Shown here in pieces: positions 1 to 33,988 of a stretch of DNA of 33,988 nucleotides. Made by a program: the position numbers and the translations under genes. Position 1 is the stretch's first letter; each line of letters opens with the position of its first letter. Origin of the DNA: Clostridiales bacterium (GTDB lineage Bacteria > Bacillota > Clostridia > Lachnospirales > Lachnospiraceae); contig JAJBUA010000113.1 in assembly GCA_020860565.1 (NCBI GenBank), positions 1 through 33,988 on the forward strand, read 5' to 3'. The notes beneath the pieces are model-generated. The model saw only the letters and a list, made by a program, of their open reading frames with translations. It did not search any database and was not told the DNA's origin.

Positions 1-888
1 GATTTCATACAATTAGAACATGCAATTAAAATTTCTGAATCGAAAAGCATCAATCAGGCTTCTGAAAGACTGTATTTAACTCAATCCGCATTAAACCAAC
101 AGCTTTTGCGGCTAGAGCGTGAATTCAACGTAAAATTATTTCAACGATCAAAAGTCGGTATATCCCCTACCGAAGCAGGGCGTGTCTTTCTTAAATATGC
201 ACGGGAAATTTTAGACATGAAACAAGAACTTTTTTCTGTTATGAATGACTATTCCGAGTACAAAACCGGTATACTAAAAATCGGCCTTCCCACCATCCGC
301 GGATATGAAATTTTTACTAATGTATTTCCGGAATTTCATGAAAAATATCCGCACATTAAATTAGAACCACTAGAATTATCCGTTAAACGGCAAAAGATCC
401 TGCTTTCACATGGAGATATCGATTTGGCATTTATGACATTAACAGAAAGCGACAAATCAGATGACATCTTTATTCCTATTCAAAATGAAGAGATTTTTCT
501 TGTTGTTCCCAAGGCAGACCCCTTTAACCAACTCCGTAACACAGATGATATTGATTTGAGAACTCTTAGAAATAAAAAATTTGTTTTAATTTACAAAGAC
601 TCAACTCTAAGGCATTTTATAGATCGCCTGTTCTTAGAAGCAGATTTTCATCCTGATATTCTATTGGAAACTTCAAACCATCAAACGATTTCCAATTTAG
701 TATCGAAAGGATATGCCTGTTCCATTGTTCCGAAAATGTATATCTCGGAGCCATCAAAAGTGAAATTTTACCGTTTGTCAGGACATCCATCATGGATGCT
801 TTGTGGTGCTTATAAAAAAGGAGCTTACCTCTCTCAACCTGCTAAAGATTTACTAAAAATGGTTACGGCATATTGGACAAAATCTTAA
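1..888 (+). CDS. LysR-family transcriptional regulator (5' end outside window)
   Basis: The frame is open from base 1, so the start lies upstream. The first ~40 visible residues form the LysR winged helix-turn-helix (…SINQASERLYLTQSALNQQ…LEREFNVKLFQR), and the rest matches a LysR effector-binding domain (IGLPTIRGYEIFTNVFPEFHEKYP, then a second lobe with the VSKGYACSIVPKMY segment). A TTG at 106 also opens a frame, but it lies inside the DNA-binding domain and is not the start. Only a few residues are probably missing. LysR proteins are dimeric activators or repressors, usually of a divergent neighbour, which would lie outside this window. The effector cannot be told. The gene is visibly AT-richer than everything downstream of 1621, and its 3' side abuts insertion-sequence debris, which fits acquired DNA. 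Confidence 0.9.
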   Translation, partial: DFIQLEHAIKISESKSINQASERLYLTQSALNQQLLRLEREFNVKLFQRSKVGISPTEAGRVFLKYAREILDMKQELFSVMNDYSEYKTGILKIGLPTIRGYEIFTNVFPEFHEKYPHIKLEPLELSVKRQKILLSHGDIDLAFMTLTESDKSDDIFIPIQNEEIFLVVPKADPFNQLRNTDDIDLRTLRNKKFVLIYKDSTLRHFIDRLFLEADFHPDILLETSNHQTISNLVSKGYACSIVPKMYISEPSKVKFYRLSGHPSWMLCGAYKKGAYLSQPAKDLLKMVTAYWTKS

Positions 889-904
889 TTTCCTGACATA
901 AAAG

Positions 905-1270
905 AGCGAACTACCCCTGCTTACTCTTGCTTTATATCGCTGAAACTGGGGCTTCGGGGGCCACGGCCCCCTCGTTTTTACTGCCTCACTGTCTTACGTG
1001 CTGATTCCCAACCAGCACTGTAGAGATTGAGCAGCTTAACCCCCCTCTGTTACGAGTGGTCTGGTGCGATGCGCGGCAATATTGGTACCGCGATAGATTT
1101 ATGACGTTTTCTTTTTATGGGGGTCTTCACCTGAATGCGGGCGGCTTTAAGACATTCCAATGACGCAGTTGCCTTTTCTTTTTCCTCTAACCGCTCCGCA
1201 AAGTACGGTAAGAAAGATCTCTTTCCCTTTATCACGGATGTTGACTGCTGCATTCTCATCGCGGTCATGG
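905..1270 (-). mobile_element. Decayed right end of an IS200/IS605-type element (tnpB C-terminal remnant)
   Basis: On the minus strand 1239-1270 encodes HDRDENAAVNIRDKGKE, the RuvC-III motif region of TnpB (usual form DRD-NAA-NI). The reading then continues in another frame (PYFAERLEEKEKATASLECLKAA, 1050-1240), so the gene is frameshifted. Downstream is a short G/C palindrome (gggggccgtggccccc) followed by GAAGCCCC … GGGGTAGTTCGC ending near 905. That matches the usual right-end/omega-RNA terminus of IS605-group elements, where a CCC…GGG hairpin is followed by GTAGTTCA-like sequence. No TnpA and no N-terminal half of TnpB is present, so the element is dead. The identification rests on motif recognition. 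Confidence 0.6.
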
Positions 1271-1500
1271 TGCATGGCATCTTCTTTCATCCTCATAAAG
1301 GTCACATCATGATCTGTTTTGGAATAAATTGTTGCGTTCTCCACAGATATGGATGTCCTTATTGTATTTTTTGAGTCGAGCCAGATGATCTTCCAGTGTT
1401 TCAATAATCTTTTGAAGCGGTATCTTTCTTTTTCCATGTTTAAAGTATAATTTCTGTGTAATGATATAGGTTTTCGCATACTTATACTTTTCACCAACTA
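1271..1500 (-). pseudogene. IS1182-like transposase fragment, frameshifted
   Basis: One minus-strand frame reads KYKYAKTYIITQKLYFKHGKRKIPLQKIIETLEDHL and then ERNNLFQNRS before a stop. The adjacent frame continues with YSKTDHDVTFMRMKEDAM. The pair resembles the IS1182-family signature (ERN-YSKTD-DATFMRMKED-). The fragment is split by a frameshift and joins the TnpB remnant directly at about 1270, so two unrelated transposase scraps have been spliced together. No ends or direct repeats were seen. From 1501 to 1620 I see no gene or clear site. Not functional; family assignment moderate. Confidence 0.5.
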
Positions 1501-1620
1501 TCGGAGACTTTCGAGGTCTGGCAGTTAATTTTATAGGAAAAGGGACCGTACACTAATTACTTAGTACAACAGCCCCCTTGTTATCCGTACTTACTATATT
1601 TTTCGCAAAAAAGCAATTCT

Positions 1621-3390
1621 TTACTCCACATCCTGCAGCGCCGCGTAATCTTCCTCACCGGTACGGACCTTGACGACCTTTGCCACATTGTAAACAAAGA
1701 TCTTACCATCACCGATATGACCGGTATACAATGCTTTCTTTGCGCTCTCGATCACATCCTCAACTGCGATCTTGCTGACAACCACCTCTACCTTGACCTT
1801 AGGCAGCAGTGTCGCATCCATCTCAACTCCGCGGTATCTCTCTCCCGCGCCCTTCTGAATGCCGCAGCCCATAACATTGGTAACCGTCATGCCAGTTACG
1901 CCAAGGTCATTGAGGGATTTCCTCAGCATATCATAACGGCTCATCTTCGCGATGATAACAACCTTATGCACACCGGTGTCCGGATCTTCCGGCATCTTTA
2001 CTACCGGAACGGCAGCCGATTTCTTAATCTCAGACGCCGCATCATAATCGCTGACGCCCAGATCGGTATTTTCATTAACCTCCATCACACCACCGGAAAC
2101 ATCCATGATCGAGAAGCCCGCGTAAGCACTCGGCAGGCCATGCTCCGTAGCATCCAGACCGAGAAGCTCCTCCTCCTCAGAAACACGCAGCCCAATCGTA
2201 TGCTTCAATATCGTAAACGCCAGAGTAATCGTCACAACCGTCCAGGCCGCTGTGATAAACATACCGACGAGCTGAAGTCCCAACTGTGTAAAACCGCCTC
2301 CGTAAAACAATCCCTCATGAATACCCGCCAGTTCAAATCCCGGCGCTGAACTCGTCGCGAACAGGCCAACCGCAATCGTACCCCAGATACCATTACACAT
2401 ATGTACCGCAACCGCGCCAACCGGATCATCCACATGCAGAATATTATCCACAAACCAGACGCCAAATACCACCAGAACGCCGGACACCGCGCCGATGATC
2501 GCCGCACCCGCACAGTCCGTCACATCACAGGGCGCCGTGATCGCCACCAGCCCCGCCAGCGACGCATTCAGACACATGGAGACATCCGGCTTGCCATATT
2601 TGATCCACGTAAAGAGCATACACACAACTGTAGCAACCGCCGGAGCAACTGTCGTTGTCAGGAAAACCGAACCCAGCGTCGGGATATCCGTCGCCGCCGC
2701 GCCGTTAAAACCATACCAGCCCAGCCACAGGATAAAGACACCCAATGCTCCGATTACCAGGTTACATCCCGGAAACGCATTTACTTTCGTAATCTTCCCA
2801 TCTTTATCTTTTGTGAATTTTCCGATACGCGGACCAAGCATCGCCGCGCCGATCAACGCGCAGATTCCGCCGACCATATGGATACAGTTGGAACCGGCAT
2901 AATCGTGAAAGCCCATATTTACCAGAAAACCATTTCCCCAGGTCCAATGCGCCTCGATCGGGTAAATAATACCGGAAATCACCGCTGAATAAATACAGTA
3001 GGTTGCAAATTTTGTTCTCTCTGCCATGGAACCGGAAACGATCGTCGCCGTCGTTGCGCAGAATACCAGGTTAAATACAAAACCGGAATAACTGAAATTC
3101 GCGTAGTCCGTAAAAACGCCAAAACCAGGCGTTCCCAACAGCCCCAGAATATCACTGCTGCCTTCGGCAGCCGGAAGCATCAGGGACGCGCCGATGATAA
3201 ACCACATCACGGTACCGATACAGAAATCCATCAGGTTCTTCATAATAATGTTGCCGGAGTTCTTGGCTCTGGTAAAACCGGCCTCTACCATCGCAAAACC
3301 AGCCTGCATCCAGAAAACAAGAGCCGCGCCGATCAGGAACCATACACCAAAAATCTGATCACTGATATAACTGATTATCTCACTTGTCAT
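1621..3390 (-). CDS. amt: Ammonium transporter fused to a C-terminal P-II (GlnB/GlnK) domain
   Basis: This 589-residue protein joins two parts normally made by separate genes. Residues ~5-405 are an Amt/Mep ammonium channel with about eleven membrane spans and the twin pore histidines H171 (CIHMVGG) and H330 (VHMCNG). After a ~70-residue linker, residues 474-589 are a complete P-II protein: the T-loop holds GIQKGAGERYRGVE with tyrosine Y519 at the classical uridylylation position, followed by LPKVKVEVVV and the C-terminal GHIGDGKIFVYNV. In ordinary pairs P-II plugs the Amt pore in response to 2-oxoglutarate and ADP/ATP; here the plug is tethered. The start has a strong GGAGGG site. It has its own promoter and a long structured leader, so it is probably a single-gene unit under nitrogen control. 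No glnA or other nitrogen gene is in the window. Confidence 0.95.
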   Translation of the reverse strand: MTSEIISYISDQIFGVWFLIGAALVFWMQAGFAMVEAGFTRAKNSGNIIMKNLMDFCIGTVMWFIIGASLMLPAAEGSSDILGLLGTPGFGVFTDYANFSYSGFVFNLVFCATTATIVSGSMAERTKFATYCIYSAVISGIIYPIEAHWTWGNGFLVNMGFHDYAGSNCIHMVGGICALIGAAMLGPRIGKFTKDKDGKITKVNAFPGCNLVIGALGVFILWLGWYGFNGAAATDIPTLGSVFLTTTVAPAVATVVCMLFTWIKYGKPDVSMCLNASLAGLVAITAPCDVTDCAGAAIIGAVSGVLVVFGVWFVDNILHVDDPVGAVAVHMCNGIWGTIAVGLFATSSAPGFELAGIHEGLFYGGGFTQLGLQLVGMFITAAWTVVTITLAFTILKHTIGLRVSEEEELLGLDATEHGLPSAYAGFSIMDVSGGVMEVNENTDLGVSDYDAASEIKKSAAVPVVKMPEDPDTGVHKVVIIAKMSRYDMLRKSLNDLGVTGMTVTNVMGCGIQKGAGERYRGVEMDATLLPKVKVEVVVSKIAVEDVIESAKKALYTGHIGDGKIFVYNVAKVVKVRTGEEDYAALQDVE

Positions 3391-3491
3391 AATTGCCCTC
3401 CTCTTAAAGAACCGGTCAGGGAACGATTTTCCCTGCCCGTGCAGAAATCGCTTACCGCAGCTTCTGCCTCATAGCAGGCTATGCTGCTATG

Positions 3492-3516
3492 AAAAAAGAA
3501 TGCGCCTTGGCGCATT
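3492..3516 (-). terminator. Intrinsic terminator (attenuator) in the amt leader
   Basis: On the minus strand the perfect inverted repeat AATGCGCCAAGGCGCATT is followed one base later by six T residues. It lies about 100 bases upstream of the amt start codon and well downstream of the promoter, so it would stop transcription before amt unless the upstream leader folds differently. Confidence 0.65.
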
Positions 3517-3542
3517 AGCGACATAATTCCCTGCGCGCGAGT

Positions 3543-3603
3543 GTGCATCTCGCCCGAAGGGCATTTTATTTCACAGGATGCACTTTCCTGTAAAATAAAA
3601 TGC
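3543..3603 (-). repeat. 18-bp hairpin with loop complementary to downstream RNA (possible pseudoknot)
   Basis: Minus-strand RNA: an 11-bp arm (GCATTTTATTT with AAATAAAATGC), a T-G wobble and a 6-bp arm (ACAGGA/TCCTGT) form one long stem at 3561-3603 with loop AAGTGCA. The loop sequence GTGCA is complementary to TGCAC inside 3543-3549, just beyond a small GCCC-TTC-GGGC hairpin. That would allow an H-type pseudoknot, or a switch to the alternative GTGCATC/GATGCAC stem. It is part of the amt leader. Confidence 0.55.
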
Positions 3604-3716
3604 GACAGAGCCCTCTCCTCTTTCGAGCCCCATCGCATCAAAGGATATAAAATACTACTGTTTACTGCCATCCGCGGAAAAATCGGACAGGGACCTGTTC
3701 TCTTCCCTGAAAAGCG

Positions 3717-3747
3717 AAAGCGCCATGGATCTCTCCACAGCGCCTTT
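3717..3747 (-). promoter_or_regulatory. First leader hairpin, possible ANTAR-protein target
   Basis: Near the 5' end of the amt leader, AAAG-GCGC-TGTGG and CCATG-GCGC-TTT form a stem of about 12 bp with one bulge. If the top A-T pair is open, the loop is the hexamer AGAGAT, with A at position 1 and G at position 4, the spacing recognised by ANTAR antiterminator proteins. ANTAR targets need a second, similar hairpin close by. The next hairpin (3688-3709) has a 10-base loop and does not fit well, so this is only a suggestion. Confidence 0.3.
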
Positions 3748-3761
3748 GCTTTCTTCGCGTT

Positions 3762-3790
3762 ACTATAACATGACTTTATTTTCCTGTCAA
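3762..3790 (-). promoter_or_regulatory. Sigma-A promoter of amt
   Basis: On the minus strand a perfect -35 TTGACA (3785-3790) is followed by 17 bases and a -10 TATAGT (3762-3767). The predicted transcription start is near 3755, which leaves the long leader described above. Confidence 0.8.
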
Positions 3791-3865
3791 GTTTATTTTT
3801 TCGTACCTGCTTCATCCGTGTATCCCTTTACGGCTGCCAAAAAGCGAAAAAAGCTCATGCAGAAA

Positions 3866-4603
3866 TCACATCAGACATTTCAAAATCCTGATAAAAATCC
3901 AGCCGAGAGGATTATACTGATACAGGACAGCCAGCCATTTAGTATTTGTAATCTCTTCCAGCACCAGCTTTGCCCATCCCATACCACTGGCCATATCCAG
4001 AACTACGAAAATCGCCCACAGCCAGAGAAGTCCGCTCAGCAGACCGATCACGGCTCCCGCGATCTGATTGATCCCGCACAGAATCGGCAGACGGGCTACC
4101 AGATCCAGTGTATTGGTCAACAGCTTCAGCCCGATATAGACCAGTAAAAATATCAGGATCGAAGCAATCAGATTTAATACCATATTGGCCAGATAGACAC
4201 CGATGTATTCCAGAAAGGTATCTACTCCCAGCAGGCGGTATATCTCACTGTTGTTATTCTCCAGCAGAGCTTCCTTGATCGAATCCGGCAGATTCAGCTG
4301 CTCAATGATGGTACGCTGAAAAGCCGGAAGTTCTGTCGCCAATGAAGATTCCTCATCCAGCAGCGAATCTGCGCCCACTGCATGAAGCATCACCTCCTGC
4401 ATCATATGCTGGACCTGAGTATTCTCTCTTAAAAATGAGCTGACGCAGGGCGTTGCCAGGCGCACTACGACAATACTGATCACCAATGCCGACATTGTCA
4501 CCGCGATCCGTATCAATCCCCGGTAATGACCGTAAAGTGTCATTCCCACCAGAAAAGCACCGGCGGCAATTGACAGCCAGTGCTCCATTACAAAATCAAT
4601 CAT
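3866..4603 (-). CDS. CvpA-family membrane protein
   Basis: This 245-residue protein starts with a hydrophobic helix (HWLSIAAGAFLVGMTLYGHYRGLIRIAVTM) and ends with three membrane spans around the CvpA signature LPILCGINQIAGAVIGLLSGLLWLW. Between them is a ~75-residue extracytoplasmic stretch. Colicin V production (CvpA) proteins are small inner-membrane proteins of unclear biochemical role, linked in some bacteria to envelope stress. The start has a GAGGAGG site 9 bases after the HAD-phosphatase stop codon, so it is the last gene of the pfkA-dnaX-recR run. No clear terminator was seen between its stop and the amt promoter. Confidence 0.8.
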   Translation of the reverse strand: MIDFVMEHWLSIAAGAFLVGMTLYGHYRGLIRIAVTMSALVISIVVVRLATPCVSSFLRENTQVQHMMQEVMLHAVGADSLLDEESSLATELPAFQRTIIEQLNLPDSIKEALLENNNSEIYRLLGVDTFLEYIGVYLANMVLNLIASILIFLLVYIGLKLLTNTLDLVARLPILCGINQIAGAVIGLLSGLLWLWAIFVVLDMASGMGWAKLVLEEITNTKWLAVLYQYNPLGWIFIRILKCLM

Positions 4604-4612
4604 TCTGCCTCC

Positions 4613-5446
4613 TCAGGCGTTTAAAATCAATTTACGCAGCGCTGCCGCGACTCCGTCCTCATCATTCGTGAGCGTCACATAATCGGCAGCCATCTTTACA
4701 CTCTCAACCGCGTTTGCCATCGCAACGCCGATTCCCGAAAGTTTCATCATGGACAGATCATTCTCTCCGTCTCCAAATCCCATTGTCTGGGACGGATCAA
4801 TCCCCACATGCTCTGCCAGACAGAGGATCCCATTGCCCTTGGTGGCTCCCGTACCGTTGATCTCCAGATTATTGGAAAAAGAAGAACTCACCACGATATC
4901 ATCGCGCTTTGACAGCGCAACTCTCGCCCTGACTAGTTCCTCCTGATTATCAAAAAAATAATTGACTTTTTCCACCGGATCGGCTTTCCGGCGCACCATC
5001 TCGAGCAGATTCGGCGTCGGACGTCTGGTTTTCCGGATCATGCCCTGCAGCGTGAGCGGAGTCCCGTAATCATCCATATGGTCCATAAAGCGGCTTTCCC
5101 CGTATCCCTGTCCGTCTATATAACAGTCATACATGACATGAAACTGCTGCGCCAGTTCCATCAGAGCAGCCGCCGTCTCACAGGACATCTTATGCTCCGC
5201 AAGCGTCTGATCCTTCTGAATATCGCGGATCACCGCCCCGTTTACCGTAATTGCGTAACGGACTCCGGGCAGCTCCCGGATAAACTCCGGAATCCCCTGC
5301 CAGATACGCCCGGTGCAGGGGACGATCTCAATTCCCCGCTCTGCGCACATACGCAAAGCCTCTCTGTTTGCCTGAGACAGGTTCTTTTCACTGTCCAGAA
5401 GCGTCCCGTCCAGATCCAGTGCGATTAATCGAATGTCTGTATTCAT
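4613..5446 (-). CDS. Cof-type HAD-superfamily phosphatase
   Basis: Residues 9-17 hold motif I (ALDLDGTLL, with nucleophile D11 and acid D13), and the C-terminal part holds motif IV (GFGDGENDLSMMK). The length (277 aa) and the inserted cap domain between them are typical of the Cof/YidA group, cytosolic Mg-dependent phosphatases acting on sugar phosphates, phosphorylated cofactors or nucleotides. The substrate cannot be read from sequence. Its ATG overlaps the stop codon of the upstream TPR gene by four bases (ATGA), implying translational coupling, although the two proteins have no evident functional link. Confidence 0.88.
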   Translation of the reverse strand: MNTDIRLIALDLDGTLLDSEKNLSQANREALRMCAERGIEIVPCTGRIWQGIPEFIRELPGVRYAITVNGAVIRDIQKDQTLAEHKMSCETAAALMELAQQFHVMYDCYIDGQGYGESRFMDHMDDYGTPLTLQGMIRKTRRPTPNLLEMVRRKADPVEKVNYFFDNQEELVRARVALSKRDDIVVSSSFSNNLEINGTGATKGNGILCLAEHVGIDPSQTMGFGDGENDLSMMKLSGIGVAMANAVESVKMAADYVTLTNDEDGVAAALRKLILNA

Positions 5447-7377
5447 GATATAAAATGTGCTTCCTTTAAAATCAACAGTCCGTCTTTATTGTACTTTGCG
5501 GAGAATAATCCCTTGATTGCTCCTCCCAGTCCCGGCTTTTCCGCCTTGTCAGCTGCCTCTTCAATCAACGCCTCCGCATTTGCGCGGGTCAGCGGGATTC
5601 CATCCTCCTCCATGATCTCGATGCGTTCATACAACGCCAGCATACTTTTCCCGGTAATGCTGCAGTCAATTCTTGCCGCATACTGGCAGGCATACTGCGC
5701 AAATTCATCAATGTCGAGTTCTTCCCTGTCATCCGCAGGCTCCGGCTGTGGTTCCGGCGCTGGTTTTGCTTTCGGACTCTTAAGCGCAGGCTCTGCGACC
5801 GGAGCGGCTTTCTTCTTCTCCGGCGCCGGCATATCTTCCGCCTCAACAGCTGTCATACGCTCAAAACGATCTGCCAGTACCGGACTCTGGTCAAGCAACA
5901 TATCCAGCTGACGCGCATTGTCAATCAGAATTACCCGGATATCCCCTGCCTTTTCTTCCAGCAGTCTCTCCAGTTCATCCACCATGGCCGGTGAGAGATC
6001 CCCGGCCTCTTCGATCATCAGGATCTTGCCGGAGAGTTTGTCTGCACTCGATAAAATGCCTTTATTATTTAATCGGGAACCGCTGATCTTTGCTACCGGA
6101 GCTTTGATGCCCGTTTCCCTTTGTGTCTGCTTCAAAAGCTCTAACGCAAATGCCAGTCCCTTCTCAGGAGTACGGGCCTCGATCATCTGGTGAGGTTTTT
6201 TCCTTACAGGCGCAGTTTTTACCGTTATAACCTCCGGTCCCTTCGCCTCAGTCCGCTTCTCGCTGCGCGATACTCTCCCTTCTGATGATCCTTCTTCCGC
6301 GACAGAAGCCTTTGCCTCCTGCGGTTTCTTTCTGTGAAGATCTGTCAGTATCTTTGTCTTGCCGAGCTCCTCCTCCGTCTCCGCCTGCAGTACACGCGAG
6401 GTTTCCGCGCCCGCTTCTTTCATTCTGGAAACTTCTTTTTTCAGTTCTTCTTCGGTCTCCGCCTGCACCACTGCCTCCTGAATCTGGCTGGAGATCCGCG
6501 TCTGCGCAACGGATTCTGACCGCAAACTCTCTGCTGTGGCTGGTTCCGGCACAATCGGCTGCGGCTGCGGCACCTCGGCTCTGACAGGCTCCGCAACCGT
6601 GGCCGCCGGCACAGGAGACTCTGTCCAGATTTTCTCCGGCGCAGCCGGTTCCGTCTCTTCTTCCGTCACAATCGTACTGGCAGCGCCTGCTCCTTCATGA
6701 TACTCACCCTCTGTCTCCGCCACATCCTGAAATGACTGGGCTACTGCCCGCAGCTTCTCTTCGTATTTTTCGCGGTTTTCAAACAGATCCATCTGATAGC
6801 CGGTCAGCGGAGCATACTGCAGCTTTAATTCCATCGCCTTATCCACATATTTTCCCAGACCAAACATCAGCATAATTTTATCACAGACACTGACACAGCG
6901 GTCCGTATCGCCGGCCTCATGATACAGCTCCGCCAGCTCATAAAGCCATTTTTCATCCAGTTCTTCCGCCGTATAGCTCTCCAGCGCATGGATCATCTGC
7001 TCGATCGGGGCATTTTTTGCCTTCAGGATCATATACCGCAGCAGATATTGGCGGGAATCGTCTCCGGCCATATCACAGAACTCCCGGTAATAAGCCTCCG
7101 CCTCATCGGTATTGCCCTCTTTTAACGCAAGCTCTGTTAATTTATAAAGAAATCTTTTTCCGATCGGGGCGCGCTCAAAAGCCAGCTGCAGGATGTCCTT
7201 TGCGTCCTGATACTCCTCATTTTTTTCATAAACCTGGGAAACCATAGATAAAAGATTCGCGTTGCGTACCTTTTTCCAGTCGATCGTGTCCGTGATTTTC
7301 ATCGCCGTTTCAAAATCGCCTTTGTTCACGAGTTTCCGTATCTGTTCTACCTTCACATTAAACTCATACTTATCCAT
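5443..7377 (-). CDS. TPR protein with a degenerate AAA+-like C-terminal domain
   Basis: I do not recognise a named family. Residues 1-~215 are helical repeats of TPR type (e.g. GDFETAMKITDTIDW, LAELYHEAGDTDRCVSVCDKIM). Residues ~220-400 are a low-complexity Pro/Glu/Ala-rich linker with a repeated QAETEEEL motif (about 305-340). Residues ~400-520 resemble an AAA+ core: ILMIEEAGDLSPAMVDELERLLEE looks like a Walker B helix-strand, and DRFERMTAVE like the region before an arginine finger. No Walker A (GxxxxGKT) is present, so ATP hydrolysis is unlikely. Residues ~550-644 look like a helical lid. A scaffold or regulatory role is an inference. It has a strong GAGGAG site, lies 48 bases after recR and is coupled to the HAD gene. 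Confidence 0.6.
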   Translation of the reverse strand: MDKYEFNVKVEQIRKLVNKGDFETAMKITDTIDWKKVRNANLLSMVSQVYEKNEEYQDAKDILQLAFERAPIGKRFLYKLTELALKEGNTDEAEAYYREFCDMAGDDSRQYLLRYMILKAKNAPIEQMIHALESYTAEELDEKWLYELAELYHEAGDTDRCVSVCDKIMLMFGLGKYVDKAMELKLQYAPLTGYQMDLFENREKYEEKLRAVAQSFQDVAETEGEYHEGAGAASTIVTEEETEPAAPEKIWTESPVPAATVAEPVRAEVPQPQPIVPEPATAESLRSESVAQTRISSQIQEAVVQAETEEELKKEVSRMKEAGAETSRVLQAETEEELGKTKILTDLHRKKPQEAKASVAEEGSSEGRVSRSEKRTEAKGPEVITVKTAPVRKKPHQMIEARTPEKGLAFALELLKQTQRETGIKAPVAKISGSRLNNKGILSSADKLSGKILMIEEAGDLSPAMVDELERLLEEKAGDIRVILIDNARQLDMLLDQSPVLADRFERMTAVEAEDMPAPEKKKAAPVAEPALKSPKAKPAPEPQPEPADDREELDIDEFAQYACQYAARIDCSITGKSMLALYERIEIMEEDGIPLTRANAEALIEEAADKAEKPGLGGAIKGLFSAKYNKDGLLILKEAHFIS

Positions 7378-7425
7378 ATCCCGCTCTCCTCATTCCGGTT
7401 CCTTAGCACATTGATATCGTAACTA

Positions 7426-8022
7426 TCACAGGGTAATTCTTCCCTCCAGTGCCCGCAGCAGTGTCACCTCGTCAATGTATTCCAGATCACCGCCTACCGG
7501 AACTCCGCTTGCAATCCTGCTCACCCGGATCCCTGTAGGTTTTATTAATTTGCTGATATACATGGCCGTCGTCTCACCCTCCAGGCTGGAGTTTGTCGCA
7601 ATGATAACTTCCTTTACATCCCCCTGCAGCCGCTGCATTAGTTCCTTCACTCTGTTATCATTCGGGCAAATTCCCTGCAGGGGAGAGATCGCTCCATGCA
7701 GCACATGATAAACCCCTTCGTATTTCCCTGTTTTTTCATAAGCAGCAAGATCTCGGGTATTTTCCACCACCATGATGGTCTGATGATCCCGGAGTTTTCT
7801 GCTGCAGATCGGACAGTATTCCTGATCCGTCAGCGTCCAGCACTCTTTGCAGTAACGGATATTTGCCTTTGCGTCCTTAATCGCTCCGGCCAGGCTGTTT
7901 ACCTGTTCCTGTGGCATATTAATAATATGAAATGCCAGACGCTGCGCCGATTTCGTCCCAATACCCGGCAGCTTGCCCAGTTCTTCGATTAATTTTGTAA
8001 TCTGACTGCTGTAATAATCCAT
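7426..8022 (-). CDS. recR: Recombination mediator RecR
   Basis: The 198-residue product has the N-terminal helix-hairpin-helix ([19 protein letters not shown]), a four-cysteine zinc finger (C58, C61, C70, C73) and a Toprim domain beginning [13 protein letters not shown]. The C-terminal part carries [13 protein letters not shown], matching full-length RecR. The longer open frame to 8112 runs into ybaB and has an untypical Arg-rich start, so I take the ATG at 8022, one base after the ybaB stop region and preceded by GGAGG. RecR works with RecF/RecO to load RecA onto gapped DNA. The dnaX-ybaB-recR order is widely conserved. Confidence 0.96.
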
Positions 8023-8023
8023 A

Positions 8024-8356
8024 TCAGAATGAAAGGCCTCCGGTAAACTTCGCCATCGCCTGTGCGGAGTCTTCATCCATCTTGCGCAGCGCCTCATTCG
8101 CCGCCGCCACAATCAGGTCTTCCAGCATCTCGATATCATCCGGATCTACTACTTCCTCTGACAATTTCACAGACACCAGTTCCTTCTTGCCGGAAACCGT
8201 TACCGTAACCGCACCGCCGCCGGCAGCTGCTGAATATTCTTTTTCCTCCAGTGCCTTTGTTGTTTCCTCCATCTGACGCTGCATGCGCTGTGCCTGCTTC
8301 ATCAGGTTATTCATATTACCCGGCATACCGCCGGCAAATCCGCCTCGCTTGGCCAT
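8024..8356 (-). CDS. YbaB/EbfC-family nucleoid-associated protein
   Basis: The 110-residue protein has the family layout: a Gly-rich, disordered start ([28 protein letters not shown]), a central beta sheet ([44 protein letters not shown]) and a short helical tail. Family members bind DNA as dimers and are found almost invariably between dnaX and recR, as here. The start has a GGGAGGA site. The gene lies 66 bases after dnaX and abuts recR. Confidence 0.95.
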
Positions 8357-8422
8357 GGTGAACTTCCTCCCAATTTTATTATTATCTCATCCTCCTGTGC
8401 AGCTGGGCACACGGAAAATGTT

Positions 8423-10021
8423 TTAATCCTCAATCGTGATCTCCGTATGGATCACCTGCTCTGCCTCTCCCTCGCACAGATACATCCTGCGCGCAATTTC
8501 TCCCGGTCCCCGCAGACGCACTTTAAAATTCATATCTTTCTGATATTTTTCCTTTACGTACTGTTCCAGCTGCCCCAGCACCGTCGGACGGCTTGCGATC
8601 TGAAAATTTCCCGCATTCTGGAACACAATACACAGACACTGCTCACCTCCCGGCTCCAGCTCCGATTCACGGAACGCCGGACGAATCGAACCTCCCAGAT
8701 CACGGATAATCACCGGCCAGTCCTTACGGATCTGCATCAGATCCTCATACTGCGCTTTGGGCAACATGACCTTCTCCGGCTGAGCTGCCTGTACCGGCGC
8801 TGCCTCTCCGGCCGCAGGCGCTGTCCGGACTGCCATCTGTTCCAGAAGCTCCGGCGTCACTGCCGGCGTTTCATCCAGCCGTTTCTCAAGATCGGTCAGC
8901 CTCTGCAGGATCGAATCCAGGTTTTCCTCCATCTGAGGCCTGGTCAGCTTAATCAGCGCGATCTCGATCAGAACCCGTTTCTGCGATGCGTAGCGAAGCT
9001 GATTGGAAAGATCAGAAAAAATCCGGATAAACCGCATCAGAGTATCCGTATCAACCAGCTTTGCTTCCTCACGCAGAAGTTTTAAATTGTCCTCCGACAT
9101 CTCAAGCAGTGTCTCCTCTTCATCTGCGGACTTTAAGACCAGCAGATTTCTCAGATACCAGATAAAATCCGCAACAAACTGTCCCAGATCCCGGCCCTGG
9201 ATGACCATTTCCTCCAGAATGCGGATACAATCCGTCGTCCTTTTGTCCAGTACTGCCCGCAGCAGATTGCTGAACACCGTTGAATCTACCGCGCCCAGTA
9301 CCTCCAGCGCATTTTCATATGTCAGTGTGGTTCCATAATGAAATGCCACACACTGTTCCAGCAGGCTCAGCGCGTCACGCATGGAACCATCCGCCATTTT
9401 CGCAATATACCGCAGCGCACGCTCTTCCACCGGGATCTGCTCTGCGTCGGTCAGTTCCTTCAGCCGCGCGCTCAGCGTCTCCAGGGAAATCCTTTTAAAA
9501 TCATATCTCTGGCAGCGCGACAGCACCGTAATCGGAATCTTATACACCTCGGTCGTAGCCAGAATAAAAATCACGTAAGACGGCGGTTCCTCCAGCGTTT
9601 TTAACAGCGCGTTAAAAGCACCGGAAGAAAGCATATGCACTTCATCGATAATATATACGCGATACTGCCCTTCCGTCGGCGGATACTGAACCTGCTCCCT
9701 GATCTCACGGATATTTTCCACACCGTTGTTTGAAGCTGCGTCAATCTCAATCACATTCATCGATCGTCCCGCCAGAATCGCCTGACATGCCGCGCACTCA
9801 TTGCACGGGCTGCCGTTCCTCGGATTCTCACAGTTTACCGCACGCGCATAGATCTTGGCAATACTGGTCTTTCCGGTACCCCTTGTCCCGCAGAAAAGAT
9901 ACGCGTGTCCGATGCGGCCGGAGGTTATTTGATTTTTCAGCGTCTGTACAATGGGGTCCTGCCCTTTTACATCTTCAAAAACGACAGGGCGCCATTTACG
10001 GTATAATGCCATATAGGACAT
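8423..10021 (-). CDS. dnaX: DNA polymerase III subunits gamma/tau
   Basis: The 532-residue protein is the clamp-loader ATPase. It has Walker A GTRGTGKT at 45-52, a zinc module formed by C64, C73, C76 and C79, Walker B IIDEVH at 124-129, and a sensor-1 region (FILATTEVYKIPITVLSRCQRYDF). The lid and collar domain III follow to about residue 370. The tail is a short, low-complexity linker plus ~110 residues of tau-type domain. The ribosome binding site is weak, but the first ATG gives MSYMALYRKWRP, the usual DnaX start. The gene begins 18 bases after the pfkA stop, so it is probably read through from pfkA as well as from any promoter nearer by. I saw no programmed-frameshift slippery site. Confidence 0.96.
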   Translation of the reverse strand: MSYMALYRKWRPVVFEDVKGQDPIVQTLKNQITSGRIGHAYLFCGTRGTGKTSIAKIYARAVNCENPRNGSPCNECAACQAILAGRSMNVIEIDAASNNGVENIREIREQVQYPPTEGQYRVYIIDEVHMLSSGAFNALLKTLEEPPSYVIFILATTEVYKIPITVLSRCQRYDFKRISLETLSARLKELTDAEQIPVEERALRYIAKMADGSMRDALSLLEQCVAFHYGTTLTYENALEVLGAVDSTVFSNLLRAVLDKRTTDCIRILEEMVIQGRDLGQFVADFIWYLRNLLVLKSADEEETLLEMSEDNLKLLREEAKLVDTDTLMRFIRIFSDLSNQLRYASQKRVLIEIALIKLTRPQMEENLDSILQRLTDLEKRLDETPAVTPELLEQMAVRTAPAAGEAAPVQAAQPEKVMLPKAQYEDLMQIRKDWPVIIRDLGGSIRPAFRESELEPGGEQCLCIVFQNAGNFQIASRPTVLGQLEQYVKEKYQKDMNFKVRLRGPGEIARRMYLCEGEAEQVIHTEITIED

Positions 10022-10039
10022 GAATGATCTACTTCTTTC

Positions 10040-11116
10040 TTATTCATCACCAAAGCTGATCCCCACCATCTTGGCCTGCTTCACGATCAGGCTGTCCGGA
10101 TCAACGGTCTTTAATTTATTTGCGATCTCCACCAGCGGAATATTCTGTGTCTCATAATTCTTCCAGATTACCATATTACCATATTTCTTTTCACGGATCA
10201 GGGCCGCCGCCGCCGCGCCCAGACGGGTCGAGAAAACACGGTCATACGCACACGGTTCACCGCCCCGCTGCATATGTCCCGGAACCGTCACGCGAACCTC
10301 CTGTCCGGTCCGTTCCGTAATCTTTGCACCGATCTCATAAGCCACCGACGGATACTGCATGCCGGTTTCTTTCTTCTTTTTCAGCTCGGTTTTGCTCAAT
10401 GCCGCGTCCTCCTGAGAAATCGCACCCTCCGCGACCGCTATGATCGAGAAGCTCTTGCCTTCCCTCGTCCGCTCCTTTAATGCCCGGATTACAACATCAA
10501 TATCATAAGGAATCTCCGGAATCAGGATAATGTCCGCGCCGCCGGCCATGCCCGCATATAACGGCAGCCAGCCGACCTTATGTCCCATAATCTCAACAAT
10601 AAAGACACGTCCATGAGATGCCGCAGTCGTATGAATGCAGTCAATCGCGTTTGTGGCGATCTCCAGCGCACTGTGGAAGCCAAACGTAAGATCTGTTCCA
10701 TACAGATCATTGTCGATCGTCTTGGGAAGGGATATGATATTCAATCCTTCCTTACTCAGAAGATTGGCCGTTTTCTGGCTGCCGTTGCCGCCCAGGATGA
10801 CCAGGCACTCCAGCTTCAGCTTCCGGTAGGTATTTTTCATCGCTTCTACTTTATCAAGTCCATTTTCATCCGGCACCCGCATTAACTTATACGGCTGTCT
10901 GGATGTACCAAGGATCGTACCGCCCTTTGTCAGGATCCCGGAAAAGTCTGACGGTTTCAGGATCCGATAATCCGCGTAAATCAATCCCCTGTAACCATCC
11001 TCAAAACCAATGATCTCCATATCATCATACATTTTATACAGAGCCTTCGCCACTCCGCGCATCGTTGCGTTTAACGCCTGGCAGTCGCCGCCGCTGGTCA
11101 AAAATCCTACTCTCAT
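10040..11116 (-). CDS. pfkA: 6-phosphofructokinase (group III-like)
   Basis: The 358-residue enzyme phosphorylates fructose 6-phosphate in glycolysis. It has the N-terminal phosphate loop as TSGGDCQALNA, where classical ATP enzymes have GGDAPGMNA, then GGNGS (109-113) and PKTIDND (131-137), with catalytic D135 and D137. The glycine of GGNGS corresponds to E. coli G104, normally linked to ATP use. The lysine of PKTIDND corresponds to position 124, where ATP enzymes have Gly and PPi enzymes have Lys. This combination is typical of the mixed group III enzymes; ATP is the likelier donor but not certain. It has its own promoter and lies between ffs and dnaX, an insertion compared with the tadA-ffs-dnaX order of Bacillus. 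Confidence 0.92.
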   Translation of the reverse strand: MRVGFLTSGGDCQALNATMRGVAKALYKMYDDMEIIGFEDGYRGLIYADYRILKPSDFSGILTKGGTILGTSRQPYKLMRVPDENGLDKVEAMKNTYRKLKLECLVILGGNGSQKTANLLSKEGLNIISLPKTIDNDLYGTDLTFGFHSALEIATNAIDCIHTTAASHGRVFIVEIMGHKVGWLPLYAGMAGGADIILIPEIPYDIDVVIRALKERTREGKSFSIIAVAEGAISQEDAALSKTELKKKKETGMQYPSVAYEIGAKITERTGQEVRVTVPGHMQRGGEPCAYDRVFSTRLGAAAAALIREKKYGNMVIWKNYETQNIPLVEIANKLKTVDPDSLIVKQAKMVGISFGDE

Positions 11117-11204
11117 TGACGTTTCGTCCTTTCTTTATCAGATATTGCCCATTTTCCTGCATCAGAACCGATTTCCGGCGTCTGATTCTTCACATTCCGG
11201 TCAT

Positions 11205-11234
11205 ATTATAATACACCCGCTTTGCTTTTGTCCA
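11205..11234 (-). promoter_or_regulatory. Promoter of pfkA (and probably dnaX operon)
   Basis: On the minus strand TGGACA (11229-11234) and TATAAT (11205-11210) are separated by 18 bases. The start codon of pfkA follows about 90 bases downstream with an AAAGGA site. The next gene, dnaX, lies 18 bases after pfkA. Confidence 0.6.
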
Positions 11235-11267
11235 TAACTTTCCGGATTAACAGTAATTCAGATAATT

Positions 11268-11296
11268 AAAAAAAGTGCCCATAAGGCACTTTTTTT
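11268..11296 (-). terminator. Intrinsic terminator after SRP RNA
   Basis: AGTGCC and GGCACT, flanked by runs of seven A and seven T, form a symmetrical hairpin directly after the SRP RNA 3' end. The T-run on the minus strand fits termination of ffs. The symmetry means it could also work on the other strand. Confidence 0.85.
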
Positions 11297-11298
11297 AA

Positions 11299-11565
11299 AT
11301 CCGTGCATCCCGCTTTGAAAACGGCTCACAGGCGTTACCCTGGCAGCCGGCTCGGTTCAGGCACCCTCACGTCACACAAAGGATCCCACTTAGTGCTGCT
11401 GCATTCCTGCCCTGACACGGTTCATGAGGCTCTGTTGCGTAAGACCCAAACGTCATCACTGCTTACCAGGGGCAGCCCCACAAGACCGGATCCGGGGCGG
11501 GATATCACCCCTGCTGGAGCGGATTGCAGGTACAGGGCACCGCTATCTCCCCGGCTGCACGGAAA
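11299..11565 (-). ncRNA. ffs: Signal recognition particle RNA, large (6S/scRNA) type
   Basis: The RNA on the minus strand has the universally conserved domain IV: GTGTCAGG, then GCA-GGAA-TGC, then AGCAGCACTAAG. The GGAA tetraloop is at 11404-11407; the usual TCC/GGA closing pairs are replaced by GCA/TGC, a compensated change. The 5' CCGTGCA (near 11562) pairs with the 3' TGCACGG (near 11301), closing a molecule of about 265 nt. The upstream TGTACCTGCAATCCGCT resembles the Alu-domain part of Bacillus scRNA. The RNA binds Ffh and directs secretory and membrane proteins to FtsY/SecYEG. The predicted start lies ~65 bases before the mature 5' end, implying 5' processing as in Bacillus. Position after tadA matches Firmicute order. 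Confidence 0.95.
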
Positions 11566-11636
11566 CTTTATGACGTATGACTTATGGCGTCTCTCTGAAA
11601 TTATTTACATCAAAATAATCCTTGAAACGCTTTTAC

Positions 11637-11665
11637 AGTATACATGAGGCGCTTTGTTTTGTCAA
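11637..11665 (-). promoter_or_regulatory. Promoter of SRP RNA
   Basis: On the minus strand a perfect TTGACA (11660-11665) is spaced 17 bases from TATACT (11637-11642). This near-consensus strength suits a highly expressed stable RNA. Confidence 0.85.
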
Positions 11666-11675
11666 GCCACCGATT

Positions 11676-12149
11676 TTACTCATCCTTCTGCCGTTTTCTC
11701 AGCTCCCGGAAAAAATCTCTGAGCATAGCCGAGCACGTCTCCCCTAAGATCCCAATCTCCGTTTCCGCCTGATGATTAAACCTGTCCTCATGCAGCAAAT
11801 CCAGAACGGAACCGGCACAGCCGGCCTTGGGATTCATGCAGCCGATCACCACTCTGGGGATCCTCGCCTGGACTATCGCTCCGGCACACATCGGACACGG
11901 CTCGAGCGTCACATACATCGTACAATCCTCCAGCCGCCAGTCCCCCAGCGCACGGCAGGCTTTGCGTATCGCAATGATCTCCGCGTGCGCCAGCACCGTA
12001 TGATCCTTCATGCGGCGGTTATAACCGCGGCCGATGATCTTATCCTGATACACGATCACACAGCCAATCGGCACATCACCGAGCGCCGCAGCTTTCTTCG
12101 CCTGGCGGATCGCTTCTTTCATGTATTTTTCTTCAGTTGTCATCGGCAT
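11676..12149 (-). CDS. tadA: tRNA-specific adenosine-34 deaminase
   Basis: The 157-residue enzyme converts A34 to inosine in the anticodon of tRNA-Arg(ACG). The zinc/catalytic motifs are H55-A-E57 (AHAEIIA) and P-C85-P-M-C88. The segment GDVPIGCVIV and the C-terminal helix ending FFRELRKRQ are typical of TadA rather than of other CDA-fold deaminases. The start at 12149 has GGAG 8 bases upstream; a second ATG two codons later is possible. It follows the unknown gene at 12163-13185 by 13 bases and precedes ffs, the conserved Firmicute arrangement. Confidence 0.94.
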   Translation of the reverse strand: MPMTTEEKYMKEAIRQAKKAAALGDVPIGCVIVYQDKIIGRGYNRRMKDHTVLAHAEIIAIRKACRALGDWRLEDCTMYVTLEPCPMCAGAIVQARIPRVVIGCMNPKAGCAGSVLDLLHEDRFNHQAETEIGILGETCSAMLRDFFRELRKRQKDE

Positions 12150-12162
12150 CGATCGTTCTCCA

Positions 12163-13185
12163 TTATAAATGTATTAAAGTATACCAGTATCCAAAATTCC
12201 CATCCGCGTCCGGCTGTTTTTTCGCCGACACAAAATAAGGGAAGCCAAACATTGCTGCCATATTTTTCTCATTACTGTAACAACGCCCCGGTACTCCCAG
12301 CAGATAGCGGGATTCTCCGGGCAGATCCTCCAGACGTGCCAGAATCAGATGGCGATAATGATAATATCCGTGCAGCAGGAAGCTGTTATTGCCATAGATC
12401 CAGATATCCCTCGGCAAAAGGCCGATGTCCTGCGGCTTTATTGAAAGGATCTCGCAGCCTTTGTCATAATCAAAAGCAAGAACCTTCGCGTACTCACGCT
12501 GCATCCGCTTCCATAAGCGATTTTCCTGTGACCGGATGGTCGACGATTCCTCCGCAATCGGCTGACCGGCCATAGATGCCGTTTCTTCCTTTACCGGATT
12601 TTCTGCAGCCGGTTTCCGCACAGGCACTCCTTCCGCTGCCGAATCCTCGTCCCATGGCGCAACATCCTTTAATGCTTCTTCCTCTCTCCGCAGATCCTTC
12701 TCAATTTGCGCTGAGATTGGCAGCTGCTCCGGAGAAACTGCTTTTTCTCCGGCAGCATTTTCGCGAGCTGCTTCTTTTTTACGCGCATTCGCAGATGTCA
12801 CTTCGGCCAGATCAATTTCCGCCGCATGTGTCACCGAATCCTCCCAGATGGTAGTATAGCATTTCCACGAATTTTCAACATCATGAATCGTCAGTCCATG
12901 GCACATTTCCATGCGATGGCCGCCGCCATCAATGTTCTGTGCGTTCAGCGTTGTCCGAAACTCTCCGCTGCCGCCGCGGATAAAGATCTTTCCGATGCAG
13001 ATTTCTCTGTCTCCTGACAGCAGATAGACTCCGATATCATTGCCGCCAAGATAAACCCGGCGCACATTCGCATAGATCCGGCACTGGCCGTTTCGTACCT
13101 CGATCCTGGCATAACCGGTATTCGCCCCTTTTACACCGCCTTCGTATGCATAAAGATAAGAGATCAGCCTCCGATAATCCGACAT
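12163..13185 (-). CDS. Uncharacterised protein with conserved N- and C-terminal domains
   Basis: I do not recognise a functional family; the style is that of a Lachnospiraceae-type conserved hypothetical. The ATG at 13185 (MSDYRRLISYLYAYEGG) is preferred over a GTG three codons earlier because GAGGTG lies just upstream. Residues ~1-115 look like a beta-rich domain (YARIEVRNGQCRIYANVRRVYLGG … VYLLSGDREICIGKIFIRGGSG). Residues ~120-230 are a Glu/Ala/Pro-rich, probably disordered linker. Residues ~230-340 are a second compact domain with many aromatics (FLLHGYYHYRHLILARL, LLGVPGRCYSNEKNMAAMFGFPYF). No signal peptide or membrane span is seen, and no catalytic motif is obvious. It lies between rsmA and tadA on the same strand. 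Confidence 0.65.
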   Translation of the reverse strand: MSDYRRLISYLYAYEGGVKGANTGYARIEVRNGQCRIYANVRRVYLGGNDIGVYLLSGDREICIGKIFIRGGSGEFRTTLNAQNIDGGGHRMEMCHGLTIHDVENSWKCYTTIWEDSVTHAAEIDLAEVTSANARKKEAARENAAGEKAVSPEQLPISAQIEKDLRREEEALKDVAPWDEDSAAEGVPVRKPAAENPVKEETASMAGQPIAEESSTIRSQENRLWKRMQREYAKVLAFDYDKGCEILSIKPQDIGLLPRDIWIYGNNSFLLHGYYHYRHLILARLEDLPGESRYLLGVPGRCYSNEKNMAAMFGFPYFVSAKKQPDADGNFGYWYTLIHL

Positions 13186-13282
13186 ACCTATCACCTCTGG
13201 TATGTATTCTATGCGCCAAACGATCTCTTATATGACATCAAGATATCAGAATCGAGGATTTTATGAATTATTTAGAACGATT

Positions 13283-14188
13283 TTATTTGCAGCTGACCAC
13301 CTGCGTATCCCCGTTTTTCTTATCTGCGCCTGCCAGGGCGTCCGCCAGCCGCGCAAACTGCTCCAGCGTCAATGTTTCTCCACGAACATTCGACGACAAA
13401 CCAATGCTCTCAATCGCAGCAACGATCTCATCTCGTGAAAACGAAATATCAGCGGAATTGTTCAGCCCATTTTGCAAAGTCTTGCGCCGCTGCTGGAAAG
13501 AGGCTCGAATCAGCCGAAACATCAATTCCGTATCTTGCGCCCTCACCGGCGGTTTCTGATATCTGGTCAGCCGGATCACCGCGGAGCCCACCTTCGGTCT
13601 CGGAATAAAGCAATTGGGAGGGACATTCGCAACAATGTACGGCTCCGCATAATACTGCACCGCCAGCGACAATGCGCCATAATCCTTGCCTCCCGGTCCG
13701 GCCTGTATCCGCTCCGCCACTTCTTTCTGGATCATTACCGTAATATTATCCACCGGCATCTCTTTTTCCAGCAGTCCCATGATAACCGGTGTCGTGATAT
13801 AGTACGGCAGATTCGCCGCTACCTTGAGCGGGCGGCCGCCATGATAACGCTCTGCCAGTTCCCGGATATCAACTTTGAGAATGTCGTCGTGAATGATGAC
13901 AGCATTGTCATAATCTTTCAGAGTCTCGTGCAAAATCGGGATCAGCCGGTCGTCAATCTCCACTGCGATCACCAGCCCGGCAGCCTGTGCCAGATACTGC
14001 GTCATCGTGCCGATTCCCGGCCCGATCTCCAGCACCACATCGTCCTTTGTGACATTGGCCGCACGGATAATCTTATCCAGCACATGCGTATCGATCAGGA
14101 AATTCTGACCGAAACGTTTTAAAAAATTAAATTCATATTTCTGGATAATTTCTATGGTATTTTTCGGATTGCCGAGTGTTGGCTCCAT
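13283..14188 (-). CDS. rsmA: 16S rRNA dimethyladenosine transferase RsmA/KsgA
   Basis: The 301-residue enzyme dimethylates A1518 and A1519 of 16S rRNA late in 30S assembly. It has the family start (FNFLKRFGQNFLID), the SAM motif VLEIGPGIGTMTQYLA, the acidic VIAVEIDDRL and the catalytic NLPYYIT motif (KVAANLPYYITTPV). The C-terminal helical domain follows, with RPKVGSAVIRL. The AGGAG site precedes the ATG. In Bacillus the RNase M5 gene rnmV sits between tatD and ksgA; here those two genes are 103 bases apart and rnmV is absent. Confidence 0.96.
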   Translation of the reverse strand: MEPTLGNPKNTIEIIQKYEFNFLKRFGQNFLIDTHVLDKIIRAANVTKDDVVLEIGPGIGTMTQYLAQAAGLVIAVEIDDRLIPILHETLKDYDNAVIIHDDILKVDIRELAERYHGGRPLKVAANLPYYITTPVIMGLLEKEMPVDNITVMIQKEVAERIQAGPGGKDYGALSLAVQYYAEPYIVANVPPNCFIPRPKVGSAVIRLTRYQKPPVRAQDTELMFRLIRASFQQRRKTLQNGLNNSADISFSRDEIVAAIESIGLSSNVRGETLTLEQFARLADALAGADKKNGDTQVVSCK

Positions 14189-14291
14189 GCCATGATCTCC
14201 TTTTTCCTGTTTTCTTACTCAAAAATATTTTATGTTCTTTCCTTTCCCATCCTGTCAGGCCCGAAAGCAAAGAATCATCAATCAATCAGGG

Positions 14292-15056
14292 TTACGACAG
14301 TCGGTACAGACATCTTGCATTGGCTTCCGTAATCGCGACAACCTGTTCCGGCATGATCCCCTTGATCTCACTCACTGCCTGTACAACATACGGCAGATAC
14401 AAAGAAGAGTTCCGCTTGCCGCGATACGGTACCGGTGCCAGATAGGGACAATCTGTCTCCAGAACCATCTGTTCCATCGGCATAAACTGAACCACTTCTT
14501 TTAATTTCCTCGCATTCTTAAACGTCAGCACACCGCCAATCCCCAGATAATATCCCATTTTAAGATATTCTCTGGCCAGTTCCACGCCATAGGAAAAGCA
14601 GTGAATCACACCCCCCAGATCCCGGCCGTGCTCTTTCATGATCTCCAGAGTATCCTGCGCGGCATCGCGGCTGTGGATAATCACCGGCAGATTTACCTCT
14701 CCGGCCAGTTCGAGCTGCCGTATGAACCATTTTTTCTGAAGCTCCCGATCCGGCTCCGGCCAATAGTAATCCAGACCGATCTCCCCGATCGCGACGATCC
14801 GTTCTCTGCCGGATACCTCCCGCAGCCAAACGATCCCGTCCTCATCAAGCTCTTCTGTCTCACTCGGATGCACCCCGACCGCGCCATAGAAAAAAGGATA
14901 TTTCTCAACCAGCTCCAACGTCGTCCGCGTGGAGGCCAGACTGGAACCCACGTTCACCACATGGCCGATTCCCCGTTCCATGAGGCCCGCCACCAGCTCA
15001 TCGCGGTCACTGTCAAATGCCTCGTCGTCATAATGGGCATGCGTATCAAATATCAT
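14292..15056 (-). CDS. tatD: TatD-family metal-dependent deoxyribonuclease
   Basis: The 254-residue TIM-barrel protein starts MIFDTHAHYDDEAFDSDRDEL with the HxH metal pair. It continues with GAVGVHPSE, AIGEIGLDYYWPE, LPVIIHSRDAAQDTLEIMKE, GVIHCFSYG, and the C-terminal ETDCPYLAPVPYRGKRNSS, all TatD signatures. Family members are 3'-5' exonucleases or AP endonucleases linked to DNA repair. The start has a GGAGGG site. It lies in the metG-tatD-rsmA neighbourhood, separated from traX by about 200 bases in which I see no gene or clear terminator. Confidence 0.94.
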   Translation of the reverse strand: MIFDTHAHYDDEAFDSDRDELVAGLMERGIGHVVNVGSSLASTRTTLELVEKYPFFYGAVGVHPSETEELDEDGIVWLREVSGRERIVAIGEIGLDYYWPEPDRELQKKWFIRQLELAGEVNLPVIIHSRDAAQDTLEIMKEHGRDLGGVIHCFSYGVELAREYLKMGYYLGIGGVLTFKNARKLKEVVQFMPMEQMVLETDCPYLAPVPYRGKRNSSLYLPYVVQAVSEIKGIMPEQVVAITEANARCLYRLS

Positions 15057-15260
15057 TCTGCATTTCCCTCCATAAACCTACACTTCCGTTTCTCAGATAC
15101 TTATCAGAATCCTCACAGGAAGCAGATATGTGCGCTGTCAATGCGTACCGCCACACATATAAAAGCACTCAAATGTCCGTACATCCTCGCACGCCCTGAG
15201 GAGCCTGCACATCTCAGGCATGCAGTCCGCGCAGCTTCCCTGCAGCATATCTGCATAAAA

Positions 15261-16040
15261 TCACGCAATCAATATCCGACAATAAATCTCCCACAAAATC
15301 AACAGATGCACCGGATAAACAAGATAGACCGCCCACCGCAGCATCTTGTCACGACGAACGGGCACTCTCGCACAAACCGCATGTTCTCCTCCGCAATCCT
15401 GCAAATAATACAGGAAAAGAAATGCTGCCGCATATCCGATCATAAACACCGGCGGCAGCAGGATCCCCCATACCATTGCTGACCAGAGAAATCCCATTAT
15501 GCACTGACGTTTCCGGTCTGCGCGCGTATGATAAAGGAGGACAATCAAAACCACTCCCTCCCAGCTATAATCCGAGCGGATCACCAGCGCAGCCACACAG
15601 GCCGCTGCTGTCGCTGCCATTATCGCCGCATACCAGCTCCCGGCGCCAGATCCGATGCGCCTCATCCTGCCCTGCAGGAAATCACCTCCGCGCAGCGCCA
15701 GCAACCCCAGAAGCAGCGTAAACACTGTATTCTGATATTCCCACTGCACTCCCCATCTGCCAAACGCAACCCAGTCAAACGGCAGTTCCGAGATCAAAGC
15801 CAGCAAAAGCAGTCTTACTGCGTACTTTCGCCAGTTCCTCGTCCTCGCATACCCTTCTGCGATCAGCCAGGCAAAAATGGGGAATGCCATTCTCCCCAGG
15901 ACACGCAGTCCGGTAACAATGGCATTCCATCTCTCGTAAGCGTTACAGCCGACAGGTAGTCCGCTCATGATCCCGTACCCGATCAAAAGCAGGGCAGCGT
16001 GATCCGCGATCATGCTGATAACCGCAATCAGCCTCAGCAT
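15261..16040 (-). CDS. TraX-family integral membrane protein
   Basis: The 259-residue protein has about seven to eight membrane spans. It carries the TraX-family signature around residues 45-95 (RVLGRMAFPIFAWLIAEGYARTRNWRKYAVRLLLLALISELPFDW). In F-plasmid transfer TraX acetylates pilin, but chromosomal members in Clostridia are not in conjugation loci and probably acylate other surface molecules; that is inference. Its ATG lies 4 bases after the metG stop codon without a strong ribosome binding site, so it is probably translated by coupling to metG. Confidence 0.82.
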   Translation of the reverse strand: MLRLIAVISMIADHAALLLIGYGIMSGLPVGCNAYERWNAIVTGLRVLGRMAFPIFAWLIAEGYARTRNWRKYAVRLLLLALISELPFDWVAFGRWGVQWEYQNTVFTLLLGLLALRGGDFLQGRMRRIGSGAGSWYAAIMAATAAACVAALVIRSDYSWEGVVLIVLLYHTRADRKRQCIMGFLWSAMVWGILLPPVFMIGYAAAFLFLYYLQDCGGEHAVCARVPVRRDKMLRWAVYLVYPVHLLILWEIYCRILIA

Positions 16041-16044
16041 CGGA

Positions 16045-18084
16045 TCAGCAGATCTCCGCGCCTGACGGCATCTCTTTCTCCGGCGTCATCAGCGCAAGAT
16101 TGCCATCCGCGTCCTCTGCGCAGAGCAGCATACCCTCAGACATCATACCGGCTAACTTTGCCGGCTTCAGGTTCACAACCACCATAACCTTCTTGCCAAC
16201 CATCTCTTCCGGACTGTAATACGCCTTGATCCCGCTGAGAATCTGTCTCACCTGACTGCCGATCTTTACCTGGCTGCACAGGAGCTTGCGGGACTTCGGC
16301 ACCGCCTCACATTTGATAATCTCCCCTACCTGGAACTGGAGCTTCGCGAAATCATCATAGGTGATCTCCGGCTTTGCCTCAATATCGATCACAGAAGTCT
16401 CCTGTGCAGACGCCTCATCCGCCTTTTCTGCTCCATCAGCTGCTTCTGCCGCCGACTCCCCGGCAGTCTTTGCCTCTTTCGCGGCCTCTGCCTCATGCAT
16501 TGCGTCTACCTTCGCGATCAGTTCCTTCAGATCGATCCTTGCAAACAGGATCTCCGGTTTCTCCGTCACTTTATTTCCGGACGGATATAACCCGAAACGA
16601 TCCATTTCCGGCAGCGTTCTCTTCTCAGCGTTCAGCTGTTTCAGGATCTTTACAGAGGTCTCCGGCATAAAGGACTCCAGCAGGGAACCGCCGATCGTGA
16701 TCGCTTCTGTCAGATTATAAAGAACTGTCGCCAGACGGTCTTTCTTCGCCTCGTCCTTTGCCAGCGTCCACGGGGTCGTCTCGTCGATATATTTATTGCA
16801 GCGGCGGAAAATATTAAAGATCTCCGTGAGCGCGTCAGCCACCCGCAGCTCATTCATCTTCGCGTCTGCTTTCTTCACTGCGTTCAGAACGACAGCTTTC
16901 AGATCCTCATCGATCTCCTCAGCTGCCCCGGCATCCGTCACCACACCGCCGAAATATTTATTGCTCATCGAGATCGTGCGGTTCACCAGATTTCCCATGA
17001 TATTAGCCAGGTCAGAATTCATCCGCTCGACCATCAGCTCCCAGGAAATTACGCCGTCATTGTCAAACGGCATCTCATGCAGCACGAAATAACGGACAGC
17101 ATCCACGCCAAAGAAATCCACCAGCGTATCCGCGTAGAGCACATTTCCCTTCGACTTGCTCATCTTACCGTCACCCTGCAGCAGCCATGGATGTCCGAAC
17201 ACCTGCTTTGGCAGCGGCAGGTCCAATGCCATCAGGAAAATCGGCCAGTAGATCGTATGAAAACGGATGATGTCCTTTCCGATCAGATGCAGGTCAGCCG
17301 GCCAGTATTTTTTGAAAAGTTCACCGTGATTACCGTCACAATCATAGCCAAGACCGGTGATATAGTTGGACAACGCATCCAGCCACACATAAGTCACATG
17401 CTTCGGGTCAAAGCTCACCGGGATCCCCCAGGTAAACGAAGATCGCGACACACACAGATCCTGCAGCCCCGGCAGGAGGAAGTTATTCATCATCTCATTC
17501 TTGCGGGCCACCGGCTGGATAAACTCCGGATGGGTATTGATGTGCTCGATCAGACGGTCGGCATATTTGCTCATTTTAAAGAAATAAGCCTCCTCACGCG
17601 CCGGCTGCACCTCGCGGCCGCAGTCCGGACACTTGCCGTCCACCAGCTGAGACTCGGTAAAGAATGATTCGCACGGCGTGCAGTACATTCCCTCATAATA
17701 TCCTTTATAAATATCTCCTTGGTCATACAGCTTTTTGAAAATCTTCTGTATCTGCGCTTCGTGATCCTTATCCGTCGTACGGATAAATTTATCGTAGGAA
17801 GTATTCATCAGATCCCAGATCCGTTTGATCTCTCCGGCTACGTTATCGACAAACTGCTGCGGAGTGACTCCGGCCGCTTCCGCTTTCAGCTGAATTTTCT
17901 GTCCATGCTCGTCGGTACCGGTCTGGAACCGGACGTCATAGCCCTGCTCTCTTTTATAACGTGCAATACTGTCCGCCAGCACGATCTCGTAGGTATTCCC
18001 TATATGAGGTTTTCCGGATGTATATGCGATCGCGGTGGTGATATAATATGGTTTTTTACACTGACAATTCTGATCCTGACACAT
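16045..18084 (-). CDS. metG: Methionyl-tRNA synthetase
   Basis: The 679-residue class I synthetase charges tRNA-Met. The HIGH motif is HIGN at 27-30 and the second signature is KMSKS at 307-311. A zinc knuckle is formed by C135, C138, C152 and C155. A low-complexity Ala/Glu linker (about 525-565) joins a C-terminal EMAP/Trbp111-type tRNA-binding and dimerisation domain (FAKLQFQVGEIIKCEAVPKSRKLLCSQVKIG … VNLKPAKLAGMMSEGMLL). The start has an AGGAGG site. The gene heads the metG-traX-tatD-rsmA group. No T-box is seen in the ~60 bases between promoter and start. Confidence 0.97.
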   Translation of the reverse strand: MCQDQNCQCKKPYYITTAIAYTSGKPHIGNTYEIVLADSIARYKREQGYDVRFQTGTDEHGQKIQLKAEAAGVTPQQFVDNVAGEIKRIWDLMNTSYDKFIRTTDKDHEAQIQKIFKKLYDQGDIYKGYYEGMYCTPCESFFTESQLVDGKCPDCGREVQPAREEAYFFKMSKYADRLIEHINTHPEFIQPVARKNEMMNNFLLPGLQDLCVSRSSFTWGIPVSFDPKHVTYVWLDALSNYITGLGYDCDGNHGELFKKYWPADLHLIGKDIIRFHTIYWPIFLMALDLPLPKQVFGHPWLLQGDGKMSKSKGNVLYADTLVDFFGVDAVRYFVLHEMPFDNDGVISWELMVERMNSDLANIMGNLVNRTISMSNKYFGGVVTDAGAAEEIDEDLKAVVLNAVKKADAKMNELRVADALTEIFNIFRRCNKYIDETTPWTLAKDEAKKDRLATVLYNLTEAITIGGSLLESFMPETSVKILKQLNAEKRTLPEMDRFGLYPSGNKVTEKPEILFARIDLKELIAKVDAMHEAEAAKEAKTAGESAAEAADGAEKADEASAQETSVIDIEAKPEITYDDFAKLQFQVGEIIKCEAVPKSRKLLCSQVKIGSQVRQILSGIKAYYSPEEMVGKKVMVVVNLKPAKLAGMMSEGMLLCAEDADGNLALMTPEKEMPSGAEIC

Positions 18085-18118
18085 GAGTCAATTCCTCCTG
18101 AATAAGATTACTGTCCTG

Positions 18119-18147
18119 ACTATACCATAAAGAGTGAAAAAAGACAA
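18119..18147 (-). promoter_or_regulatory. Promoter of metG
   Basis: On the minus strand TTGTCT (18142-18147) is spaced 17 bases from TATAGT (18119-18124), about 35 bases upstream of the metG start codon. Confidence 0.6.
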
Positions 18148-18178
18148 GAAAACCCGACCGCTCTCGCAGTCTCATAAG

Positions 18179-18207
18179 TTGTAATTTCGGGAAATATAAT
18201 GTATATT
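18179..18207 (+). promoter_or_regulatory. Promoter of the DUF885 lipoprotein gene
   Basis: TTGTAA (18179-18184) and TATATT (18202-18207) are spaced 17 bases, upstream of the GGGAGG site and ATG at 18249. A TATAAT at 18195-18200 could serve instead, but has no -35 at the usual distance. Confidence 0.45.
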
Positions 18208-18248
18208 GATACTGACAGAAATTTCAAAATCGTTCGGGAGGTTTATTC

Positions 18249-20093
18249 ATGCGTGAATTACAGATACGTCTTACCAGCCGGATCCTCATACCGATACTTC
18301 TGATATCCCTGCTGGCAGGCGGATGCGCACCCAGACGGCCGGAACCGACAACAACTGTCGCTGCAGAATATCCGCAGGAATCCGCCGATGGATATGAACA
18401 CTACGAAGAGCAGCAGCTGGTCGAACAAAAACGTTTTTCCGAATGGGAACAGGAACTTTTCCTTGATGAAATCAGCGCCAGCCAGCTGGACCTGCATTTT
18501 CTCTTCAAAGATCCTGCTGCGCTGGGCATCGAAAAAGCAGACTCTCTTTATCCCTCTCTGTCAGAAGAAGCTCTCAGGCAGAATATCGAGAACCGGCGTC
18601 AGCTGGAAGAAGAGCTGGACTCCTTTGACCTTAATCTGCTTAATGACAGCCAGCGGTGTACGTTTCGCGTGCTGAAAAGCTATCTGGGTACGGAAAAGCT
18701 CGCGGACGGTCTGGAACTCTACGCACAGCCACTCGCCGTGACCATCGGCACACAGGCGCAGCTGCCGATCCTCCTTGCGGAATACGCTTTCTATGACCGG
18801 GACGATGTTGAGGATTATCTTGCGCTCCTTAGCGGCATCGACGACTATTACACCCAGATTCTGACATTTGAAAAGGAAAAATCCGCTGCCGGGCTTATGA
18901 TGAGCGACACAACCATCGACCACATCATCGAGTCCTGTGAAAGCTATCTGCTCGTACCCGGAGATAATTTCCTCATCGACACCTTTGACTCCCGCCTCGA
19001 TACTCTCACCGGGCTGACAGAGAAAGAAAAAGATGAATACCGTGAAAAAAATAAAGCTCTCATCGAGAGCGATTTTATCCCGGCCTACCAGCTCCTGATC
19101 GACGGGCTCCGGGAACTGAAAGGCACCGGTACCAATCCGGGCGGGCAGTCCGGCTATCCCCAGGGCCGGGAATATTATGAATATCTGGTCTATTCCGCAA
19201 CCGGCACCTCCTATTCCTCGATCGAGGATCTCCTCGAAGCGATGGAATCCTGCATGGACAACGCTTTGAGCGACATCTCACGCATCCTCAGTGAACAGCC
19301 GGAGCTGGCTGATGCGATCGACAGCTATGCATTCCGCCAGACCGAAGCGGCAGACATCATGGAGGAACTGAAGGTTCTGACAAAAGAGGCTTATCCGGAA
19401 CTCCCGGAGTGCAGCTACACCTTCAAGGACGTCCCGGAAGCGCTCCAGCTCTCCTTAAGCCCGGCTTTTTATCTGGTCTCTCCGATCGATGACTACCAGA
19501 ATAATGTGATCTATCTGAACCACAACCCCGACTACTCCTCCAACGACCTCTACACCGTCATCGCCCATGAGGGATATCCGGGACATCTGTATCAGAACGT
19601 ATATTTTCACACGCACTGCGACTCTCTGCTTCGCATGATCCTCTCCTTCCCCGGCTACAGCGAAGGGTGGGCCACCTATGTCGAGCAGGCCGCCTATCAG
19701 CTGGACAACGGACTGCAGCCGCAGATGGGCGCTCTCCTGTCAGCCAATTACATCGCAACTCTGGGATTAAGCGCCTGCCTCGATATCTATATCAATTATT
19801 ACGGCTGGAGCCGCGATCAGGTACGCGATTATCTCAAAAACTTTAACAGCAATCCGGAAGAAATCGCGGACTCCATCTATCAGACCATGATTGAAACTCC
19901 ATCCAACTATCTCTCTTATTACGTGGGATATATGGAATTTCTGAACATGGAAAATACCGCCAGAAAGCAGTTGGGAACCCGTTTTGACCTCAAATCCTTC
20001 CATACGTTTCTGCTGGATATTGGCTGTGCGCCCTTTGATGTGATTCAGCCGTATTTTACCTCCTGGCTGCAGGCGCAGCAGCTCGGGCAGTAG
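18249..20093 (+). CDS. DUF885-family putative metallopeptidase lipoprotein
   Basis: Residues 12-25 form a hydrophobic signal ending LLAGGC, with C26 the probable lipidation site, so the protein is exported and anchored outside the membrane. A Thr/Glu-rich linker follows. The 614-residue chain has the DUF885 zinc signature HEGYPGH at 440-446 and the downstream EGW (472-474), equivalent to the HExxH-type site with a distal glutamate. Relatives are predicted peptidases or carboxypeptidases, but the substrate is generally unknown. It stands alone on the plus strand, divergent from metG and convergent with the amidohydrolase operon. Confidence 0.88.
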   Translation: MRELQIRLTSRILIPILLISLLAGGCAPRRPEPTTTVAAEYPQESADGYEHYEEQQLVEQKRFSEWEQELFLDEISASQLDLHFLFKDPAALGIEKADSLYPSLSEEALRQNIENRRQLEEELDSFDLNLLNDSQRCTFRVLKSYLGTEKLADGLELYAQPLAVTIGTQAQLPILLAEYAFYDRDDVEDYLALLSGIDDYYTQILTFEKEKSAAGLMMSDTTIDHIIESCESYLLVPGDNFLIDTFDSRLDTLTGLTEKEKDEYREKNKALIESDFIPAYQLLIDGLRELKGTGTNPGGQSGYPQGREYYEYLVYSATGTSYSSIEDLLEAMESCMDNALSDISRILSEQPELADAIDSYAFRQTEAADIMEELKVLTKEAYPELPECSYTFKDVPEALQLSLSPAFYLVSPIDDYQNNVIYLNHNPDYSSNDLYTVIAHEGYPGHLYQNVYFHTHCDSLLRMILSFPGYSEGWATYVEQAAYQLDNGLQPQMGALLSANYIATLGLSACLDIYINYYGWSRDQVRDYLKNFNSNPEEIADSIYQTMIETPSNYLSYYVGYMEFLNMENTARKQLGTRFDLKSFHTFLLDIGCAPFDVIQPYFTSWLQAQQLGQ

Positions 20094-20103
20094 ATAAATG
20101 GGC

Positions 20104-20128
20104 AAAATCGTTCGATTTTTCGTTTTCT
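20104..20128 (+). terminator. Probable intrinsic terminator after the lipoprotein gene
   Basis: AAAATCG-TT-CGATTTT forms a 7-bp hairpin followed by a T-rich stretch (TCGTTTTC), 11 bases after the stop codon. It is short and AT-rich, so probably moderate in strength. It lies between the convergent genes. Confidence 0.45.
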
Positions 20129-20137
20129 TTCTATGGT

Positions 20138-21517
20138 CTATGGCCTGACAAAGCGTCCGTATCCCGGCTCTGCCCTGATCAAGTCATGCTCCATGACAAT
20201 CTTTCCTCTTACGACCGTATGCGTCACACGCCCCTTCAGCTTCTGCCCGAAGAGAGGATCAAGACCCGGTTTGGAATAAATCGGATAGGTTTCGTCCACC
20301 GTCCACTCCTCTTTCAGGTCACAGATCGTGAAATCCGCGTCGGTTCCGATGGCATTAGTACCCTTCTCCTTCCAGCCAAAGGCTCTCGCCCCATTCACAC
20401 TGGTCACCTCCACAAGCCGTTCCAGACTGAGCTTCCCGGCATTGACGGCGTCCAGAAGCAGATTTCCATAATAGTCCTCGCCAGGGACGCCCTGCGCAGA
20501 CGCAAACGGATTCTCCGGATGATAATGAACAGAAAGATGCGGAGAGTGGTCGCTCCCCAGAATATCAATCGTCCCGTCATTGACCGCAGCCCAGACCTGA
20601 TCCCAGTCCGGTTTTGCCGCATGCCCAAGCGGGATCATCGTCCGATCCGCCCGGTTATAGAGCACATCAAAATTCCGAATGCTGGAGGGAAGGATCTCGC
20701 AGCTGGACAAAATATCCATCCGTCCCTCCCGCTTCAGGAGACGGATGAGGTCAATGTATCCCGGATGCCAGGTGTGGACCGCCAGCCATTTGCAGTGATT
20801 CTTGCGGAAGTAATAGGCCAGCTGCCAGGCTCCGCCGGACATTTCCTCATCCCCATAAAGCCTGCACAGCACATGAGTAAGATCCTTTGGCGTTTCCTCT
20901 GCCTGAATGGCAGCGATGTTCCCCAGATACCAGTCCATATCCATCGGATGAATAGAGATATACTTTCCGCTTTTCGCCACCTCCGCAAAGCACTGGTCCA
21001 GCACATAAGTATCACCGCACCGGAAATTTTCTTCGAGGGGAGCCTTGTTCGATTTCATCTCCATAATTTTAAAATAAGACGCGCCCATTTGCGAAAGCTT
21101 CGGGATACTGCCCTGACGGAAGGCCAGCGGACTTGGAATCGGCACATAATCAATCACCGCTCCGCGGCTCCCACAGTCAATGGCCGCCGCAAAATCCTCC
21201 GGCGAAGCAATGCCGCGCTGCAGATTATTCGGCATGACACACACCGTTGTGACACCGCCATGAGCCGCCGCCTTTGTGCCGCTCTCGTAGTCCTCTTTTT
21301 CCTCTACGCCCGGCTCCCGGATGTGGCAGTGAAAATCAATCATTCCGGGGAGAACATACTCGCCCCGCGCGTCAATCACCCCCGCAAAATCGCTGTCTTC
21401 CTGAGAACCTGCCGCAGCGTAGAAAGCGATCTTTCCGTCCGCTGCCGCGATATCCATCGGTGTAAAAACGCCATTGTTCCAAACCATTCCATTTTTAATC
21501 AGAAGATCTGCTTTCAT
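20138..21517 (-). CDS. Dihydroorotase/hydantoinase-like cyclic amidohydrolase
   Basis: The 459-residue protein belongs to the amidohydrolase superfamily branch that opens cyclic amides (dihydroorotase, hydantoinase, allantoinase). Metal-site residues are in place: H63 and H65 (DFHCHIREPG), K150 as the likely carboxylated lysine (SYFKIMEM), H190 (SIHPMD), H248 (AVHTWH) and D323 (GSDHSPH). I take the ATG at 21517 (MKADLLIKNGMVW) because GAGG precedes it; the longer frame to 21568 overlaps the upstream gene. The substrate is not determinable. It is the last gene of the T-box operon, 26 bases after the degenerate paralogue, and no pyrimidine genes are nearby, so pyrimidine synthesis is unlikely to be its job. 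Confidence 0.85.
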   Translation of the reverse strand: MKADLLIKNGMVWNNGVFTPMDIAAADGKIAFYAAAGSQEDSDFAGVIDARGEYVLPGMIDFHCHIREPGVEEKEDYESGTKAAAHGGVTTVCVMPNNLQRGIASPEDFAAAIDCGSRGAVIDYVPIPSPLAFRQGSIPKLSQMGASYFKIMEMKSNKAPLEENFRCGDTYVLDQCFAEVAKSGKYISIHPMDMDWYLGNIAAIQAEETPKDLTHVLCRLYGDEEMSGGAWQLAYYFRKNHCKWLAVHTWHPGYIDLIRLLKREGRMDILSSCEILPSSIRNFDVLYNRADRTMIPLGHAAKPDWDQVWAAVNDGTIDILGSDHSPHLSVHYHPENPFASAQGVPGEDYYGNLLLDAVNAGKLSLERLVEVTSVNGARAFGWKEKGTNAIGTDADFTICDLKEEWTVDETYPIYSKPGLDPLFGQKLKGRVTHTVVRGKIVMEHDLIRAEPGYGRFVRP

Positions 21518-21543
21518 GACAACCTCTTTTCTATCGGAACGTT

Positions 21544-22896
21544 TCAGATCTCTTTTATGAGATTCCACGTGATATTATAATTCTCCGGTTCCCTGACTCC
21601 CTGCAGCGCGCCCTCCGTCCAGTCAAACGTCGTTCCGCCCGCAACCTCATAAAGCGGGGCGTGGATGTGGAACATCCGTTCCTTCGCGCCGCCGATCCGG
21701 CAGAACGCACGGCGGCCTCCTTTGACAACTGCGAGGATTTCCCGCATACAGGAAATGTCCTGATCCGGCTTTCCGGCAACGACCAGAAAATCGGCCTTCC
21801 CGCCCACTTTCAGTATTCCCTGCCCGGATCGGACGACATCTGCCGCGTCGGATGTGGCTGCCGCAATCGCCTCAGATGGCGTAAGACCCGCTTCGACCAG
21901 AAGCTCCATCTCCCGGATGATGGCAGTCGTGCCATCGACCGGCTCGGACGGCAAGACCCCCGTCCCGACCGCCAGCCGCACACCGGCCAGATGCGCCCGC
22001 CGGGCCACGTCAAAATGCTCCTCCCCGATCTCCGATCCCAATGTAGAGACAAGACAGGGCACGTAGCTGACACCCTTTGCAGCCATTTTCTTTAAAAGCT
22101 CATCACTGATGCGGTATCCCTGCTGGATACAGTCCACGCCCGCCTGAAGGGCGCTCCGGACAGACGGATCACCGCTCGCGTTGACCGCTGCCGGTTTTTC
22201 CGCCCCGTGGGCATGTTTGACCAACGCCTGAAGCTCCGCGTCTGACATTTCCTTCCGGTATTCGCCGCCCAGCGTTCCCAGCCGGTCTCCGCTGACCTGC
22301 ATCGTGACACCGTCCAGTCCCCGGCTCAGATGGATCCGCATCTGTGCCCGCAGAGCGTCTGTACCGCTGGCCTCAATCAGCCCATACCGTTCATGTCCTT
22401 TGCCCGCCGTCACCGCATAGATGGGGCCTGTTGCCAGAATCGACGGCCCAAAAAACATGGTTTTGGCAATAGCATTCTTCAGGGCAATATCAATATTATT
22501 GGGCATTCCCACCGCCCGGAGAGTCGTGACACCCGTGTTCAATGCTTCAGCCGCGCTGCGATAACTGAGAAATGTCCGGTAGGCAATTCCGATATTGTCC
22601 ACGTAATCGTTTGCCGCAGAAGAAAGAGTGTCTAACCGCGTGTCGGCGTCAATCAGTCCCGGCATCAGCGTATTTCTCTGGACATCAACCGTCTCATCTG
22701 CCTCGCCTGTGTAACCGCCCGCTTCGCCCAGATAAACGATTTTATCCGTCACAGACGGCACGATTTTAACCGGCGTCTCTCCATTCGCAGGCGGGATAAA
22801 ATCCTTTTGCATATGCTCTACAACAAGCGTACCCGGTTCGATAACCTGTCCGTCACCGACCAGAATCCGCGCATTTTTATAGATTGTCCTGCTCAT
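21544..22896 (-). CDS. Amidohydrolase-fold pseudoenzyme (all metal ligands replaced)
   Basis: The 450-residue protein aligns along its whole length with the product of the preceding gene (MSRTIYKNARI against MARKTYLIHARI; AVGTGVLPSEPVDGTTAIIREMELLVEAGLTP against CVGTDLLPSDPIDGTNATVREMELLVRAGLTP). Every metal-site residue of the active paralogue has changed: the two histidines of HxH are D85 and R87, the bridging lysine is T198, the next two histidines are N239 and Q259, and the aspartate is G313. The frame is intact, so it is not an ordinary pseudogene. It probably forms a complex with or regulates the active paralogue, or binds ligand without hydrolysis; this is inference. The ATG at 22896 is chosen since GGGAGG is 10 bases upstream; an ATG at 22905 is too close to it. 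Confidence 0.8.
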   Translation of the reverse strand: MSRTIYKNARILVGDGQVIEPGTLVVEHMQKDFIPPANGETPVKIVPSVTDKIVYLGEAGGYTGEADETVDVQRNTLMPGLIDADTRLDTLSSAANDYVDNIGIAYRTFLSYRSAAEALNTGVTTLRAVGMPNNIDIALKNAIAKTMFFGPSILATGPIYAVTAGKGHERYGLIEASGTDALRAQMRIHLSRGLDGVTMQVSGDRLGTLGGEYRKEMSDAELQALVKHAHGAEKPAAVNASGDPSVRSALQAGVDCIQQGYRISDELLKKMAAKGVSYVPCLVSTLGSEIGEEHFDVARRAHLAGVRLAVGTGVLPSEPVDGTTAIIREMELLVEAGLTPSEAIAAATSDAADVVRSGQGILKVGGKADFLVVAGKPDQDISCMREILAVVKGGRRAFCRIGGAKERMFHIHAPLYEVAGGTTFDWTEGALQGVREPENYNITWNLIKEI

Positions 22897-22915
22897 ATTC
22901 TGCATTCCTCCCTCT

Positions 22916-24241
22916 TTACCACTTCAGGTATGTCCCGCCGGCCAGCTCCATCCCAGGATAACCGGTGTTATATCTGCGAAGCATCAGCCCCGGCACCGAG
23001 CTCCAGATCAGGCGACAGCCCTTGGCCACCAGACACAGATTCCGCATGTCGCTGATCTGTTTGTCCGGCTCGCCCTTCACCGCTATAAAATCGCCTTCCT
23101 TCCCGGCCTCCAGCGTACCGGTAAACGCGATGGTATCCGTCAGTCTGGCGCTGTTGGACGTCGCGGCCTTAATCGCCTGCATCGGCGTCAGACCCGCCCG
23201 CACCAGAAGCTCCATCTCCCGCACTGTCGCGTTCGTGCCGTCAATGGGATCAGACGGCAGCAGATCTGTCCCCACACAGATCGTAACGCCCGCCCGGATG
23301 GCATTGCCGATGGACTGGCTGTGCGCCTCCCCGGTCTCATCCAGCTTTCGCACCTGAAATTCCGGACTCCCATGCCCCACCAGATAATGGTGGCAATTAG
23401 TCACCGAGAGAGTCGGCACCAGAAACGTTCCCCGCTCCTTCATCAGACACGCCGTCTCCCATTCCATATGATAGGCGTGCTCCACACTGTCACCACCCAG
23501 CTTTACGAATTCCTGAATGGGCTTATCGCCTCCCAGATGGGCGGCGACACGTTTGCCCGCGTCATGCGCCACTTCCACTACGGCTTCAATCTCCTCATCG
23601 GTCATCTGCTTGTCCGCCATGCCCTCATGCGCACTGGCAGCTCCGCCCGTCAGGCCGATTTTGATAAACTGTGCCCCCTTGGCAAGCTCCGCCCGGGCGG
23701 CGGCTCGGAACTGATCCGCGCCATTATACATGGTGGAGATATAGTTATTCCATGCGTGTCCGCCTACCGCGATATTCAATGCCCCGCAGGGAACGATGCG
23801 CGATGCCATCAGCATCTCATTGTCCACAGCATCCCGGATAGCATAATCGATATTATCCGGCCCGCCCGCCGAGCGTACCGTCGTAATGCCGCAGTTGAGC
23901 GACTCACAGGCCCGGCGCAGCATAACAAGGCTCCGGTATGCCACTCCCATCTCATCAAAACGATACGCCTTATACGGCATGGTCAGGCCGATGTGGCCAT
24001 GTACATTATAAAGCCCCGGCGTCAGCGTATACCCCGTCAGATCCAACACCGTGTCTGCCCGGGTGACTTCAGACGGGAAAGCCGGATAATCCCGCATCTT
24101 CCCGACAAACAGGATTTTGTCCTCTCTGCCTCCCTTTTGCGCCGTTTGGCCGGACTGAAATACCAGGATGCCATCCTCGATCGCCTGTTCCGAAACGCCG
24201 TCTATGATCCTTGCATGGATCAGATATGTTTTTCTCGCCAT
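22916..24241 (-). CDS. Amidohydrolase (imidazolonepropionase/prolidase-like branch)
   Basis: The 441-residue enzyme has a full binuclear metal set: H81 and H83 (NVHGHIGL), K194 (FIKIGLTGG), H235 (VAAHLGGD), H255 (SVEHAYH) and D326 (VGTDLLPSD). This branch includes Xaa-Pro and N-acyl-amino-acid hydrolases, and imidazolonepropionase-like enzymes that hydrolyse amide bonds of amino acid derivatives. The exact substrate is unknown. The ATG at 24241 (MARKTYLIHARII) is used because a GGAAAGG site lies upstream and it aligns with the paralogue's start. It sits 19 bases before the degenerate copy, in the T-box-controlled operon. Confidence 0.85.
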   Translation of the reverse strand: MARKTYLIHARIIDGVSEQAIEDGILVFQSGQTAQKGGREDKILFVGKMRDYPAFPSEVTRADTVLDLTGYTLTPGLYNVHGHIGLTMPYKAYRFDEMGVAYRSLVMLRRACESLNCGITTVRSAGGPDNIDYAIRDAVDNEMLMASRIVPCGALNIAVGGHAWNNYISTMYNGADQFRAAARAELAKGAQFIKIGLTGGAASAHEGMADKQMTDEEIEAVVEVAHDAGKRVAAHLGGDKPIQEFVKLGGDSVEHAYHMEWETACLMKERGTFLVPTLSVTNCHHYLVGHGSPEFQVRKLDETGEAHSQSIGNAIRAGVTICVGTDLLPSDPIDGTNATVREMELLVRAGLTPMQAIKAATSNSARLTDTIAFTGTLEAGKEGDFIAVKGEPDKQISDMRNLCLVAKGCRLIWSSVPGLMLRRYNTGYPGMELAGGTYLKW

Positions 24242-24314
24242 ATTCCGTTTCCTTTCCTGCATCTGTCTGCGCTATGCGCCGACGATGCGCACATTCCGCA
24301 TCTGCGTGCCCTGC

Positions 24315-25355
24315 TTACTTGTTCAAATCCGTCAGGATAATGCCCTTGTACCTCGGAGAGGTTCGTTCCAGCTCATAGCACTCCCCCTCCGGGGTGGGAT
24401 ATTGTTCCAGAAAACTGCGAATGGCCTGCATGTCGTCATCCATCAGGTCAAACTGCAGCGTCCGGACATTAGAAGCTACATGCCTGGAATTTCTGGTTCC
24501 CACCATCACCGCGCCGACGCTCTTCTGCCGGAGGATATACTGCGTGGCCACATTGGCAATCGTCACCTCGTGCCGATCCGCAATCTCCTTAAGGACAACC
24601 AACAGCTTCTGGAGGCCGTCCCAGCCCAGGGAATCCTCAATAATCTGCATATATTTCACCTGGGAACGGGTCTCCGGCGCCTCATATACCTTACCCATAT
24701 ACCGTTCATCCAGAAAGCCCCCGGCCAGCGTCCCGTAACAAAACGTAAAAATCCCATGCTCGGCACTGTAATCCAGGAGCGTCCGTTCCGGGCGGCGGTC
24801 AAACATCGAATACTGTGCCTGATTGGAAACGACAGGAATACCGGCGTCCACCATCATCTTCAGCCGCTCCGTATCCATGTTGCACATGCCGATGTTGCGG
24901 ATTTTTCCTTTCTCCTGCAGTCTCACCAGATCAAACACGGTGTCCATCATCCCCGGCACCTCAAAATCCCACCAGTGGAACTGAATCAGATCCAGCCTCT
25001 CCCGGTGCATCCGTTTCAGCGACCGGTCCACAATCCGCTCGGTATACTCCCTGTTGATCACCGGCAGAACGGCCTTGTCCGGAACGAATTTGGTATGCAC
25101 CTGGATATCCTCCTCCCGGTAATTGCCGTCGCGTTTGAGTTCCAGAACAAATTCTCCGATGATTTCCTCCACACCGGTATAGATATCCGCGCAGTCAAAC
25201 GTCGTAAAACCCTGCTCCACCAGCATGTGGAACCCCCGCAGCGCATCCCTGATGTCCAGATGTCCCTGAAGGCAGTGTTCCGCGGAAAGCTGCCAGCAGC
25301 CATTGATGACCCGGTTAAAGGTATAACCGTTTTGAAAATGATTTTTCTGTTCCAT
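24315..25355 (-). CDS. Aldo/keto reductase
   Basis: The 346-residue NAD(P)H-dependent oxidoreductase has the AKR catalytic tetrad D54 and Y59 (FDCADIYTGVEE), K89 (VHTKFVPD) and H127 (LIQFHWWD). The later segments GIPVVSNQAQYSMFDRRPE and VGAVMVGTRNSRHVASNV fit the barrel and the cofactor phosphate site. The WHWD-type histidine surroundings are like other bacterial AKRs acting on unidentified aldehydes or ketones. A strong GGAGGAGG site precedes the ATG. It lies 20 bases after the permease gene, so it is surely in the same operon. Confidence 0.9.
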   Translation of the reverse strand: MEQKNHFQNGYTFNRVINGCWQLSAEHCLQGHLDIRDALRGFHMLVEQGFTTFDCADIYTGVEEIIGEFVLELKRDGNYREEDIQVHTKFVPDKAVLPVINREYTERIVDRSLKRMHRERLDLIQFHWWDFEVPGMMDTVFDLVRLQEKGKIRNIGMCNMDTERLKMMVDAGIPVVSNQAQYSMFDRRPERTLLDYSAEHGIFTFCYGTLAGGFLDERYMGKVYEAPETRSQVKYMQIIEDSLGWDGLQKLLVVLKEIADRHEVTIANVATQYILRQKSVGAVMVGTRNSRHVASNVRTLQFDLMDDDMQAIRSFLEQYPTPEGECYELERTSPRYKGIILTDLNK

Positions 25356-25375
25356 ATCTATCCTCCTCCTGCAAA

Positions 25376-26674
25376 TTATCGGATGCCGATCATGGCAAAT
25401 ACAATAGCGATTACGGTTGCAATGGTTGTGTTGAGCACGGTCGTTACTGCCACATGCCGGTAGCCCTCCTTATGAGAGACATTGCAGGCATTCAGCGTCA
25501 GAACTACCGCGCTGTTGTGCGGCAAAGAGTCAAAGGTCAGAGACGACGCGCAGATCACCCGGCAAAGGGAAGCCGGGTTGCCGCCCATAGCCAGCAGCCT
25601 CTCGCTGAAGCTCTGAAGCACAAACTTGACGCCGCCGGTCGCAGAGCCGGAGACTGCTGCGATCACTGCCACACAGATAAAGGCGAAAATATAAGGATTG
25701 CCGCCGGAAACCTTTTCCAGACCGCCCAGAAGCAGATTGTATCCGGGCACCGCCGTGACAATACTGCTGAAGCCGATGATCGCGCAGGTCGACATGACGG
25801 ACATGGAACTTTTCGCCGCTTTATTGAGTGTCCGGGTCACCCCATCCACGCCGCCAAGGCGCCGGAAGAACAGAACCATCGCGACAACCGCTCCCAGATA
25901 GAGAGAGGCGTAAGCGGGAACCCCGAACAGGTTCAGCGCGACCAGCACCACTCCCAGAGGAAAGATCACCAGCATCGGATGCGGAAGCCCCTCCCTGTCC
26001 AGGTTGACCTCAAAGGACTCCCCCGGGAGCGGCACAAAATGTTCGCCCCGTTTTCTGGCTTTCTCTCCCTGGACGTAGAGATATCCGGCATTCATCACAA
26101 ACAGGAACACCGAGAGAACAATACCTGTCACCGGCCCTGCCGCCGCCGGAACGCCGAACGCCTCCGTCGTCAGGACGTTAGCCGTGGTGGTCACCCCGGG
26201 AAGGACCTGTTCCGATACACAGGCACCCAGCACACACGCGGGAATCAGATTACGCGGGATATCGCCCACCTTAAAGAACGCGCAGGCAATCGGATAAACC
26301 GTAAAAATAATGACAAACACATTGATGCCGCAAAATACCAGAATCCAGGATACGGTAAACACCGCCACCACAATGGCTCTGGCGCCGAATTTTTTGATAA
26401 TGGCATTTGCGATGGACTCCGTCAGGTCACTCTGCTCCAGAAAGCATCCCAGCAGCTGTCCGCCCAGGAACAGGGGAAACATACTCGTCACCGAACCGGC
26501 CACGCCGCCAAGATACGTCGTATAGCCGTCCAGCAGCCCCACGCCTCCGGTCGCCGCCACAAGGAAAGCCGCCACGCTTGCCAGAATGATGAGACTGACA
26601 CTTTTGAGTGAGCCCACCACGACAAACACCAAAGCCAACAGGATGCCAATCAAACTGATCAGTTCTGTATTCAT
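25376..26674 (-). CDS. GntP-family (gluconate/organic-anion:proton) permease
   Basis: The 432-residue protein has about twelve membrane spans and GntP-family character: an N-terminal pair of helices (ISLIGILLALVFVVVGSLKSVSLIILASVAAFLVAATGG), SMFPLFLGGQLLGCFLEQSDLTESIANAI, and a C-terminal SSLTFDSLPHNSAVVLTLNACNVSHKEGY. The family carries sugar acids, hydroxy acids and other small organic anions by proton symport. Its place before an aldo/keto reductase and amidohydrolases suggests it imports the operon's substrate, plausibly a carboxylated amide such as an N-acyl or cyclic amino acid. An AGAAGGAG site precedes the ATG. Confidence 0.85.
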   Translation of the reverse strand: MNTELISLIGILLALVFVVVGSLKSVSLIILASVAAFLVAATGGVGLLDGYTTYLGGVAGSVTSMFPLFLGGQLLGCFLEQSDLTESIANAIIKKFGARAIVVAVFTVSWILVFCGINVFVIIFTVYPIACAFFKVGDIPRNLIPACVLGACVSEQVLPGVTTTANVLTTEAFGVPAAAGPVTGIVLSVFLFVMNAGYLYVQGEKARKRGEHFVPLPGESFEVNLDREGLPHPMLVIFPLGVVLVALNLFGVPAYASLYLGAVVAMVLFFRRLGGVDGVTRTLNKAAKSSMSVMSTCAIIGFSSIVTAVPGYNLLLGGLEKVSGGNPYIFAFICVAVIAAVSGSATGGVKFVLQSFSERLLAMGGNPASLCRVICASSLTFDSLPHNSAVVLTLNACNVSHKEGYRHVAVTTVLNTTIATVIAIVFAMIGIR

Positions 26675-26818
26675 AATTTTTCTCCTTCTCGTATGGTTGG
26701 AATATCGGATCGGTTACCAGACCCGTTTCCTTTTGCCTGCCGCAAAGAACGACGCCATTGTGCGTCGTTTGCCCGGACGACCTCAGGATCAGGACTTACC
26801 GCCTGGGCAAACACCAGA

Positions 26819-27151
26819 TTATCCATCCAGCGGAACAATGGTGCATTCCCCGTGGCTCTGTCTGCGCACACGCGTCCTGGTAATCCGGAACCTGGCGCCA
26901 CAGTTAGGATCCGGACAGGCAATATCCGCATCCGTGTACATCCAGTCATGCGGATCCCGAACCCGCTGTTTCGCGGGCAGAATCGGCAGAAGAGCCGCCA
27001 GCGAATACATGGAAAACGAATTATTTTCCGGAAAGACCAGATTTTCCCCTTCCACCAGAAAATAATCGCCCGCCCGGTGGCTGCATACCATCGGCCGGTC
27101 CGTCGCAATCACCTCTACCTTCAGATCATAAATTTCAAAGCTGTCATCCAT
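26819..27151 (-). CDS. Small TIGR04076-like protein
   Basis: The ATG at 27151 has a near-perfect AGGAGGGA site; an upstream in-frame ATG at 27199 lies inside the T-box terminator and is rejected. The 110-residue product fits the TIGR04076 layout: an opening strand (YDLKVEVIATDRPMVCSHRAGDYFLVEGENLVF), a middle helix (SFSMYSLAALLPILPAKQ) and a closing CPDPNCGARFRITRTR at 79-94 with two cysteines. The function of that family is unknown. It is the first gene downstream of the T-box. The 144 bases before the permease gene contain an AACGACGC/GCGTCGTT inverted repeat (26748-26769) without a T-run, perhaps an mRNA-stabilising hairpin. Confidence 0.75.
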   Translation of the reverse strand: MDDSFEIYDLKVEVIATDRPMVCSHRAGDYFLVEGENLVFPENNSFSMYSLAALLPILPAKQRVRDPHDWMYTDADIACPDPNCGARFRITRTRVRRQSHGECTIVPLDG

Positions 27152-27167
27152 TCGTTCCCTCCTAAAC

Positions 27168-27455
27168 AAAAAAACTGCCCATGAAGAAAAAATCTTCAAG
27201 GACAGGTATATTCCTGCGGTGCCACCTTGTTTGACATTATATCAACGTCCGCCTCAACGGATGCCATCACATCCCTGGCTGATAACGGCAGCCTTCTCCG
27301 TCTCCACTACTGCAATCTCCTGCCGGAAATCCCTTCGCTTCACCCTCCGAGACCCACTTGCTGTTGCTGTCACCGCCCGGCTTCCACCATCCCGGGTTCG
27401 CTGTATGGCCGTCTCTCAGCATATCTTCCTCATCAGCGGTTTGATATATAAAACT
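27168..27455 (-). promoter_or_regulatory. T-box riboswitch (tRNA-sensing leader)
   Basis: On the minus strand the T-box core AAGGTGGCACCGCAGG is present. The antiterminator (27197-27229) has helix CAAGG/CCTTG, the 7-base bulge TGGCACC and helix GCAGG/CCTGT. The competing terminator (27168-27205) pairs CTGTCC with GGGCAG and TGAAGA with TCTTCA, followed by seven T. Upstream, GAUGGUGGAAG capped by CCCGG/CCGGG (27376-27396) is the stem I distal loop, and CGGCAG/CTGCCG (27286-27325) is the likely stem II with an AGUA S-turn. The variable bulge base is C, predicting G73 on the tRNA; in bacteria that usually means Asn, Asp, Gln, Glu, Ser or Trp. I could not fix the specifier codon by hand. Uncharged tRNA would switch on the genes from 27151 leftwards. 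Confidence 0.93.
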
Positions 27456-27461
27456 GGAAAA

Positions 27462-27490
27462 ATTATATCACAATTTAGGCAAAATGGCAA
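27462..27490 (-). promoter_or_regulatory. Promoter of the T-box operon
   Basis: On the minus strand TTGCCA (27485-27490) and TATAAT (27462-27467) are spaced 17 bases, with an extended -10 TG one base upstream of the -10. The predicted start at about 27455 fits a leader of ~300 nt. Confidence 0.75.
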
Positions 27491-27679
27491 CTTCTTTTCG
27501 CAAATACTACAGAACCAGAACATTGCATCATTCCAATCATTACTACCCGCAAAAATCTGAAAATCTTTATACTATCTTAATATCATCCCCAATTGCTTTA
27601 CCCCATTTTTAAACCAGACTTCGTATAATAATCTCAACATTGAAAACAGATCATTACTCAGCGCAAAGGAGGTGAACCC

Positions 27680-29017
27680 ATGGAAGATTACCTGCGCAGA
27701 AAAAAACATTTTACTTCTTTCCAGATCATCCTCATGGGATTTGCGGGCGTGATCCTCATCGGTACGTTTTTCCTCCTGCTCCCGCTTTCTTCAAGGAACG
27801 GGGAGTCGGCCTCCTTTCAGGAAGCGCTTTTCACTTCTGTCTCCGCCGTCTGTGTGACGGGACTGGTCGTGCGGGACACCGCCGTCTCCTGGTCCGGATT
27901 CGGGCAGGCTGTCATCCTGGTTCTGATCCAGATCGGCGGCATGGGCGTCATCACGGTGGCTGCCGCGCTTACCTGCTTTTCCGGGCGCAGAGTATCCCTG
28001 ATGCAGCAGAGCACGATGCAGGAAGCAATCGCGGCGCCGAAGCTGGACGGCATGGTCAGGCTGACGACATTTATCATTAAAGGGACGTTTTTGATTGAAA
28101 GTATCGGGACGCTTGTTATGATGCCGGGATTCTGCCGGGATTATGGACCGAGAGGGATCTGGATGGCGGTATTTCATTCCATCTCCGCTTTCTGCAATGC
28201 GGGATTTGACCTCATGGGTACTGCGGACAGATCGTATGCTTCGCTTACCGCCTACGCCGCCAATCCCGTGATTAATATCACGGTGATGCTTCTCATCATC
28301 ATCGGCGGGATCGGTTTCCTGACCTGGGAGGATATCTGCGGCAACGGACTTCGCTTTTCCCGATACCGGATGCAGAGCAAAGTAATCCTGACAACGAGCC
28401 TGCTGCTTATCCTGCTCCCGGCGGCATACTTTTACCAATACGAATTCTGCGGTCTCCCGCTTGCTCAACGGCTTTTCTATTCCCTTTTTCAGTCCGTCAC
28501 TCCGAGAACCGCGGGATTCAATACCGCTGATCTGACCGAACTTTCCGGAGCGGGACAGTCCGTCGTCATCGCTCTGATGCTCATCGGCGGCTCCCCCGGC
28601 TCTACGGCGGGAGGCATGAAGACAACAACACTGGCCGTACTTCTGGCAAACGAGGTTTCCGTCTTTTTAAGAAAAGAATCCCCGCAGATGTTCGGACGCA
28701 GGATCGAACCCGACACGGTGCGAAACGCGGCGACGATCGGAATGATGTATCTGGCGCTGTTTTTCGGAGGAGCCCTGATCATCAGCATATCCGAGGGACT
28801 GCCGATGGGCATCTGTCTCTTTGAAACCGCATCAGCTGTCGGAACTGTCGGCCTGACGCTCGGCATCACACCCGGACTCGGCGCTCTCTCCCAGATGATT
28901 TTGATTGTGCTGATGTTCTTCGGCCGGGTCGGCGGTCTTACATTGATCTACGCGGCACTATCCGGAAGACGTGTCAATGTATCCCGGCTGCCGCAGGAAA
29001 AGATCATGGTTGGATAA
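27680..29017 (+). CDS. ktrB: TrkH/KtrB-family potassium channel subunit
   Basis: The 445-residue membrane protein has the fourfold M1-P-M2 repeat of K+ transporters. The four pore-loop filters each keep their glycine: AVCVTGLVV, AFCNAGFDL, TPRTAGFNT and AVGTVGLTL. Length and lack of extra N-terminal helices fit KtrB rather than the longer Gram-negative TrkH. With the cytosolic RCK ring (next gene) it forms a Na+- or H+-linked K+ uptake system. A GGAGGTG site precedes the ATG. It faces away from the T-box operon; the intergenic region has a TATAAT at 27624 but no -35 at proper distance. A c-di-AMP (ydaO-type) riboswitch was not seen. Confidence 0.93.
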   Translation: MEDYLRRKKHFTSFQIILMGFAGVILIGTFFLLLPLSSRNGESASFQEALFTSVSAVCVTGLVVRDTAVSWSGFGQAVILVLIQIGGMGVITVAAALTCFSGRRVSLMQQSTMQEAIAAPKLDGMVRLTTFIIKGTFLIESIGTLVMMPGFCRDYGPRGIWMAVFHSISAFCNAGFDLMGTADRSYASLTAYAANPVINITVMLLIIIGGIGFLTWEDICGNGLRFSRYRMQSKVILTTSLLLILLPAAYFYQYEFCGLPLAQRLFYSLFQSVTPRTAGFNTADLTELSGAGQSVVIALMLIGGSPGSTAGGMKTTTLAVLLANEVSVFLRKESPQMFGRRIEPDTVRNAATIGMMYLALFFGGALIISISEGLPMGICLFETASAVGTVGLTLGITPGLGALSQMILIVLMFFGRVGGLTLIYAALSGRRVNVSRLPQEKIMVG

Positions 29018-29157
29018 AACATTCTGTTTATCCTCAACAGAATCGATCGCCAGCTTTCCTTATAAAAGATAAATCGAAAAACTTATAAACGAAGCAAAAC
29101 AATCAAAGGAAAGAACTCGAAATCAATGTAAACAGGAAACCAAAAAGGAGGGTCTTC

Positions 29158-29805
29158 ATGAAAACAATCTTACTGATCGGACTGGGACGGTTCGGCCGCC
29201 ATATCGCACTTCAGCTAAACCAGATGGGGCACCAGGTTATGGCCGTTGACCATATCGAAGAACGGGTAAACGATATTCTGCCTTTTGTTACCAACGCGCA
29301 GATCGGAGACAGCACCAATGAAGACTTTCTGCGCTCTCTCGGCATCCGTAATTACGACGTCTGTATCGTGGCGATCGGGGACAATTTCCAGAGTTCTCTG
29401 GAGACGACATCCCTGCTGGAAACGCTCGGAGCAAAGATGATCGTATCCCGGGCGGCGCGTGACGTCCACGCCAAATTCCTGCTGCGCAACGGCGCGGATG
29501 AAGTCGTCTATCCGGAAAAACAGCTCGCCAGATGGGCTGCTATCCGCTATAGCTCCGACCACATTCTGGACTATATCGAGCTGGACGAGGATCATGCCAT
29601 CTTCGAAGTATCGGTTCCCCGCGAATGGGTAGGAAAAAGTATCGGTCTGCTGGATATCCGTAAAAAATACAATATCAATGTCATGGCCGTTAAAAAAAAT
29701 GGACGGATGAATGTCTCAGTAACTCCGGATATCATACTGACAAAAGATCAGACCATGCTGGTGCTGGGAGAATATAAATCCCTGCAGAAGTGTTTTCACA
29801 TATAG
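29158..29805 (+). CDS. ktrA: KtrA-like RCK regulatory subunit of K+ uptake
   Basis: The 215-residue protein has an N-terminal Rossmann fold with the nucleotide-binding loop GLGRFG (8-13) and an acidic strand end (AVDHIEE). An RCK_N core (QIGDSTNEDFLRSLGI … IVAIGDNFQSSLETTSLLETLGAKMIVSRA) and an RCK_C domain (VGKSIGLLDIRKKYNINVMAVKKNG) follow. RCK proteins form octameric rings that gate KtrB with ATP/ADP, and the C-terminal domain commonly binds c-di-AMP. An AGGAGGG site precedes the ATG. The 140-base gap after ktrB contains an 8-bp hairpin (ATTCTGTT/AACAGAAT, 29021-29043) without a T-run, so the two genes are probably co-transcribed. Confidence 0.94.
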   Translation: MKTILLIGLGRFGRHIALQLNQMGHQVMAVDHIEERVNDILPFVTNAQIGDSTNEDFLRSLGIRNYDVCIVAIGDNFQSSLETTSLLETLGAKMIVSRAARDVHAKFLLRNGADEVVYPEKQLARWAAIRYSSDHILDYIELDEDHAIFEVSVPREWVGKSIGLLDIRKKYNINVMAVKKNGRMNVSVTPDIILTKDQTMLVLGEYKSLQKCFHI

Positions 29806-29826
29806 TTACTTTTTTCTGTACTGGGA

Positions 29827-29889
29827 ATGTTTGTATTTGGATTTTATCTGATGAAACATATCAACGAATTCTTTAAGCAGAACAAATGA
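29827..29889 (+). CDS. Possible tiny membrane peptide or gene remnant after ktrA
   Basis: An ATG opens a 20-codon frame, MFVFGFYLMKHINEFFKQNK, and the same frame reads hydrophobic residues back to the ktrA stop (LLFSVLG). The pattern is one hydrophobic span followed by a basic amphipathic tail, as in small membrane proteins near K+ transporters. There is no convincing ribosome binding site, so it may be the end of a decayed gene or chance. Confidence 0.25.
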   Translation: MFVFGFYLMKHINEFFKQNK

Positions 29890-29933
29890 TATTTTACAGA
29901 AATAAGTTTATAAGTAGTTTTATTTCTCATCAA

Positions 29934-29963
29934 TTGCGGACAACGTCCCGATTATGATATAAT
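29934..29963 (+). promoter_or_regulatory. Distal promoter of the kdpD-like operon
   Basis: TTGCGG (29934-29939) and TATAAT (29958-29963) are spaced 18 bases, with an extended -10 TG just before. This is the only one of the three repeated -10 elements here that has an acceptable -35. Confidence 0.45.
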
Positions 29964-30201
29964 GAGCGAAAGTGAGGAAAGAACATGCTTGCATGTTCTT
30001 GACGAACGGCGAATGGCGATCATGAACGAAGTTCATGATATAATGTACGCGAGGCAATGAGCAGTGCCAAAACAGTTAGAGGCAAATCGACTGCTCGCAG
30101 GCGAATTTGACTGTAACTGTTTTGATAGGGCGAAGCCCGTGAATGAGAGAGCCGCAGGCTCTCGAATGTGCACTGCGGAGTTTGGCTTTCATGATATAAT
30201 G
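29954..30201 (+). repeat. Nested hairpin mosaic with three copies of ATGATATAATG
   Basis: The 11-mer ATGATATAATG occurs at 29954, 30035 and 30191; the first and third continue into a G-GCGAAA-like sequence (ATGAGCGAAA, ATGGGCGAAA). Between them are perfect hairpins: AAGAACATGC-TT-GCATGTTCTT (29979-30000), TCATGAAC-GAA-GTTCATGA (30020-30038), GGGC-GAA-GCCC (30128-30138) and GAGAGCC-GCA-GGCTCTC (30147-30163). AAAACAGTTA pairs with TAACTGTTTT (30069-30078 with 30114-30123), and an outer arm GCAGTGC/GCACTGC (30061-30067 with 30170-30176) encloses several of these. The region fills the gap between ktrA and the kdpD-like gene and holds no convincing gene. Confidence 0.75.
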
Positions 30202-30224
30202 GGCGAAAAGGGAGGTGACAGGAT

Positions 30225-32093
30225 ATGTCTCAAACTGCTTATCAACAGGATATCGATACTGACACGCCGGGTGAACATATCCTCGTATGCCTTTCTTCCG
30301 CCCCGTCTAACGCGAGAATCATAAAAACAGCTGCCCAACTGGCCCATGCATTTGACGCAGGCTTTACCGCCCTCTATGTACGGACCGCAAACGCCGACCG
30401 GATGAATGACGCCGACAAAAAACGTCTCCACCGCCATATCGCTCTTGCCGAACAGCTTGGCGCGGCGATCTCCACCGTCTACGGGGAAGATATCCCGTAC
30501 CAGATCGCAGAGTATGCACGGCTCTCCGGCGTAACCAGAATCGTCATCGGCCGCAGCAATATCACCCGGCGCCATATCTGGAGCAAACCTCCGCTCACGG
30601 AAAAACTGATTGCGATTCTCCCCGACCTCGATATCTATATCATCCCGGATTCCTCCGGCGAAAATAATTATCAGGCAGGCAGGACTCCGTTTACGCACCC
30701 ATTTTTACCTTCGGGGAAAGATCTGGCTGTAACAGCGTTGCTTCTGGCGGCCTCGACCGGAATCGGTTTTCTCTTTGACACGCTTCACTTTACCGAAGCC
30801 AATATTATCACGATCTACATTCTGGGGGTAATGCTTACCGCGCTCTTTGCGGCCAGCTACGTATGCAGCATCATCAGTTCTCTGGCAAGCGTGCTCGCGT
30901 TTAACTACTTTTTCACAGAGCCCAAACTGACCTTTCACGCCTACGAGTCCGGTTATCCGGCGACTTTTGCCATCATGCTGATCGCGTCTCTGATCATCGG
31001 AATGCTTGCGGACAGGCTCAAGGAACATGCGGAGCAATCCGCGCAGTCCGCTTTTCGCACAAAGATCCTTTTTGATACCAACCAGCTTCTGCAAAAAGGA
31101 AATGAAGACGATGATTTGATCAGCATCACCGTCGGCCAGCTCGTGAAGCTTCTTGACCGCGAAGTTATCGTATACCCGGAAGGCGCCGGAGAAGGGGATA
31201 AAGGCTACCGAAGTCTTCCCATCCGCAATCAGACGACTGTCTTCGGCACCATAGGCATCTTTATCGGCGATACGCCGCTCGAACCGTTTGAAAACAGTAT
31301 CGTCCTTTCCATTCTGGGAGAATGCGCGCTGGCAATCGAAAACCGGAGAAACGCGCGGGAAAAAGAGCAGGCAGCCATTCTGGCGAGAAATGAACAGCTT
31401 CGCGCGGATCTTCTGCGCACAATCTCACATGACCTGCGCACGCCGCTGACTTCCATATCCGGTAATGCGGAAACGCTGCTGACCAGCAGCGAAAGCCTCG
31501 ACGACCACACCCGTACTCAGATCCTGACCGATATCTATGACGACGCCCTGTGGCTGATCAGTCTCGTGGAAAATCTGCTCTCGATTACACGCATTGAAGA
31601 CGGTCGGATGCGTCTCGCCATGTCCGCGCAGCTTGTCGATGAAGTGATCGCAGAAGCATTGCGACACATAACCCGCAAAGCAGCAGAACATCAGATCGTG
31701 ACCAATATCTCCGACGACCTGCTGCTCGCGCGGATGGACAGCAAGCTGGTCATCCAGGTAATCCTGAACCTCATAGATAACGCTGTGAAATACACCCCGA
31801 TCGGCTCCACGATCACCATATCCGCCAGAAAAGCCGGCGGAGACATCTCTGTCTGTGTCTCCGATAACGGCCCCGGTATTCCCGATCAGGAAAAGCCGCA
31901 TATCTTTGAGATGTTTTATACCGGAGAGAAAAAAGCGGCCGACAGCCACCGCAGCCTGGGGCTCGGACTCGCACTCTGCAAATCCATTATCAACGCGCAT
32001 GGCGGGGAACTTACCCTTACCGACCATCAGCCACATGGCTGTACATTTACCTTTACATTACCTTCCAGCGAGGTGGAACTGAATCATGAATAA
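30225..32093 (+). CDS. KdpD-like sensor histidine kinase lacking the N-terminal KdpD domain
   Basis: The 622-residue kinase matches the back two thirds of KdpD. Residues ~15-145 are a universal-stress-protein-like domain (HILVCLSSAPSNARIIKTAAQLAHAF … VTRIVIGRSN). Residues ~165-260 are four membrane spans of the DUF4118 type, and ~275-375 are GAF-like. The HisKA box has H402 (TISHDLRTPLTS), followed by the N box (NLIDNAVKYTP, ~516) and G boxes DNGPGIP (547) and GLGLGL (~580). Full KdpD (about 890 aa) begins with a ~220-residue domain carrying a Walker A motif; that domain is absent. A GGGAGG site precedes the ATG. With no kdpFABC in the window and ktrAB just upstream, the likely output is Ktr or other osmotic genes (inference). 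Confidence 0.9.
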   Translation: MSQTAYQQDIDTDTPGEHILVCLSSAPSNARIIKTAAQLAHAFDAGFTALYVRTANADRMNDADKKRLHRHIALAEQLGAAISTVYGEDIPYQIAEYARLSGVTRIVIGRSNITRRHIWSKPPLTEKLIAILPDLDIYIIPDSSGENNYQAGRTPFTHPFLPSGKDLAVTALLLAASTGIGFLFDTLHFTEANIITIYILGVMLTALFAASYVCSIISSLASVLAFNYFFTEPKLTFHAYESGYPATFAIMLIASLIIGMLADRLKEHAEQSAQSAFRTKILFDTNQLLQKGNEDDDLISITVGQLVKLLDREVIVYPEGAGEGDKGYRSLPIRNQTTVFGTIGIFIGDTPLEPFENSIVLSILGECALAIENRRNAREKEQAAILARNEQLRADLLRTISHDLRTPLTSISGNAETLLTSSESLDDHTRTQILTDIYDDALWLISLVENLLSITRIEDGRMRLAMSAQLVDEVIAEALRHITRKAAEHQIVTNISDDLLLARMDSKLVIQVILNLIDNAVKYTPIGSTITISARKAGGDISVCVSDNGPGIPDQEKPHIFEMFYTGEKKAADSHRSLGLGLALCKSIINAHGGELTLTDHQPHGCTFTFTLPSSEVELNHE

Positions 32094-32778
32094 AGCCCTG
32101 ATCCTTGTCGTAGAAGATGACGTCCCCGTACGCAATCTGATCACCACGACGCTCAGAACCCACAATTACAAATACATCGTTGCCAGGAACGGCGAGACCG
32201 CCGTCATGGAAGCAGCCTCCCATAATCCGGACATCGTTCTCCTTGATCTCGGTCTGCCGGACATCGACGGAGTCGAGGTCATCCGCCGCATACGCAGCTG
32301 GTCTCTTATGCCGATCATTGTCATCAGTGCACGCAGCGAGGACTCAGACAAGATCGAAGCTCTGGACTCCGGTGCGGACGACTATCTGACCAAACCCTTT
32401 TCCGTCGAGGAAATGCTCGCAAGACTCCGCGTTACCCAACGCCGGCTCGCCGTGCTGTCTGACAGCAGAGGCAACTCTTCCTTTGTCAACGGCAGACTGC
32501 GCATCGATTACGCTGCCGGATGCGCTTTTCTCGGAGATGAAGAACTGCATCTGACTCCCATCGAGTATAAACTCCTCTGCCTGATGTCGCAGAATGTCGG
32601 CAAAGTGCTGACACACACCTACATTACACAGAAAATCTGGGGCAGCAACCGCGAAAATGACATCGCCTCCCTGCGGGTCTTTATGGCGACCCTTCGCCGC
32701 AAACTCGAATCCGAACCGGATTCGCCGCAGTATATCCAGACGCATATCGGCATCGGGTATCGAATGATGAAGGTATAA
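32086..32778 (+). CDS. KdpE-like OmpR-family response regulator
   Basis: The 230-residue regulator has a receiver domain with acidic pocket E10/D11/D12 (VVEDD), phosphoacceptor D54 (LLDLGLPD) and the conserved lysine of DYLTKPF. A winged-helix DNA-binding domain follows (LTPIEYKLLCLMSQNVGKVLTHTYITQKIWG … IGIGYRMMKV). It overlaps the kinase gene by eight bases (ATGAATAA), so the pair is translationally coupled and cognate. Its target promoters are unknown. No terminator is evident in the 30 bases before the convergent peptidase gene. Confidence 0.93.
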   Translation: MNKALILVVEDDVPVRNLITTTLRTHNYKYIVARNGETAVMEAASHNPDIVLLDLGLPDIDGVEVIRRIRSWSLMPIIVISARSEDSDKIEALDSGADDYLTKPFSVEEMLARLRVTQRRLAVLSDSRGNSSFVNGRLRIDYAAGCAFLGDEELHLTPIEYKLLCLMSQNVGKVLTHTYITQKIWGSNRENDIASLRVFMATLRRKLESEPDSPQYIQTHIGIGYRMMKV

Positions 32779-32808
32779 AATGGTTCCGGAGTACTGAGCA
32801 GATGGATA

Positions 32809-33988
32809 TTATGGATTAACCGCGGTATTACTCATCAGCCGGATCAGTACCCGGATCCCCTGCGCGTAAGCACGTACGGAGATACGTTCATTGGTGCCGT
32901 GGACGCCGCTGCGAACCTGATCGGGATTGCCCATAAAAGGACTGCAGCGCAGGCAGGTATCGCAGACAATCTCATAATGATGCGCATCGGTAGCGCCGGC
33001 AGTCAGGCACGGTATCATGATGACGTCCCCAAAATAATGAGTCATAGCTTCTGTGAGCCGCGCGTAGCCATAACCGTCTGAACGTGCCGTCGCCGATGGA
33101 TCGTTTGCCTGTAAGAAACGCATGGAAACCGGCAGATCGCCGATGGCCTCTTTTACATGAGTCAGCAGTTCCTCCACCGTAGTTCCCTCTGCGATGCGGA
33201 AATTCACCACTGCGGTCATATTCTGCGGCATCACATTGCAGGCCGCGCTTCCGCCCTGAATCATGGTCGGCGCGATCGTAGTAGTCATGTACGGAAAAAG
33301 CTCTTCAATACCGAGACAGTACTGCGCGATTTTATCTGCATTCTGATCAATGTCCTGAACCAGCGTCCGCAGCGGCTCCTCTGTCACATACGGCGCAATG
33401 GCCCGGAAAGCTCCGGTCATGACAGGAGTCAGCGTCGCCGGGAAAGGATGTTCGACGATCCGTGCAATCGCCCGGCTTAAGGTTGCCAGAGAGGTGCCGC
33501 CAAAGGGACGGCTGGAATGACCGCCAATACTCTTTACCGAAAGTTCCAGGTCCGCATAACCCTTTTCCATCAGGTCGACAGTAGAAATGCAGATCTGCGG
33601 CGCGCCATACGGAGCTCCGCTCTCGATCTTACCGCCGCCCTCATCCAGTACAAACTCGAGCGTAACTCCTCTCTCACGCAGCGTCTGTGCCAGCCTCTGT
33701 GCGCCGGTATTAAGTGTCTCCTCATCGTCGCCAAAAGAAAGATACATCGTCCGCTTGAATTTTGCGCCATGCGCAAGCAGATATTCCGCAGCTTCCAGAC
33801 AGCCAAAAACCTGATTTTTGATATCCAGCGTCCCGCGTCCCCAGATAAACCCTTCCTCGATCGCTCCGGAAAATGCCGGATATTTCCAGTCATCTTCTGT
33901 CCCTTTTACAACCGGGACGACATCCTGATGCGACATGAAAAGACACGGTTATAACGACGGATCGCTCCCCGGAATGGTGATCAGGAGA
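32809..33988 (-). pseudogene. M20-family peptidase, truncated by window edge and broken by an in-frame TAA
   Basis: From 33936 leftwards the frame encodes 375 residues of an M20 zinc peptidase, near the PM20D1/Gly-Xaa carboxypeptidase group: MSHQDVVPV (first metal histidine), GRGTLDIKNQ, SFGDDEE, the dimerisation lid (SIGGHSSRPFGGTSL) and the C-terminal TAGATDAHHYE … GVHGTNERISV. Continuing upstream in the same frame gives LLITIPGSDPSL, a stop, then PCLF joined to MSHQDVVPV. Relatives read …PSLKP… here, so the TAA at 33949-33951 sits exactly where a lysine codon (AAA) is expected: one base change. The ATG at 33936 lies inside the fold and is no likely start. Either the gene is inactivated or there is a sequencing error. 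Confidence 0.8.

Follow-up and report, generated by a model that had tools for sequence, protein, structure and literature searches.

The window, a stretch of 33,988 nucleotides from a Clostridiales bacterium that is a relative of known gut Clostridia, contains a row of six co-directional genes on the minus strand, preceded by a regulatory leader. In the direction of transcription, the features are:

27462..27490, minus strand: sigma-A-type promoter, TTGCCA-17-TATAAT with an extended TG (11/12 consensus matches)
27195..27445, minus strand: predicted T-box riboswitch leader, tryptophan class (RF00230; grouping with the genome's own trp-type leaders)
27354..27356, minus strand: predicted specifier codon UGG (Trp), from the consensus structure of nine leaders
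27221..27224, minus strand: T-box bulge UGGC, from the sequence, pairing with the 3′ terminus of tRNAs whose discriminator is G
27168..27205, minus strand: predicted intrinsic terminator sharing sequence with the antiterminator's 3′ half (fold -17.1 kcal/mol, then seven T)
26819..27151, minus strand: TIGR04076 family protein, 110 aa (NCBIfam TIGR04076, 63.2 bits against a cut-off of 33)
25376..26674, minus strand: GntP-type permease, 432 aa (Pfam PF02447, 24.1 bits against a cut-off of 22.5)
24315..25355, minus strand: aldo/keto reductase, 346 aa (Pfam PF00248, E 2.7e-64)
22916..24262, minus strand: amidohydrolase AH1, 448 aa (PF01979, E 4.9e-34; PDB 3mtw, 2qs8)
21544..22905, minus strand: AH2, a paralogue of AH1, 453 aa, lacking the metal ligands
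20138..21517, minus strand: cyclic-amidohydrolase-type enzyme (hydantoinase/allantoinase/dihydroorotase group), 459 aa from ATG, with the ligand motifs

Gene families were assigned by Pfam and NCBIfam, which confirmed the six same-strand genes and the families named in an earlier, sequence-only reading, as well as its view that known families occur here in an unfamiliar combination. The genes form an operon-like row, with intergenic gaps of 144, 20, 52, 10, and 26 bases. The tryptophan content of the operon proteins is 0.93%, compared to 0.78% in 12 neighbors, which does not bear out the idea that starvation-expressed proteins run low in this residue.

The sequence-only reading had described a complete T-box leader with promoter and terminator, and the T-box model search that it proposed bore this out. 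A 421-base search with RF00230 returned a match at 27195-27445 on the minus strand (64.8 bits, E 5.9e-14) covering model positions 1-219, the full length, and a genome-wide search identified this leader as one of nine T-boxes in the genome. The leader was missing from the default scan of the window because its score lies below the Rfam gathering score of 93. The genome's own trpE- and trpB-type leaders also fell below that score (74.2 and 73.6 bits), and the Rfam threshold is called too strict for T-boxes in an excerpt of PMC12452182; the gathering threshold was therefore not taken as defining. The leader carries a specifier loop, a UGGN bulge, and a terminator whose sequence competes with the antiterminator. 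The promoter was the best of nine promoter-like sites in a consensus scan of 20000-27700, the other eight reaching 9/12, while the terminator was not called by that scan. The antiterminator assignment comes from the sequence itself; as the core is invariant in nine aligned leaders, covariation lends it no support. Elsewhere in the alignment, 16 of 57 RNAalifold pairs showed double changes that preserve pairing. By its sequence and predicted structure, the leader is a genuine, complete T-box riboswitch.

The specifier was identified as UGG. In the consensus structure of the nine leaders, the specifier bulge ends in a purine, G27353, and this codon stands just before it, 2-4 nt from that end. 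This corresponds to the standard (“+0”) place by the specifier rule given in the consulted portion of TBDB; UGG is invariant in this position in all nine aligned leaders, and is read by four further leaders. The bulge is UGGC in three of the nine leaders and UGGU in six, and the same portion of TBDB lists 46% of Trp T-boxes as UGGU with a G73 tRNA. Among the genome's own tRNAs, the discriminator is G73 in tRNA-Trp(CCA), A73 in tRNA-Val(CAC), and U73 in tRNA-Gly(CCC). Readings in the GUG (valine) and GGG (glycine) frames were rejected, as the UGGC bulge would be left unpaired with A73 and U73, respectively, and UGG is the codon at the standard position in the structure.

A covariance model built from the nine aligned leaders (R1) scored the genome's own trp leaders at 103 (trpB-type), 101.5 (trpE-type), and 99 bits (trpX-type), and its leuA-, TRAP-, and thrS-type leaders at 62.6, 49, and 41 bits. 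In a tree, the nine leaders grouped with trpE, trpB, and trpX, apart from the other five leaders of the genome (0.996 FastTree, 96 ultrafast bootstrap). In a family scan, which applied stricter filters and scored six candidates from each genome, six of the best 30 loci exceeded 190 bits, two of them belonging to the R1 training set, and led to the operon type of the window or to TIGR04076/aldo/keto reductase/NhaC genes; the remaining 24, below 190 bits, led to tryptophan-type genes, some assigned by weak similarity. As a control, an R1 leader was found at only three orthologous places among 30 GntP-family loci (29 places), with 57 matches listed, a count that could miss a non-Trp T-box, since R1 missed two of the five non-Trp leaders of its own genome. 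Because UGG lies in the standard frame, UGGC fits the G73 of tRNA-Trp, and the leader falls together with those of the trpE, trpB, and trpX types, its predicted specificity is tryptophan, and regulation by this amino acid is well supported.

The proteins encoded downstream are less sharply defined. The permease barely passes the PF02447 cut-off, with a match covering residues 6-207 of 432 only, and lies far below the cut-offs of both NCBIfam GntP models that it matched. Members of the GntP family typically transport sugar acids and comparable anions. Permease orthologues in operons behind such a leader are 77-94% identical. The aldo/keto reductase contains D, Y, K, and H, which we take to be the usual catalytic tetrad. 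Sequence comparison with the PDB gave the TIGR04076 protein no convincing relative (best E 0.51), and an AlphaFold model built from four sequences was uninformative (mean pLDDT 45). In the single paper found to mention this family, a role in redox or iron-cluster chemistry is offered as no more than a guess (excerpt of PMC8667426).

Both paralogous amidohydrolases described in the sequence-only reading are present, although only AH1 retains the metal ligands. The HxH, Lys, two His, and Asp ligands were found in nine of nine aligned AH1-type proteins. The best PDB match of AH1 is 3mtw and the second is 2qs8, and identity to the group of 2qs8, 3mtw, and ochratoxinase is ~26-30% over most of the chain; a structure model was mediocre (mean pLDDT 62), and Foldseek merely confirmed the family. 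By these matches, AH1 is a relative of the carboxypeptidase/dipeptidase-type amidohydrolases that release a C-terminal amino acid. In an excerpt of PMC11342369, 2qs8 is a dipeptidase for C-terminal hydrophobic residues, Trp among them. The family leaves the side-chain preference of AH1 unfixed, however, because the best match, 3mtw, releases Lys/Arg; the portions of the literature consulted indicate that AH1 relatives vary in this preference, and that ochratoxinase does not hydrolyze N-acetyl amino acids. The Xaa-Pro dipeptidase model NF051886 (cut-off 500) gave 208.5 for AH1 and 151.1 for AH2. Metal-dependent bile salt hydrolases, as described in part of a 2026 preprint (PMC13081902), were set aside as belonging to a different Pfam family.

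In AH2, the HxH, K, H, H, and D ligands are absent from five of five proteins, with the D replaced by E in three and by G in two. The dN/dS of AH2 relative to its counterpart in G020 is 0.072, in a set that excludes the comparison of AH1 between Anaerotruncus colihominis and Angelakisella, where the codon alignment was displaced by a stop preceding the start codon. AH2 is thus probably a conserved pseudoenzyme. The cyclic hydrolase lies below the curated cut-off in every one of the best 25 of 55 NCBIfam models matched (dihydroorotase/allantoinase/dihydropyrimidinase). Its best PDB match is the L-hydantoinase 1gkr (E 9.4e-36), presumably from A. aurescens. An A. aurescens hydantoinase is described as L-selective for indolylmethylhydantoin in an excerpt of PMC4297307.

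Versions of the gene set recur behind a T-box in relatives, a comparison that the sequence-only reading had proposed. Among eight orthologous loci with GntP identity of at least 76%, six carry the T-box (the window, G020, G017, G003, L109, and L114), in three gene orders, and two (L110 and L112) lack it; L118 (G014) has no upstream sequence and L161 (G348) nearly none, and leader presence is not scorable at either. In G020 and G017, the leader stands directly before the permease and hydrolases, and the reductase is absent, whereas in G003, L109, and L114 it heads a TIGR04076-amidohydrolase-GntP-aldo/keto reductase row. TIGR04076 and the reductase also occur elsewhere behind their own Trp T-box, beside an NhaC-type transporter and without amidohydrolases. 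Judged by gene content, the operon joins two modules, one consisting of the permease and amidohydrolase(s) and the other of TIGR04076 and the aldo/keto reductase. Two copies of the TIGR04076-reductase pair that lack a T-box have a palindrome, TTATCACTGT...ACAGTGATAA, in their promoter region, and it occurs at one place in the window's own genome.

The amino-acid scavenging system proposed in the sequence-only reading is partly supported, by the T-box, the operon-like gene row, and the assignment to tryptophan, but must accommodate a separate TIGR04076/reductase module and two relatives without the T-box; scavenging from an amide or cyclic precursor is thus a good inference. We give an even chance to an operon that would respond to tryptophan starvation by importing and hydrolyzing a tryptophan conjugate or cyclic derivative. 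Accumulation of uncharged tRNA-Trp would turn on the six genes through the transcriptional tryptophan T-box. The GntP-type permease would import a tryptophan-containing or tryptophan-yielding compound, from which metal-dependent amidohydrolases would free the amino acid. AH1 may cut an N-acyl-Trp or Xaa-Trp amide, with AH2 as a non-catalytic partner, and the hydantoinase-type enzyme may open a cyclic amide, for example an indolylmethyl hydantoin-like ring. TIGR04076 and the reductase would be another Trp-regulated module, mobile on its own, with a redox or accessory role. Counting against this reading are the sub-threshold Rfam score, the close relatives that lack a T-box and their aminotransferase, the strong hairpin between TIGR04076 and the permease, the tryptophan content of the operon proteins, the usual anionic cargo of GntP carriers, and the side-chain and N-acetyl results for AH1 relatives.

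The operon could also be Trp-controlled and release no tryptophan, with the permease importing a biosynthetic precursor or co-substrate (indole, anthranilate, or a keto/hydroxy acid relative), and the reductase as the key enzyme. GntP-type carriers prefer organic anions, and since TIGR04076 and the reductase occur behind Trp T-boxes in the absence of amidohydrolases, hydrolysis is not a feature shared across the Trp-linked genes. However, the direct placement of the leader before the permease and hydrolases in the reductase-less G020 and G017 argues that hydrolysis itself is under Trp control, and we regard precursor import as rather unlikely.

A tryptophan T-box might instead have been recruited as a starvation signal by an operon for general peptide or N-acyl amino acid use, the substrates of which are not Trp-specific. 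Besides the varied side-chain preferences of AH1 relatives, this finds support in the close orthologous operons of Anaerotruncus colihominis (DSM 17241) and Angelakisella, and in G345, at none of which a T-box was found; there, the permease and amidohydrolase(s) are accompanied by a gene for a YheO-type (PAS_6/HTH_22) regulator and by a class-I aminotransferase, for which NCBIfam indicates no particular specificity for aromatic substrates. Set against it are the UGG specifier in all nine aligned and four further leaders, and the T-box lineage that the nine share with trp leaders. In addition, the specifier agreed with function in the verified cases of a T-box survey, in the portion of PMC2494555 consulted. 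General use appears unlikely.

We infer a single transcript for all six genes. A terminator and new promoter after TIGR04076, named in advance by the sequence-only reading as evidence against it, were looked for and not found: in the scan of 20000-27700, the 144-base gap gave no terminator call, and internal promoter candidates did not exceed 9/12. The scan's silence is weak evidence, since it also misses the T-box's own terminator. Its totals on both strands were nine promoter-like and nine terminator-like sites, compared to 5.6 and 6.4 in shuffles. The length of the gap and its strong fold (in a fold without shuffle control) speak for a T-box that controls only TIGR04076, with the downstream genes as separate units. 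Such a split is nevertheless very improbable, as the gap has no run of four or more T, and the leader precedes the permease directly in two relatives and heads the four-gene row in three others.

Returning to tryptophan release, we tentatively place at somewhat under an even chance a dedicated tryptophan salvage system of Clostridia, comprising a Trp T-box, a GntP-type conjugate carrier, an enzyme paired with an obligate pseudoenzyme, and a cyclic-amide hydrolase, in which TIGR04076 and the reductase would be an exchangeable module travelling with an NhaC or GntP carrier. Tryptophan is a resource contested between hosts and microbes, and the findings suggest that the operon is an unreported route for scavenging it when bound or modified. 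It becomes directly testable which of the bound forms these bacteria can draw on during a shortage of the free amino acid. The leader assigns an amino acid to a GntP-type permease, an amidohydrolase with its pseudoenzyme, a hydantoinase-like enzyme, and TIGR04076.

The T-box mechanism itself is already known. The targets of this T-box were not found in the literature searched, which lay outside TBDB and the surveys Vitreschak 2008 and Gutierrez-Preciado 2009. The excerpt consulted of another 2008 survey names seven families of T-box-controlled carriers, GntP not among them (PMC2494555), and the GntP-type permease extends that list. The leader resembles the Trp T-boxes of trp operons and trpXYZ transporters (RF00230; S. 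suis trpX) in its UGG specifier, UGGC/UGGU bulge, and antiterminator/terminator, and belongs to one lineage with the genome's own trp leaders, but its targets are a GntP-type permease, amidohydrolases, a reductase, and TIGR04076, rather than biosynthesis or a known amino acid transporter. In hydantoin utilization, L-hydantoinase (1gkr) works with a carbamoylase partner; in the operon, too, a cyclic hydrolase from this broad group neighbors a second amidohydrolase, but it is below the cut-offs of those best 25 models, and the six genes include no M20-type carbamoylase or racemase. AH1 matches the group of the Xaa-Hyd dipeptidase 2qs8, the Lys-Arg carboxypeptidase 3mtw, and ochratoxinase in sequence, fold, and metal ligands, and differs in lying within a T-box operon with a pseudoenzyme paralogue. 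A further parallel, as far as the consulted part of PMC11477304 describes it, comes from C. difficile, where a lysine riboswitch precedes yfcC, which is accompanied by an M20D amidohydrolase gene; this system differs in RNA class, carrier, hydrolase family, and amino acid, but in both, an amino acid sensor RNA stands before a carrier gene to which an amidohydrolase gene is linked.

The operon of the window is headed by a T-box leader, which was matched over its full length by Rfam's T-box model (RF00230) with 64.8 bits (E 5.9e-14, 421-base search). Since this score falls below the model's gathering score of 93, the element is absent from a default Rfam scan of the window. The sequence-only reading had described a complete leader with promoter and terminator, and this was confirmed by the model match, a promoter scan and the terminator fold:

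27490-27462, minus strand: promoter TTGCCA-17-TATAAT with an extended TG (consensus scan)
27195-27445, minus strand: T-box leader (Rfam model match, full length)
27205-27168, minus strand: terminator, fold of -17.1 kcal/mol followed by seven T

The genome (125 contigs, 2.8 Mb) contains nine T-boxes by Rfam's model, and that of the window ranks eighth by score. A T-box above the Rfam cut-off on contig 62 (L002, G000:C62:10835-11094, minus) lies upstream of a TRAP-type solute-binding protein gene (DctP-like, by reading); TRAP carriers are not in the transporter list of a 2008 T-box survey, as excerpted (PMC2494555). The window also encodes a bacterial large SRP RNA (11301-11562, minus, 179.9 bits).

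Nine leaders, from the window operon and its relatives, were aligned, and RNAalifold returned 57 pairs, of which 16 show one or more pair-preserving double changes. The consensus shows the terminator, not the antiterminator, the core of which is invariant in the nine leaders. Ahead of the lower helix, the specifier bulge ends in GUGGG, the UGG of which is kept in 9/9 leaders; it occupies bases 2-4 from the bulge end, the position given priority in the TBDB (T-box database) excerpt. Three frames were weighed against the discriminator bases of the genome's own tRNAs. The Gly frame was rejected, as the discriminator U of tRNA-Gly(CCC) does not fit the window's UGGC T-box bulge, and so was the Val frame, because tRNA-Val(CAC) has A. 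Only the Trp frame, with the discriminator G of tRNA-Trp(CCA), fits. Across the leaders the T-box bulge is UGGC in three and UGGU in six, a mixture that agrees with the TBDB excerpt, where UGGU stands opposite a G73 tRNA in 46% of Trp T-boxes. Control of the operon by a tryptophan T-box is, in our judgement, very likely.

UGG was also read in three other leaders of this genome, upstream of TrpE-, TrpB- and TrpX-like proteins (names and specifiers by reading). R1, a covariance model built from the nine leaders, scored these at 101.5 (trpE-type), 103.2 (trpB-type) and 99.3 bits (trpX-type), compared with 62.6 for the leuA-type, 49.1 for the TRAP-type and 41.1 for the thrS-type leaders, and gave no match to the pheS-type and asnS/aspS-type leaders. 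Under Rfam's general model the trp leaders lacked this lead (leuA 125.9, TRAP 122.4, trpX 112.7, thrS 110.8, pheS 104.1, trpE 74.2 and trpB 73.6 bits). A tree built from 17 leaders set the nine, together with the trpE, trpB and trpX leaders, apart from the other five with support of 0.996 (FastTree) and 96 (ultrafast bootstrap). Among 299 genomes of the family, 180 had an R1 match with E no worse than 1e-30, and the best 30 loci were examined. Six exceeded 190 bits (the window and G086, whose leaders were part of the training set, and four new loci), and each of these leads to TIGR04076 or to NhaC. The remaining 24 loci scored between 121 and 144 bits, and their genes encode TrpE-like (16), TrpB-like (4, three only about 31% identical), TrpX-like (2, about 34%) and TrpP (1, by Pfam) proteins and one glycosyltransferase-3 family protein, read as TrpD from Pfam families only. 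By these targets, some assigned through weak similarity, R1 finds tryptophan-type leaders in 24/24 loci outside the operon set.

Downstream of the T-box lie six minus-strand genes, separated by gaps of 144, 20, 52, 10 and 26 bases, and the next gene, on the opposite strand, encodes a DUF885 protein. The gene families named from sequence alone held up against family models, the permease barely above the GntP cut-off. The consensus scan called neither a terminator in the first gap, after TIGR04076, nor an internal promoter better than 9/12 in the operon; this silence is weak evidence, because the scan also missed the T-box's own terminator. The 144-base gap contains no run of four T, and a single transcript is likely. 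This spacer (26675-26818, minus) folds at -51.7 kcal/mol (without a shuffle control), and may mark an insertion joint or tune downstream expression.

Of the two paralogous amidohydrolases, AH1 has all metal ligands, as do 9/9 AH1-type proteins compared, whereas the ligands are absent in 5/5 AH2 proteins, with Asp changed to Glu in three. The dN/dS of AH2 (0.07-0.13, three comparisons; AH1, 0.03, two comparisons) shows constraint despite the missing ligands, and AH2 is therefore, judging from sequence, most likely a pseudoenzyme under conservation rather than a gene in decay. The closest known structures to AH1, by sequence and by the fold of a mediocre model, are 3mtw, titled a Lys/Arg carboxypeptidase in the PDB, and 2qs8, a dipeptidase for C-terminal hydrophobic residues including Trp, according to an excerpted ochratoxinase paper (PMC11342369). 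These activities fit release of a C-terminal amino acid by the AH1 group, with the side chain not fixed. The last gene, a cyclic hydrolase, is nearest in the PDB to the L-hydantoinase 1gkr, and fell below the curated cut-off of each of the best 25 of 55 matched models. Whether the operon imports an amide or a cyclic compound and frees tryptophan from it is evenly balanced.

Close orthologues of the permease (identity at least 76%) lie at eight loci, including the window, with gene orders that vary:

T-box-TIGR04076-GntP-AKR-AH1-AH2-cyclic hydrolase: window (AKR, aldo/keto reductase)
T-box-GntP-AH1-AH2-cyclic hydrolase: relatives' genomes G020 and G017
T-box-TIGR04076-AH-GntP-AKR: G003, an Oscillospiraceae MAG (L109) and Oscillibacter CAG:155 (L114)
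AH1-AH2-GntP-class-I aminotransferase-cyclic hydrolase, YheO-like regulator gene upstream: Angelakisella (L110) and Anaerotruncus colihominis DSM 17241 (L112)

A T-box was looked for and not found at the last two loci. The G345 locus has AH-GntP-aminotransferase with a divergent YheO-like gene and a permease 50% identical, and no leader by R1. In a control scan of 30 GntP-family loci of relatives (29 places), taken from the 57 matches listed, three places, all orthologous, were the only ones where R1 put a leader within the locus; that of G003, a fourth orthologue, lies further upstream. YheO-like PAS_6/HTH_22 regulator genes stand near T-box-less AH-GntP-aminotransferase operons at L110, L112 and L162, and represent a control system swapped on the same enzymes. 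The relatives' aminotransferase is nearest to 1gd9 (named aspartate) and 1dju (named aromatic aminotransferase), and received no specific assignment by NCBIfam. The L109 locus carries a further T-box (3985-4230, plus, 90 bits) before type III glutamine synthetase and GATase/phosphoribosyltransferase-type genes; its bulge end, GAAGACCA by reading, gives either Thr (ACC) or Asp (GAC), and neither amino acid has an obvious link to the genes that follow.

TIGR04076 and AKR also occur behind a UGG leader without GntP or amidohydrolase in seven genomes (G020, G011, G086, G804, G163, G192 and G815). An NhaC-type transporter gene adjoins the pair in all seven, as well as in G019, G014 and G017; it is in two pieces in G086, and the locus ends within it in G014 and G017. 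NhaC carriers are listed as T-box targets for tyrosine in the excerpted 2008 survey (PMC2494555). It is by comparative evidence that the pair is linked with tryptophan and a carrier. In the leader tree, the window T-box joins the permease leaders of G020 and G017, not the TIGR04076-AKR leaders (0.984 by FastTree, only 73 by ultrafast bootstrap), which suggests that the pair was inserted here into a permease/hydrolase operon. Rfam's model detects no T-box ahead of two intact TIGR04076-AKR copies, in G019 and G017; the G014 locus lacks the upstream sequence. On contig 124 of the window's genome, a TIGR04076-AKR copy decayed by deletions lies beside an NhaC-like gene; the intact copy is in the window. 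A near-perfect palindrome, TTATCACTGT-N8-ACAGTGATAA, was seen in the promoter region of T-box-less copies in G019 (L120) and on contig 124 (L123, G000:C124, 22091-22118), its one place in this genome; it may serve as operator for an alternative regulator.

The operon was not described in the literature searched on T-boxes with amidohydrolases, GntP, NhaC/tryptophan (among the matches listed) or TIGR04076, two T-box surveys lying outside that search. Of the T-box/amidohydrolase co-mentions, as excerpted, one was the title of a reference, one concerned guanidine and one the C. difficile lysine riboswitch (PMC11477304); the T-box/GntP match, by its listing, was unrelated. The T-box mechanism is already known, and the gene content of the operon is, within that literature, a new variant. 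The window leader shares its UGG specifier and UGGC bulge with the Streptococcus suis trpX leader, for which the excerpted report describes reporter and mutant tests (PMC9382623).
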